From contig NZ_MJEI01000069.1 in NCBI RefSeq assembly GCF_002095395.1, positions 1 through 55,007 of the forward strand: a stretch of DNA of 55,007 bases. Direction: 5' to 3'. The notes beneath the pieces are model-generated. The model saw nothing but the letters and a program-made list of their open reading frames with translations. It ran no database searches and was not told the DNA's origin. The stretch is from Williamsia sp. 1135. Lineage in GTDB: Bacteria > Actinomycetota > Actinomycetes > Mycobacteriales > Mycobacteriaceae. A program made the translations under genes and the position numbers. Positions 1-55,007 of this stretch are shown here, one piece after another; position 1 is the first letter of the stretch; each line of letters opens with the position of its first letter.

Positions 1-1
1 G

Positions 2-211
2 GCGAAGCGATTCGATCGCCGCGAAGAACGCGACGACGGTGCGGAGTTGGCAAGCTACAACGCGATGCTCGCCCAACTCTCCGGCCGATCTCAGACCGCT
101 GAGCAGACCAACGCCCCTGATGAAGTCCAAACCCCCGGTCAGCCCCGGTCTGCCGATTCCGTCGACGAGGTCGCGGAGACCGATGTCGACTCTTCGGGGA
201 CCCGCACCTGA
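2..211 (+). CDS. C-terminal tail of a truncated gene, possibly CtaG/CopD-family membrane protein
   Basis: An open frame runs in from the left edge and stops at TGA 209-211, leaving the last 69 residues of a larger protein. The visible part is hydrophilic and probably disordered: an Arg/Asp/Glu-rich start followed by a YNAMLAQLSG stretch and an acidic Ser/Thr-rich end. A basic segment followed by a short 'YNxxLA.L' motif is what I remember at the cytoplasmic end of actinobacterial CtaG-like copper and cytochrome oxidase assembly proteins. That match is weak and from memory. No domain can be judged from this piece alone. It is on the same strand as the SSB gene 147 bases downstream. Confidence 0.45.
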   Translation, partial: AKRFDRREERDDGAELASYNAMLAQLSGRSQTAEQTNAPDEVQTPGQPRSADSVDEVAETDVDSSGTRT

Positions 212-227
212 CGTCGTAGGCGGCGAC

Positions 228-255
228 TTGTCCACAGTCGTGCGGACTTTCCACA
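228..255 (+). promoter_or_regulatory. DnaA-box-like nonamer pair upstream of ssb
   Basis: TTGTCCACA at 228-236 is an exact copy of the actinobacterial DnaA box consensus as I know it. A second, weaker copy (CTTTCCACA, 7 of 9) starts 19 bases later at 247. Both lie in the 147-base gap before the SSB gene. Two boxes in one gap could be chance in 55 kb or a DnaA-controlled promoter. Position and sequence are certain; function is not. Confidence 0.3.
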
Positions 256-358
256 GCAGACCTTGTTGGGCCCTCTGACCTCTCCGCGAGCGGTCATGCT
301 GATCAGACGAGTCAGTTCGTCGACCGGTGCAAACCGGGACAATCAGCAGGGGGAGAAC

Positions 359-805
359 ATGTACGAGACATATACGACCGTGATCGGCACCGTCATCTCG
401 CAACCGCGTCGTCGCCAGACGGCGGCAGGGGAGGGCGTCTTCTCGTTCCGGATGGCGTGCAATTCACGGCGGCTGGACAAGCGCAACGGTGAATGGGTCG
501 ACGGCCCGACCCTGTATCTGACCGTCAGTTGCTGGCGAAAGCTCATCGACGGAGTGGCGTCGGTGGTGGCGAAGGGCAGGCCCGTCATCGCCCACGGGCA
601 GATCAAGACGAACGAGTACGTGGCCGACAACGGGGAGCGGCGCGCCGATCTCGAGATGACTGCGACGACCGTGGGGTTGGACCTCAGTCGCTGCGAGGTG
701 ACCTACGTCGGGGCCACCACCCGCGGCGGCCCGGGTCTCGCCGTGAGCGAACCATCTGACGTGGTGGCGCAACCTGCGGAGCGCACCGGCGCGGCCGCCG
801 CCTGA
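359..805 (+). CDS. ssbB: Single-stranded DNA-binding protein, short paralogue (SSB-B type)
   Basis: A 148-residue protein with one OB fold over about residues 1-110, matching the M. tuberculosis Rv2478c type of SSB by sequence and by its place next to ettA. ATG 359 is chosen because a GGGGGAG ribosome-binding site ends about 4 bases upstream; the frame stays open further upstream without such a site. The main SSB of actinobacteria ends in an acidic DDxPF-like tip that recruits replication and repair proteins. Here the end is Ala/Pro/Glu-rich and finishes in four alanines, so the tip is absent. It probably coats single-stranded DNA without serving as a protein hub. Confidence 0.88.
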   Translation: MYETYTTVIGTVISQPRRRQTAAGEGVFSFRMACNSRRLDKRNGEWVDGPTLYLTVSCWRKLIDGVASVVAKGRPVIAHGQIKTNEYVADNGERRADLEMTATTVGLDLSRCEVTYVGATTRGGPGLAVSEPSDVVAQPAERTGAAAA

Positions 806-936
806 CGAGTAGGCTCGCCCGGGCCGGCGGGGCAGCGATGACCCACTACGCTGGAGGAGTTGCCGATTGCTGCAGGCGCAGTCGATCGGCCCGCCAAACC
901 GCGGTGACACTTGCGATCAGGTAGAGAGGCCATAAC

Positions 937-2610
<1,674 letters not shown>

Positions 2611-2666
2611 GCGACCCGGGCCGGTGGCCATCACTACCATTTGAAGTCAGACCCCACGGAGATCCC

Positions 2667-5600
2667 GTGGGCGACCGATCAACTGCGGGAGTGACGGCGA
2701 TGACCGGATCGAAACAGTCTGATCTGACAGATTCTGTTTTCGGGAATGTGTCGGCGCCTGTGAAAGACTTTCTGCCACAAGCAATCAGTGGATACTTTCA
2801 CAGGCCCGGCGCCCGCAGCGGCGTGGGCTGGGACGACTTGGAGACCACGCAACGATCCCAGCTCGTCCGCCATCTCGACGTCGCGTACGTGCGGACCGGC
2901 GGTGGCGCGGCCACCGACCTGGTCATCGACCGCGGGATCCTGTCGATGGTTCTCGTCGCGGACGACATGCCGCTGCTCGTCGAGTCCGTGGTTGCGGTGC
3001 TGGAGGCCGCGGGTCTGACGGTGGTGCGCATCGATCACCCGATCATGGACGTCCGGCGTAGCGCCGACGGAGTTCTGCTCGAGGTGGGCGCACCGCAGGA
3101 GTCCGGATCCCTACAGTTCTCGGCCGAATCGTGGATCCATGTCGAAGCGACACCGAACGTCTCCGCGGTGGATGTCGACCAGATATCCCGCGAGCTGGAT
3201 GTCGTGGTGGGGCGCATCGCGGACGTCCACCGCGACCGCACCGCGATCCTGTCCGTGATCACCGATCTCGCCGGTGACTTCAGTGCGTACACCACGGAGA
3301 CGGCGCCTGACGGCCTGGACCCAACGGTGGCAGGCGATTACGGCCGCATGTTGTCGTGGCTCGCCGACCACCACTTCGCGCCGTATGGATACGTGCGTTG
3401 CTCCGGCCCTGCTGACGCAGGTACCCCGGATCCGGATTCCGGACTCGGGGTCTGGCGCAGCGGTGCTGTTGCGCATCGGGCCACCGGTGGTGCGGATGCG
3501 GTGTCGGTGCGACAGCTGTACCTGCCGACCCGCATCCAGCGGTCCAACTTCCCGAGTCTGATCGGGGTCGCCGATTACGACGGCGCGGGCAACCGCGTCG
3601 GCGAGCACGTGTTCGTCGGTACCTTCACGCCGACTGCCCTCCACGAGAACATTCTCGAGATACCGGTTCTAGACGCCAAGGTGGCAGCGATCCTCGCGGC
3701 CGCCGACGTCCAGGCCGATTCGTATACCGGCATGGCCATGCTCGAGTTGCTGCAGACGTTCCCGCGGTCCGAGCTGTTCTCGGTGGACGCCGATGAGATG
3801 GCCAGAACGCTCACCGAGGTCCTCGAGGCCGTCCCCAACCGGCAACTACGCGTATTCCTGCGCCCGGACCCGGCCGGTGAGATCGTCTCGGCGCTGGTCT
3901 ACCTGCCGAGAGATCGCTACACGACGCGACTTCGCGAGACACTCCAGAACCTCTTGCTGGATGAGCTCGGTGGTGACGCACTGGAATACACCGCGCGGGT
4001 CAGTGAATCGGCACTCGCGCTCCTGCACGTCATGATGCGGGTGAAGACGCCCGACTGTGACCGGCTGGGATCCCTGGCGGTCGGGTCGGCGGGGCAGGTC
4101 GAGATCCAGGACACGCTCATCGAGGCGGCCCGCGGTTGGGACGAACGGTTGAGGGAGGTCGCGGCGACCGCTCCGAGCCCAGACGTCGTCGACGAGGTCT
4201 CGTTCTTCACGTCCACCTTGCCGGACAGCTACAAGGACGTGCGCGATCCACAGGAGGCGTTCGAGGACATCGAGATCGTCCAGTCGCTGGCCGGCGGCGA
4301 TTTTCACGTCAGGCTGCACCGCGGGACGGCCGATGACGACAGTCCGTCGGGGCGGGCCGACTGGCGCTTCTCGTTTTATCTCTGCGGCAGGCCGGCGACG
4401 CTGACCGAGGTGCTGCCGGTGCTGCACAGCCTTGGCGTGAACGTCCTCGACGAGCGGCCGTTCGAGATCCGCCGGCAGGACGGTGAGCAGTGTTATGTGT
4501 ACGAGTTCGGGCTGACGCTCGCGGGCGGAATGATCGTGGATCCCGACAGCCTCGCAGATGTCGAGGATCGCTTCACCGACGCGTTCGCGCAGATGTGGCG
4601 GGGGCATGCCGAGGTCGACAACTTCAACGAGCTGATCTTCCGCTGCGGACTCTCTTGGCGCGAGGCCGCGATGCTCAGGGCCTACGCGAGATACCTGCGC
4701 CAATGCGGTTCCTCCTACAGCGTGACCCACGTTGCCGCCGTGCTGGGAACCAACGTCTCGGTGACCAAGTCCCTGGTCGAACTGTTCCGGGCGTCCTTCG
4801 ATCCGCGGTCGGCCGATGCCGGCCGGCGCGCCGAGGTCCTCGACGAACTGACGGCCGCGATCGGCGCGATCATCAGCATGGACGTCGACAGGATCGTCAA
4901 CGCCTATGTCGCGGCGCTCTCGGCGACCGTGCGCACGAACTACTACGGCACGGATAATCAGGGGCTTCCGCACAAGGTGCTCAGTTTCAAGTTCCGGCCG
5001 CGTGACATCCCACAGACCCCACAGCCGCGACCACTGTTCGAGATCTATGTGTACTCACCTCGCGTAGAAGGCGTCCATCTGCGCTTCGGCTCCGTCGCCC
5101 GCGGCGGATTGCGCTGGTCGGATCGGCAAGAGGACTTCAGAACCGAGATCCTCGGTCTGGTCAAGGCCCAGGCCGTGAAGAACGCCGTCATCGTGCCGGT
5201 CGGTTCCAAAGGCGGATTCGTGGTGAGGCGGCCACCGATCCCCACCGGGGATCCCGCAACAGACCGCGATGCGTTCCGCGCTGAAGGCATCGAATGTTAT
5301 CGCCGGTTCATCGCCGGATTGCTGGACCTGACAGACAACATCGATCAGAGATCAGGTGAGACGGTCGGCCCTGCCGAGGTGGTTCGCCGCGACGACGACG
5401 ATCCGTATCTCGTCGTGGCGGCGGACAAGGGCACCGCCACCTTCTCCGACATCGCCAACGATGTTGCGGGCCAATACAACTTCTGGCTCGGCGATGCGTT
5501 CGCGTCAGGTGGTTCGGCGGGCTACGACCACAAGGCCATGGGCATCACCGCGCGCGGCGCGTGGGAGGCGGTCAAACGCCACTTCCGCGAGATGGGCACC

Positions 5601-7517
5601 GACACCCAGACCGAGGACTTCACCGTCGTCGGCGTCGGGGACATGAGTGGCGACGTCTTCGGCAACGGCATGTTGCTCTCCGAGCACATCCGGCTCGTGG
5701 CGGCCTTCGACCACCGCCACATTTTCATCGACCCTGACCCCGACGCCGCGGCGTCGTTCACCGAACGGCAGCGACTGTACGACCTTCCGCGGTCGTCGTG
5801 GGCCGACTACAACACGGATCTGATCAGCACCGGTGGCGGAGTGTGGCCGCGCGATCAGAAGTCGATACCCGTGAGCCCGCAGGTGGCCACCGCGCTGGGG
5901 CTGTCCGAGGACATCAGTCACCTCTCACCGCCGGATCTGATCCGGGCGATCTTGCTGTCGCCGGTCGATCTGCTCTGGAACGGGGGTATCGGCACCTACG
6001 TCAAGGCCAGCACCCAGTCTCACGAGGACGTCGGTGACAAGGCCAACGACGCCATCCGGGTCGACGGAAACGAGTTGCGCGCCAGGGTGATCGGAGAGGG
6101 CGGCAACCTTGGAGTGACCGAGTTGGGCCGGATCGAGTTCGATTTGAGCGGTGGCCGCATCAACACCGACGCCATGGACAACTCGGCAGGCGTCGACTGC
6201 TCCGATCATGAGGTCAACATCAAGATCCTCCTCGACTCCCAGGTGTCGGCCGGCAATCTCGCGGCAGCGCAGCGAAACCCGCTGCTCGAATCGATGACCA
6301 CCGAGGTGGGCGATCTCGTCCTCGCCGACAACGTCTCGCAGAACGCCGAATTGGGAACCAGCCGGGCCGGCGCGGCGGGCACTGCCGGTGTCTACACGCG
6401 GCTGCTCAAGGACCTCGCGGCCCGCGGGGTGGATCTGCGGCTCGAGGCGCTGCCCCGGCCCGCCGACCTGATCAAGCGCGGAAACGTCACGGGCAGAAAC
6501 GGTTTGACCTCGCCGGAACTCGCGACGGTGATGGCGCATGTGAAGCTGGGGTTGAAGGCGGACATGCTGGCGGGCGAGTTGCCCGACAACGATGTCTTCT
6601 CGCCGCGTCTGATCGACTACTTCCCGCAGCCGCTGCAGGAGCGCTTCACCGACGGGATCGCCACGCATCCATTGCGCCGCGAGATCGTCACGACCGCGGT
6701 GGTGAACGATCTGGTCGACAACGCAGGTATCACTCACGTCTTCCGCCTGTGCGAGGGCAGTGGGTCGGACCCCGTCGACGTCGTGCGGTCATATCAGGCC
6801 GTCACCGACATCTTCGGATTGCACGCACTATGGCACGACATCGCTACCGCGCCGTGTGACATCCCGACGACCAACGCGATGGTCGTCTACACCCGCCGGC
6901 TGCTCTTCCGGGCCTCGCGGTGGATGATCGCCGGAAGGCCCCAGCCGTTGGCCATGGCGGCGGAGGTGACGCGGTACGGCGAACTCGTGGCCGAACTGTC
7001 ACCGCGGCTGCCGAACTGGCTGCGCGGCATCTCCGAAGGTGGAGTGGGCGAACGCGCGAGCGACCTGGTCGACGCCGGCGTGCCGGAGAAGACCGCCCAG
7101 GCGGTCGCGGTGAGTCTGCACCGCTTCTGTCTCCTCGACATCATCGATGCAGCCGAGATCGCCGACCGTGACCCGGAGGAGGTGGGTGAACTCTACTTCG
7201 CGCTGATGGACCACCTCGGCGTGGAACAGCTCCTCAATGCGGTCTCGGACCTCGATCGCAAGGATCGATGGCATTCCCTCGCGCGGCTGGCGTTGCGCGA
7301 CGATCTGCACGGCGCGTTACGCGCGTTGTGCCTGGTGATCCTGGATTCGGGAGAACCCGAGGAATCGGCCGACGAGAAGATCGCCGACTGGGAACTCAGC
7401 AACGCCTCGCGGCTGTCCCGTGTCCGGGGGACGCTGTCGGAGATCGCGGAGTCTGGCGAGCTGGACCTGGCCACGCTGTCGGTGGCGGCGCGTCAACTGC
7501 GAAGTACGATCCGCTGA
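2667..7517 (+). CDS. gdh: NAD-specific glutamate dehydrogenase, large (180-kDa) class
   Basis: A 1616-residue protein, the usual length of the L_180 NAD-dependent glutamate dehydrogenases (M. tuberculosis Rv2476c about 1624). It oxidises glutamate to 2-oxoglutarate and ammonium using NAD. The N-terminal half holds the ACT-like regulatory regions. The catalytic part begins near residue 815 with ARGGLRWSDR and VGSKGGFVV, the glutamate-binding lysine segment; a Rossmann region with GVGDMSGDVFGNG follows near residue 990. GTG 2667 has a GGAG six bases upstream; ATG 2700 is a possible alternative. In mycobacteria this enzyme is inhibited by unphosphorylated GarA, which is not encoded here. The stop overlaps the start of the next gene by one base. 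Confidence 0.95.
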   Translation: MGDRSTAGVTAMTGSKQSDLTDSVFGNVSAPVKDFLPQAISGYFHRPGARSGVGWDDLETTQRSQLVRHLDVAYVRTGGGAATDLVIDRGILSMVLVADDMPLLVESVVAVLEAAGLTVVRIDHPIMDVRRSADGVLLEVGAPQESGSLQFSAESWIHVEATPNVSAVDVDQISRELDVVVGRIADVHRDRTAILSVITDLAGDFSAYTTETAPDGLDPTVAGDYGRMLSWLADHHFAPYGYVRCSGPADAGTPDPDSGLGVWRSGAVAHRATGGADAVSVRQLYLPTRIQRSNFPSLIGVADYDGAGNRVGEHVFVGTFTPTALHENILEIPVLDAKVAAILAAADVQADSYTGMAMLELLQTFPRSELFSVDADEMARTLTEVLEAVPNRQLRVFLRPDPAGEIVSALVYLPRDRYTTRLRETLQNLLLDELGGDALEYTARVSESALALLHVMMRVKTPDCDRLGSLAVGSAGQVEIQDTLIEAARGWDERLREVAATAPSPDVVDEVSFFTSTLPDSYKDVRDPQEAFEDIEIVQSLAGGDFHVRLHRGTADDDSPSGRADWRFSFYLCGRPATLTEVLPVLHSLGVNVLDERPFEIRRQDGEQCYVYEFGLTLAGGMIVDPDSLADVEDRFTDAFAQMWRGHAEVDNFNELIFRCGLSWREAAMLRAYARYLRQCGSSYSVTHVAAVLGTNVSVTKSLVELFRASFDPRSADAGRRAEVLDELTAAIGAIISMDVDRIVNAYVAALSATVRTNYYGTDNQGLPHKVLSFKFRPRDIPQTPQPRPLFEIYVYSPRVEGVHLRFGSVARGGLRWSDRQEDFRTEILGLVKAQAVKNAVIVPVGSKGGFVVRRPPIPTGDPATDRDAFRAEGIECYRRFIAGLLDLTDNIDQRSGETVGPAEVVRRDDDDPYLVVAADKGTATFSDIANDVAGQYNFWLGDAFASGGSAGYDHKAMGITARGAWEAVKRHFREMGTDTQTEDFTVVGVGDMSGDVFGNGMLLSEHIRLVAAFDHRHIFIDPDPDAAASFTERQRLYDLPRSSWADYNTDLISTGGGVWPRDQKSIPVSPQVATALGLSEDISHLSPPDLIRAILLSPVDLLWNGGIGTYVKASTQSHEDVGDKANDAIRVDGNELRARVIGEGGNLGVTELGRIEFDLSGGRINTDAMDNSAGVDCSDHEVNIKILLDSQVSAGNLAAAQRNPLLESMTTEVGDLVLADNVSQNAELGTSRAGAAGTAGVYTRLLKDLAARGVDLRLEALPRPADLIKRGNVTGRNGLTSPELATVMAHVKLGLKADMLAGELPDNDVFSPRLIDYFPQPLQERFTDGIATHPLRREIVTTAVVNDLVDNAGITHVFRLCEGSGSDPVDVVRSYQAVTDIFGLHALWHDIATAPCDIPTTNAMVVYTRRLLFRASRWMIAGRPQPLAMAAEVTRYGELVAELSPRLPNWLRGISEGGVGERASDLVDAGVPEKTAQAVAVSLHRFCLLDIIDAAEIADRDPEEVGELYFALMDHLGVEQLLNAVSDLDRKDRWHSLARLALRDDLHGALRALCLVILDSGEPEESADEKIADWELSNASRLSRVRGTLSEIAESGELDLATLSVAARQLRSTIR

Positions 7518-8209
7518 TGGCAGAGCTCACGCTGACCGCGCACGACCGCGTCGACCTCTCGACGTTTGCCGCGCGGGCGCTACGGGGTGACGACATGGCC
7601 GTGCTCCGGATCCGGGTCCGACCGGACGGACTACTCGGAGTGTGGGTCAACACCGGATTCGACGTGCTGGCGAGCCGGGTCGTGGTGGGGTCGATCTCCG
7701 GCGACGACGTGGTCTGCGGCGCGGCGGAACTGCGGTCGGCGCTGCAGGCCGCGGCATCGGATCCAGGCAGGGCCACGATCGACACCGGTTTCGCCCTCGA
7801 CAGCGCCTGGCACGGCGCCCTGCCGCCAGTGGACGGGTTCTCGCATCTCGACGATGTGCCCGCCCGCGTCCTGGTGGAGCTCTCTCGCAGCGGGGCCGAA
7901 GTGGCCCGCACCCAGGGCAGCGGACACGGCCCACCGACCTCATTGCTGAATCAACAGGTGCTCGACGTCTCCGCTGAGACTTCTGACCAGGTCGTGGGGA
8001 TATCGATGCGCTCGATCTTCGCGCTGACAGCGATGGGTTTCGTGCGCCAGTCCGACAATCGCGACGTCACCGAGGACTCACCCCTCGAACTGATCGATGC
8101 CGACGAGGTCGTGCGCGTGCGGCATACGGCTGTCTGGGCCCGCCTCGACGCGAGGTTCGGCTCGGTATATCAGCGCCGGACCATGTCGCTGTCGCTGTCG
8201 GTCAACTGA
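7517..8209 (+). CDS. Conserved hypothetical protein coupled to gdh (Rv2475c position)
   Basis: A 230-residue protein starting at an ATG that shares one base with the gdh stop (TGATG), so it is translationally coupled to gdh. No signal peptide or membrane segment. I recognise no domain with confidence. The N-terminal two thirds look like an alpha/beta fold with short strands, and the C-terminal part (about 150-230) is richer in polar residues. It sits where Rv2475c sits in M. tuberculosis, a gene of unknown function. The coupling suggests a role tied to glutamate dehydrogenase expression or activity, which is inference only. Confidence 0.8.
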   Translation: MAELTLTAHDRVDLSTFAARALRGDDMAVLRIRVRPDGLLGVWVNTGFDVLASRVVVGSISGDDVVCGAAELRSALQAAASDPGRATIDTGFALDSAWHGALPPVDGFSHLDDVPARVLVELSRSGAEVARTQGSGHGPPTSLLNQQVLDVSAETSDQVVGISMRSIFALTAMGFVRQSDNRDVTEDSPLELIDADEVVRVRHTAVWARLDARFGSVYQRRTMSLSLSVN

Positions 8210-8220
8210 AGACCGAAAGT

Positions 8221-8269
8221 GGTGGGTTCTGGCGATGCCGACCTGGGAAAATGCCCGCCAGAAGCCACC
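8221..8269. terminator. Hairpin between convergent genes
   Basis: GGTGGGTTCTGGCG (8221-8234) pairs with CGCCAGAAGCCACC (8256-8269) with one mismatch over 14 bases and a 21-base loop. It lies between two convergent genes, where a bidirectional terminator is expected. No long T tract follows. Confidence 0.6.
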
Positions 8270-8280
8270 AAAATCGGTTC

Positions 8281-9942
8281 TCAGATCAGCCAGGCCGCGG
8301 AGTTCGGCGCGAGCTTGCCCTCGACCAGTGGTGTGCTGCTCAACAGCACATCCCCCGGCGGCAGGCCGATGGGGGTCGGCCCGGCGTTGAGCGCGCAGAC
8401 CAGCTTGCCCATCGATCGGCGGAACGCCAGGCAGCCCTCGGGCGCGCCGTACCACTCGATGCCCTCACCCGCGAACTCTGGACGGTTCTTCCGCAGCTCG
8501 ATGGCCTGCCGGTAGAGCGACAGGGTGGAATCGATGTCCTCGAGTTGGGCTTCGACGGTCAGCCCGGACCATTCCGCCGGAATCGGCAACCAGGTGTCGG
8601 GATTGGTGGAGAACGCGAACGGCGGCGAGGCACCTTCCCAGGGCAGTGGCACGCGGCAGCCGTCGCGGCCGCGTTCGGTGTGACCTGAGCGCTCCCACAC
8701 CGGATCCTGGAGCACGTCATCGGGCAGGTCGGCGTTCGGCAGACCCAGTTCGGCGCCGTTGTAGACGAACGCGGCGCCCGGCAGCGCCAGTTCGACGAGG
8801 ATCATCGCCCGTGCCCGGTCGGTGCCGGCCGAGGGCGAGTCATGCTCCGCGTAGCGGGTGACCTCACGCTCGACATCGTGGTTCGACAGTGTCCAGGTCG
8901 GTGTGCCCGACACCGAGGCGACCGCTTCGAGCGAATGCTCGATGGCTTCCCGGATCTCCTCCGAGTCGAACTGCACCTTCGCCAGCCGGAAGTTGAAGCC
9001 CAGGTGGAGTTCGTCTGGTCGCACGTACTCGGCGAATCGGACGTTGTCCTTCACCCAGATCTCGCCGACGGTCATCGCGTCGGGGTAGTCGTCGAGCACT
9101 GCGCGGATTCGCCGGTGGATGTCGTGGACGCCGGCATTGTTGAAGCGGGGATCGTCATCATCGTTGCTGAGCAGGCCGACCGCCTCGTGGTCCATGTCCG
9201 GCAGGCCCTCGGGCTTGGCCATCCCGTGGGCGACGTCGATGCGGAAGCCGTCGACTCCGCGGTCGAGCCAGAATCGGAGGGTCTTCTCGAGGTCGGCAAA
9301 GACCTCCGGGTTGTCCCAGTTCAGATCGGGTTGCTCGGGAGCGAAGATGTGCAGGTACCACTGGCCGGGAGTTCCGTCGGGCGCGGTGACCCGGGTCCAT
9401 GCCGGCCCACCGAACACGCTGGGCCAGTTGTTCGGTGGCTGATCGCCGTCGGGGCCCTTGCCGTCCCGGAAGATATAGCGTTCACGGGCCGGGCTCCCCG
9501 GGGCGGCCCCGAGAGCCTCCAGAAACCACGCGTGCTGATCGCTGGTGTGGTTGGGGACCAGATCCATGGTGACCTTGATGCCGCGACTGTGCGCCTCGGT
9601 GATGAGGGTGTCGAGCGAATCGAGGCCGCCGAACAGTGGGTCGATGTCGCGAGGATCGGATACGTCATAGCCGTGGTCGGCCATCGGGGACTTCATCACG
9701 GGACTGAGCCACAGGGCGTCGATACCGAGCAGCTCGAGGTATCCGAGTTTGTCGATCACACCCGGGATGTCGCCCACCCCATCTCCATTGTGATCTGAGA
9801 ACGATCGTGGGTAGATCTGGTAAAAGATCGCGTTTTGCCACCACAGCGGGTATTCGGCCGTCATTGCAGGCTGAACGCGCTGTGCCGCATCGGTTTCGGC
9901 TGCGGAAAGATCGTTGTTCTGCGTGTCACTCACACCACTCAT
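8281..9942 (-). CDS. aglA: GH13 alpha-glucosidase / oligo-1,6-glucosidase
   Basis: A 553-residue glycoside hydrolase family 13 protein, as at Rv2471 (aglA) in M. tuberculosis. It begins after a disordered 30-residue leader with the typical WWQNAIFYQIYPRSF and NGDGVGDIPG segments. The three catalytic acids are visible: nucleophile Asp in GFRIDVAHGM (about residue 236), acid/base Glu in VGEIWV (about 294) and Asp in SNHDVER (about 356). Cytoplasmic, with no signal peptide. Likely hydrolyses alpha-glucosidic bonds of small maltodextrins, isomaltose-type sugars or trehalose-derived sugars; exact specificity cannot be read from sequence. ATG 9864 (MTAEYPLWW) is an alternative start. Confidence 0.9.
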   Translation of the reverse strand: MSGVSDTQNNDLSAAETDAAQRVQPAMTAEYPLWWQNAIFYQIYPRSFSDHNGDGVGDIPGVIDKLGYLELLGIDALWLSPVMKSPMADHGYDVSDPRDIDPLFGGLDSLDTLITEAHSRGIKVTMDLVPNHTSDQHAWFLEALGAAPGSPARERYIFRDGKGPDGDQPPNNWPSVFGGPAWTRVTAPDGTPGQWYLHIFAPEQPDLNWDNPEVFADLEKTLRFWLDRGVDGFRIDVAHGMAKPEGLPDMDHEAVGLLSNDDDDPRFNNAGVHDIHRRIRAVLDDYPDAMTVGEIWVKDNVRFAEYVRPDELHLGFNFRLAKVQFDSEEIREAIEHSLEAVASVSGTPTWTLSNHDVEREVTRYAEHDSPSAGTDRARAMILVELALPGAAFVYNGAELGLPNADLPDDVLQDPVWERSGHTERGRDGCRVPLPWEGASPPFAFSTNPDTWLPIPAEWSGLTVEAQLEDIDSTLSLYRQAIELRKNRPEFAGEGIEWYGAPEGCLAFRRSMGKLVCALNAGPTPIGLPPGDVLLSSTPLVEGKLAPNSAAWLI

Positions 9943-9997
9943 CTTGCCTCACGTATCAGTGGAGGTCGCGATCACACCGCCACGTGCGTCGCACGTC

Positions 9998-10396
9998 TCA
10001 CATGGGTGTGTTCACCATGGACTCGGCAGCCATCTCCATGTAGTCGGTGAGGGCCTGTCGGTGCTCGTCGTCCAGTCTCTGGGAGTCGATGGACGCGATC
10101 GCGATGTGCATGCACCGCAGCCACGCCGCCTTTTCCAGCTGACCGATACGGAAGGGGTTGTGTCGCATCCGCAACCGCGGGTGCCCTCGCTCGTCGGAGT
10201 ACGTTCGCGGACCACCCCAGTACTGCTCGAGGAACATGCGCATCCTGCGTTCGGCAGGACCGAGATCTTCCTCGGGATAGAGCGGCCGCAGGATCTCGTC
10301 CCGGGCGACCTCCTCGTAGAACCGAGCGGTCAGGTCGTGAAAAGTCTGTTCGCCGCCCACTGCCTCGTAGAACGTCTGCGGAGAAGTACTCACCAC
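9998..10396 (-). CDS. glbO: Truncated haemoglobin O (group II globin)
   Basis: A 132-residue 2/2 globin that aligns with M. tuberculosis GlbO (Rv2470) with an offset of four residues: proximal His79 in RHNPFRIG, Tyr27 (B10), Tyr40 (CD1) and Trp92 (G8), the distal-site residues that hold ligands in group II globins. The GG pair after the first helix (FYEAVGG) is also kept. Binds O2/NO and probably helps with redox or nitrosative stress. Start is GTG 10396. It lies 55 bases upstream of aglA on the same strand, as in M. tuberculosis, so the two may be co-transcribed. Confidence 0.93.
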
Positions 10397-10575
10397 TGCA
10401 TTGTTCCATCATCTCCGATCGGGCACCCGGGCGCCGGTCTGCCGGGCGACCGAGGCCGACACGCAGTGTTCACCGAAACGACCTCGGTCGAGGCTTCATA
10501 TTGTCGTGCATTAATCGCATTTCCATGCTGAACTGAATCGTTCCCACCGAGGTCGGTTGTTGGCCGGGAGGTCAG

Positions 10576-11262
10576 ATGTCGCGGACGAAGACGCAGCGCG
10601 AGAAGGCACGCGCAGTGCAGGAAGGCGTCGCGGCCCGTGCCGACGCGCGCGTCAGGACACGGGGCGAGGCCAGCGTGTCCACCCTCGACCCGCGTTCCGG
10701 TGCGACCGACGCGGTCATGGGTCCGCCGACAGGTGCCAACTCCCGGTGGGGTAAGCATCGGGTCCTGCTCCTCAACGCGACCTATGAACCGCTCGCAGCC
10801 ATTTCGATACGTCGGGCGATAGTCCTGGTCCTTCGCGAGCGGGCCGACGTCATCCACGAGGACGGCGCCGGCCCACTCATTCATTCGGCAGACCTCGCAC
10901 TCGCCATCCCGTCGGTGATCCGGCTGCGCAACTACGTCCGGGTTCCGTATCGCGCGGTCATCCCGATGACGAGGGCTGCGCTCATGCAGCGCGACCGGAC
11001 CAGATGTGGCTATTGCGGCGGCAAGGCGGACACCATCGACCACGTGGTCCCACGCAGTCGCGGCGGCACCCACACCTGGGACAACTGCGTCGCCTGCTGC
11101 GCTTCGTGCAATCACAAGAAGGCCGACAAGCTGCTCAGCGAGCTCGGGTGGACGCTCAAGGTGCCGCTGACCGCGCCCAAGGGCAGGCACTGGCGGTTGT
11201 TGGCGACCGTGAAGGACTTCGATCCGGCGTGGATGCGCTACCTGGATGTCGGGGCAGCGTAG
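10576..11262 (+). CDS. HNH endonuclease family protein (Rv2469c type)
   Basis: A 228-residue protein. The first 55 residues are basic and probably disordered. A conserved VLLLNATYEPL segment (about 63-73) follows, then a zinc-bound HNH motif near residues 142-185: CGYCG, DHVVPRSRGG, an Asn and a CxxC with CNHKK. The HNH residues look intact, so nuclease activity is plausible. This family is widespread in actinobacteria as a chromosomal gene at this locus and is not part of an obvious restriction system here. ATG 10576 has GGGAGG just upstream. Its physiological role is unknown to me. Confidence 0.85.
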   Translation: MSRTKTQREKARAVQEGVAARADARVRTRGEASVSTLDPRSGATDAVMGPPTGANSRWGKHRVLLLNATYEPLAAISIRRAIVLVLRERADVIHEDGAGPLIHSADLALAIPSVIRLRNYVRVPYRAVIPMTRAALMQRDRTRCGYCGGKADTIDHVVPRSRGGTHTWDNCVACCASCNHKKADKLLSELGWTLKVPLTAPKGRHWRLLATVKDFDPAWMRYLDVGAA

Positions 11263-11348
11263 GTCTGAGCGGCGACGAGGCCCGGCCGGGGACACGGGCG
11301 ACCTGACGGCGCATACGCCGGGGTCGTCGGCTAAGTTTTGAGGCAAGA

Positions 11349-11383
11349 GGTCGAGCGGAGACGAAGCGAAGCGGAGCTCGACC
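11349..11383. repeat. Dispersed palindromic element, copy 1
   Basis: A 35-base element with ends GGTCGAGC and GCTCGACC that can fold back on itself, and a purine-rich centre (GGAGACGAAGCGAAGCGGAG). It lies in the gap between the HNH gene and ctaJ, 28 bases before the ctaJ start. A second copy in opposite orientation lies at 25137-25164 and agrees at 27 of 28 positions. Elements of this kind recur between genes in Gordonia-like genomes as I remember them. Confidence 0.7.
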
Positions 11384-11410
11384 AACTGAGCAGTCTGAAG
11401 GGCGGATGCG

Positions 11411-11662
11411 ATGGAAGACCTGATAGTGGCGATCGGCATGCCGGTCATCATCATCACCATCATCTCGGTGGTCATGGTGATCGGGGCACTGGTCATCACC
11501 AGTGGGGTCAAGTACCCCAAGGTGCAGTACTACAAGATCGACCAGAAGTGGGAGCACGGTCCGCTGCTGCTCAGCGCCACGGAGGCGAACCCGGTGGCTC
11601 CCGGATACCACGGGCACGGCCACGACGATCTGATCGGAGGCTCGGCAAGTGGCAAGTGGTGA
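11411..11662 (+). CDS. ctaJ: Small single-span membrane protein, cytochrome aa3 oxidase subunit CtaJ type
   Basis: An 83-residue protein with one N-terminal membrane helix (about residues 5-30, Ile/Val/Met-rich) and a His/Gly-rich cytoplasmic or periplasmic tail (GYHGHGHDD). Its order between the HNH gene and a DUF5130 gene matches M. smegmatis MSMEG_4693, described as a small accessory subunit of the III2-IV2 respiratory supercomplex. The letter J is from memory and could be exchanged with I. An AAGGGCGG site precedes ATG 11411. The end overlaps the next gene by 14 bases, so the pair is translationally linked. Confidence 0.7.
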   Translation: MEDLIVAIGMPVIIITIISVVMVIGALVITSGVKYPKVQYYKIDQKWEHGPLLLSATEANPVAPGYHGHGHDDLIGGSASGKW

Positions 11663-12122
11663 CCTGGTCAAGTCCAACGTCGATCCCGATTCGCTCCCGA
11701 TGGGTGCGGTGCTGACTCCGAGCGGTCGCGTCTCGGCCGCACGTTTCCCGGGTGACGTCCCGACGACCCCGCCGTTCCACACCGACGAGTTGGTCGCACT
11801 GGACGAAGCACTCGCCGACGCGACCGACGAGACCGGCATCCGGTTCTCGGTCTTCATCGGCGATCTCGGCGAAGACGCCTTCGCGGGCGCCTCGGCGATC
11901 CTGCCGAGTGCGCCTGAGCCCGAACACGCGGTCCTGATCGCGATTGCACCCAACACGAAAGACGTTGTGGTCGTCTCCGGCAAAGAGGTGGCTGCCCGCC
12001 TCAACGATCGGGTGGCGCAACTCGGTGTGACTGCCGCGATTGCCGGGATCCGTTCCGGCGATCTCGTCGACGGCATCATCTCCGCAATCCGCGTCATCGC
12101 GGCAGCGGCGACGATTCGCTGA
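11649..12122 (+). CDS. ctaI: DUF5130 family protein, cytochrome aa3 oxidase-associated subunit CtaI type
   Basis: A 157-residue protein of the Rv2468c/MSMEG_4692 type. It starts at GTG 11649 inside the end of ctaJ. Most of the chain (about 45-145) looks like a TPM-like alpha/beta domain: predicted helices around residues 45-60, strand FSVFIGDL, and alternating hydrophobic strands AVLIAIAP and DVVVVSG. The last 25 residues form an amphipathic Ala/Ile helix. No transmembrane segment is convincing. Homologues were found in mycobacterial supercomplex structures; assignment of the letter I is from memory. Followed at once by a strong terminator. Confidence 0.65.
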   Translation: MASGDLVKSNVDPDSLPMGAVLTPSGRVSAARFPGDVPTTPPFHTDELVALDEALADATDETGIRFSVFIGDLGEDAFAGASAILPSAPEPEHAVLIAIAPNTKDVVVVSGKEVAARLNDRVAQLGVTAAIAGIRSGDLVDGIISAIRVIAAAATIR

Positions 12123-12134
12123 TTCTCTGAACTC

Positions 12135-12176
12135 AGCAAAAGGCGGGGTGACCTTTCGGTCACCCCGCCTTTTGCT
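12135..12176. terminator. Strong bidirectional terminator, 19-bp perfect stem
   Basis: AGCAAAAGGCGGGGTGACC (12135-12153) pairs perfectly with 12158-12176 around a TTTC loop. A-tract and T-tract flank the GC core, so it can stop transcription from both sides: the ctaJ-ctaI unit on + and pepN on -. Confidence 0.92.
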
Positions 12177-12182
12177 ATCGGC

Positions 12183-14750
12183 TCAGCTCTTGTCGAACTC
12201 GCGTGCCCGCAACGCGCGGGCCACGGTGTCGCGGCCTTCGGAGATCAGCCGCCGCAGTGCGGAGGGATGGTCGCCGGCCAGGAGTTCGTCAGCGAGTGCG
12301 AGTCCGCGCTCGTCGGCGGCCCAATTCGGGTAGAGGCCGACCACGACCGTCTGCGCCACCTCGCTCGAACGGCGCGCCCAGACCTGCGGCACCGCCTCGA
12401 AGTACTTTGCGGTGTACGGCGCGAGGAGTTCGCCCTGCCCCGGACGCGAGAATCCGGCGATGATCGACCGGCCCAAGGTGTTGGACAGGGAATCGTCTTC
12501 CACGGCGCGTGACCAGGCATCTGCCTTTGCCTCGGCCAACGGCCGGGCGGCCCTGGCCCTGGCGGCCTGACGGCTGCCCGCCGAGGTGTTGTCCCGTTCC
12601 AGTTCCGCGTCGATCACCGGAGTGCTCGACGGATCGGTGTCGATGGCCCCTGCGGTCGCCAAGGCGTTGACTATCGACCACCGCAGATCGGTGTCCACGG
12701 TCAGTCCCGGCAGACCCTGGTCGGCGGGGTCACCGTCGAGCAGCGCCGCGACCACGTCGGTCTGCTCCGGTGCCAGTACCCCGGACAGCAGCGAGTTCAC
12801 GAACGCCAACTGATGATCCGAGCCGGCCTCGGCCGCGCGGGCGAGTTCGAGGAGACGGGTGCTGAACTCGGGCCAGCCGTTCGCGGTGGCCCACTCCGGG
12901 TCGGCGTAGGCGTCGATTGCGGTCTGGGCCTGCAAGAGCACCCGCTGCACCACACCGATCTCCGATTCTGATCCGATGCCGTGAGCGACCAGGGCCGCGA
13001 AGTCACGGGCGCGCATCTCGGCCTGCCGCGTCATCTCCCACGCGGCCGACCACGCCAGCGTCCGCGGCATCGATTCGCTGATGTCGCCGATCCGGCTGGT
13101 CACCGTCGCCAGTGAGTCGGGGTCCAAGCGCACCGAGCAGTAGGTCAGATCGTCGTCGTTGAGCAGGATGAGTTGTCCGCGATGGACTCCGACCAGCTCG
13201 TCGACCGAGGTGCGATCTCCGGCGACATCGAGTTCGACTCGTTTGGTACGCACCAGCTTTCCGTCGACATCGTCGTAGACGCCGACGGCGAGGCGGTGGG
13301 TCCGGGTTTCGCCGGCACCGGGGGCCGCGCCGTCCTGGAGGATGTTGAACCGGGTGATCACTCCCGCGTCGTCGAGATCGAAGTCCGGTCGGATGACGTT
13401 GATCCCGGTGGTCTTGAGCCATTGCGAGCCCCAGTCGGACAGATCCCGACCCGACGACTTCTCGAGGGCTCCGAGCAGATCGCTGAATGTGGCGTTCCCG
13501 AATTTGTGTGCCTGGAAGTAGTCCCGCAGACCTGCCAGGAAGTGGTCGAGGCCCACATACGCGACGAGCTGCTTGAGCACGGATGCGCCTTTGGCGTAGG
13601 TGATCCCGTCGAAGTTCACCTCGACCGCCGCGATGTCGGGGATGTCCGCGGCCACCGGGTGCGTGGAGGGCAGCTGGTCCTGGCGGTAAGCCCAGGACTT
13701 CTCCACATTCGCGAAGGTGGTCCAGGCGTTCTTGTATTCAGTGGCCTCCGATTGGCAGAGCACGGAGGCGAAGGTGGCAAAGGACTCGTTGAGCCACAGG
13801 TCATCCCACCACTGCATCGTGACCAGGTCGCCGAACCACATGTGGGCCATCTCGTGCAGGACGGTCTCGGCGCGCCGCTCATAGAGGTACTTCGTCACCT
13901 TGGACCGGAAGACGTAGTCCTCGAGGAAGGTGACCGCGCCGGCGTTCTCCATCGCTCCGGCATTGAACTCCGGAACGAACAGCTGATCGTATTTGCCGAA
14001 CGCGTAAGGGATGCCGAAGTTCTTGTGGTAGAACTCGAATCCCTGCTTGGTCTCGGTGAACAGTCGTTCTTCGTCCATGAACTCCGCCAGTGACGATCGG
14101 CAGAAGATGCCGAGGTCGATCGTGCCGTGTTCATCGGTGTAGGCGTCTGTCCACTGCGTGTACGGGCCGGCGATGAGAGCGACCAGGTAGGTGCTCAGCA
14201 GGGGAGTCGTCGCGAACGTGTGTGTGCCCGGCGATGTTTCGGTACCGGCGCCGTTGGAAATCACCTTCCAATCGGTGGGCGCGGTGACGGTGACATCAAA
14301 TGTCGCCTTCATGTCCGGCTGGTCGAAACACGCGAACATCCTCTTGGCGTCGGCAGTCTCGAATTGTGAATAGAGGTAGACCGCGTCATCTGTCGGGTCG
14401 ACGAAGCGATGCAGGCCCTCGCCGGTGTGCGAGTACACACAATCGACAACGATCTCGAGAGTGTTCTCGCCGGCCAGGTCCGCCAGTGCCAGCCCGTCCT
14501 CCTCGGAATACCCGGCGATGTCCAGCGCGGTCCCGTTCAGCTTCGCTGTGTGGACCGTCTCGGCGATCAGATCGACGAACGACGACGAACCCGCGGTTGC
14601 GCTGAAGGTGATGGTCACCGCCGACCGGAACGTCTTCTCGCCGGGTTTGCCTGCGCCGTCGGTGAGGTCGAGATCGATCGCATAGTTCGAGACCGAGATG
14701 TTCGCCGACCGCTGGCCCGCGAGATCACGGGTCAAATTTGGTGCCGCCAC
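12183..14750 (-). CDS. pepN: Aminopeptidase N (M1 zinc metallopeptidase)
   Basis: An 855-residue M1 peptidase matching Rv2467. The exopeptidase motif GAMEN lies at about 265-269 and the zinc site HEMAH at 299-303, followed by NESFA with the third zinc ligand Glu. The C-terminal half is the helical ERAP1-like domain. It removes N-terminal residues from peptides in the cytoplasm and is the natural partner of the Clp system further right. Start chosen at GTG 14750 (VAAPNLTRDL), with GAGG about eight bases upstream. The frame remains open 30 codons further, but that part is made of a short direct repeat and gives an unlikely N-terminus. Confidence 0.94.
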   Translation of the reverse strand: MAAPNLTRDLAGQRSANISVSNYAIDLDLTDGAGKPGEKTFRSAVTITFSATAGSSSFVDLIAETVHTAKLNGTALDIAGYSEEDGLALADLAGENTLEIVVDCVYSHTGEGLHRFVDPTDDAVYLYSQFETADAKRMFACFDQPDMKATFDVTVTAPTDWKVISNGAGTETSPGTHTFATTPLLSTYLVALIAGPYTQWTDAYTDEHGTIDLGIFCRSSLAEFMDEERLFTETKQGFEFYHKNFGIPYAFGKYDQLFVPEFNAGAMENAGAVTFLEDYVFRSKVTKYLYERRAETVLHEMAHMWFGDLVTMQWWDDLWLNESFATFASVLCQSEATEYKNAWTTFANVEKSWAYRQDQLPSTHPVAADIPDIAAVEVNFDGITYAKGASVLKQLVAYVGLDHFLAGLRDYFQAHKFGNATFSDLLGALEKSSGRDLSDWGSQWLKTTGINVIRPDFDLDDAGVITRFNILQDGAAPGAGETRTHRLAVGVYDDVDGKLVRTKRVELDVAGDRTSVDELVGVHRGQLILLNDDDLTYCSVRLDPDSLATVTSRIGDISESMPRTLAWSAAWEMTRQAEMRARDFAALVAHGIGSESEIGVVQRVLLQAQTAIDAYADPEWATANGWPEFSTRLLELARAAEAGSDHQLAFVNSLLSGVLAPEQTDVVAALLDGDPADQGLPGLTVDTDLRWSIVNALATAGAIDTDPSSTPVIDAELERDNTSAGSRQAARARAARPLAEAKADAWSRAVEDDSLSNTLGRSIIAGFSRPGQGELLAPYTAKYFEAVPQVWARRSSEVAQTVVVGLYPNWAADERGLALADELLAGDHPSALRRLISEGRDTVARALRAREFDKS

Positions 14751-14781
14751 GTGGGTTGCCTCGCCTTCGCAGAGATGTTGG

Positions 14782-14815
14782 ATTGCGGATGTTCGTGAAA
14801 TTGCGGATGTTCGTG
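14782..14815. repeat. Two-copy direct repeat upstream of pepN
   Basis: ATTGCGGATGTTCGTG occurs at 14782-14797 and again at 14800-14815 with an 18-base period. It sits in the divergent gap between pepN and the DsbA-like gene, 32-65 bases before the pepN start. Confidence 0.7.
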
Positions 14816-14974
14816 GGATGTCTTGCTGACCAGTACACAACTACCGTATGGCCTGGCGCAGTGGTGGCGCGCGTGCACCGGACAGGGAATGCTGAAGGCC
14901 GCCGGTTGTTGGTCTTGGTGGATGGTCACATCGGTTGACGCTGACGTCGACCCTGAGCAAGGAGTGTGCTGCGC

Positions 14975-15586
14975 ATGACTGACTCGATTGATCGTGTTGA
15001 TTTCTGGTTCGATCCGCTCTGCCCGTGGTGCTGGATCACCTCACGCTGGATCCTCGAGGTGGAAAAGGTCCGGACCATCGAGACCAACTTCCACATCATG
15101 AGCCTGGCGGTGTTGAACGAGGGCAAGGACGTCCCGGAGGAATACCGGGAGGGTCTCAAGCAGGCGTGGCGTCCGGTTCGGGTGATCGCCAAGGCGCAGT
15201 CCGAGCGCGGTGACGAGATCCTGTCGCCGCTCTATACGGCGTTCGGCACACTCATTCACAACAAGGGCGTGAAGGACTTCGACGAGGTCATCCCCGCCGC
15301 CCTGGCAGAGCTCGGTCTCCCCGCGGAATGGGCGGAGGCGGCCGACGAGACCACTTTCGACGACGCGATCCGCAAGAGTCATCACGCCGGGATGGACAAG
15401 GTCGGCGACGACGTGGGGACCCCGACGATCCATATCAACGATGTGGCGTTCTTCGGTCCAGTGCTCTCGCGTATCCCGCGTGGCGAGGACGCAGGCCGCG
15501 TCTGGGACGGGTCGGTCGCGTTGGCGAGCTACCCGCACTTCTTCGAACTCAAGCGCAGCCGTAACGAGGACCCTCAGTTCGACTGA
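14975..15586 (+). CDS. DsbA-family mycothiol-dependent reductase (Rv2466c/Mrx2 type)
   Basis: A 203-residue thioredoxin-fold protein with the active site CPWC at residues 16-19, directly after a VDFWFDPL strand, and no signal peptide. M. tuberculosis Rv2466c, at the same place, is a cytoplasmic mycothiol-dependent reductase that responds to oxidative stress and activates a nitro-pyrimidine prodrug. The cis-Pro segment appears as VGTPTIHI near residue 150. ATG 14975 is preferred because AAGGAG ends ten bases upstream. The gene faces away from pepN and runs into the convergent metalloprotease gene with only three bases between. Confidence 0.88.
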
Positions 15587-15589
15587 GCA

Positions 15590-16642
15590 CTATTCAGACT
15601 CCTCGTCGCCGCTCCGGTCGGTCTCGGGCTTGTGGAGATCGACCGGTGGGCCGGGTGGCGATTGGGGCACGGCCGGCGGCGGGTGGTTCGGCGGCGGTGG
15701 GTAGCCGGTGATCGGTTGCCCGCCGAACTGTGGGGGCGGCCCGGTGGGCGCGAGCTTCTGGACATGCCCGCTGCCGATGCCGCGCACGATGTGTTTGGGA
15801 CGGAAGAACATCCGGCCTGCTCCGGTTCGGTCGCGGAGCGCGGCAGCCCGCCAGGTGAGCACCGGATGGCTCGCCTGCAGGTTGGTCACCCAGGTGAAAA
15901 AACCTCTTTCGTGGGTCGCGCGATCGGCGAACTCGTCGAAGCTCACCGAGGTCAGCATGTACTTGCCTGCGGCGAGGACGCCGATGGCGCCGGGCGACCC
16001 CGACGGCTGGTGGTAGTAACCGTGATTGTCTGCCGTGTACTCCATCGAACGGGACAGGGCCTGGCCGAGGACCGGGATGTTCATGCCGACGATCGAGCCG
16101 AGTTGGCGCCAGTAAGAGACGTGCCCGGCGGCGATGTGGCCGACTTCGTGCCCGATGATGAACCGGAGGGCTTCAGGACTGCGGGCCTGGCCACCGATCT
16201 CGAAGAGGTCGGAGTACACCACGACGAACCGGCGAAAACCGTGGCCCGCTGCGTAGGCGTTGATGGTGCCGTTGCCGAGGACCACGTACGCGTCGGGAAC
16301 ATGTTCGAGGCCGAACCGCCTGGCGGCCTCGACCACCATCTGATGGCCCTCGGGAAATTGGGTGGGGCTCATCTTCACGCCGTTGACCCGCGGCATCGCG
16401 TAGGTCAGACCACGGATGAGGTAGATCAGCAACGGCGCGATGAGGATCAGGATGAACCACGTGTCGAGATAACCCAGTGACACCATCACCACCCCTAGCA
16501 GGTACCCGCCGACGCCGACCAGGATCACCAGGACAAGCATCGGGATCTCCCACGGGTGGCGCCGCGGCTGGCCGGCATACGGCGCGGGTGCGAGCCAGTT
16601 GATGACCGGTTGTCCGAACGCCGGTGGCTGCTGTGGATTCAC
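15590..16642 (-). CDS. M48-family membrane zinc metalloprotease
   Basis: A 350-residue HtpX/Ste24-like protease. The HEVGH zinc motif (about residue 165, within GHEVGHIAAGH) has the third ligand expected in EYTADNHG. Two adjacent hydrophobic segments at about 30-75 should anchor it in the membrane with the catalytic part inside. Both ends are unusual: a short Pro/Gln-rich head, and a Pro/Gly-rich tail of about 50 residues that becomes acidic at the end. GTG 16642 (VNPQQPPAFG) is chosen over upstream codons because the upstream frame gives an improbable charged leader. Role probably membrane-protein quality control. Confidence 0.85.
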   Translation of the reverse strand: MNPQQPPAFGQPVINWLAPAPYAGQPRRHPWEIPMLVLVILVGVGGYLLGVVMVSLGYLDTWFILILIAPLLIYLIRGLTYAMPRVNGVKMSPTQFPEGHQMVVEAARRFGLEHVPDAYVVLGNGTINAYAAGHGFRRFVVVYSDLFEIGGQARSPEALRFIIGHEVGHIAAGHVSYWRQLGSIVGMNIPVLGQALSRSMEYTADNHGYYHQPSGSPGAIGVLAAGKYMLTSVSFDEFADRATHERGFFTWVTNLQASHPVLTWRAAALRDRTGAGRMFFRPKHIVRGIGSGHVQKLAPTGPPPQFGGQPITGYPPPPNHPPPAVPQSPPGPPVDLHKPETDRSGDEESE

Positions 16643-16721
16643 GAGCACCAATCTAGTGCCGCGCGATCCGCGGTGATGGGTGGCTTTCTCTGCACCCGCC
16701 ACCTCTGACAGACTGGGCGGC

Positions 16722-17195
16722 ATGCGCGTGTATCTGGGTGGAGACCATGCCGGCTTCGAGTTGAAGGGGCAGATCGCAGAACATCTGACCTCTGCAGGAC
16801 ATGAGGTGATCGATTGCGGGGCGCACGAATACGACGCCCTGGACGACTACCCGGCGTTCTGCGTCGAGGCTGCGCGGCGGACCGTCGCCGACGAGGGCAG
16901 TCTCGGCATCGTGCTCGGCGGCAGCGGTAACGGCGAGCAGATCGCCGCGAACAAGGTCCCGGGCGCCCGTTGCGCCCTCGCCTGGAGTGTGGAGACCGCG
17001 CAGCTCGCGCGTCAGCACAACAACGCCCAGCTCATCGGCATCGGCGGACGGATGCACAGCAAGGACGAAGCGCTGGCTATCGTCGATGCATTCGTGTCGA
17101 CCGCATGGTCGGAAGAAGCGCGCCACCAGCGTCGCATCGACATCCTGTCCGAGTACGAGCGCACGGGGACGCCGCCGGCGCTGCCCGGCGACTGA
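16722..17195 (+). CDS. rpiB: Ribose-5-phosphate isomerase B
   Basis: A 157-residue RpiB, matching Rv2465c. It converts ribose-5-phosphate and ribulose-5-phosphate in the pentose phosphate pathway. GGDHAGFELK at the N-terminus and LGGSGNGEQIAANK near residue 70 form the active site. The GSGNGE form is that of the mycobacterial subgroup, which uses Glu where E. coli uses Cys. ATG 16722 gives the family N-terminus MRVYLGGDHAG. The nei gene follows after 15 bases, so the two are probably one unit. Confidence 0.95.
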   Translation: MRVYLGGDHAGFELKGQIAEHLTSAGHEVIDCGAHEYDALDDYPAFCVEAARRTVADEGSLGIVLGGSGNGEQIAANKVPGARCALAWSVETAQLARQHNNAQLIGIGGRMHSKDEALAIVDAFVSTAWSEEARHQRRIDILSEYERTGTPPALPGD

Positions 17196-17210
17196 CATTC
17201 CCGCGACGCT

Positions 17211-18008
17211 GTGCCCGAAGGACATACGCTCCACCGGCTTGCGCGTCTGCACCACCGTCGCCTCGCCGGCCGGCAGGTGTCGGTGACGAGCCCACAGGGT
17301 CGATTCGCGTCCGCGACCGAGCGCCTCGACGGTCAGGTGTTCGCAGGCGCCGAGGCGTGGGGAAAACACCTGATCCATCGCTATCGCGGCGGCGACATGG
17401 TGCATGTGCACCTCGGTCTGTACGGGTCTTTTTCCGACGGGCCGGCCCCCTTGCCCGCGCCCGTGGGTCAGGTGCGGATGCGCATCGAGTCGGACGCCTA
17501 CGGCACCGACCTGCGAGGCCCGACGGCCTGTGAGCTCTACACGCCGGAGGATCTGATCGCCCTGACCGCCAGGCTGGGACCGGACCCCCTGCGCAAAGAC
17601 GCTGAGCCCGAGGTTGCCTGGTCTGCGATCAGCAAGTCGCGCAAAGCGATCGGCGCGCTGGTGATGGATCAGAAGGTGTTGGCCGGCGTCGGGAACGTCT
17701 ACCGGGCCGAGGTCCTGTTCCGTGCCAACATCAATCCGCATCGTCCGGGTACATCGATCGACCGCGGTGAGTGGGACGGCCTCTGGGCGGACCTCGTGAC
17801 ACTCATGGCGGTGGGGGTACGACGGGGCAAGATGCATGTCGTGCGGCCGGCGGACGATCACGGCGCGCCGGCTTACGGCCCCGGCCGGCCGCGTACGTAT
17901 GTGTACCGCCGTGCCAGCGAGCCCTGTCGCGTCTGTGGCACCGAGGTGTTGATGGGCGAGATGGTGGCGCGCAAGGTCTATTGGTGCCCGACCTGCCAGC
18001 CGAATTGA
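17211..18008 (+). CDS. nei: Endonuclease VIII-like DNA glycosylase (Nei1 type, Rv2464c position)
   Basis: A 265-residue Fpg/Nei protein. Processing of the initiator Met exposes Pro2 followed by Glu3 (PEGHTLHRLAR), the catalytic pair of Nei enzymes. The H2TH region near residues 145-170 contains KVLAGVGNVYRAEVLF. A C-terminal zinc finger with CRVCG and CPTCQ is complete. It excises oxidised pyrimidines and cleaves the abasic strand. GTG 17211 is the only start giving the required Pro2. The window also holds the related mutM at 51.2 kb. Confidence 0.94.
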   Translation: MPEGHTLHRLARLHHRRLAGRQVSVTSPQGRFASATERLDGQVFAGAEAWGKHLIHRYRGGDMVHVHLGLYGSFSDGPAPLPAPVGQVRMRIESDAYGTDLRGPTACELYTPEDLIALTARLGPDPLRKDAEPEVAWSAISKSRKAIGALVMDQKVLAGVGNVYRAEVLFRANINPHRPGTSIDRGEWDGLWADLVTLMAVGVRRGKMHVVRPADDHGAPAYGPGRPRTYVYRRASEPCRVCGTEVLMGEMVARKVYWCPTCQPN

Positions 18009-18067
18009 TCCACCACACCTCAGCCTGACCTCAGGCCGACCTCAGGTTGCGCCGTCAGAATGAATGG

Positions 18068-18928
18068 ATGGCCATGCTGACAGTGTTGACGGTCGGGGGA
18101 ACAGGCGAGTCGTATCCGGGTGATTCCCGGTCGGAGGTGTCCGGTCTGCTGGCCGCCGTCACCGATCGGCTCGATGACCGATTCGCGAGCCGCTGGGTCG
18201 GATACCCGGCCAGCTACGGCCCCGTCCCCACCGCAGGGGGTGTGAGTTACCTCGACAGCGTCCGGACGGGTGTCGACCACCTTTCGACCGCGATCGCCGA
18301 GACCGAGGGCCCGATCATGTTGATCGGCTACTCGCAGGGTTGCGTCGTGATCAGGGAACTGCTGGCGCGCGATGGCCACCTTCTCGGAAATGTTGTGGCT
18401 GCTGGTTTTGTGGCCGACCCTCATCAGCCTCCCGGCGCGGTCGCCGGATGCGACGGTTTCGGGCTGGCGGGACCGGGTGCACCGCTGCCGCGAGATCTGC
18501 CCGCACTGTGGATTGCCGACCCCGACGATGTCATCTGCAACGCCAGCGACGATTCGTTCCTCCGCGATGTCGCGGATCTGACCGCCGGGTTGTCGGTCCG
18601 TGACCTGCGCGGTTGGTTGCGTAGCCTCTGGCAGGTGGTCACCAGCAACAGCTTCCAGAACGCGGCGCGCACGTCGATTCGCCCGCGACAATGGCGCAAA
18701 GACGTACAGCGCCTGCGTGTGGTGGCGTTGGAGATCGCGGGCTACCTTCCAGCTCGTCTGATGCTCGGCGGTCTGAAGGTGGTCAACCGTCGAGGGGGCC
18801 GACACACGGCGTATGCCGCGGAGCCGATGGTCGGCAGTGACCTGACCGGTTGCCAGACACTGGTCCAGTGGTTGCAGGTCCAGGCGACGTTCAGGGTCGT
18901 GCACGCGGCGGACCTGCATGCCGCCTGA
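18068..18928 (+). CDS. Alpha/beta hydrolase of the cutinase/LysB-like class
   Basis: A 286-residue serine hydrolase. The nucleophile elbow GYSQG (Ser89) follows strand IMLIGY. ADPDD near residue 155 is a plausible catalytic Asp, and GGRHTAY near residue 247 a plausible catalytic His. The VGYPASYG segment (44-51) before the nucleophile is typical of phage LysB mycolyl-arabinogalactan esterases and PE-PPE/cutinase-like hydrolases. No signal peptide is visible, so a cell-wall role would need another export route or lysis. ATG 18068 and 18074 are equally likely starts; neither has a good ribosome site. The closest family cannot be settled by eye. Confidence 0.7.
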   Translation: MAMLTVLTVGGTGESYPGDSRSEVSGLLAAVTDRLDDRFASRWVGYPASYGPVPTAGGVSYLDSVRTGVDHLSTAIAETEGPIMLIGYSQGCVVIRELLARDGHLLGNVVAAGFVADPHQPPGAVAGCDGFGLAGPGAPLPRDLPALWIADPDDVICNASDDSFLRDVADLTAGLSVRDLRGWLRSLWQVVTSNSFQNAARTSIRPRQWRKDVQRLRVVALEIAGYLPARLMLGGLKVVNRRGGRHTAYAAEPMVGSDLTGCQTLVQWLQVQATFRVVHAADLHAA

Positions 18929-19047
18929 TCTCTGTCGAGCCCCCGGTTCTTGTCGGCGCCGGTAACAATTCACCCGTCTGAAATGTGCGGCGGGCCCAGG
19001 TGGGCGACACTGATTCGCAGATGGATCAACCCCTGGGAGAAATAATC

Positions 19048-20484
19048 GTGGATCACTACGATCTAGTTGTCATCGGCTCGGGTCCTGCCGGACAGAAGGC
19101 GGCAATCGCGGCCGCCAAGCTCGGTAAGAAAGCCGCCGTGATCGAGCGTCGAGACATGGTCGGTGGGGTGTGCATCAACACCGGCACCATTCCGTCGAAG
19201 ACCATGCGCGAGGCGGTGCTCTACCTGACGGGTCTCAACCAGCGTGAACTCTACGGTCAGTCGTATCGGCTCAAGACCGACATCACCGTCGGTGATCTCT
19301 CGGCACGAACCTCGCACGTCGTCGGCAAAGAGATCGACGTCATCCAGAACCAGTTGTCGCGCAATCGGGTTGCCCTGCTCATTGGCAATGCGAGGTTCCT
19401 CGGCCCGCACGAGATCGAGGTCGAATCGACAGGGGGCGACCACAAGAACATCACGTTCGACCATGCGGTGATCGCAGTCGGGACCAAGCCCGCGCGGCCG
19501 GCGAGTGTCGAGTTCGACGGTGCGACCATCGTCGACTCCGACCAGATCCTCGGGATGAATCGGGTGCCGCAGTCGATGGTGGTGGTGGGCGCGGGGGTCA
19601 TCGGCATCGAGTACGCCTCGATGTTCGCCGCGCTCGGGACCAAGGTGACGGTCGTCGAGCGTCGCGTCAGCATGCTCGACTTCGTAGATCGCGAGATCGT
19701 CGAGGCCCTGCAATATCAGCTGCGCGACCGCGGGGTGACCTTCCGTTTCGGGGAGTCGGTCAAGATGGTCGAGAAGCACACGTCGGGCACGGTGACGATC
19801 CTCGAGTCAGGGAAGAAGATCCCGGCAGACACTGTGCTGTATTCGGCAGGCCGCCAGGGGGTCACCGAGGAACTCGGGGTCGCTGCCGCCGGTCTGGAAG
19901 GCGACAACCGCGGCCGACTCGAGGTGAACGACTGTTTCCGTACCGCAGTTCCGCACATCTACGCCGTCGGTGACGTCATCGGATTCCCGGCACTCGCGTC
20001 GACGGCGATGGAGCAAGGGCGCCGGGCCGCGTACGACGCATTCGGTGAACCGGTCGGTGAGACGGACTCGTCGAAGCATCCGATCGGTATCTACTCGATC
20101 CCGGAGATCAGCTTCGTCGGCAAGACCGAGGACGAGCTGACCGCAGCGAACGTGCCGTTCGAGGTCGGGGTCGCCCGATATCGCGAGTTGGCCAGGGGCG
20201 CCATCATGGGCGACGCCTACGGGATGCTCAAGTTGTTGGTCGATGCTCAAGATCGAAGCATCCTGGGTGTGCATGTATTCGGTTCCAACGCTGCCGAACT
20301 CGTACACATCGGTCAGACGGTGATGGGATGTGGCGGGACCATCGATTACCTGGTCGACGCGGTGTTCAACTACCCGACGCTTGCGGAGGGATACAAGGTC
20401 GCCGCCCTCGACGCCGTGAACAAGATGCGGGCCATCGCACGGGTCACCGGCGCCGGCAACGGGTACGAGCTCGGGGCGGAGTAG
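19048..20484 (+). CDS. sthA: Soluble pyridine nucleotide transhydrogenase (Si-specific)
   Basis: A 478-residue FAD flavoprotein of the disulfide reductase superfamily. N-terminal FAD motif [12 protein letters not shown], second dinucleotide fold near residue 180 ([20 protein letters not shown]) and a C-terminal dimerisation domain. The redox site of true reductases (CxxxxC) is replaced by [13 protein letters not shown] with a single Cys, as in SthA. It moves hydride between NADPH and NAD. GTG 19048 has GGGAGA seven bases upstream. In M. tuberculosis the gene (Rv2713) is elsewhere, so its position here is a local difference. A strong terminator follows. Confidence 0.92.
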
Positions 20485-20494
20485 AGCCGGCCGA

Positions 20495-20541
20495 CAACGA
20501 AAAACGGCGCCGAGAAGAATTCTCGGCGCCGTTTCTCGTTG
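20495..20541. terminator. Bidirectional terminator shared by sthA and the L,D-transpeptidase gene
   Basis: A 15-bp core stem (20502-20516 with 20520-20534, loop GAA) is extended by an outer CAACGA/TCGTTG pairing. It sits between two convergent genes and contains GAATTC at the turn. Confidence 0.9.
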
Positions 20542-20556
20542 TGCTGGGGTGAATCT

Positions 20557-21252
20557 CTAACTTCCGGGAACGTACTGTCCGCCGATGGTGCCCTGCACCA
20601 CGATCGGAGTGCCCTCGGGAAAGTTCTCGTAGACGAACTTCGCGTTCTCCGGGCTGAGGTTGATGCAGCCGTGACTGACGTTCGTGTTGCCCTGCTGCTC
20701 GACCGACCACGGTGCGCCATGCACGAAGATGCCATCCCATGACATGCGGACCGCGTACTCGACGTAGGTGCGGTACCCCTCGGGCGAGTCGACCGGGACG
20801 CCGTACGTGGACGAATCCATGTACATGTCGCGGTACTTCTCCTTGGTGTAGTACGTGCCGTTCGGGGTCGGGTGGTCGTTCGAGCCCATCGAGATGGGCA
20901 TGGTGCGCACGACCTTGCCGTCCTGCCAGACGGTCAGCTGATGAGTCGCGTCGTCGGCGAGTGCGACCCAGCCGGTCGTGGTTGCAACCGGAGGTGCGGG
21001 CTCGACCGGCTTCGGCGGCTCAGGTGCCGGTTCCGGGGTCGACGGCTCCACGGGCGGTGCCGGGGCCGGGGTGAAGACTCCAGGGATCGTCGGCAGTGGT
21101 ACGCCGGGCAGTCCGGGAACGGTGGGTACGGGTTGAGCGGACGCGGTGGCCGGAATGGCCAGGGTCACGACGATGACGCCGAGAACGGCGGCCACAAGGC
21201 GGGTGACGGTGCGCCCGAAGGAGCTGCCGCGGGCGAGCTTGTTGGTCGACAC
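20557..21252 (-). CDS. Secreted L,D-transpeptidase (YkuD domain)
   Basis: A 231-residue exported protein. A signal sequence covers residues 1-40 (basic start, Val/Ile/Leu core, TASA end), followed by a Pro/Glu-rich linker of about 60 residues. The YkuD catalytic domain at about 105-230 has the catalytic Cys196 in SHGCINLS and the upstream FVHGAPW histidine. It should form or remodel 3-3 cross-links in peptidoglycan, abundant in Mycobacteriales. The Ig-like domains of LdtMt1/LdtMt2 are replaced by the disordered linker, so it is a short-form enzyme. GTG 21252 starts the signal peptide. Confidence 0.92.
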   Translation of the reverse strand: MSTNKLARGSSFGRTVTRLVAAVLGVIVVTLAIPATASAQPVPTVPGLPGVPLPTIPGVFTPAPAPPVEPSTPEPAPEPPKPVEPAPPVATTTGWVALADDATHQLTVWQDGKVVRTMPISMGSNDHPTPNGTYYTKEKYRDMYMDSSTYGVPVDSPEGYRTYVEYAVRMSWDGIFVHGAPWSVEQQGNTNVSHGCINLSPENAKFVYENFPEGTPIVVQGTIGGQYVPGS

Positions 21253-21418
21253 TATGTTGAACCCTAACGTTGGCGACGTTCTTCAGTACGCTCCCCGAAA
21301 GCGCGGATTCAATAGTTGCATGAGGGACCGCAGGTGCCAAACGGAAAATGCGCATCTGTGACTGGAGTTGCTGATGTGACGAATGGGTTTGGACATACGG
21401 ACAAACGTGACCGATGTC

Positions 21419-22419
21419 TCAGCACGTGCTCGGCGCCCCTGCGCCGGCGAATCGATCGCTGAGCCACTGGAAAGCGCCAGGAAGGCCCAGGGGATAGGCG
21501 GCCACGTGGTTGGGCGCGGGTGTCGACAAGCTGGTCACGCGGACCCCGGCCCGGCAATAGCGGTTGTTGGTCGCGACGATCGAATCGACCGGGATGAGTT
21601 CGTCTGTAGGGCTGTGCCATTCGAACACCGGTGAGTTGGGTACGCCTGGGTAGGCGTCGAGACCAGGTACTTCGATCGGCCGAGCGGGGTGAGGTTGTCC
21701 CACATCGCGATCTCGTTCGGGTACTCGCGGGACAGGCCGACGGCGGCCGCGTACGCGAGCCCGAACGCTGGGTGCGGCTTGCCGTAGCCGAGTCCCTCGG
21801 CCATCTTGATGAGGTTCATCGGTGCGCCGCCGTAGGCGCTGCCTGCAAGTTCGAGGCCGGGCGCATAAGTCGGTGCCAGAGCGGCAGCCCACGCGGTCGC
21901 CATACCGCCACCGGAGTAACCGATGAGGCCCACCGGGCTGCGCGAGATGTTCGCGGTGCGCAGGTTTTGCGCCGCTTTGATCCCGTCGAGGGTGATGCGC
22001 CCGCCGAGTTGGGCGGCGCCATAGGCACTGCGGGGGCCGAGATGATCGGGGACCGCGATTACCCAGCCCTGTGCGAGCAGTCCGCCCAGTGCGGGGACCT
22101 GGCGTGCGGTGAGGCTGTTCGTCTGCGTGAACAGAGTGCGCGACGGGGCGCACTCGAGGCCGAGCGCGTTGGCGATGTCCTGAAAACTCAGCACCGGTGC
22201 ATCGACCCGACGGCTTTTCGGCAGCAGCAGGGTGGTGACCGCCGCGATGGGCCGCTCGTACATGTCTGTGCTGCGGAACTTGAGCTGCCAGGTGTCGAGG
22301 TCGCTCAATCCGGGCGGGTTCGGCATCTTGCGCTCGGCGACGATCGCGCCGTTGGCGTAGTCGCCGAGGTTTGCCGGCGCGGCGTAGAACGGATCCGGCG
22401 GCGGCGTCGGCAGGGCCAC
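21419..22419 (-). pseudogene. Secretory lipase (LIP family), frameshifted and lacking a signal peptide
   Basis: The 5' part (22419 down to about 21670) encodes an alpha/beta hydrolase of the actinobacterial secretory lipase family: PTPPPDPFY start, DHLGPRSAYG, and nucleophile elbow GYSGGG. Just after NEIAMWDNLTPLGRSKY the family sequence continues in another frame (GLDAYPGVPNSPVFEWHSPTDELIPV, broken here as GLDAYPG...FEWHSPTDE), carrying the expected Asp and His and ending at 21419. One missing base near 21668-21674, perhaps one G of a run, explains it. The usual signal peptide is also not found in any frame upstream of 22419. Either a decayed gene or a sequencing error plus a misjudged start. 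Confidence 0.8.
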
Positions 22420-22553
22420 GTCGTCGGCGTTCGCCAGATTCCGTCGGCCTCCCCGTCGACGTGACCGAAATGAAACATGGGCCCGCTCGCGCTGTCAACA
22501 AGTCGAGTTATGTTGCCGACGCTCTCGTACCGCCATTGGGGCGTGAAAACGAC

Positions 22554-22590
22554 GAAAGCCCCGGCGAGCAATGCTCTGACCGGGGCTTTC
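22554..22590 (-). terminator. Terminator of tRNA-Gly
   Basis: GAAAGCCCCGG (22554-22564) pairs with CCGGGGCTTTC (22580-22590), an 11-bp perfect stem starting nine bases after the tRNA end on the minus strand and followed there by CGTCGTTTTC. Confidence 0.85.
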
Positions 22591-22598
22591 GGGGATTG

Positions 22599-22669
22599 AG
22601 CGGGTGACGGGAATCGAACCCGCGTAGCTAGTTTGGAAGACTAGGGCTCTACCATTGAGCTACACCCGC
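22599..22669 (-). tRNA. tRNA-Gly (anticodon TCC)
   Basis: On the minus strand a 71-base cloverleaf: acceptor GCGGGTG pairs with CACCCGC, discriminator T. The anticodon arm CTAGT-CTTCCAA-ACTAG gives anticodon TCC, and the T arm contains GGTTCGATTCC. No CCA encoded. Confidence 0.97.
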
Positions 22670-22868
22670 GTGCATACGACATCACTGGGATCGCCATTGC
22701 TGTCGCTGCGAAAAGGACTGTACCGCCTCGTGCCCGCCGATCAGAAATCGGCTGGAAACAGGGGTGTTCGAGCCGGTGCGTGTCACCGGTTTAGGCGCGG
22801 AGCGAGCTGGCACGTAGTATTTGCGTTCGGTTCTGCAGGCGCCGCGAGTCGCGGCAGAACGACCTACA

Positions 22869-22942
22869 CGGGATGTGGCGCAGCTTGGTAGCGCATCCGC
22901 TTTGGGAGCGGAGGGTCGCAGGTTCGAATCCTGTCATCCCGA
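22869..22942 (+). tRNA. tRNA-Pro (anticodon TGG)
   Basis: A 74-base cloverleaf: acceptor CGGGATG pairs with CATCCCG, discriminator A. The anticodon loop TTTGGGA within CCGC...GCGG reads TGG, and the T arm contains GGTTCGAATCC. It lies 40 bases before tig. Confidence 0.97.
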
Positions 22943-22982
22943 CTCACGAGAACAGCAATAAAGCAGCAATAAAGGGAGTCAA

Positions 22983-24356
22983 GTGAAGAGCACCGTCGAG
23001 CAGATCAGCCCGACGCGGGTCAAACTCAACGTCGAGGTTCCGTTCGAGGAACTGGAGCCGGAATTCGCCCGCACGTACAAGACGCTGGCCCGCGACATCC
23101 GGATCCCCGGTTTCCGCCCCGGCAAGGCCCCGGCCAAGCTCATCGAGGCCCGTGTCGGCCGCGACGCAGTGCTGGCGCAGGTCGTCAACGAAGCGCTTCC
23201 CGCGAAATACAGCGAGGCCGTCGACGTGACCGACATCAAGGCGATCGGTCAGCCCGAGATCGACCTCGCCGAGCTCGAGTACGGCAAGAGCATCACCTTC
23301 ACCGCCGAGGTCGACGTCCGTCCCGACATCGAGCTGCCGGACTACTCGACCCTCGAGATCGAGGTCGAACCCTTGGCCGTCGCCGACGAGGCCGTCGACG
23401 AGCAACTGCAGGCGCTGCGTGCCCGCTTCGGCACCCTCACCGGAGTCGATCGTCCGGTGGCCGATGGCGACTTCGTCTCCATCGACCTGTCGGCCACCAT
23501 CGACGGCAAAGAGGTCGAGGAAGCCGCCACCAGCGGACTGTCCCATGAGGTCGGTTCCGGTGAACTCATCGACGGACTGGACGAGGCCCTGATCGGACTG
23601 AAGTCCGGCGAGGAAAAGACCTTCACCAGCACGCTGGTCGCCGGCGACCACAGCGGTGACCAGGCCGACGTCACGGTCAAGGTTCTCTCTGTCAAAGAGC
23701 GTGAGCTGCCCGAGGTAGACGATGAGTTCGCCCAGCTGGCAAGCGAGTTCGACACTGTCGACGAGCTGAAGGCCGACCTGAGCGAGCGCGTTGCCCGGTC
23801 GAAGCGGATGGAACAGGCCAACGCCATCAGTGAAGGTCTCGTCGCCAAGCTGCTCGAGACCGTCGAGGTGCCCTTGCCCGAGGCGATCGTCACCGCCGAG
23901 GTCGACAGCCAGATCCACCAGGTCGTCCACAGCCTCGGCCATGACGACGCGGCATTCGAGAGCCTGCTCGAGGCCCAGGGCACGACTCGCGAGAAGTTCG
24001 AGGCCGATGCCCGCGAGGTCGCCGAGAAGTCCGTGCGGACCCAGCTGCTGCTCGACGCGATCGCCGATCAGCAGGAGACCGAGGTCGGCCAGGACGAGCT
24101 CATGCAGCAGATCATGTTCCAGGCCCAGCGCTACGGTATGCAGCCGGCAGAGTTCGCTCAGCAGCTGCAGCAGGCCAACCAGGTCGGCGCCGTGTACGCC
24201 GAGGTGCGCAGGAGCAAGGCGCTGTCGCAGATCGTCCCCGACGTGACGGTCAAGGACACCGCGGGCGAAACCGTCGACACGACGGAGTTCTACCCGCGTC
24301 CAGAGGCCGCCGAAGACGCCGGCGATGCCGACGAGTCGGCAGACGACAAGTCCTAG
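22983..24356 (+). CDS. tig: Trigger factor (ribosome-associated chaperone, peptidyl-prolyl isomerase)
   Basis: A 457-residue trigger factor matching Rv2462c. The N-terminal ribosome-binding domain has the signature GFRPGKAP near residue 41. The FKBP-type isomerase domain spans about 150-245, and the C-terminal helical chaperone arms about 250-420, ending in an acidic tail. It meets nascent chains at the exit tunnel. GTG 22983 has GGGAG just upstream. It leads a run of proteostasis genes (tig, clpP1, clpP2, clpX), but a strong hairpin after it suggests clpP1P2 has its own promoter or receives only read-through. Confidence 0.96.
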
Positions 24357-24389
24357 CAGGCAAAACGCCAGCACAATTTCTGCTGTCAG

Positions 24390-24431
24390 CGAATAGGGGC
24401 GACGCCGAGCCATCGGCGTCGCCCCTATTCG
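24390..24431. terminator. Strong terminator between tig and clpP1, 19-bp perfect stem
   Basis: CGAATAGGGGCGACGCCGA (24390-24408) pairs perfectly with 24413-24431 around a GCCA loop. It ends 23 bases before the clpP1 start, so clpP1 ribosome-binding sequence lies just beyond it. Confidence 0.88.
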
Positions 24432-24454
24432 TTAGTGTCGGAGAGAGCAATCAA

Positions 24455-25126
24455 ATGACTGTGAGTCCGTTGAACGAAAACCCCGGATCGATTTCCGGGA
24501 CGTCGAAGGTAGGTACCGTGACTGAGCCGAAGATCCACACCCCCGCGCTCTCCGGAGCAACCGCGAGTTCGGGTGTGGCCGGACTGAATTTGACCGACTC
24601 GGTGTTCGAGCGTTTGCTCCGTGAGCGAATCATCTTCCTGGGCACCCAGGTGGACGACGAGATCGCCAACCGTTTGTGCGCGCAGATCCTGCTGCTCTCG
24701 GCCGAGGATCCGACCAAGGACATCAACCTCTACATCAACTCGCCCGGCGGTTCGGTGACCGCCGGCATGGCGATCTTCGACACGATGCAGCTCGCACCGT
24801 GCGACGTCGCCACCTATGCGATGGGCATGGCCGCCTCGATGGGCCAGTTCCTGCTCGCAGCGGGCACCAAGGGCAAGCGCCACGCCCTTCCGCATGCGCG
24901 GATCATGATGCACCAGCCGTCGGCGGGTATCGGCGGAACCGCTGCCGACATCGCCATCCAGGCAGAGCAGTTCGCGCAGACGAAGAAAGAGATGAACCGG
25001 CTCAACGCCGAGTTCTCGGGTCAGACGCTGGAACAGATCGAATTGGACGCCGATCGCGACAAGTGGTTCACCGCCGAGCAGGCCAAGGAATACGGCCTCG
25101 TCGATCACGTGATCACGCGCGCCTGA
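24455..25126 (+). CDS. clpP1: ATP-dependent Clp protease proteolytic subunit ClpP1
   Basis: A 223-residue serine peptidase subunit with catalytic Ser128 (GMAASMGQF), His153 (MMHQP) and Asp about 202. Numbering is 30 higher than in M. tuberculosis ClpP1 (Ser98, His123, Asp172), so the N-terminus is longer. ATG 24455 has GGAGAG nine bases upstream; GTG 24520 (VTEPKIHT) has AAGGTAGG and would give a normal-length protein. Both starts may be used. The extra residues are Ser/Thr/Gly-rich and would be removed if the propeptide is processed. With ClpP2 it forms the hetero-tetradecamer that degrades proteins fed by ClpX or ClpC. Confidence 0.95.
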
Positions 25127-25136
25127 TCAATTCCAT

Positions 25137-25164
25137 GGTCGAGCTCCGCTCCGCTTCGTCTCCG
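25137..25164. repeat. Dispersed palindromic element, copy 2 (truncated)
   Basis: Reads GGTCGAGCTCCGCTCCGC and continues to 25164. Compared with the reverse complement of the element at 11349-11383 it matches 27 of 28 bases, then diverges before the closing GCTCGACC arm. It fills the short gap between clpP1 and clpP2. Confidence 0.65.
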
Positions 25165-25199
25165 GCCCGTCGCAACCTCATCGGAAAGTAATGAGAACC

Positions 25200-25832
25200 A
25201 TGAACAACCTTTCGCCCCAAGCGCGTTACATCCTGCCGTCCTTCATCGAGCACACGCCCAACGGCGCACGTGAGTACAACCCATACGCCAAGCTCTTCGA
25301 AGAGCGAATCGTCTTCCTGGGCACCCCGATCGACGAGACCGTCGCGAACGACATCATGGCGCAGCTCCTGGTGCTCGAGTCGCAGGATCCTGACCGCGAC
25401 ATCATCATGTACGTGAACTCACCCGGTGGCAGTGTGCCGGCGATGCTGGCCATCTACGACACGATGCAGTACGTGCACTGCGACATCGCCACGGTCTGCC
25501 TCGGTGAGGCGGCCTCTGCCGCCGCGATCGTGCTGGCCGGTGGAACCCCGGGTAAGCGGGCGGCTCTGCCGAACGCCACCATCCTCATCCATCAGCCCCG
25601 CACCGGCGGCGCCTACCAGGGTCAGGTCTCCGACCTCGAGATCCAGGCCGCCGAGATCGAACGTATCCGCCGGAAGCTCGACGACATCCTGGCCGGCCAC
25701 ACCGGCCAGCCGGCCGACAAGATTCGCAAGGACACCGACCGCGACAACATCTTGACGGCCGAACAGGCCAAGGAATACGGGATCATCGACGAGGTCTTCG
25801 AGTACCGCAAGAAGTCCGGACGCAAGAAGTAG
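25200..25832 (+). CDS. clpP2: ATP-dependent Clp protease proteolytic subunit ClpP2
   Basis: A 210-residue ClpP subunit with Ser106 (GEAASAAAIV) and His131 (ILIHQP). The N-terminal PQARYILPSFIEHT is the ClpP2 type and differs from the neighbour. ATG 25200 matches the family start (MNNLSPQARY); ATG 25191 lies three codons upstream with a tight GGAAAG. ClpP2 is the subunit that docks the ClpX/ClpC1 ATPases in mycobacteria. It lies 73 bases after clpP1, with the dispersed repeat between, and almost certainly shares its transcript. Confidence 0.95.
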   Translation: MNNLSPQARYILPSFIEHTPNGAREYNPYAKLFEERIVFLGTPIDETVANDIMAQLLVLESQDPDRDIIMYVNSPGGSVPAMLAIYDTMQYVHCDIATVCLGEAASAAAIVLAGGTPGKRAALPNATILIHQPRTGGAYQGQVSDLEIQAAEIERIRRKLDDILAGHTGQPADKIRKDTDRDNILTAEQAKEYGIIDEVFEYRKKSGRKK

Positions 25833-25843
25833 ATCGATGGGTT

Positions 25844-25868
25844 GCCCTTTGCGTGGTGCGCAAAGGGC
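25844..25868. terminator. Hairpin after clpP2
   Basis: GCCCTTTGCG (25844-25853) pairs perfectly with CGCAAAGGGC (25859-25868), five-base loop. No T tract follows, so it may be a weak terminator or a 3'-end stabiliser of the clpP1P2 message. Confidence 0.6.
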
Positions 25869-25988
25869 GGCCCGCGGGTCGTGAGCTTTGAAAGAGGCCC
25901 GCGACATTTGGCTTTATCGGTCGAAGTTCGGGTCACCTACGGGTACGGTCGTGGTTACCGAACTCCGGGTGAGCTGGGCGGACCGCGC

Positions 25989-26008
25989 GAATTTTCTAGA
26001 ATTTTCTG
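25989..26008 (+). promoter_or_regulatory. AT-rich decamer repeat and candidate -10 region upstream of clpX
   Basis: GAATTTTCTA (25989-25998) is followed directly by GAATTTTCTG (25999-26008), a rare AT-rich island in this DNA. TAGAAT at 25997-26002 fits an actinobacterial -10 hexamer. A clear -35 is not visible. It lies 35-54 bases before the clpX start. Confidence 0.35.
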
Positions 26009-26042
26009 GGCAGCAGGGTAAGGGAAGTAGGTACAGCGACAG

Positions 26043-27320
26043 ATGGCACGTATCGGAGATGGTGGCGATCTGCTGAAGTGTTCTTTCTGCGGAAAGAGTC
26101 AGAAGCAGGTGAAGAAGCTGATCGCTGGTCCCGGTGTGTACATCTGCGATGAATGCATCGACCTGTGCAACGAGATCATCGAGGAAGAGCTCGCCGAGAC
26201 CAGCGACGTCAAACTCGATGAGCTCCCGAAGCCGATGGAGATCCGGGATTTCCTCGAGAACTATGTGATCGGGCAGGACACGGCCAAGCGGACCCTCGCT
26301 GTCGCGGTATACAACCACTACAAGCGGATCCAGGCGGGCGATCGCAAGGATTCCCGTGGGGTGGAGCCGGTGGAATTGGCGAAGTCGAACATCCTGATGC
26401 TCGGCCCGACAGGCTGCGGCAAGACGTATCTCGCCCAGACCCTTGCAAAGATGCTGAACGTTCCGTTCGCCATCGCCGACGCGACAGCGCTGACCGAGGC
26501 CGGATACGTCGGTGAGGACGTCGAGAACATCCTGCTGAAGCTGATCCAGGCCGCGGACTACGACGTCAAGCGCGCCGAGACCGGCATCATCTACATCGAC
26601 GAGGTCGACAAGATCGCCCGCAAGAGCGAGAACCCGTCGATCACGCGCGACGTGTCGGGCGAAGGTGTTCAGCAGGCCCTGCTCAAGATCCTCGAGGGTA
26701 CGCAGGCTTCCGTGCCCCCGCAGGGCGGACGCAAGCATCCACACCAAGAGTTCATCCAGATCGACACCACCAACGTCCTCTTCATCGTCGCCGGTGCCTT
26801 CGCTGGGCTCGACAAGATCGTGTCCGATCGAATCGGCAAGCGCGGCATCGGTTTCGGAACAGAGGTGGCCAAGAATGACGACGACAGTGCGGATCACTTC
26901 GCCGAGGTCATGCCCGAGGATCTGATCAAGTTCGGCCTGATTCCCGAGTTCATCGGACGTCTGCCGGTCATCGCTTCGGTGACAAACCTGGACAAAGAAT
27001 CTCTTGTCAACATCCTGTCGCAGCCGAAGAACGCGTTGGTCAAGCAATACGCGCGGTTGTTCGACATGGACGGTGTGGAGCTCGAGTTCACCGAAGATGC
27101 GCTCGAGGCCATCGCCGATCAGGCCATCCACCGGGGCACCGGTGCTCGTGGACTTCGCGCGATCATGGAAGAGGTCTTGCTGCCGGTGATGTATGACATC
27201 CCGAGCCGCGACGATGTAGCGAAGGTCGTCGTCACCGGAGAAACGGTGCGCGACAACGTCCTTCCGACCATCGTGCCTCGCAAGCCGCGTCGCGACGAAC
27301 GGCGCGACAAGAGCGCCTGA
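26043..27320 (+). CDS. clpX: ATP-dependent Clp protease ATP-binding subunit ClpX
   Basis: A 425-residue AAA+ unfoldase. The N-terminal zinc-binding dimer domain has CSFCGKS and CDECIDLC (about residues 14-42). The Walker A GPTGCGKT lies near residue 121, Walker [10 protein letters not shown] near 180, and the pore GYVGEDVE loop near 155. It unfolds tagged substrates into ClpP1P2, whose genes are just upstream. ATG 26043. The 210-base gap before it with a candidate promoter suggests expression separate from clpP1P2. Confidence 0.97.
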
Positions 27321-27336
27321 GCTGATTCTCGAAACG

Positions 27337-27364
27337 ACGCCGGTGGGAGCGATCCCACCGGCGT
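27337..27364. terminator. Terminator between clpX and fdhD
   Basis: ACGCCGGTGGGA (27337-27348) pairs perfectly with TCCCACCGGCGT (27353-27364) around GCGA, followed by TCTTTC on the plus strand. It serves convergent clpX and fdhD. Confidence 0.88.
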
Positions 27365-27368
27365 TCTT

Positions 27369-28190
27369 TCATTCCCGGACCCGGTGACCGCCCGAGTAGA
27401 CGTTCATCGACTCGCCGCGCAGAAAACCGATGATCGTCAGATCCGTCTCGTTTCCGAGGTCTACGGCAAGCGATGATGGGGCAGAGACGGCAGCCAGGAT
27501 CGGAATGCCGGCCATCACAGCCTTCTGTGCCAGTTCGAACGATGCGCGACTCGACACCATCAGGATGGTCTCGCGCAGTGGTAGCAGTCGCTGCTGTACC
27601 GCCCAGCCGATCACTTTGTCGACGGCGTTGTGCCGTCCCACGTCCTCGCGTGCCACGAGCAGGGTTCCGTCGGTGCGGAACAGTGCGGCGCCGTGGACAC
27701 CACCTGTGAGGTCAAAAGTCTTCTGGGCGTCACGGAGTTGCTCAGGCAGGCTGGTGAGCGTCCCCACCTCGACGGTGCACGGGTCGTCGGCCGGGCGATG
27801 ATCAGACTTGAGTCGCACCGCGTCGAGTGAGGCTTTGCCGCAGACCCCGCACGACGAGGTCGCGTAGAAGTTCCGGGACGCGGTCTCCGGAATCACGTGC
27901 TGCTCACGCATCGCCACGTCGAGGACGTTGTAGGTGTTGCGGCCCTGGTCGTCGACGCCGTCGCAGTAACGAATCACGCTGATGTCGTCGGCGCCGGAGA
28001 TGATGCCTTCGGTCAGCAGGAAGCCGTGGGTGAGGTCGATGTCGGACCCAGGGGTGCGCATCGTCACAGCCAGGGCTTCGCCGGCGATTCTGATCTCGAG
28101 CGGTTCCTCGACGGCAAGGGTGTCGGCGCGGGAATCCGTGCTCCCCGGCCGGATCCGGCGTACCCGTGTCCGACTGCTGACCCTGCCCAT
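27369..28190 (-). CDS. fdhD: Formate dehydrogenase accessory sulfurtransferase FdhD
   Basis: A 273-residue FdhD. The sulfur-relay Cys pair is in SSCGVCGKAS near residue 117, and the C-terminal half (GRHNAVDKV, SSRASFELAQKA) is typical of the family. FdhD transfers sulfur from a cysteine desulfurase to the molybdenum cofactor of formate dehydrogenase. Its ATG at 28190 overlaps the stop of fdhF (TGATG), so it is translated in step with its substrate enzyme. Confidence 0.95.
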   Translation of the reverse strand: MGRVSSRTRVRRIRPGSTDSRADTLAVEEPLEIRIAGEALAVTMRTPGSDIDLTHGFLLTEGIISGADDISVIRYCDGVDDQGRNTYNVLDVAMREQHVIPETASRNFYATSSCGVCGKASLDAVRLKSDHRPADDPCTVEVGTLTSLPEQLRDAQKTFDLTGGVHGAALFRTDGTLLVAREDVGRHNAVDKVIGWAVQQRLLPLRETILMVSSRASFELAQKAVMAGIPILAAVSAPSSLAVDLGNETDLTIIGFLRGESMNVYSGGHRVRE

Positions 28191-30511
28191 CAGGAGGCCT
28201 CGATGCGGACGGTGATCGCCTTGGAGACGGGTGTATTCGATTTGGCCGCAACGTGTTCAAGGGGAACGAGTGGGTTGGTTTCGGGGTAGTACGCTGCAGC
28301 GTTGCCGCGCGGGGTCGGATACGCGACGACCCGGAACGCGTGGACCCGACGCTCTTCCAGGCCCCCCGGCCCATCGAACTCGGAGATCAGATCGACGGTC
28401 TGTCCGTCGGCCAGGCCGAGAGCGGTGATGTCCTCGGGATTGAGCAACACGATGTTGCGATCGCCCTTGATCCCGCGATACCGATCGTCGTGACCGTAGA
28501 TCGTGGTGTTGTACTGGTCATGACTGCGCATGGTCTGCAGGATGACGCGCCCGGAGGGAACACGCAGCCACTGAAGCGGATTCGTCGCGAAGTTGGCTTT
28601 TCCGGTCTTGGTGGGAAAGGTTCGCGTGTCCCGCGGCGGGTGCGGCAACACAAAGCCGTCGGGGTGGCGCACCTTGGTGTTGAAGTCCTCGAATCCTGGT
28701 ATGACCCGGGAGATGTGGTCGCGAATAACGTTGTAGTCGGCCGGGAAACGCCCCCAGGGCACCGCGTGATCCGTTCCGAGTGTGGCCTCTGCGAGCCCGC
28801 TGATGATGGCGACCTCGCTCCGCAGTTCGGCACCCGAGGGCGGAAGCGAGCCTCTGGACAGGTGGACCACCGACATCGAGTCCTCGACGGTGACCTCCTG
28901 CTTGCGGCCTTCGCAGATGTCCCGATCGGTGCGGCCCAGCGTGGGAAGGATCAGACCGACTGAACCCGGACGTAAGTGTGAGGCATTGAGTTTCGTGCTC
29001 ACCTGCACCGTGAGGCGGCAGGTTCCCATGGCGGCGGCAGTGGCGTGGGTGTCAGGGGAGGCGGAGACGAAATTTCCACCCATCGCGATGAACACCTTGA
29101 TGTCACCCGCGGCCATGGCACGGATCGTGTCCACGGTGTCGAAGCCGTGCTTGCGCGGCACCTCGATGCCGAACTCGCGGTCGAGGGCGTCGAGGAAGTA
29201 GTCGGGCATCTTCTCCCAGACCCCCATGGTCCTGTCGCCCTGAACATTCGAGTGACCGCGGACCGGACACACTCCGGCACCAGGTTTGCCGATCATGCCG
29301 CGCAGCAGCAACACGTTGGTGAGTTCTTCGATGGTCGCGACCCCGTGCGCCTGCTGCGTCAGACCCATGGCCCAGCAGATGATCGTGCGGTGCGAGCTGA
29401 TCAGTTTGTCGGCGGTGTCCCGCAGTTGCGCTTCTGTCAGACCGGTGGCTTCCGCGATCTCTGCGAGGTCGACGGTGGCGACCTCGGCCAGGTAGTCCTC
29501 GACCCCGAGACAGTGCTCTTGGAGAAATGAGTGATCGAAAATGGTTCCGGGGCTTGCTTTTTCGGCATCCACGAGTAGTTTTGCCAGACCCCGGAACAGG
29601 GCCATGTCCCCACCGATCCGGATCTGCAGGAACTCGTCGGCCAGCGACGTGCCTCTACCGATGACACCGCCGACCTTCTGTGGATCCTTGAAGCGCAGTA
29701 GTCCGGCCTCGGGAAGGGGATTGACCGCAACGATGGTGGCGCCCCGTCCCTTCGCCTTCTCGAGCGTCGAGAGCATCCGGGGATGATTGGTGCCCGGATT
29801 CTGTCCCGCGATGATGATCAGATCGGCGTTCTCGAGATCAGGTACGGACACCGACCCCTTACCGATTCCGATGCTCTCGATCAGGGCGCTGCCCGAAGAC
29901 TCGTGGCACATGTTCGAGCAGTCGGGGAGGTTGTTCGTACCGAAGGATCGTGCGAAGAGCTGGTAGAGAAACGCCGCCTCGTTGCTCGTCCGACCGGAGG
30001 TGTAGAACGCTGCCTGATCGGGGTGCTCCAGCCCGGTCAGTTCGTCGGCGATGAGGGTGAATGCCTGGTCCCACCGGATCGGCCGGTAGTGGTCGTCACC
30101 CTCGGTGAGCACCATCGGATGGGTGATCCGGCCCTGCTGGGACAGCCAGTACTCTGATTTTCCGCGAAGGTCGGAAACGCTGTGTGCAGCAAAGAAGTCG
30201 GGTCCGACGGTGCGCGTGGTCGCTTCCTCGGCGACAGCCTTCGCACCGTTCTCGCAGAACTCCGCGTGCTTGCGGTGGCCAGGGGTCTCGGGCCATGCGC
30301 AACCGGGGCAGTCGAAGCCGTCACGCTGATTGAGCGCGGTGAGGGTGCGCGCCGTGCGGGTCGTGCCCATCTGTTTCACCGAACGCGCGAGCGCAACAGC
30401 CACCGCCGGTACCCCCGCCGCCCAGACCTTGGGCGGATGTTGGTCGACGTCGTGCGACTTCGGTTCGGGTACGGATTCGACGTTCATGGCATCCATCATC
30501 ACCCTCTGCAT
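28190..30511 (-). CDS. fdhF: Molybdopterin oxidoreductase, FdhF/YdeP-like formate dehydrogenase alpha subunit
   Basis: A 773-residue bis-MGD molybdoenzyme. The N-terminal iron-sulfur segment CPGCAWPETPGHRKHAEFC shows the reduced CxxC pattern of the FdhF/YdeP (TIGR01701-like) subgroup. NLPDCSNMCHESSG near residue 200 and PVRGHSNVQGDRTMG near residue 425 are family landmarks. The C-terminal molydopterin dinucleotide-binding domain covers about 650-770. Whether it oxidises formate cannot be read from sequence; the neighbouring fdhD supports it. Several in-frame ATGs lie at the start (30511, 30499, 30487); the longest is given. M. tuberculosis has fdhF-fdhD at another locus. Confidence 0.88.
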   Translation of the reverse strand: MQRVMMDAMNVESVPEPKSHDVDQHPPKVWAAGVPAVAVALARSVKQMGTTRTARTLTALNQRDGFDCPGCAWPETPGHRKHAEFCENGAKAVAEEATTRTVGPDFFAAHSVSDLRGKSEYWLSQQGRITHPMVLTEGDDHYRPIRWDQAFTLIADELTGLEHPDQAAFYTSGRTSNEAAFLYQLFARSFGTNNLPDCSNMCHESSGSALIESIGIGKGSVSVPDLENADLIIIAGQNPGTNHPRMLSTLEKAKGRGATIVAVNPLPEAGLLRFKDPQKVGGVIGRGTSLADEFLQIRIGGDMALFRGLAKLLVDAEKASPGTIFDHSFLQEHCLGVEDYLAEVATVDLAEIAEATGLTEAQLRDTADKLISSHRTIICWAMGLTQQAHGVATIEELTNVLLLRGMIGKPGAGVCPVRGHSNVQGDRTMGVWEKMPDYFLDALDREFGIEVPRKHGFDTVDTIRAMAAGDIKVFIAMGGNFVSASPDTHATAAAMGTCRLTVQVSTKLNASHLRPGSVGLILPTLGRTDRDICEGRKQEVTVEDSMSVVHLSRGSLPPSGAELRSEVAIISGLAEATLGTDHAVPWGRFPADYNVIRDHISRVIPGFEDFNTKVRHPDGFVLPHPPRDTRTFPTKTGKANFATNPLQWLRVPSGRVILQTMRSHDQYNTTIYGHDDRYRGIKGDRNIVLLNPEDITALGLADGQTVDLISEFDGPGGLEERRVHAFRVVAYPTPRGNAAAYYPETNPLVPLEHVAAKSNTPVSKAITVRIEAS

Positions 30512-30556
30512 CCGTTTTCGCCCACAGCGCTCTCGCGCTCGCGTTAACTGTGTCCT

Positions 30557-31162
30557 ATGGATGTTGCACAGATTGGCGCAGTGGTTTTGGCCGGCGGCGC
30601 GTCGAAGCGAATGGGTAGCGACAAGGCGGCGCTGGAATGGAACGGGGAATCGATGCTCGGTCGCATCACCCGGATCGTCGCCGAACGGTGCGATCCGGTG
30701 CTGGTTGTCGCTCGCGAAGGATCACCGGCCTACCGCGGTCTGAGCGAGGGGCAGTCGGGGACCGGACAGATCAACTGGGTCACCGACGAGAAGCCCGGAG
30801 CAGGTCCCCTCGGTGGCCTCGTCACGGGGCTGGTCGCCGCAGCGGCTGCAGGACGGGAGGTGGTGTTCGTGTGCGCCACCGACATGCCCCTGGTGAGCGC
30901 GGAGATGGTGGATGAGTTGCTTCGCGGACTCTCGGAGTCGGATGACGCCGCGATCGCCGTGGACTCCCAGCGGGCGCACCCGCTGGCGGGCGTCTACCGC
31001 ACCAGGGCGGCGGGGACTCTTGCCGATCTCGTCGCTTCCGGTGAACGCCGCATGCTCGCGGCGGTCGACGCGTTGCGGACCAACCGCGTCACGCTGACCG
31101 ATTCCACCTGGTTGACCAACGTCAACGCGCCGGAAGACCTGCATCGCCTCCGGGTGCCCTGA
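30557..31162 (+). CDS. mobA: Molybdenum cofactor guanylyltransferase MobA
   Basis: A 201-residue nucleotidyltransferase with LAGGASKRMGSDKA (GTP site) at residues 12-25 and CATDMPLV near residue 100 as the metal-binding Asp. It attaches GMP to molybdopterin to make the MGD cofactor. It stands at the M. tuberculosis Rv2453c position and diverges from fdhF, whose product needs MGD, with only 45 bases between the two starts. That shared gap probably holds both promoters. Confidence 0.94.
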   Translation: MDVAQIGAVVLAGGASKRMGSDKAALEWNGESMLGRITRIVAERCDPVLVVAREGSPAYRGLSEGQSGTGQINWVTDEKPGAGPLGGLVTGLVAAAAAGREVVFVCATDMPLVSAEMVDELLRGLSESDDAAIAVDSQRAHPLAGVYRTRAAGTLADLVASGERRMLAAVDALRTNRVTLTDSTWLTNVNAPEDLHRLRVP

Positions 31163-31217
31163 GCCGCACACCACCTGCGGCTTCGTCGCCTCCGAGGCGA
31201 CTGCCTAGAATTGGCCG

Positions 31218-33889
<2,672 letters not shown>

Positions 33890-33893
<4 letters not shown>

Positions 33894-35308
33894 CCCAGCC
33901 GGAGCCGACGCAGCCGACCGCCGATGATATCGCTGAGTTGGGCGAGGTCGAGGCCTCCCTCGACACCCGTTGGCCCGAGACCAAGATCGATCCGTCCCTT
34001 GCGCGCATCTCGGCGCTGATGGACCTGCTGGGTTCCCCCCAACGTGGGTATCCGGCGATCCACGTGGCAGGAACCAACGGCAAGACGTCGGTGACAAGGA
34101 TGATCGACTCCCTGCTCACCGCCTTCCACCGGCGGACGGGCCGGATCACGAGCCCCCATCTGCAACTCGCGACCGAACGCATCTCCATCGACGGGGTGCC
34201 CATCACGCCTCGGACCTACGTGGACACCTACCGCGAACTCGAGCCGTACATCGACATGATCGACGATCGCTCTCTGGCCGCCGATGGACCCCGGATGAGT
34301 AAGTTCGAGGTACTGACGGCGATGGCGTACACCGCGTTTGCCGAGGCGCCGGTCGAGGTGGCCGTCGTCGAGACGGGTATGGGCGGGCGCTGGGACGCCA
34401 CCAACGTCATCGACGCCACGGTCGCGGTGATCACCCCGATCGCACTCGATCACGCCGACTATCTCGGCGACACGCTCACCGAGATCGCGGGGGAGAAGGC
34501 CGGGATCATCAAGAAGGCACCGGACTCGCTGGTACCGACTGATCCTGTGACGATCCTCGCGGTGCAGGAAAAAGAAGTCGCCGATGTGCTCTTGCGCGCC
34601 GCTGTCGAAGCCGACACGTTCGTCGCACGCGAGGGTTCCGAGTTCGCGGTGCTCGAACGTCGGGTGGCCGTCGGAGGACAGCTGCTGACGTTGCAGGGAC
34701 TCGGCGGCGAATACCCCGAGATCTTCCTGCCGCTGCACGGCGCACATCAGGCATCCAACGCAGCGTTGGCTCTCGCAGCTGTCGAGGCGTTCTTCGGCGC
34801 CGGCGCCGATCGCCAGCTTGATTCGGAGTTGGTCCGCGCAGGCTTCGCCGCGGCGACCAGTCCGGGCCGACTCGAGCGGGTCCGTTCGGCGCCAACGGTT
34901 TTCCTGGACGCCGCTCACAACCCGCACGGCGCGGCGGCGTTGGCCTCGGCGTTGGAGGACGAGTTCGATTTCCGGCGCCTGATCGGGGTGGTCAGCGTGC
35001 TCGCAGACAAAGACGCCGCCGGCTTGCTGGCCGCGTTCGAGCCAGTGTTCGACGTCATCGTGTTGACACACAACGGATCCCCGCGCGCGATGGACCCCGA
35101 GGTCTTGGCGGAGGTGGCCACTGCGATCTTCGGCGAGGACAGGGTGAAGGTTCACGGATTCCTGCCCGACGCCGTCGAGGCCGCAATCGAGCTCGCCGAG
35201 GAGAATCTCGACGATTCCGAGGGGATGTCCGGAACGGGCGTGGTGATCACCGGCTCGGTCGTCACCGCGGGTGCGGCACGCACGCTGTTTGGAAAGGACC
35301 CGGCATGA
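33890..35308 (+). CDS. folC: Dihydrofolate synthase / folylpolyglutamate synthase
   Basis: A 472-residue Mur-ligase family protein. [12 protein letters not shown] (about residues 61-72) is the P-loop and TGRITSPHL near residue 84 binds the folate substrate; [13 protein letters not shown] near residue 345 begins the C-terminal domain. It glutamylates dihydropteroate and folates. GTG 33890 overlaps the valS stop (GTGA), and its own stop overlaps the next start (ATGA), both signs of translational coupling. Matches Rv2447c. Confidence 0.95.
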
Positions 35309-35721
35309 GCGACGAATCCTCCGAGGTGCCAGCCAGGTTCACGCCGCCCACCGTCGATCCGTGGCGGGGTCTGCGCGGGGTGATGGCAGGGACGCTGATC
35401 CTCGAAGCGATCGTGGTGTTGCTGGCATTCCCCATCGTCGTGCGGGTCGGCGGCGGTCTCACCGTCATCTCAGGGATCTACCTCGGGGTGCTCACGTTGG
35501 CAATGATCCTGGGTTCGGGGCTGCAGGGTAGGTCCTGGGCACTGCCGTATGACCTTGTGCTGCAAGTCATCACAATCGCTGGATGGATCGTTCACTGGTC
35601 CATCGGCGTCGTCGGGATCGTCTTCATGATCGTGTGGCTCTACATCGCCTACATCAAACGCGATGTCCGGCTGCGCATGGAACGCGGATTGCTGAACGGG
35701 CAGGAACGCATCGTCGACTGA
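35305..35721 (+). CDS. DUF4233 membrane protein (Rv2446c type)
   Basis: A 138-residue protein with about 25 hydrophilic residues and then four hydrophobic helices at roughly 25-45, 50-70, 75-95 and 95-115, ending in a basic tail (YIKRDVRLRMERG). It follows folC with a four-base overlap, an arrangement kept across Mycobacteriales and many other actinobacteria. Function unknown; the constant pairing with folC hints at folate or cell-envelope metabolism without proof. Confidence 0.88.
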   Translation: MSDESSEVPARFTPPTVDPWRGLRGVMAGTLILEAIVVLLAFPIVVRVGGGLTVISGIYLGVLTLAMILGSGLQGRSWALPYDLVLQVITIAGWIVHWSIGVVGIVFMIVWLYIAYIKRDVRLRMERGLLNGQERIVD

Positions 35722-35874
35722 CCCGGCCGGCTGTGTGGGCCGGTCGGGAGGACTCGCCTGGCGATGTTGCCGGAACGTGACCTGAAAAGTCGCAAATCGG
35801 GTTTCGTCTGGCGCGGGGTGCTGACAAGATCGCAGGCACACCACCCCTGAAGCATTCGAAAGGTACACATATAT

Positions 35875-36267
35875 ATGTCACGCTCCACAAAGTTCGTTCC
35901 TGCCGCACTCGCCGCCGCGGGTGCCGCCTGTGTCATCGCGGGAACTGCGTCAGGAGCTGGGGCTGCTTCTGCTGAGGCGAGCTCGCCGATGCCGGTGGGA
36001 GACAGTCAGTTCGGTTACATCGCGACGCACGCGCTGACCCAGCGCGCAGCAGACATGAACCTCCCGGAGTTCGTCGCCTCGATTCCGGTACCCGCCGAGT
36101 ACAAGCCGGCGAACCTCGCACTCGCAGCCCGCTTCGACATCGTCGTCGACGAGGCTCTCGCGTCACCCGGTGGGTGCATCCAGGTCGTCATCGATCCCGC
36201 GCCCACCTCCGGCGGCGTCTTCAGTTACGGATTCTTCGCCGTCGAAGGAAAGTACTGCCAGCCCTAG
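35875..36267 (+). CDS. Small secreted protein of unknown function
   Basis: A 130-residue protein with a clear signal peptide: basic MSRSTK, Ala-rich core, and likely cleavage after an AASA stretch near residue 32. The mature part of about 95 residues has two Cys (GGCIQ and the third residue from the end), which could form one disulfide outside the cell. The upstream stretch CACATATAT is unusually AT-rich and leaves only AAAGG as a ribosome site 11 bases from ATG 35875. I recognise no family. The stop codon lies inside the first copy of a 19-base tandem repeat. Confidence 0.75.
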   Translation: MSRSTKFVPAALAAAGAACVIAGTASGAGAASAEASSPMPVGDSQFGYIATHALTQRAADMNLPEFVASIPVPAEYKPANLALAARFDIVVDEALASPGGCIQVVIDPAPTSGGVFSYGFFAVEGKYCQP

Positions 36268-36319
36268 CTCGGTTCGACGCCCCTAGCTCGGTTCGACGCC
36301 CCTAGCTCGGTTCCACGCA
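36263..36319. repeat. Three-copy 19-bp tandem repeat over a stop codon
   Basis: The unit CCTAGCTCGGTTCGACGCC starts at 36263 and 36282 as identical copies; a third imperfect copy (ends TTCCACGCA) runs 36301-36319. Each copy carries TAG, and the first TAG is the stop of the secreted protein gene. It lies 46 bases before ndk. Confidence 0.9.
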
Positions 36320-36364
36320 CAGTCGGGTCCACGTCTCGAAGTGCCGTCGGGTTAGTCTTACCGG

Positions 36365-36778
36365 GTGACTGAACGGACTCTGGTACTGATCAAGCCCGAC
36401 GGCGTCGAGCGCGGACTGGTCGGCGACATCATCGAGCGGATCGAGCGCAAGGGCCTGACCCTTGTCGCCCTCGAACTCAAAACCGTCAGCGATGACATAG
36501 CGGCCGGCCATTACGCCGAGCACGAGGGCAAGCCCTTCTACCCATCCCTTCTTGAATTCATCACGTCCGGCCCCCTGGTCGCGGCTGTCCTCGAGGGTCC
36601 ACGCGCAGTGGCTGCATTCCGTCAGATTGCCGGTGGCACCGACCCGGTGGAGAAAGCTGTCCCGGGCACCATTCGCGGCGACTACGCCCTGAGTACTCAA
36701 TTCAATCTCGTACACGGCTCGGACTCGCCGGACTCGGCTGAGCGCGAGATCTCACTCTGGTTCCCTGACCTCGGCTGA
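36365..36778 (+). CDS. ndk: Nucleoside diphosphate kinase
   Basis: A 137-residue Ndk matching Rv2445c. The first segment [15 protein letters not shown] and the active-site segment [16 protein letters not shown], with the phospho-accepting His near residue 117, are intact. It equalises nucleoside triphosphate pools. GTG 36365. The enzyme is often moonlighting in mycobacteria, but nothing in the sequence speaks to that. Confidence 0.97.
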
Positions 36779-36842
36779 CAGGTCGACGCAGGCGCCCGAA
36801 TCCGGGGATGTCGGTGGACTCGGCAGCGCCCGGACGGTTGTG

Positions 36843-36851
36843 TGGGATACT
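36843..36851 (+). promoter_or_regulatory. Candidate extended -10 promoter for rne
   Basis: TGGGATACT has an extended -10 TG one base before GATACT (36846-36851). No -35 is evident. A start about 36858 would give a 280-base leader, similar to the long 5' untranslated region known for mycobacterial rne. Confidence 0.4.
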
Positions 36852-36857
36852 GACAAT

Positions 36858-37140
36858 GGTTGTCGAGCCCGCTGCTCTGCTCAATGGACAAGGGGCACCG
36901 ACGACCAGATGATCAGTTCGTGTGCTCGGTCCCCACTCAGGTGGCTTTTCACCTGTCGTGGTGTGGACATCGCGGCACTCGGGCAGTAGTCAAGTCATCA
37001 CGCCAGGCGTCGCCGGTTAATGCGAGAAGTTCTCGCAGAAATCGGGCGAAGCGAGACCTACAATCCCGGCCCCGGCCGGGTAAATAGCACAGCCCTCGCG
37101 TGGCCGCGTTTATCCGCGCCCGGGGGCTCGAGGAGAATAC
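36858..37140 (+). other. Probable long 5' leader of rne with hairpins
   Basis: This stretch is part of a 362-base gene-free interval. It holds three clear fold-backs: CAGGTG/CACCTG at 36938-36955, TGCGAGAA/TTCTCGCA at 37021-37037 with a single base between arms, and CCCGGC/GCCGGG at 37065-37080. A good GAGGAG site precedes the rne GTG. RNase E leaders serve for autoregulation in other bacteria; here that is inference. A 75-codon frame inside (36860-37087) has no coding character. Confidence 0.45.
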
Positions 37141-40100
37141 GTGGCCGACAACCAGTCGCCGGACGAAGTCAATACGAATTCGGCGCAAGAGTTTCCGCAC
37201 AAGATGCGCGTGCACGCGCTGGCCAGAATTCTTGGTCTGAGCAGTCGTGAGGTGCTGGTGCATCTCGCCGACCTCGGGATCGTGGCACGCAGCCCGCAAT
37301 CGAGCATCGTCAGGAGCACCGCCATCGCGGTGCGCGACAAAATCGCTGCAGGCGACGATCCTGCGGTCGACGACGCTGCAGGCGAGAGCGTCGCAGGTGG
37401 GAGCGCTGGGGACACTGCGCAGGGCGACGAGGTCGCCGAAGCGGCGCCGCCTGCTGCCCCGGTTGTGGACGAGCCCGCGCCGGCTCCGGTGGAGCCGGAA
37501 ACCACGGAGGACGTCTCGGTTCCTGCCTCCACCCCACACCTTTTCTCGGCGATCGAAGAAGAACTGCCACGCACCAGCTCTGCTCCGGCGGCACCCGCGG
37601 GCGGCAGTTCGCCGCTGTTCCTGTCGGCGGATCAATCGGCCGACACCGAGGACAACGCAGGCCAGGACGACACCGACGACACGGACGATGACGACGGCGA
37701 CACTGCGTCCCGTAAGCGGCGTCGTGGACGTCGCGGCCGTGGCCGCGGTCGGGGTGACCAGGGCGGCACCGATGAACAGAACGCCACGGACGATCAGGAC
37801 ACCTCGGGCGAGAACACCGCTGCCGACGTGCCCACCTCGGACGACGAGCCCGATTCAGCAGACTCTCCCGACGAGAAGCCCGCCTCGGACGACGCCGAAC
37901 AGTCGGACAAACCTGACATCAAGAGCAGCAAACGCAAGCGGAGCCGGCCGAAGAAGCCCAGAACCGAGGGCGAAGGCGATCAGGGCGAGCAAGGTGGAGA
38001 CGAGGCAACGACCTCAGAGCCCACGAGCAAGCCGGACACCGGAGAGTCGAAGGAATCCGACTCCGATACCGACGGTGACTCGTCGGAGTCGGATGAACAG
38101 GACGACTCCGCGGATGGCGGTTCCGCCAATCGGCGGCGCAGGCGCCGCCGTCGTCGCAAGGGCGGCGATGGTGAGGACTCCGGACCTTCGGACGATCCGC
38201 CGAACACGGTCGTACACGAGCGGGAACCGCGCAACAAGGCACGAGGACGCGACGAGGTCCAGGGCATCTCAGGATCCACCCGGCTCGAGGCCAAACGACA
38301 GCGCCGTCGCGATGGCCGTGATGCGGGCCGCAGGCGACCGCCGATCCTGAGTGAATCGGAGTTCTTGGCACGGCGCGAAGCTGTCGACCGTGTGATGGTC
38401 GTCCGTGAGCGCTCCGGTGTCGCAGCGACGGTGACCCACGACGCCCACGGTGACAGTGCCGGTGACGCTGCGCCGCAGGCCACTCGTGACTACACCCAGG
38501 TCGCCGTTCTCGAGGACGGCGTGTTGGTCGAACATTTCGTGACGACGTCGAACTCGTCATCGATGGTCGGCAACATCTATCTCGGCCGGGTACAGAATGT
38601 GCTGCCGGGTATGGAAGCCGCGTTCGTCGACATCGGCAGGGGACGCAACGGCGTGCTCTACGCCGGTGAGGTCAACTGGGATGCGGCCGGACTCGACGGC
38701 GGCTCACGCAAGATCGAGCAAGCTCTGCGCCCCGGAGACCCGGTTCTGGTGCAGGTGAGCAAGGACCCGGTGGGACACAAGGGTGCGCGGCTGACCACGC
38801 AGATCTCGCTGGCGGGCCGCTATCTCGTGTACGTCCCCGGTGGCGGATCCACCGGCATCAGTCGCAAGCTGCCCGATACCGAACGCAAGCGGCTCAAGGG
38901 AATCCTCGGCAAGATCGTTCCCGACGACGCCGGTGTGATCATCCGTACCGCCTCCGAGGGGGTGGCCGCTGACGAGCTGACCCGCGACATCGAACGTCTG
39001 CAGCAGCAGTGGGAAACCATCAACGCTGCCAACCCCGCGGCCGGCAAATCCAAAGCGGCGGCTCCGCAGACCCTGTATGAAGAGCCGGATCTCCTGGTGA
39101 AGGTGGTCCGCGACCTGTTCAACGAGGACTTCAAGAAGCTCGTCGTCGAGGGAAACGGCGCCTGGAACCAGGTCGAGAACTACGTTCGCAGCGTTGCGCC
39201 TGACCTGCTAGATCGCACCGAGCGCTTCGACAAGGCCCACGCTGACGCCCCCGACGTGTTCGATGTACATCGCATCGACGAACAGCTCGCCAAGGCGCTC
39301 GATCGCAAGGTCTGGTTGCCCTCTGGCGGAACCCTGATCATCGAGCACACCGAGGCGATGACCGTCGTCGACGTCAACACCGGCAAGTTCACGGGCTCCG
39401 GCGGCAATCTGGAAGAGACGGTCACCCGGAACAACCTCGAGGCCGCCGAAGAGATCGTGCGGCAGATGCGGCTGCGCGACATCGGCGGCATGATCATCGT
39501 CGACTTCATCGACATGGTGCTCGAATCGAACCGTGATCTGGTGCTCCGCAGGCTCACCGAGGCCCTCGGCCGTGATCGCACCCGCCATCAGGTGTCCGAG
39601 GTGACTTCGCTCGGGCTGGTCCAGATGACTCGTAAACGGCTCGGAACCGGGTTGCTCGAGGCCTTCTCCACCACCTGTACGTGTTGTAACGGCCGGGGCA
39701 TCGTCATTCATGCGAACCCGGTCGAGATCTCCGGTGGCGGCGACGACTCGGGTCGCGGTGGCAGCGGAGGCGGAGACAATGCCAAGCGCGCCAGGCGTAA
39801 TCGGCGTGGTGGCAAGCCCGAACAGCCTGCCGCCGCGGAGACCAAGCCGGCCGCCCACAGCCCGGCGGAGCACCCGATGTTCCGCGCGATGGCGAGCCAT
39901 ACGACCGATGCCGACGGCGTTGTCACGGAAGCGCAGACAAACGAGGTCACCGGCGAAGAGCTGAAAGATCTCGAGGTCACCGACTCGGCGTCGAACCTGG
40001 CCTCGTCGGAAGCCGCCGAGACCCCGGACGAGAAGTCTGCGCCGGAGGTCGAGCCGAGGACCAACGGTTCTTCGAGGTCCAGGTCGAGGCGCGGGGCGGG

Positions 40101-40548
40101 ACGAAACGCGAAAGTGACCGCCGCGTCCGACAGCGCGTCGTCGGCTGCCGAGACCGAGGACACCACGTTCCCGGCTGCTTCGGCCGAAGAGACTGTGGCA
40201 CCCGTGCCGGTGGATGCCCCCGAGGCAGAGCCGTCCGCCGCCGATGAGCCGGTTCTGCCCAGCCAGCCCGTCGCGCCGGAGCCCGAACCCACCGCCGAGG
40301 CAGCACCGCCGAAGCGACGCCGTGCCGTCCGTCGCAAGGCGGCGGCGCCGGCAGTGACTTCGCCGGACGCGGGGGTGGTCACCGAGGTCATGATCGCGGA
40401 ACCGGTGACGACACCGCCGGTGACGACGTCGGGGCCCATCACGACCTCGGGGTCGACGACACCATCCGACGAACCGGCGGTTGCCGTGCGACGTAAACCG
40501 CGTCGTCGGGCGGCCGGTAGGCCGGCGGGCCCGCCGGTGGAGGAGTGA
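37141..40548 (+). CDS. rne: Ribonuclease E/G, actinobacterial form with long disordered arms
   Basis: An 1135-residue RNase E. Residues about 22-60 (MRVHALARILGLSSREVLVH) resemble the IF2 N-terminal helical domain. About 60-440 is disordered, with runs of Asp/Glu/Ser and several Arg/Lys clusters (RRRGRRGRGRGR). The S1 domain starts near 453 (VAVLEDGVLVEHF), the catalytic core near 740 has VVDVNTGKFTG and IIVDFIDM with the metal-binding Asps, and the zinc link CTCCNG is near 845. The last about 270 residues are again acidic and disordered, ending in an Arg/Pro tail. Main endonuclease for mRNA decay and rRNA maturation. Matches Rv2444c; GTG 37141. Confidence 0.96.
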   Translation: MADNQSPDEVNTNSAQEFPHKMRVHALARILGLSSREVLVHLADLGIVARSPQSSIVRSTAIAVRDKIAAGDDPAVDDAAGESVAGGSAGDTAQGDEVAEAAPPAAPVVDEPAPAPVEPETTEDVSVPASTPHLFSAIEEELPRTSSAPAAPAGGSSPLFLSADQSADTEDNAGQDDTDDTDDDDGDTASRKRRRGRRGRGRGRGDQGGTDEQNATDDQDTSGENTAADVPTSDDEPDSADSPDEKPASDDAEQSDKPDIKSSKRKRSRPKKPRTEGEGDQGEQGGDEATTSEPTSKPDTGESKESDSDTDGDSSESDEQDDSADGGSANRRRRRRRRRKGGDGEDSGPSDDPPNTVVHEREPRNKARGRDEVQGISGSTRLEAKRQRRRDGRDAGRRRPPILSESEFLARREAVDRVMVVRERSGVAATVTHDAHGDSAGDAAPQATRDYTQVAVLEDGVLVEHFVTTSNSSSMVGNIYLGRVQNVLPGMEAAFVDIGRGRNGVLYAGEVNWDAAGLDGGSRKIEQALRPGDPVLVQVSKDPVGHKGARLTTQISLAGRYLVYVPGGGSTGISRKLPDTERKRLKGILGKIVPDDAGVIIRTASEGVAADELTRDIERLQQQWETINAANPAAGKSKAAAPQTLYEEPDLLVKVVRDLFNEDFKKLVVEGNGAWNQVENYVRSVAPDLLDRTERFDKAHADAPDVFDVHRIDEQLAKALDRKVWLPSGGTLIIEHTEAMTVVDVNTGKFTGSGGNLEETVTRNNLEAAEEIVRQMRLRDIGGMIIVDFIDMVLESNRDLVLRRLTEALGRDRTRHQVSEVTSLGLVQMTRKRLGTGLLEAFSTTCTCCNGRGIVIHANPVEISGGGDDSGRGGSGGGDNAKRARRNRRGGKPEQPAAAETKPAAHSPAEHPMFRAMASHTTDADGVVTEAQTNEVTGEELKDLEVTDSASNLASSEAAETPDEKSAPEVEPRTNGSSRSRSRRGAGRNAKVTAASDSASSAAETEDTTFPAASAEETVAPVPVDAPEAEPSAADEPVLPSQPVAPEPEPTAEAAPPKRRRAVRRKAAAPAVTSPDAGVVTEVMIAEPVTTPPVTTSGPITTSGSTTPSDEPAVAVRRKPRRRAAGRPAGPPVEE

Positions 40549-40717
40549 GCGGCGACACGGCGAGGGACGCTGGTTTGACCCGGTCGGCCATACTCCCGTA
40601 ACCTGGATCAGTCGCCATTCGGCGGACGGATAGCGCTGTGTCCTGCGGCGCCCGGCCGGATCGGCAACGGGCAAGAGCCCGAACGAACCACGACAGACAG
40701 TAAGAGGTAGCTCTCCG

Positions 40718-41029
40718 ATGGCAACGTACGCAATCGTCAAGACCGGCGGTAAGCAGTACAAGGTCGCTGAAGGCGATCTGGTGAAGGTCGAGAAGATTGA
40801 CAGCAAGCTGGGCGACACCGTCGCGCTGCCCGTGACGCTTGTCGTCGATGGCGCGGACCTGACGACAGACGCCGACAAGCTGGCGAAGATCTCGGTGACC
40901 ACCGAGGTCGTCGAGCATGTCAAGGGACCGAAGATCAAGATCCACAAGTTCAAGAACAAGACCGGCTACCACAAGCGCCAAGGGCATCGTCAGAAGCTGA
41001 CGGTTCTCAAGGTCACCGGTATCAAGTAA
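40718..41029 (+). CDS. rplU: 50S ribosomal protein L21
   Basis: A 103-residue L21 with [12 protein letters not shown] near the start and [18 protein letters not shown] at the end, full length for the family. Thirty bases before rpmA, forming the conserved rplU-rpmA pair. The 169-base gap after rne probably carries the promoter; no clear hexamers stand out. Confidence 0.98.
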
Positions 41030-41059
41030 ACAGCCCACACACTTTTCAGGAGAACTGTC

Positions 41060-41323
41060 ATGGCACATAAGAAGGGTGCATCCAGCTCGCGCAACGGGCG
41101 CGATTCGAATGCCCAGCGACTTGGTGTGAAGCGCTTCGGTGGCCAGCAGGTCAGCGCAGGCGAGATCTTGGTGCGTCAGCGCGGCACTCACTTCCACCCG
41201 GGCGTGAACGTCGGGCGTGGCGGCGACGACACCCTGTTCGCTCTCGCTGCAGGTGCTGTCGAGTTCGGTGCGAAGCGCGGCCGCAAGACCGTGAACATCG
41301 TGCCGGAACCTGCGCAGGCCTGA
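41060..41323 (+). CDS. rpmA: 50S ribosomal protein L27
   Basis: An 87-residue L27. [17 protein letters not shown] begins directly with the tail that reaches the peptidyl-transferase centre, with no firmicute-type cleavable leader. AGGAG precedes ATG 41060. Matches Rv2441c. Confidence 0.98.
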
Positions 41324-41352
41324 ACCCGCGTAGCCAGCTTTTCATAGCTCCC

Positions 41353-41390
41353 AAGGGGCGGGCAGGGTCAATCGATCCGGTCCGCCCCTT
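41353..41390 (+). terminator. Hairpin after rpmA
   Basis: AAGGGGCGG (41353-41361) pairs with CCGCCCCTT (41382-41390), followed by TGGAATTCT. The 20-base loop contains a small GGTCAATCGATCC fold. Probably attenuates read-through from the ribosomal pair into obg, which starts 33 bases later. Confidence 0.6.
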
Positions 41391-41422
41391 TGGAATTCTC
41401 CGAACTCTCTCAAGGTGAAAAA

Positions 41423-42892
41423 ATGTCGAGATTTGTTGACCGCGTGACGATTCACGCGACCGCGGGCAACGGGGGACATGGCTGCTCGTCAGTGCACCGT
41501 GAGAAGTTCAAGCCGCTCGGCGGACCCGATGGCGGCAATGGCGGTAACGGCGGCGACGTCACGCTCGTCGTCGACCCGCAGGTCCACACGCTGCTCGACT
41601 TCCATTTCCATCCCCACGCCAAAGCCGGAAATGGACGGCCGGGTGCAGGCGCCAACCGCGATGGCGCCAACGGTGAACCGCTGATTCTTCCCGTTCCCGA
41701 CGGCACGATGGTGCTCGACGCCGACGGCCGCCTCCTCGCCGACCTGGTCGGTGAGGGCACCACCTTCGCGGCCGCGTCAGGTGGGCGCGGCGGGCTCGGC
41801 AACGCGTCGCTCGCCTCGCGGGCACGCAAGGCGCCCGGCTTCGCTCTCAACGGCGAAGAAGGCGAGATCCGCGAACTCGTCCTCGAACTCAAGTCCGTCG
41901 CCGACGTCGGGCTGGTCGGATTCCCTTCGGCGGGCAAGTCCTCGCTCGTGTCCGTGCTGTCGGCGGCCAAGCCGAAGATCGCGGACTACCCGTTCACCAC
42001 CCTGCGACCCAACCTCGGTGTGGTCAACAGTGGTTCGGATGTGTTCACCATCGCCGACGTACCCGGACTGATCCCGGGGGCGTCCACCGGCCGCGGCCTG
42101 GGCCTGGACTTTCTGCGGCACCTGGAGCGATGCGCCGTCTTGGCGCACGTGGTCGATTGCGCCACGCTCGAGCCCGGCCGTGACCCGATCACCGACATCG
42201 ACGTACTCGAAGCCGAACTCGCGGCCTACCAGCCTGCACTGCAGTCCGACACCGGGCTGGGCGATCTGGCTACTCGGCCTCGCGTGGTCATCCTGAACAA
42301 GATCGACGTGCCGGACGCCGCGGAACTGGCCGAGATGGTCACCGCGGAACTCTCCGAGCGCGGCTGGCCGGTCTTCGCCATCTCGGCGGTCACCCACAAA
42401 GGCCTGAAGGAACTCACCTACGCCCTCGCAGATCTGGTGCGCCAGTACCGCATCGATCACCCCAAGCCGATTGCACGACGCCCGGTGATCCGGCCCATCG
42501 CGACCGACGACAACGGCTTCTCGATCATCTCGGACCCGGCGGAACCAGGCGGGTTCATCGTGCGCGGCGTTCGGCCGGAACGCTGGATCAAGCAGACCCA
42601 GTTCGGCAATGACGAGGCCGTCGGATATCTCGCCGACCGGCTCAATCGCCTGGGCGTTGAGGCCGAGCTGATCAAACTCGGCGCCGAGGCCGGCTGTTCG
42701 GTGACCATCGGAGAGGTGACCTTCGAATGGGAACCCATGACCCCGGTCGCCGAGGACTTCCCGATGAGCGGGCGCGGATCCGATATCAGGCTCGATCGTC
42801 CCGAACGTATCGGCGCCACCGACCGAAAGATCGCCCGTCGCCTGCGCCGTGGCCTGGACCCCGAACTCGAGGAACCCGACGATCGTGGATAG
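41423..42892 (+). CDS. obg: GTPase Obg/CgtA
   Basis: A 489-residue Obg. The Gly-rich N-terminal Obg fold (about 1-158) is followed by the GTPase domain with P-loop GFPSAGKSS near residue 168, DVPG near 213 and NKID near 292. The C-terminal OCT domain runs about 345-430 and a charged tail follows. It acts in 50S assembly and stringent-type growth control. ATG 41423 gives the family start MSRFVDRV and has AAGGTG six bases upstream. Its end overlaps proB by eight bases. Matches Rv2440c. Confidence 0.96.
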
Positions 42893-43988
42893 CGTTACTC
42901 GACAACGAATTTCGGGTGCACGCAGTGTTGTGGTCAAGATCGGTTCGTCTGCTCTGACAGAGTTGACGACGGGTTTGGACACCGGGCGGCTCGACGCGCT
43001 GGCCGACGCGATCGAAGCTCGGATGTGCGCGGGTTCGGACGTCATCGTGGTGTCGTCCGGTGCGATCGGGGCCGGTATAGCGCCGTTGGGGCTGAAGTCG
43101 CGGCCGCAGGATCTGGCGACCAAGCAGGCGGCGGCAAGTGTCGGCCAGCTGGCATTGGCGCACGCGTGGAACACGTCTTTCGCCCGCTACGGCAGGACGG
43201 TCGGACAGGTGTTGCTGACCGCGCATGACGTGTCATTGCGCGCCCACCACGCCAACGCACAGCGGACCCTCGACAGGCTTCGCTCGCTCGGCGCGGTCGC
43301 AATCGTGAACGAGAACGACACGGTGGCCACCAACGAGATCCGGTTCGGCGACAACGATCGACTCGCGGCTCTGGTGGCTCACCTGGCGGGAGCCGACGCA
43401 CTTGTCCTGCTCTCGGATGTGGATGGACTGTACGACGGCGACCCGCGCAAGGGCGGAGCGACCTTGATCCCAGAGGTCGACGGCCCCGAAGACCTCGACG
43501 GGGTCATCGCCGGTACAGGCGGTGCGCTGGGCACCGGAGGGATGGCGTCCAAGCTGTCTGCCGCACGTCTGGCCGCCGACGCCGGTTTACCCGTCCTGTT
43601 GGCCGCGGCTTCCGATGCTGTGGCCGCGTTGACAGATGCATCGGTCGGCACTGCATTCGCACCTCGCGCGCAACGACTTTCGGCACGCAAGTTCTGGGTT
43701 CGTCATGCCGCGGAGGCCACCGGCCGCCTCGTGCTCGACGACGGCGCGGTGCGCGCGGTGTCGACGGCCCGGCGCTCACTGCTGTCGGCGGGGATCGTCG
43801 CGGTCGCCGGTAGGTTCTTCGGCGGAGACGTCGTGGACCTCGCCGACCAGACCGGTCAGGTCCGAGCGCGGGGAGTGGTCGCCTACGACGCGTCGGAGGT
43901 CAGCGAAATGCTCGGTAAGTCGAGCGGTGCGCTCCCGGCTGATCTGCGCCGCCCCGTCGTGCACGCCGACGACCTGGTCGCGCTGTAG
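42885..43988 (+). CDS. proB: Glutamate 5-kinase
   Basis: A 367-residue ProB. Amino acid kinase domain ([10 protein letters not shown] near residue 14, [17 protein letters not shown] near 145) and a C-terminal PUA domain from about 275. It phosphorylates glutamate, the first step of proline synthesis, and is usually feedback-inhibited by proline. GTG 42885 lies within the end of obg, an eight-base overlap. Proline is also an osmolyte, and the ectoine genes are less than 2 kb away. Matches Rv2439c. Confidence 0.95.
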
Positions 43989-43989
43989 C

Positions 43990-44862
43990 TCAGCTGACCA
44001 GCGACTGCAGTACCTGCGAGCAGGGACCATCGATCTTCATCGTGGCCAGTTCATCCCCGCGGGTGTGACCGCGGTTGACGATGAACACCGGTTTGCCGGT
44101 GCGCCTGGCGTGCCGGACGAACCGCAGTCCGCTCATGACCGTCAGAGACGACCCGAGAACGAGTAGGGCATCTGCTTCATCGACCATGGAGAATCCTTGC
44201 GTGACAACAGCCTTCGGCACGCTTTCGCCGAAGTAGACGATGTCGGGTTTGAGGATTCCGCCGCACATCTGGCAGTCGACCATGCTGAAATCAGTGGTGT
44301 CCGCGACGACGACGTCGGCATCGGGCGCGACCTCGATCGCACCGCGACCTCGGATCCGGCTGACGAAGTCGGCGTTCGCCGGCTCGAGTAGATCGGCGAG
44401 GCGATGGCGGGAGATCTTGTGGTCACAGCTGAGGCATCTCACCCGTCCATACGAGCCGTGGAGTTCGAGGACGGCGCGGTTACCCGCTTTGAGGTGCAGC
44501 ATGTCCACGTTCTGAGTGATCACGCCGCTGATCGCGCCCCTGTGTTCGAGAGCTGCGAGGGCGCGATGGCCCGGGTTGGGTAGCGCGGAGTCCATGTGCC
44601 GCCACCCGAGGTGGTTGCGAGCCCAGTAGTGGCGACGGAACTCAGGGGTGCTGAGAAACATGTCGATCGTCATGGGGGTCCGGGCGGGTGTGCCCGGGCT
44701 GCGGTAGTCGGGGATGCCCGAATCCGTGGAGACGCCGGCGCCGGTCAGCGCAAGGGTACGTGCACCGGACAGCAGTTCGCCGAGCCGGTCGATGCGGTCG
44801 GGCAGGTCCGGGTCAGGCGTTGTCGGCTGGGCTGGTGCCCACTGAATGGGGCGGGTACGCAC
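43990..44862 (-). CDS. Sir2-family NAD-dependent protein deacylase
   Basis: A 290-residue sirtuin with GAGVSTDSGIPDYR (about 41-54), TQNVDMLH with LHGS, the catalytic His, and four zinc Cys as CLSC and CQMC. Spacing and length fit the class II (SIRT4-like) branch. NAD-dependent removal of acyl groups from lysines. GTG 44862. It converges with proB, the stops being one base apart. I do not recall a sirtuin at this place in M. tuberculosis. Confidence 0.92.
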   Translation of the reverse strand: MRTRPIQWAPAQPTTPDPDLPDRIDRLGELLSGARTLALTGAGVSTDSGIPDYRSPGTPARTPMTIDMFLSTPEFRRHYWARNHLGWRHMDSALPNPGHRALAALEHRGAISGVITQNVDMLHLKAGNRAVLELHGSYGRVRCLSCDHKISRHRLADLLEPANADFVSRIRGRGAIEVAPDADVVVADTTDFSMVDCQMCGGILKPDIVYFGESVPKAVVTQGFSMVDEADALLVLGSSLTVMSGLRFVRHARRTGKPVFIVNRGHTRGDELATMKIDGPCSQVLQSLVS

Positions 44863-44962
44863 TCCATCCAGAGTACCGGGACTCCGATAGTGTGCCCTTT
44901 TGGCGAGGAAAACCGCAGGTGGGCGCCGCCAAAACGACCCAACATCGGGGTTGGCGACGAGA

Positions 44963-44999
44963 AAAGGCTCGGCACCCTGATCAGGGGTGCCGAGCCTTT
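44963..44999 (-). terminator. Terminator downstream of ectABC
   Basis: AAAGGCTCGGCACCC (44963-44977) pairs perfectly with 44985-44999 around TGATCAG. It lies 138 bases beyond the ectC stop on the minus strand. The 274-base interval between sirtuin and ectC (44863-45136) shows no gene. Confidence 0.85.
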
Positions 45000-45136
45000 G
45001 TGGGTCCGGCCGCGTTATAGGTGTGCGCGGCGGCGGTTCAGGGTCGGGCGAACCTGGCGTCTTCGTGTAAACGCCAGGACAGCGCTACCCGGCGAAGGCC
45101 CGTCCGCGAACTGCGCGCGCGGTGGGCCGAACCCCG

Positions 45137-45535
45137 TCAGGTGCCGACGGTCACGAGGGGATAGACCCCGTTCTCGTCGTGCGTCTCATTGCCGACCACA
45201 GGTGGGTTGAACACACACAACATGACCATCTGGGTGTCGGCTTTGACGGTATGCCGTTCGTGACCGTTGAGCAGGTACATCGAGCCCGGTCCGAGGGGAT
45301 AGACCTCGCCGGTCTCCCGGTCGGTCAGTGTGCCTTCGCCTTCGACGATCCACACCGCCTCGACGTGGTTGGCGTAATGGAACTCGTTGACCGACCCGGC
45401 CTTGATGGTGGTCTCGTGAAACGAGAATCCGACCTTGTCACCGCCGAGCACGATGCGCTTGGAACGCCAATTGCCGTTCTCCGCTTCGATGTCACGGTCG
45501 GTACCGGTGATTTCTTTGGTGGTGCGCACGATCAT
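45137..45535 (-). CDS. ectC: L-ectoine synthase
   Basis: A 132-residue cupin. The metal and substrate segment [21 protein letters not shown] (seen as [10 protein letters not shown]) and the LNGHERH segment near residue 92 are typical EctC. It cyclises N-gamma-acetyl-diaminobutyrate to ectoine. ATG 45535 is 37 bases after ectB. No ectD hydroxylase gene follows, so hydroxyectoine is not made from this cluster. Confidence 0.97.
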
Positions 45536-45572
45536 GTATGAAATCCTTTCGACAGCTCAGATTTCGGGCGGA

Positions 45573-46850
45573 TCAGGAGTTGAGGACCTCTGCGGTGGCC
45601 TGTCCGAGAATGGCCAGACCCTGATCGAGTTCCTCGTTGGTGATGGTCAGCGGAGGCAGCAGCTTCACGACCTCGTCGGACGGACCGGACGTCTCGGCCA
45701 GCAGACCACGGTCGTACGCCAGGGCGCACACCTTGGCGGCCGCGTCGGCGTCCTCGAACACCAGACCCTGGACCATGCCGCGGCCACGGGTGCTGATGCC
45801 CTGGTGGGCGCTGCACAGCGAGATGAAGAAGTCACGGATGCGCTCACCCTTGGCGATGACCGCTTTCTCGAAGGTGTCGTCAGACCAGTACTCTTCGATG
45901 GCCTTCTTGGCGGTCACGAAAGCGGGATTGTTTCCGCGGAAGGTGCCGTTGTGCTCGCCCGGCGCCCACACGTCCAGCTCGGGCTTGAACAGCGTCAGGG
46001 CCATCGGCATCCCGTAGCCACCGATCGACTTCGACAGTGTGACGATGTCCGGCGTGATGCCGGCGATCTCGAACGAGAAGAACGGACCGGTGCGTCCGCA
46101 ACCCATCTGCACGTCGTCGACGATCAGCAGGATTTCGCGACGCTTGCACAGTTCGGCAAGGGCCTGAAGCCATTCCGGCCGCGCGATGTTCACGCCGCCT
46201 TCACCCTGGACCGTCTCGACGATGACCGCGGCCGGCCGGTTCAGTCCGCTGCCGGAGTCGTCGAGCACTCGCTCGAACCAGCTGAAGTCCTCCATGACGC
46301 CGTCGAAGTAATTGTCGAACGGCATCGGGGTGGCGTGCACCAGCGGGATACCGGCGCCTGCACGTTTCATCGAGTTGCCGGTCACCGAGAGGGCGCCCAG
46401 GGTCATTCCGTGAAATGCGTTGGTGAAGTTGATGATCGAGGTCCGGCCGGTCACCTTCCTCGCGAGCTTGAGTGCACTCTCGACCGCGTTGGTGCCGGTC
46501 GGGCCGGGGAACTGGACCTTGTAGTCGAGTCCACGGGGCTCGAGGATCTTGTCCTGAAAAGTCTGCAGGAACTCGCCTTTGGCAACCGTCGACATGTCGA
46601 GGCCGTGGGTGATCCCGTCGCTCTCGATGTAGTCCAACAGAGCGGCCTTGAGGACCGGGTTGTTGTGTCCGTAGTTGAGCGCGCCGGCGCCGGCAAAGAA
46701 ATCGAGGTACTGCTTGCCGTCACGATCGGTCAACCATGCGCCTTTTGCGCTCGTGAAGATGGCGGGCCAGCCACGGCTGTAGCTACGGACCTCGGACTCA
46801 CGGGTCTCGAAGATGTTGCTGGAAAAGGTTTCTTGAATAGATGCAGTCAT
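45573..46850 (-). CDS. ectB: Diaminobutyrate-2-oxoglutarate transaminase
   Basis: A 425-residue PLP aminotransferase of class [27 protein letters not shown] and the lysine segment [15 protein letters not shown] near residue 268 mark the EctB type. It makes L-2,4-diaminobutyrate from aspartate semialdehyde. ATG 46850 follows GGAGGA at ideal spacing; 177 bases separate it from ectA, more than between ectB and ectC. Confidence 0.96.
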
Positions 46851-47027
46851 TTCGTCCTCCGAAGGGTGCGAAAATTCAGTCGAATGCACGACTGGTGGGC
46901 AGCCATCTGTCGACTGATGAACAAAGTACTGGCGGGCGGGTGGATCCTGCTCCTGCCATGAGCGACCACGATGAGGCCGCGGTAGAGGTCGACCCGGGTA
47001 GTGTCGACCGTTCTTCAGATACCGATG

Positions 47028-47549
47028 TCAGCGTCGCGGGGCGACGATGTACAGGTCTTCTGGCTCGTGGTCATCCGGAAAGTCGTTGGGGGAGAAAAGG
47101 TCTTCCCTCCGGAAGTCCATCCCTCGACGTTCCGCGAGGCCTGCGAACAAGGCCTGCGACGCGGTGTTGTCCGGGCTGATGGTGGTGTGCAGCGAGGTGA
47201 TGCCGCGGGGTTCGAGTCGATCCATCAGCTGGTTCAACATCTTTCCGGCCAGGCCGAGTCCCCGCTGGTCGGCATCGACAGCTACCTGCCACACCATGAC
47301 CGCGTCCGGGAGTTGAGGACGAAGGTAGCCGGTCACGAAACCGACCACTTTGCCGTCTACTTCGGCGACCACTGAAGTCTGGGCGTAATCCTGACACCAC
47401 AGAAGGTAGGCGTAACTCGAGTTCAGATCGAGAACTTTCGAGTCACGGGCGATTTCCCAGAGCCGGACTCCGTCGGAAACCTTTGGCTTACGAAATGCCA
47501 CCGCGTCCGGCGCGGCGGTTAGGGTAGCGCTGATCTGAGTTGGGCTCAT
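47028..47549 (-). CDS. ectA: L-2,4-diaminobutyric acid acetyltransferase
   Basis: A 173-residue GNAT enzyme. The acetyl-CoA loop appears as VDADQRGLGLAGKM near residue 92, and TTISPDNTASQALF near residue 120 is an EctA landmark. It acetylates diaminobutyrate for EctC. ATG 47549 (MSPTQISATL) is given; TTG 47561 is four codons upstream. Neither has a ribosome site, so a leaderless message is possible. The three genes run ectA, ectB, ectC on the minus strand, the usual osmoprotectant order. Confidence 0.93.
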   Translation of the reverse strand: MSPTQISATLTAAPDAVAFRKPKVSDGVRLWEIARDSKVLDLNSSYAYLLWCQDYAQTSVVAEVDGKVVGFVTGYLRPQLPDAVMVWQVAVDADQRGLGLAGKMLNQLMDRLEPRGITSLHTTISPDNTASQALFAGLAERRGMDFRREDLFSPNDFPDDHEPEDLYIVAPRR

Positions 47550-47586
47550 ATCGATTTTCAAGTTAACAAGGCATCACACCAATGTC

Positions 47587-47656
47587 ACCCACCTACGGAA
47601 ATTGGTGCCGAAAGCACCCCCTTAACCCCTGCTCAACCATGCTTTGTGAGGTGGGT
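47587..47656. promoter_or_regulatory. Inverted repeat arms in the ectA-rsmD divergent gap
   Basis: ACCCACCT (47587-47594) and its inverse AGGTGGGT (47649-47656) flank 54 bases of relatively AT-rich DNA between the divergent ectA and rsmD genes. Such spacing fits paired operator sites of a looping or cooperative regulator of ectoine synthesis. Short arms make chance possible. Confidence 0.25.
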
Positions 47657-47736
47657 CACTAATACTTGATCTGTTCAACCATTGCAGACGCGTCCCGGTG
47701 TGAATCGACGGTCGATCGACCGGGACAATAGGCCTC

Positions 47737-48315
47737 ATGACCCGCATCATCGCCGGCACCGCCCGGGGCAGACGGCTGTCGGTGCCCGAGGCGGGCACCC
47801 GGCCCACCACCGACCGCGTCCGGGAAGCGGTCTTCAACATCCTCGCGGCCCGCGTCGATTTCGACGGAGCTCTGGTGCTCGATCTGTTCGCGGGGTCGGG
47901 AGCGCTGGGTCTCGAGGCGCTTTCACGCGGTGCCGGGTCCGTGGTGCTGGTCGAGTCCGACAGCAGGGCGGCAAAGGTGATCGACGCGAACATCCGGTCT
48001 ACCGGCCTCGTCGGCGCAGTGGTCGAGCGACGGCGGGTGGTCGAGCATCTGCGCAAGTCGGGGAGTGTCGCCGACATCGTGTTCGCCGATCCGCCGTACG
48101 ACCTGCCGGATGAGCAATTGTCGGAGCTCCTGCAACTGCTCGCTGCCGGCCGCGTTGCTCCCGGTGGGACGGTGATCATCGAGCGATCCACGCGTAGCGC
48201 GGTCACCGCCTGGCCCGAGGAGTTCGGTGACGTCGACATCCGTCGGTACGGCGAGACCCGCATCGAATTGGCCGAATTCGCATCCTCGGTCGGCGGCGCC
48301 GGCGTCGCGCACTGA
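47737..48315 (+). CDS. rsmD: 16S rRNA (guanine(966)-N(2))-methyltransferase
   Basis: A 192-residue RsmD. N-terminal RIIAGTARGRRL, S-adenosylmethionine site VLDLFAGSGALGLEALSRGA near residue 48, and catalytic ADPPYDLP near residue 118. Methylates G966 of 16S rRNA in 30S subunits. It precedes coaD by 13 bases, a pairing common in bacteria and matching Rv2966c-Rv2965c. Confidence 0.95.
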   Translation: MTRIIAGTARGRRLSVPEAGTRPTTDRVREAVFNILAARVDFDGALVLDLFAGSGALGLEALSRGAGSVVLVESDSRAAKVIDANIRSTGLVGAVVERRRVVEHLRKSGSVADIVFADPPYDLPDEQLSELLQLLAAGRVAPGGTVIIERSTRSAVTAWPEEFGDVDIRRYGETRIELAEFASSVGGAGVAH

Positions 48316-48328
48316 TAACTTGGCAGCC

Positions 48329-48817
48329 ATGTCCGGAGCCGTGTGTCCAGGATCATTCGACCCGGTGACCTCCGGTCACCTCTATGTGTTCGAGCGCGCC
48401 GCCGCTCGTTTCGGCGAACTGGTGATCCTCGTGACCGTCAATCCGAAGAAGCGTGGATTCTTCAGCATCGACGAGAGGCTCGAGTTGATCAGGGAAACCA
48501 CTGCGCATCTGCCGAATGTTCGCGTCGACAGCTGGCAAGGACTTCTCGTCGACTATGTCCGGCAGCAGGGTCTCGACACCATCGTCAAGGGTTTGCGCGG
48601 TGCCGTCGATTTCGAATACGAGATGCCGATGGCGCAGATGAACCGTGATCTGACGGGCGTGGAGACCGTATTCCTGCTCACCGACCCGAGGCTTGCGCAC
48701 GTCTCCAGCTCGCTCGTGAAAGAGGTCGCACGCCTCGGCGGAGCGGTCGGCGACTTCCTGCCGGCTCTGGTGCACGAGCAGTTGCTGGCGAAACTGTCCG
48801 ACGAACGCCAGCTCTGA
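48329..48817 (+). CDS. coaD: Pantetheine-phosphate adenylyltransferase
   Basis: A 162-residue CoaD with the nucleotide motif GSFDPVTSGHL at residues 8-18 and VSSSLVKEVARLGG near residue 130 in place of the ISSTxxR motif. Adds AMP to 4'-phosphopantetheine in coenzyme A synthesis. ATG 48329. The 248 bases that follow before the next gene hold no gene; TTGGGCACAATAGTC near 48961 may be part of a promoter for the next unit. Confidence 0.96.
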   Translation: MSGAVCPGSFDPVTSGHLYVFERAAARFGELVILVTVNPKKRGFFSIDERLELIRETTAHLPNVRVDSWQGLLVDYVRQQGLDTIVKGLRGAVDFEYEMPMAQMNRDLTGVETVFLLTDPRLAHVSSSLVKEVARLGGAVGDFLPALVHEQLLAKLSDERQL

Positions 48818-49065
48818 GCTCGCTTCGCACGCCATCTCCGGGCCGTCGGTCCGGATCGGCCCGGTTCTGTCGTGGAAAACCCCCGTCACGAGGTAATTCC
48901 TGGGTGTTCGTCCTACCGTAGAGCCGACACACCGGCCCAGTTGCCGCGCCACAGGCGCAACATTGGGCACAATAGTCACAGAATTAACACCAACCACTGA
49001 TCGCACTGTGACGGGGACGAGTCGACCGGGCTCGTTCGGCATGTGCGGCGAGGAGTGAGGTAGCT

Positions 49066-49839
49066 GTGTACCGGGTTTTCGAAGCACTGGACGAACTGGG
49101 CGCCATCGTCGAAGAAGCGCGCAGTGTTCCGATGACAGCGGGTTGCGTCGTTCCTCGAGGCGACGTTCTCGAGCTGCTGGACGACGTCAAGGACGCCATA
49201 CCGGGTGATCTGGATGACGCGCAGGACGTCCTCGACCAGCGAGACAAGCTGATCGGCGATGCCCGGATGCATGCCGACACCATGGTGGGCGAAGCCACCG
49301 CAGAGGCTGATTCGACGCTGGCGCACGCCAGGTCGGAGGCCGACCGGGTGCTGTCTGAGGCCAAATCCGCAGCCGATCGGATGGTCGCCGAGGCGCAGTC
49401 GCATTCAGGACAGTTGCTGTCCGACGCCACCGCAGAGGCCGAGCGCATCGGTTCGGCCGCGCATCGCGAGTACGAGTCGGTGACCGGGCGTGCGCACGCC
49501 GAGGCCGAGCGGATGATCGAGTCGGGCAACGCGAACTACGAACGGTCGGTCGCCGAGGGGATCGCCGAGCAGCAGCGGCTCGTCTCCGAGACCGAGGTCG
49601 TCCAGGCCGCCCGGGCAGAGTCCGAGCGGGTGATCGACGCGGCACACGCCGAATCCGACCGCCTGCGCGGCGAGTGCGATGTCTACGTGGACAACAAACT
49701 CGCGGAGTTCGAGGAGTTGCTCACCGGGACGATTCGTTCTGTCAACCGTGGGCGTCAGCAGCTGCGTACCGGGGCAGGCGTGCACGACTACGCCGAGCAC
49801 GTCCGGCGCGGCGACTTCGGCACCGGAATGGCCGTCTGA
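49066..49839 (+). CDS. sepIVA: DivIVA-like coiled-coil protein, SepIVA type
   Basis: A 257-residue protein starting VYRVFEALDELGAIVEEAR, a DivIVA-like opening. From about residue 55 to 220 it is one long coiled coil rich in Ala, Glu, Asp and Arg with repeated AEAER/ARSEADR heptads. No membrane segment. M. smegmatis SepIVA (MSMEG_2416; Rv2927c) has this form and also stands just before the DUF177 and rnc genes; it is needed for septation and localises with cell-wall precursors. GTG 49066 with GAGGTAG upstream. Confidence 0.88.
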   Translation: MYRVFEALDELGAIVEEARSVPMTAGCVVPRGDVLELLDDVKDAIPGDLDDAQDVLDQRDKLIGDARMHADTMVGEATAEADSTLAHARSEADRVLSEAKSAADRMVAEAQSHSGQLLSDATAEAERIGSAAHREYESVTGRAHAEAERMIESGNANYERSVAEGIAEQQRLVSETEVVQAARAESERVIDAAHAESDRLRGECDVYVDNKLAEFEELLTGTIRSVNRGRQQLRTGAGVHDYAEHVRRGDFGTGMAV

Positions 49840-49917
49840 CCCGCAATTTGTGGCGCGGCTGACCCGTCACGCCACGGATTGCGGCCACAGCCGGTCACAG
49901 GCGTATCGTGGTTCCTT

Positions 49918-50505
49918 GTGTCGCAGCGCGAAAGTAAACAATCACGCCACGATCGCACCATCGATGGCCCCTTCACCCTGGACATCCGCAGTCTGGGTAG
50001 ACGGGCCGGTTCGATGCGAGAGGTGCATCGTGCCATCACCCCTGCCCCGCGGATCGGCCTGGACATGATCGCGATCCCGGCGGGCAGTGACGTCGATCTC
50101 GACCTGCGTTTGGAGGCGGTCTCGGAGGGGGTACTGGTCACCGGCTGCGTCAGCGGCGAGACCGAAGGGCAGTGTGTTCGCTGTCTGGAGCCCATCGCGG
50201 GGACCGCCAGTGTGTACGTCACCGAGCTGTACGCGTACCCGAACAGCGCTACGGAACAGACGACCGATGCCGAGGACATCCATCGGATCGTCGACGACAA
50301 GATCGATCTCGAGCAAGCGGTCGTCGACGCCGTCGCGCTCGACCTGCCGAACACGCCGCTGTGCCGGCCTGACTGTCCTGGACTGTGTCCGGAGTGCGGG
50401 ATCCGGCTGGACCTCGCCGAACCCGGTCATCAGCATGAGGTCATCGATCCGCGCTGGGCAGGGTTGGCGTCGAAGTTCGCCGAGGATCCTGAGTCGAAGA
50501 AGTGA
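49918..50505 (+). CDS. DUF177 / YceD family protein
   Basis: A 195-residue YceD-like protein. The conserved core has [10 protein letters not shown] near residue 88 and [20 protein letters not shown] near residue 145, Cys-rich motifs that may bind zinc. Plant and bacterial members act in 23S rRNA handling. In many bacteria rpmF follows; here rnc does, as in mycobacteria. GTG 49918 is chosen by family length; the upstream open frame begins only with a weak TTG at 49879. Stop overlaps rnc by four bases. Confidence 0.88.
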
Positions 50506-51236
50506 CAGACAGCGTCCGTGAGGTGTCCGACGCAGCCGTCGACCATGCTGAATTGCTTGCGGCGCTCAATATCTCGTTGTCAGATGAGATGCTGACCCTC
50601 GCATTGACGCACCGTTCGTACGCGTACGAGCACGGCAGACTGCCCACCAACGAACGGCTCGAGTTCCTGGGTGACTCGGTACTCGGGGTCGTCATCACCG
50701 AGCAGCTCTACCGCACCCACCCCGACCGCCCGGAAGGTGAGCTCGCCAAGATCCGGGCCAGCGTCGTGAACATGCACGCGCTCGCCGCGGTCGCCAAAGG
50801 CCTCGGTCCCGGTGGACTCGGGGCACATCTGCGGCTCGGTCGCGGCGAGGAAATGACCGGCGGCCGAGACAAGGCGAGCATCCTCGCCGACGGCATGGAA
50901 GCGCTCATCGGCGCCGTCCACCTCGAACACGGTCTGGAAACGGCGCGGACCACGGTGCTCGCTCTGTTCGAGCCGGCGCTGACCCGGTCGGCGGCACTGG
51001 GCGCCGGGCTGGACTGGAAGACGTCACTGCAGGAATTGACCGCAGAGAAAGGCCTGGGCGTTCCGGCGTACCAGATCACCTCAACCGGCCCTGACCACTG
51101 CAAGGAGTTCACCGCGACGGTGATGGTCGGCGGCGATTCGATGGGGTCCGGTGTCGGACGGACCAAGAAGGAAGCCGAACAGATCGCTGCCTCCACCGCG
51201 TGGAAAGCGATCTCGGGTACCGGAGACGATGCCTGA
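50502..51236 (+). CDS. rnc: Ribonuclease III
   Basis: A 244-residue RNase III. Signature [13 protein letters not shown] near residue 50, second metal segment [16 protein letters not shown] near 127, and a C-terminal double-stranded RNA-binding domain from about 165. GTG 50502 overlaps the DUF177 stop (GTGA) and the end overlaps mutM by eight bases, so the three are translated as one unit. Matches Rv2925c. Confidence 0.97.
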
Positions 51237-52131
51237 ACTGCCCGAGGTGGAGGTTGTTCGCCGCGGCCTTCTCGGACATGTCGTAGGTAGGCGCATCATG
51301 GCCGTCGAGGTGCTACATCCGCGTGCGGTGCGGCGACAACTCGGCGGTGCTGCTGATCTCATCGGTCTGCTGGCCGGGGCCACGGTGACAGCCGCTCGGC
51401 GACGAGGCAAATATCTGTGGCTCGAGGCGGATCCGGCAGCGGCCGCCGACCCGATCGCCATACTCGTGCACCTCGGTATGAGCGGACAGATGCTCGTCCA
51501 GTCCGCGGGCGCAGTCGACGAAAAGCACCTGCGCATCCGCGCCACCCTCGACGACGGCACCGAATTGCGGTTCGTCGACCAGCGAACTTTCGGCTCGTGG
51601 ATGGTCGACGACATCGTGGGCTCCGTCCCCGCATCGATCGCGCACATCGCACCCGACCCCTTCGACCCCGGTTATGACCAGTCGGCCGTCGTCAAGGTCC
51701 TGCGCGGCAAGCACACCGAGATCAAACGTGCTCTTCTCGATCAGACGGTGGTATCCGGGGTCGGGAACATCTACGCCGATGAAGCGCTGTGGCGCAGTCA
51801 GATCCACGGTCAGCGGCTCACCGACAAACTGCCGGTCAAGTCGCTGCGCGCAGTGCTCGACAATGCCGCCGCCGTCATGTCCGAGGCACTCGACCAGGGC
51901 GGCACCTCGTTCGATGCCTTGTACGTCAACGTCAACGGCCAGTCAGGCTACTTCAGCAGAGAGCTACATTCATACGGACGCGAGGGGCTGCCTTGTCACC
52001 GATGCGGGACGCCGATCCGGCGCGAGTCATTCATGAACCGCAGCTCGTTCTATTGTCCGACGTGTCAGCGGCTGCCGAGGCGGGGGAGTGGCACCGGTCG
52101 CTACAGCCGCCGGATAGTGCCTCCTCGATGA
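51229..52131 (+). CDS. mutM: Formamidopyrimidine-DNA glycosylase, slightly extended at the C-terminus
   Basis: A 300-residue Fpg. Pro2-Glu3 ([13 protein letters not shown]) is the catalytic start, the H2TH part includes [15 protein letters not shown] near residue 178, and the zinc finger has CHRCG and CPTCQ. It removes 8-oxoguanine. Family proteins normally end within a few residues of CPTCQ; here a further 20 residues, Arg/Gly-rich, follow and run into the accessory segment. This suggests that the original end was altered when foreign DNA joined here. ATG 51229 lies inside rnc. Confidence 0.95.
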
Positions 52132-52138
52132 CCTGCCA

Positions 52139-52402
52139 TTGAGGCTGTACGACGAGGGTGGTGACGCCCATTGGCCCGCGCGGTGCGCCTACGTTCGATC
52201 AGGAAGCTTTGTCGCACAAGGGAATACCGAGCTGCCCGTCGTGTCGGCGTTCGAGGACGCATACGCAGGTGAGTGGACTAGCGTTCTCGACTATGCCGAG
52301 GAGTTCATCGAGGAGTGTGTGGCACGATTAAGGGGTCCCCGACGAGCCGCGCGACCGTCTGGGCGACCTGGTCTGCCGGATCGCGCCGCACATCGACCCT
52401 GA
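52139..52402 (+). pseudogene. Probable ArdA antirestriction gene fragment
   Basis: A short open frame of 87 codons. Residues 33-60 (52235-52318), including SAFEDAYAGEWTSVLDYAEE and the following FIEEC, closely resemble the middle of ArdA-type antirestriction proteins, where an Asp/Glu-rich helix of this pattern follows a Tyr-Gly turn. The N-terminal about 32 residues are not ArdA-like, and after EEC the frame becomes Arg/Pro-rich and off-family. It is therefore a remnant of about 30 recognisable residues, likely left by a conjugative or phage element. The remainder to 52544 shows no other gene I can name. Confidence 0.55.
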
Positions 52403-52544
52403 CGTCGACGAGGATCGGCTCGAACGCGGACCGTGATGCGACAAGAGCGAGACCCCGCACCGGCATCCGGTGTGGGTGCCTTCTGCTGTCCCGCCAGCTA
52501 TCCGGCACCCCGGCGGTCGCGACTTCCGGCTGGTGCCGCAGGCG

Positions 52545-53435
52545 TCACGTGCGAACCGTCGCCCTAGTCTCCCTCTTGGTGCCATGCGCGTCTGTCCATG
52601 TGACCACGCACTCGACCGCGTCGGGGGATCCCATCGCGATAAGCATTGGGAACCGAGCCTCTCGTCCCGGGGGGATGGTTCCGACCGGGCCGTCGCCTCT
52701 ATGGACGTCGAAGTACGCGTCATCCGGCAGGTTCTTGAAGGCGAAGTCGACGTCCGACGCCGGACCGTTGGAGGTGTTGTGAAGCACCAGGGACCACTTG
52801 CGCTGTGTCTTGACGCGGCCCTTGCTGTCGGTCCTTACGCTCTCCCGCACCTCGGCGCGCGGCCACACGCCCTCAGACGTGTCCGGCGACGGCTCTTCCT
52901 GCTTCGAGTTCTCGACTGATTGCTGGAACTTTGCCGTCGCCCGGCTCAGGAAGTTGTTGATGCCGCTCATGAGATCGCCCTCGTGGGAATACTCGAAGAC
53001 CAGTGCCGACTTGCGCAGCTCGTTCAAGTAGCCGTCGAGTCTCCGGCGCTCCTCCAGCGCCTTCCCGTTCAGCGGTGCCCGCGGGGCACTGCTCACGAGG
53101 ACTGCGACCGACTTCCCGGCCTTGACGAGGACGTCTATCTCCTCGGCCGTGCCCGACTCCGCCTCGCCGGTCGGCGTCCCGAGCCGGTCGAAGAAGAGCG
53201 CGACCGCCAGGTCCGACTCTTCGACGATCTGGTCGTTGAGAATCGCTTGGGGCCGTTCGCCGAACTCGGACGCAGCGTGCTCGGTCCAGGAGACTGGGAG
53301 CACAGTGAGCCCGAAAGAGCGGCCGAAGGCGAGGTTCCACTGGCTGATCGTCTTGCGGACGACGGCGAGGTCGCTGGGCGGCACGTCTCCAGGGGCGGAC
53401 ACGAGAAGGTGAAGGGCGAGGGTCGAGTACGCCAT
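52545..53435 (-). CDS. TIR-like (DUF4062-type) domain protein with C-terminal beta-sandwich
   Basis: A 296-residue cytoplasmic protein. Residues about 5-130 have the pattern LLVSAPGDVPP, WN, GERPQAILNDQIVEESDLAV, FFDRLGTPTG and SGTAEEI (94-100), which I know from the DUF4062/TIR-superfamily domains found in bacterial immune effectors and STAND proteins. Glu98 or Glu99 would sit where TIR NADases carry their catalytic Glu. A charged linker follows. Residues about 205-296 look like an Ig/fibronectin-like beta-sandwich (WSLVLHNTSNGPASDVDFAF). ATG 53435 has GGAGG ten bases upstream. It lies 379 bases after the TIR gene on the same strand. Function inferred only from domains. Confidence 0.8.
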   Translation of the reverse strand: MAYSTLALHLLVSAPGDVPPSDLAVVRKTISQWNLAFGRSFGLTVLPVSWTEHAASEFGERPQAILNDQIVEESDLAVALFFDRLGTPTGEAESGTAEEIDVLVKAGKSVAVLVSSAPRAPLNGKALEERRRLDGYLNELRKSALVFEYSHEGDLMSGINNFLSRATAKFQQSVENSKQEEPSPDTSEGVWPRAEVRESVRTDSKGRVKTQRKWSLVLHNTSNGPASDVDFAFKNLPDDAYFDVHRGDGPVGTIPPGREARFPMLIAMGSPDAVECVVTWTDAHGTKRETRATVRT

Positions 53436-53814
53436 CGGGTGACGTCCTCCTTCGTGGTCAGGGCCAACCGGTGCTGGACCACCATCCTTGCATTCGAGAC
53501 CGACGATTCGCGTCGGAGTTGCTCGAAGCCGCGTTCGATTCATTGAGGTACGTCGTGTACGGGACCAGATCCCGCACAGGGCTGCTCGCGGCGTCCTACG
53601 CGGCGTTGCTTGGGGACGACGAGGGCAAGCCGAGCGGCCTCGCCGCGCAATGTCCAGCAGCCCGGACGGGCACCACGCGGCCGAGCCGAAGGCTCAGTGC
53701 ACACGGTGATCGACGTGCAACCCGTCGATCACTCGGAAACGCCGGCTTCCCTCGGCCAGGAGCCGCAGCAGTCGCGGTACGTACAGTCCGGTTGGCCGCT
53801 CCGCAGGAGTTGCG
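53436..53814. other. Gap between the two TIR-type genes, no clear gene
   Basis: 379 bases with no coding region that I can support on the minus strand. A plus-strand frame contains EAAFDSLRYVVYG and AASYAALLGDDEG, which look protein-like, but it runs on antisense through the TIR gene and has no ribosome site. The gap may carry a separate promoter for the 52545-53435 gene. Confidence 0.5.
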
Positions 53815-54888
53815 TCAGATCACAGCATTCCAACAGGCCTTCTTCTTCAGGTCCATCGGCGTCTCGTACTCCTGTTTGAACCAGTCGGAGAACGCTTCGC
53901 TGCGCTCCTGGGGTACGAGATACTGGTCCAGCTCAGCAACAGCGTCACGGGCACGCCTGACCCGAGGGAAGGTGGAGTCTGGGCTGACGACACCGGTTTC
54001 CTCATCGACGATCAGCAGTCCATTCTTTCTCTCATCGTCGATGGCATCGCACTCATCCGGGGAATCGAAACGTTCCGGCACGAACATCTCCTGATCGGCG
54101 ACATCGTGCCACACCGCGTCGCGCACAGGGTTACTCAGACCGAGAAGTGCCTCGGTCACGCGAGTGCACAATGCGTCGAATCGCTCGCGCTCATCAGTGG
54201 GAAGGTCAGCCTCCCGAGCTTCGGCTCCCGTTTTGGCCGCGAGGAGCCGCTCGTGGCGATTTCTCAGTTCCTCCAGTTCGTCCGTCTTCTTGTCGAGTGC
54301 GGACTGGGTGCTTTCAAGCTCCCTTGCGAGGCGCTTCATGTCATCAGCACTGGGAGGCAGATCCAGTCGCGCGGGAGCGAGTCCCCTGCGCAAATCCGAC
54401 TTCCAATCCACTTTGCCCTCCCCGAACGATGTCGCCTGGAACTCGAAACCCAGGCCACGGATCCGATCAGCAAGCTCGTCCAGGACGTTCTCGTCGTCGG
54501 CTGGTTTTATCATCAGCCCCGGCAGCACGCCCTCCAGGTCCGACCTATCCATCCCTGGTGCCAGGAGGGGGAAGAGCACACCGCGGGCCCACGCCGCGCC
54601 CAGTTCTGCCACACACACAGGCCGCGCCTGGTACATCGGGGTGACCATGGCAATGATGAGTTCAGAGTCGGAGGCCTCGGTGCGGACCCGTTCCATCAGG
54701 TGCTGGCCTGACGCGACGCCCATGTCTGCGGCAGACGAATAGAACACATCGGGCGCGCACAGATCCGCGCCCCGCAGCAAGATGTGCGTGACGAACTTCT
54801 TCAAGTACTCGCCGTCCGCATTCGCGTGCGAGACGAAGACCCGCGATCCACCCTTGCTCCTGCTCAATCCTTGCCCCTCCGCCGACAT
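53815..54888 (-). CDS. TIR domain / coiled-coil protein with an unrecognised C-terminal domain
   Basis: A 357-residue soluble protein. The TIR domain covers about 14-150: RVFVSHANADGEYLKKF as box-1-like strand and helix, ELIIAMVTPMYQARP as the central strand, and CVAELGAAW with the candidate catalytic Glu95 of TIR NADases. A coiled coil of about 45 residues (near 195-240, heptads of Leu/Glu/Lys) leads to a C-terminal part of about 110 residues, rich in Asp/Glu and Trp, that I do not recognise (DAVWHDVADQEMFVPERFD). ATG 54888 has AAGGA seven bases upstream. Such TIR effectors usually deplete NAD or make cyclic ADP-ribose signals on phage attack; this is inference for this gene. Confidence 0.85.
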   Translation of the reverse strand: MSAEGQGLSRSKGGSRVFVSHANADGEYLKKFVTHILLRGADLCAPDVFYSSAADMGVASGQHLMERVRTEASDSELIIAMVTPMYQARPVCVAELGAAWARGVLFPLLAPGMDRSDLEGVLPGLMIKPADDENVLDELADRIRGLGFEFQATSFGEGKVDWKSDLRRGLAPARLDLPPSADDMKRLARELESTQSALDKKTDELEELRNRHERLLAAKTGAEAREADLPTDERERFDALCTRVTEALLGLSNPVRDAVWHDVADQEMFVPERFDSPDECDAIDDERKNGLLIVDEETGVVSPDSTFPRVRRARDAVAELDQYLVPQERSEAFSDWFKQEYETPMDLKKKACWNAVI

Positions 54889-55007
54889 CAGTAGTCCTTA
54901 GAAGCGTAAGCCACCAGCCTTCGTCTGCAAGTGTGTAGGAGCGAGTGCCACCGGGACTGTCTGAATAACGGTTGATCCGGTCATTGGTTCAACACGCCGA
55001 GCTGAGC
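54889..55007. other. Right edge, upstream region of the TIR gene
   Basis: 119 bases to the window edge with no gene seen; probably holds the minus-strand promoter of the TIR gene. The composition is somewhat more AT-rich than the left part of the window. Confidence 0.4.

Follow-up and report, generated by a model that had tools for sequence, protein, structure and literature searches.

The window analysed here, which is the whole of a 55,007-nucleotide contig (C9; NZ_MJEI01000069.1) from the 5.98 Mb, 107-contig genome of Williamsia sp. 1135, carries at its right end two adjacent genes on the minus strand, as an earlier note on this DNA had described. One encodes a protein of 357 aa (53815..54888) with a TIR domain, a middle segment that is a coiled coil by eye and a conserved C-terminal domain; the other encodes a DUF4062 (TIR-like) protein of 296 aa (52545..53435). 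Both reading frames are intact, and the genes are separated by 379 bp (53436..53814) in which no mutM fragment was found. On the plus strand lie an ArdA-like (antirestriction) remnant (52139..52402) and, before it, mutM (51229..52131), whose 3′ end is foreign from 51955 on when compared with congener G001. The contig stops at 55007, 119 bp past the TIR start codon, inside a multicopy repeat (54953..55007, 55 bp) that begins 64 bp before that codon. The mobile-element remnant mentioned in the note can be equated with the ArdA-like scrap, which falls below the Pfam cut-off (20.9 against 27 bits).

A TIR protein related to SpbK

The TIR domain occupies residues 17 to about 145 (54454..54840, minus strand), as delimited by a Pfam TIR_2 match to residues 17–111 (54550–54840; 31.3 bits, cut-off 28) together with the match to SpbK, the antiphage TIR protein of ICEBs1 in Bacillus subtilis, which senses the phage portal (PMC12847820). 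Searched against the PDB, the family profile retrieved the SpbK TIR (9phb) at E 5.6e-30 over profile positions 3–157 of 343, with a CRISPR-associated TIR as the second-best match (E 1.9e-4), and the assignment to the classical TIR domains made in the note is thereby borne out. The motif CVAELGAAW is present, and its glutamate, residue 95 (codon 54604..54606, minus strand), already named there as the candidate residue, is identical in 36/36 rows of an alignment made up of the window protein and 35 relatives chosen for length, as are Phe18, Ser20, His21, Asp25, Ser52, Tyr86, Gly97 and Trp100. Mapped through the profile alignment, Glu95, Gly97 and Trp100 correspond to E192, G194 and W197 of SpbK; in the SpbK report the G194R and W197A mutants lose NADase activity and antiphage defence, while D158R and N191R are described as inactive (PMC12847820). 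The same mapping places Gly61 at the BB-loop Asp158, and Ala22, Asn23, Val91 and Ala94 at S121, S122, Y188 and N191 respectively. Since none of these five SpbK residues is kept, assembly and base binding may differ in the window protein.

The layout of the two proteins is reversed. In SpbK a four-helix domain that binds the portal stands at the N-terminus and the TIR at the C-terminus (PMC12847820), whereas in the window protein the TIR comes first and a linker leads to a C-terminal domain without a match in SpbK, there being no significant match within SpbK for profile positions 158–343. This C-terminal domain (residues 225–357; 53818..54216, minus strand), a candidate sensor, is conserved at 26–57% identity in seven actinobacterial relatives; it received no Pfam match, and searched alone against the PDB its best E-value was 0.48, in keeping with its description in the note as unrecognised. 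PADLOC models gave a spbK match of 41.2 bits over the TIR part of SpbK, as well as a match to PDC-S60 (34.6 bits) at residues 10–102, in which only positions 7–98 of a 906-position profile align. Thoeris resembles the present case in having a TIR-type protein in defence neighbourhoods, but no ThsA or ThsB model matches either window protein at E-values up to 1.

A scan of genome contigs with the TIR sequence alone as query confirmed no relative, whereas the alignment-led scan identified 60 loci, 19 of whose matches reach beyond query residue 240. The nearest relatives come from Gordonia otitidis (66% identical), a Microbacterium MAG (57%) and Brevibacterium (49%), and the plasmid search added a full-length relative from Rhodococcus fascians (97% covered, 32% identical). 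Among phage records the TIR part alone was matched by two Enterococcus phage records, and the PHROGs collection yielded a weak match, confined to the TIR part, to a family of unknown function; scans of IMG/VR confirmed no relative.

A DUF4062 protein related to KpSwz

The DUF4062 gene is best taken to start at the ATG at 53435, because relatives align from the methionine it encodes; an upstream start at 53543, giving 332 aa, was dropped. The single sequence scores only 14.7 bits against Pfam DUF4062 (cut-off 24.7), so that the domain call of the note was marginal at this level; it was settled by a family profile built from an 11-sequence alignment, which returned a single PDB match, to KpSwz (Swarozyc), at E 9.2e-6. 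A preprint of May 2026 presents DUF4062 proteins as TIR-like NADases and describes KpSwz as protecting E. coli through NAD loss, with a requirement for E97 and for an auxiliary domain of the HTH/winged type that binds the phage portal, by which KpSwz is triggered (PMC13174449). The motif SGTAEEI noted previously is present, and it is its second glutamate, E99 (codon 53139..53141, minus strand), that is identical in 11/11 rows; E98 was ruled out as the catalytic residue on account of a histidine in 1/11 rows. Glu99 aligns with an alanine in the deposited KpSwz chain and, since the structures in the preprint were made with an E97A mutant (PMC13174449), we infer that this alanine is the E97A change and that the catalytic position is held by Glu99.

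In common with KpSwz, a single gene encodes a DUF4062 TIR-like domain and, after it, an auxiliary domain at the C-terminus, and there is a glutamate at the E97 position. The profile match stops at position 170, short of the C-terminal domain (residues 186–296; 52548..52880, minus strand), which is conserved at 19–45% identity in ten relatives and appears, by pattern alone, to be a beta-sandwich. Here the two proteins diverge: the auxiliary domain of KpSwz is HTH/winged (PMC13174449), and sequence comparison did not find such a portal-binding domain in the window protein, whose C-terminal domain profile matched nothing in the PDB up to E 10. The protein likewise had no match in the phage records or in PHROGs.

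An insertion at the 3′ end of mutM

The synteny break claimed in the note is real and could be mapped within mutM. Comparison with six of eight congeners (L159–L164) shows that no 25-base block of mutM from 51751 to 51950 differs from congener G001 and that, by reading of the alignment, identity holds to 51954, past which it drops to 9–19/25 per block, fixing one edge of the island to base resolution. The stretch that would be expected to follow is found on contig C95, which carries smc and whose left end is an IS3-type transposase pair. Between that end and smc there are four stretches resembling a mutM 3′ end, at 3042, 12820, 13992 and 16702, the last of which (16702–17100) is 95.5% identical to G001 over 399 bp and corresponds to the native 3′ end; in six congeners, sequences matching mutM and C95 16702 lie together within one 2.2-kb fragment. 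As identity to G001 ends at 51954 and near-identity resumes at C95 16702, and matches to both places lie close together in the congeners, these alignments indicate that inserted DNA has parted mutM from its native 3′ end and that a foreign one has taken its place.

By their appearance the three remaining mutM-like stretches on C95 are additional 3′ ends of foreign origin, suggesting that one insertion followed another. A 66-residue query from the mutM tail gave five matches at E <1e-12 in this genome and one in each of the eight other genomes of the genus. Among the C95 mutM 3′ ends are encoded a CHAT-domain protein, a DUF900 hydrolase and an AAA_13 ATPase, the last of which we take to be RloC/PrrC-like. 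On balance it appears that the 3′ end of mutM serves as an attachment site at which elements, each with a replacement 3′ end, pile up and gather defence genes, the TIR and DUF4062 genes being cargo of the outermost module. A limited search of the literature on mutM and genomic islands found no published account of mutM in this role. Had a piece of mutM lain between the two genes, they would have counted as separate modules; the best candidate in 52301–55007 is a match of 34 bp at E 0.011 and was rejected.

The repeat at the right end of the contig recurs at nine other places in the genome, eight or more of which are contig ends, which identifies the assembly break as one at multicopy sequence. 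With the contig ending inside this repeat, the DNA 5′ of the TIR gene lies beyond view.

Recurrence of the two genes in other genomes

The note had proposed that the two genes form one system, and family HMMs were used to see whether they recur together. All 60 loci of the alignment-led scan, with flanks of up to 8 kb, carry the TIR family and none has the DUF4062 family, which is likewise absent from the two plasmid TIR loci L029 and L033, and none of 14 DUF4062 loci (L030–L032 and L034–L044, from nine genomes and three plasmids) has the TIR family of the window; the DUF4062 profile matches in 13/14 of the latter, L041 and L044 containing fragments only. Among 167 loci both families occur together in five, all of which are cuts of the window itself. 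Of 397 genomes sampled from the order, the present one included, 11 are matched by the TIR query, mostly in the TIR part only, and 17 by the DUF4062 profile. Three genomes (G000, G093 and G266) match both queries, with the two on one contig only in G000. Within the genus (nine genomes) the TIR gene occurs in 1/9 and the DUF4062 profile matches in 4/9, two of these matches being near full length. A conserved two-gene pair of this composition was therefore rejected, and on these sequence comparisons a single TIR and DUF4062 system is not supported.

A looser search for any TIR_2 gene, carried out in 13 genomes or records that form part of the DUF4062-bearing ones found, located one somewhere in 7/13 and, in 1/13, no more than 10 kb from the DUF4062 gene. 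On a Rhodococcus qingshengii plasmid a TIR_2 gene and the DUF4062 gene are about 4.3 kb apart, separated by an IS110 transposase, and the product of the TIR_2 gene has no match to the window TIR family by HMM; on a Curtobacterium plasmid a sub-cut-off TIR_2 match lies about 12 kb from the DUF4062 gene. These two plasmids are the results kindest to a pairing of the genes, yet they are weak.

Genes beside relatives of the two families

The surroundings of the TIR relatives are varied. In Brevibacterium (L056) the TIR gene shares a 4-bp overlap with that of a GmrSD protein and has a DNA methylase downstream, while in a Clostridia locus (L064) FRG and GmrSD_N proteins are found near the TIR gene, the GmrSD_N protein about 0.1 kb upstream. 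Three Rhodococcus records (L029, L060 and L061) have a 256-aa unknown protein encoded 36 bp upstream, and the nearest relative (L054, 66%) has upstream an opposite-strand ORF with a weak transposase zinc-ribbon match. Some relatives are plasmid-borne or stand beside relaxases and transfer genes. When ORFs up to 4 kb from 35 long-TIR loci were clustered, and after exclusion of clusters of 10, 5 and 3 loci made up of antisense ORFs overlapping the TIR gene, the top neighbour family occurred in four loci and contained the L057 relaxase. PADLOC models run on 90 neighbours from 33 TIR loci (86 picked by hand from 124 ORFs with likely shadow ORFs left out, plus four others) gave type III R-M, SIR2, HerA, ThsA/ThsB and CARF among the matches listed, which cover 25 of 293 families; the scan was uncontrolled and hence is no test of enrichment, and the ThsA and ThsB models each matched one of the 90 neighbours among the listed matches.

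Neighbours of the DUF4062 gene include Mrr (L034), a protein with a weak HEPN match (L035), a GHKL-type ATPase protein (L037), a deaminase (L042) and YfbU (L031). The note had held that its proposal would fail if the two genes were not conserved together and never occurred in defence islands; the pair is indeed not conserved, but defence-type neighbours do occur. From these gene neighbourhoods both genes look like single-gene units on mobile DNA.

Discussion

The two genes probably encode independent, single-gene antiphage NADases that act by abortive infection and that are neighbours within a composite island with the 3′ end of mutM as its point of insertion. The defence module of the note survives in part, in that both proteins resemble antiphage NADases and lie in an island with other cargo, while the pair does not behave as one system. 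Likewise its description as uncharacterised no longer fits the DUF4062 half, because an antiphage NADase of that kind is described in PMC13174449. The adjacency of the genes most likely reflects their arrival in the same inserted stretch of DNA and not membership of one two-part system, and the most likely agent that brought them together is the accretion island at mutM.

By analogy with their characterised relatives, a phage product would bind the C-terminal candidate sensor domain of the TIR protein, upon which the TIR domains would cluster and an active site with Glu95 would hydrolyse NAD+. In the DUF4062 protein the differing C-terminal auxiliary domain may act as the sensor, its triggering leading to NAD+ hydrolysis via Glu99, and in either case the infected cell would halt or die ahead of phage release. 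The first candidate for the trigger would be a phage structural protein such as the portal, because SpbK and KpSwz, the nearest characterised relatives, both sense portals. Neither of the known portal-binding domains of SpbK and KpSwz was found by sequence in the window proteins.

It might be argued that one of the two proteins senses and the other executes, or that their TIR-type domains co-assemble into one NADase. The genes share a strand, stand 379 bp apart and both belong to the TIR superfamily, and a loosely similar proximity is seen on the Rhodococcus qingshengii plasmid (about 4.3 kb) and, with a sub-cut-off match about 12 kb away, on that of Curtobacterium. Against this, the Rhodococcus qingshengii TIR falls outside the window TIR family, the 379-bp gap is not operon-like, the partner family is absent from all 60 TIR and all 14 DUF4062 loci, and the only loci of 167 with both families are cuts of the window, all of which makes a two-component system very improbable. 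The dependence of the TIR gene on an upstream partner, for instance a GmrSD-type nuclease, that is lost or off the contig, with the DUF4062 gene as an unrelated neighbour, is a somewhat better founded proposal, given the 4-bp overlap with GmrSD in Brevibacterium, the GmrSD_N protein about 0.1 kb upstream in Clostridia and the 256-aa protein 36 bp upstream in three Rhodococcus records. It too is unlikely, as the nearest relative has an opposite-strand ORF with a weak transposase zinc-ribbon match in that position and no neighbour family occurs in more than 4 of 35 loci.

There is also a small chance, rather slighter than that of an upstream partner, that one or both proteins act outside phage defence, for example in plasmid conflict, or that the TIR gene is a silent passenger. 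Some TIR relatives are carried on plasmids or lie beside relaxases, and with a multicopy repeat starting 64 bp from its start codon the TIR gene may have lost expression; yet the frames are intact, the catalytic positions are kept and the closest characterised relatives are antiphage proteins. Two independent antiphage NADases remain our preferred reading.

On this reading both proteins are variants of known antiphage NADases that can be put to the test, and their candidate sensor domains are unlike the characterised ones: that of the TIR protein lies at the end opposite to that of SpbK, and the auxiliary domain of the DUF4062 protein is unmatched to that of KpSwz. If both were to sense other phage parts, they would exemplify one killing domain re-aimed through a swap of sensors. 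The case also separates chance neighbourhood within an inserted island from a genuine two-gene system, and it points to the array of mutM 3′ ends as a place to look for more defence genes in this order, another family of which includes a genome (G077) in which mutM is followed by a gene that is methylase-like by eye and by two more mutM 3′ ends.

Possible serial insertion at mutM

Sequence comparison shows that the mutM 3′ end at window 51955–52131 is foreign from 51955 onwards. Between the left end of C95, the contig of the same Williamsia genome that carries smc, and smc itself lie three more foreign-looking mutM 3′ ends and then the native one, these four stretches occupying positions 3042–3201, 12820–12981, 13992–14086 and 16702–16845 of locus L122 (the first 20,000 nt of C95). 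The displaced native end and the extra 3′ ends are consistent with serial insertion at mutM, judged from sequence. A comparable array is present in G077, a genome from another family of the order, where mutM (2148–2999 of locus L167, cut from contig C1 at 3546001–3563000) is followed by cargo and two additional mutM 3′ ends (10616–10756 and 12936–13088), the cargo including a gene that by eye is methylase-like.

An ArdA-like antirestriction remnant (window 52139–52402; Pfam 20.9 bits, below the cut-off) is placed between mutM and the DUF4062 gene, and is weakly similar to the stretch following the first mutM fragment on C95. Two mutM 3′ ends on C95 flank a module (L122 7604–12713) in which Pfam identifies a DUF900 alpha/beta hydrolase and a CHAT-domain protein, together with an overlapping large ORF without a Pfam match; this is possibly a CHAT-based defence module. 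A 761-aa AAA_13 ATPase (L122 14224–16509; Pfam AAA_13, 286 bits), which may be RloC/PrrC-like, sits between the third foreign-looking and the native 3′ ends. The 252-aa protein encoded at L122 1800–2558 has a hydrophobic segment at its N-terminus and gave nothing above the cut-off in a Pfam scan; its C-terminal part is similar in pattern, by eye, to the C-terminal domain of the DUF4062 protein.

Neighbours of TIR-gene relatives

In three Rhodococcus records (L029 9192–11074; L060 and L061, both 7192–9074) the TIR relative is preceded, 36 bp upstream, by a gene whose 256-aa product belongs to no known Pfam family. In the Brevibacterium locus L056 a gene for a 615-aa GmrSD protein overlaps the TIR relative by 4 bp (6154–9050) and an N6/N4 methylase gene lies 61 bp downstream, an arrangement that is possibly a TIR-GmrSD operon. 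Clustering of neighbour ORFs placed those upstream of the TIR relative in L056 (4874–6065) and in the Microbacterium locus L055 (5962–8010) in one cluster, and thus both relatives may have inserted beside the same chromosomal gene.
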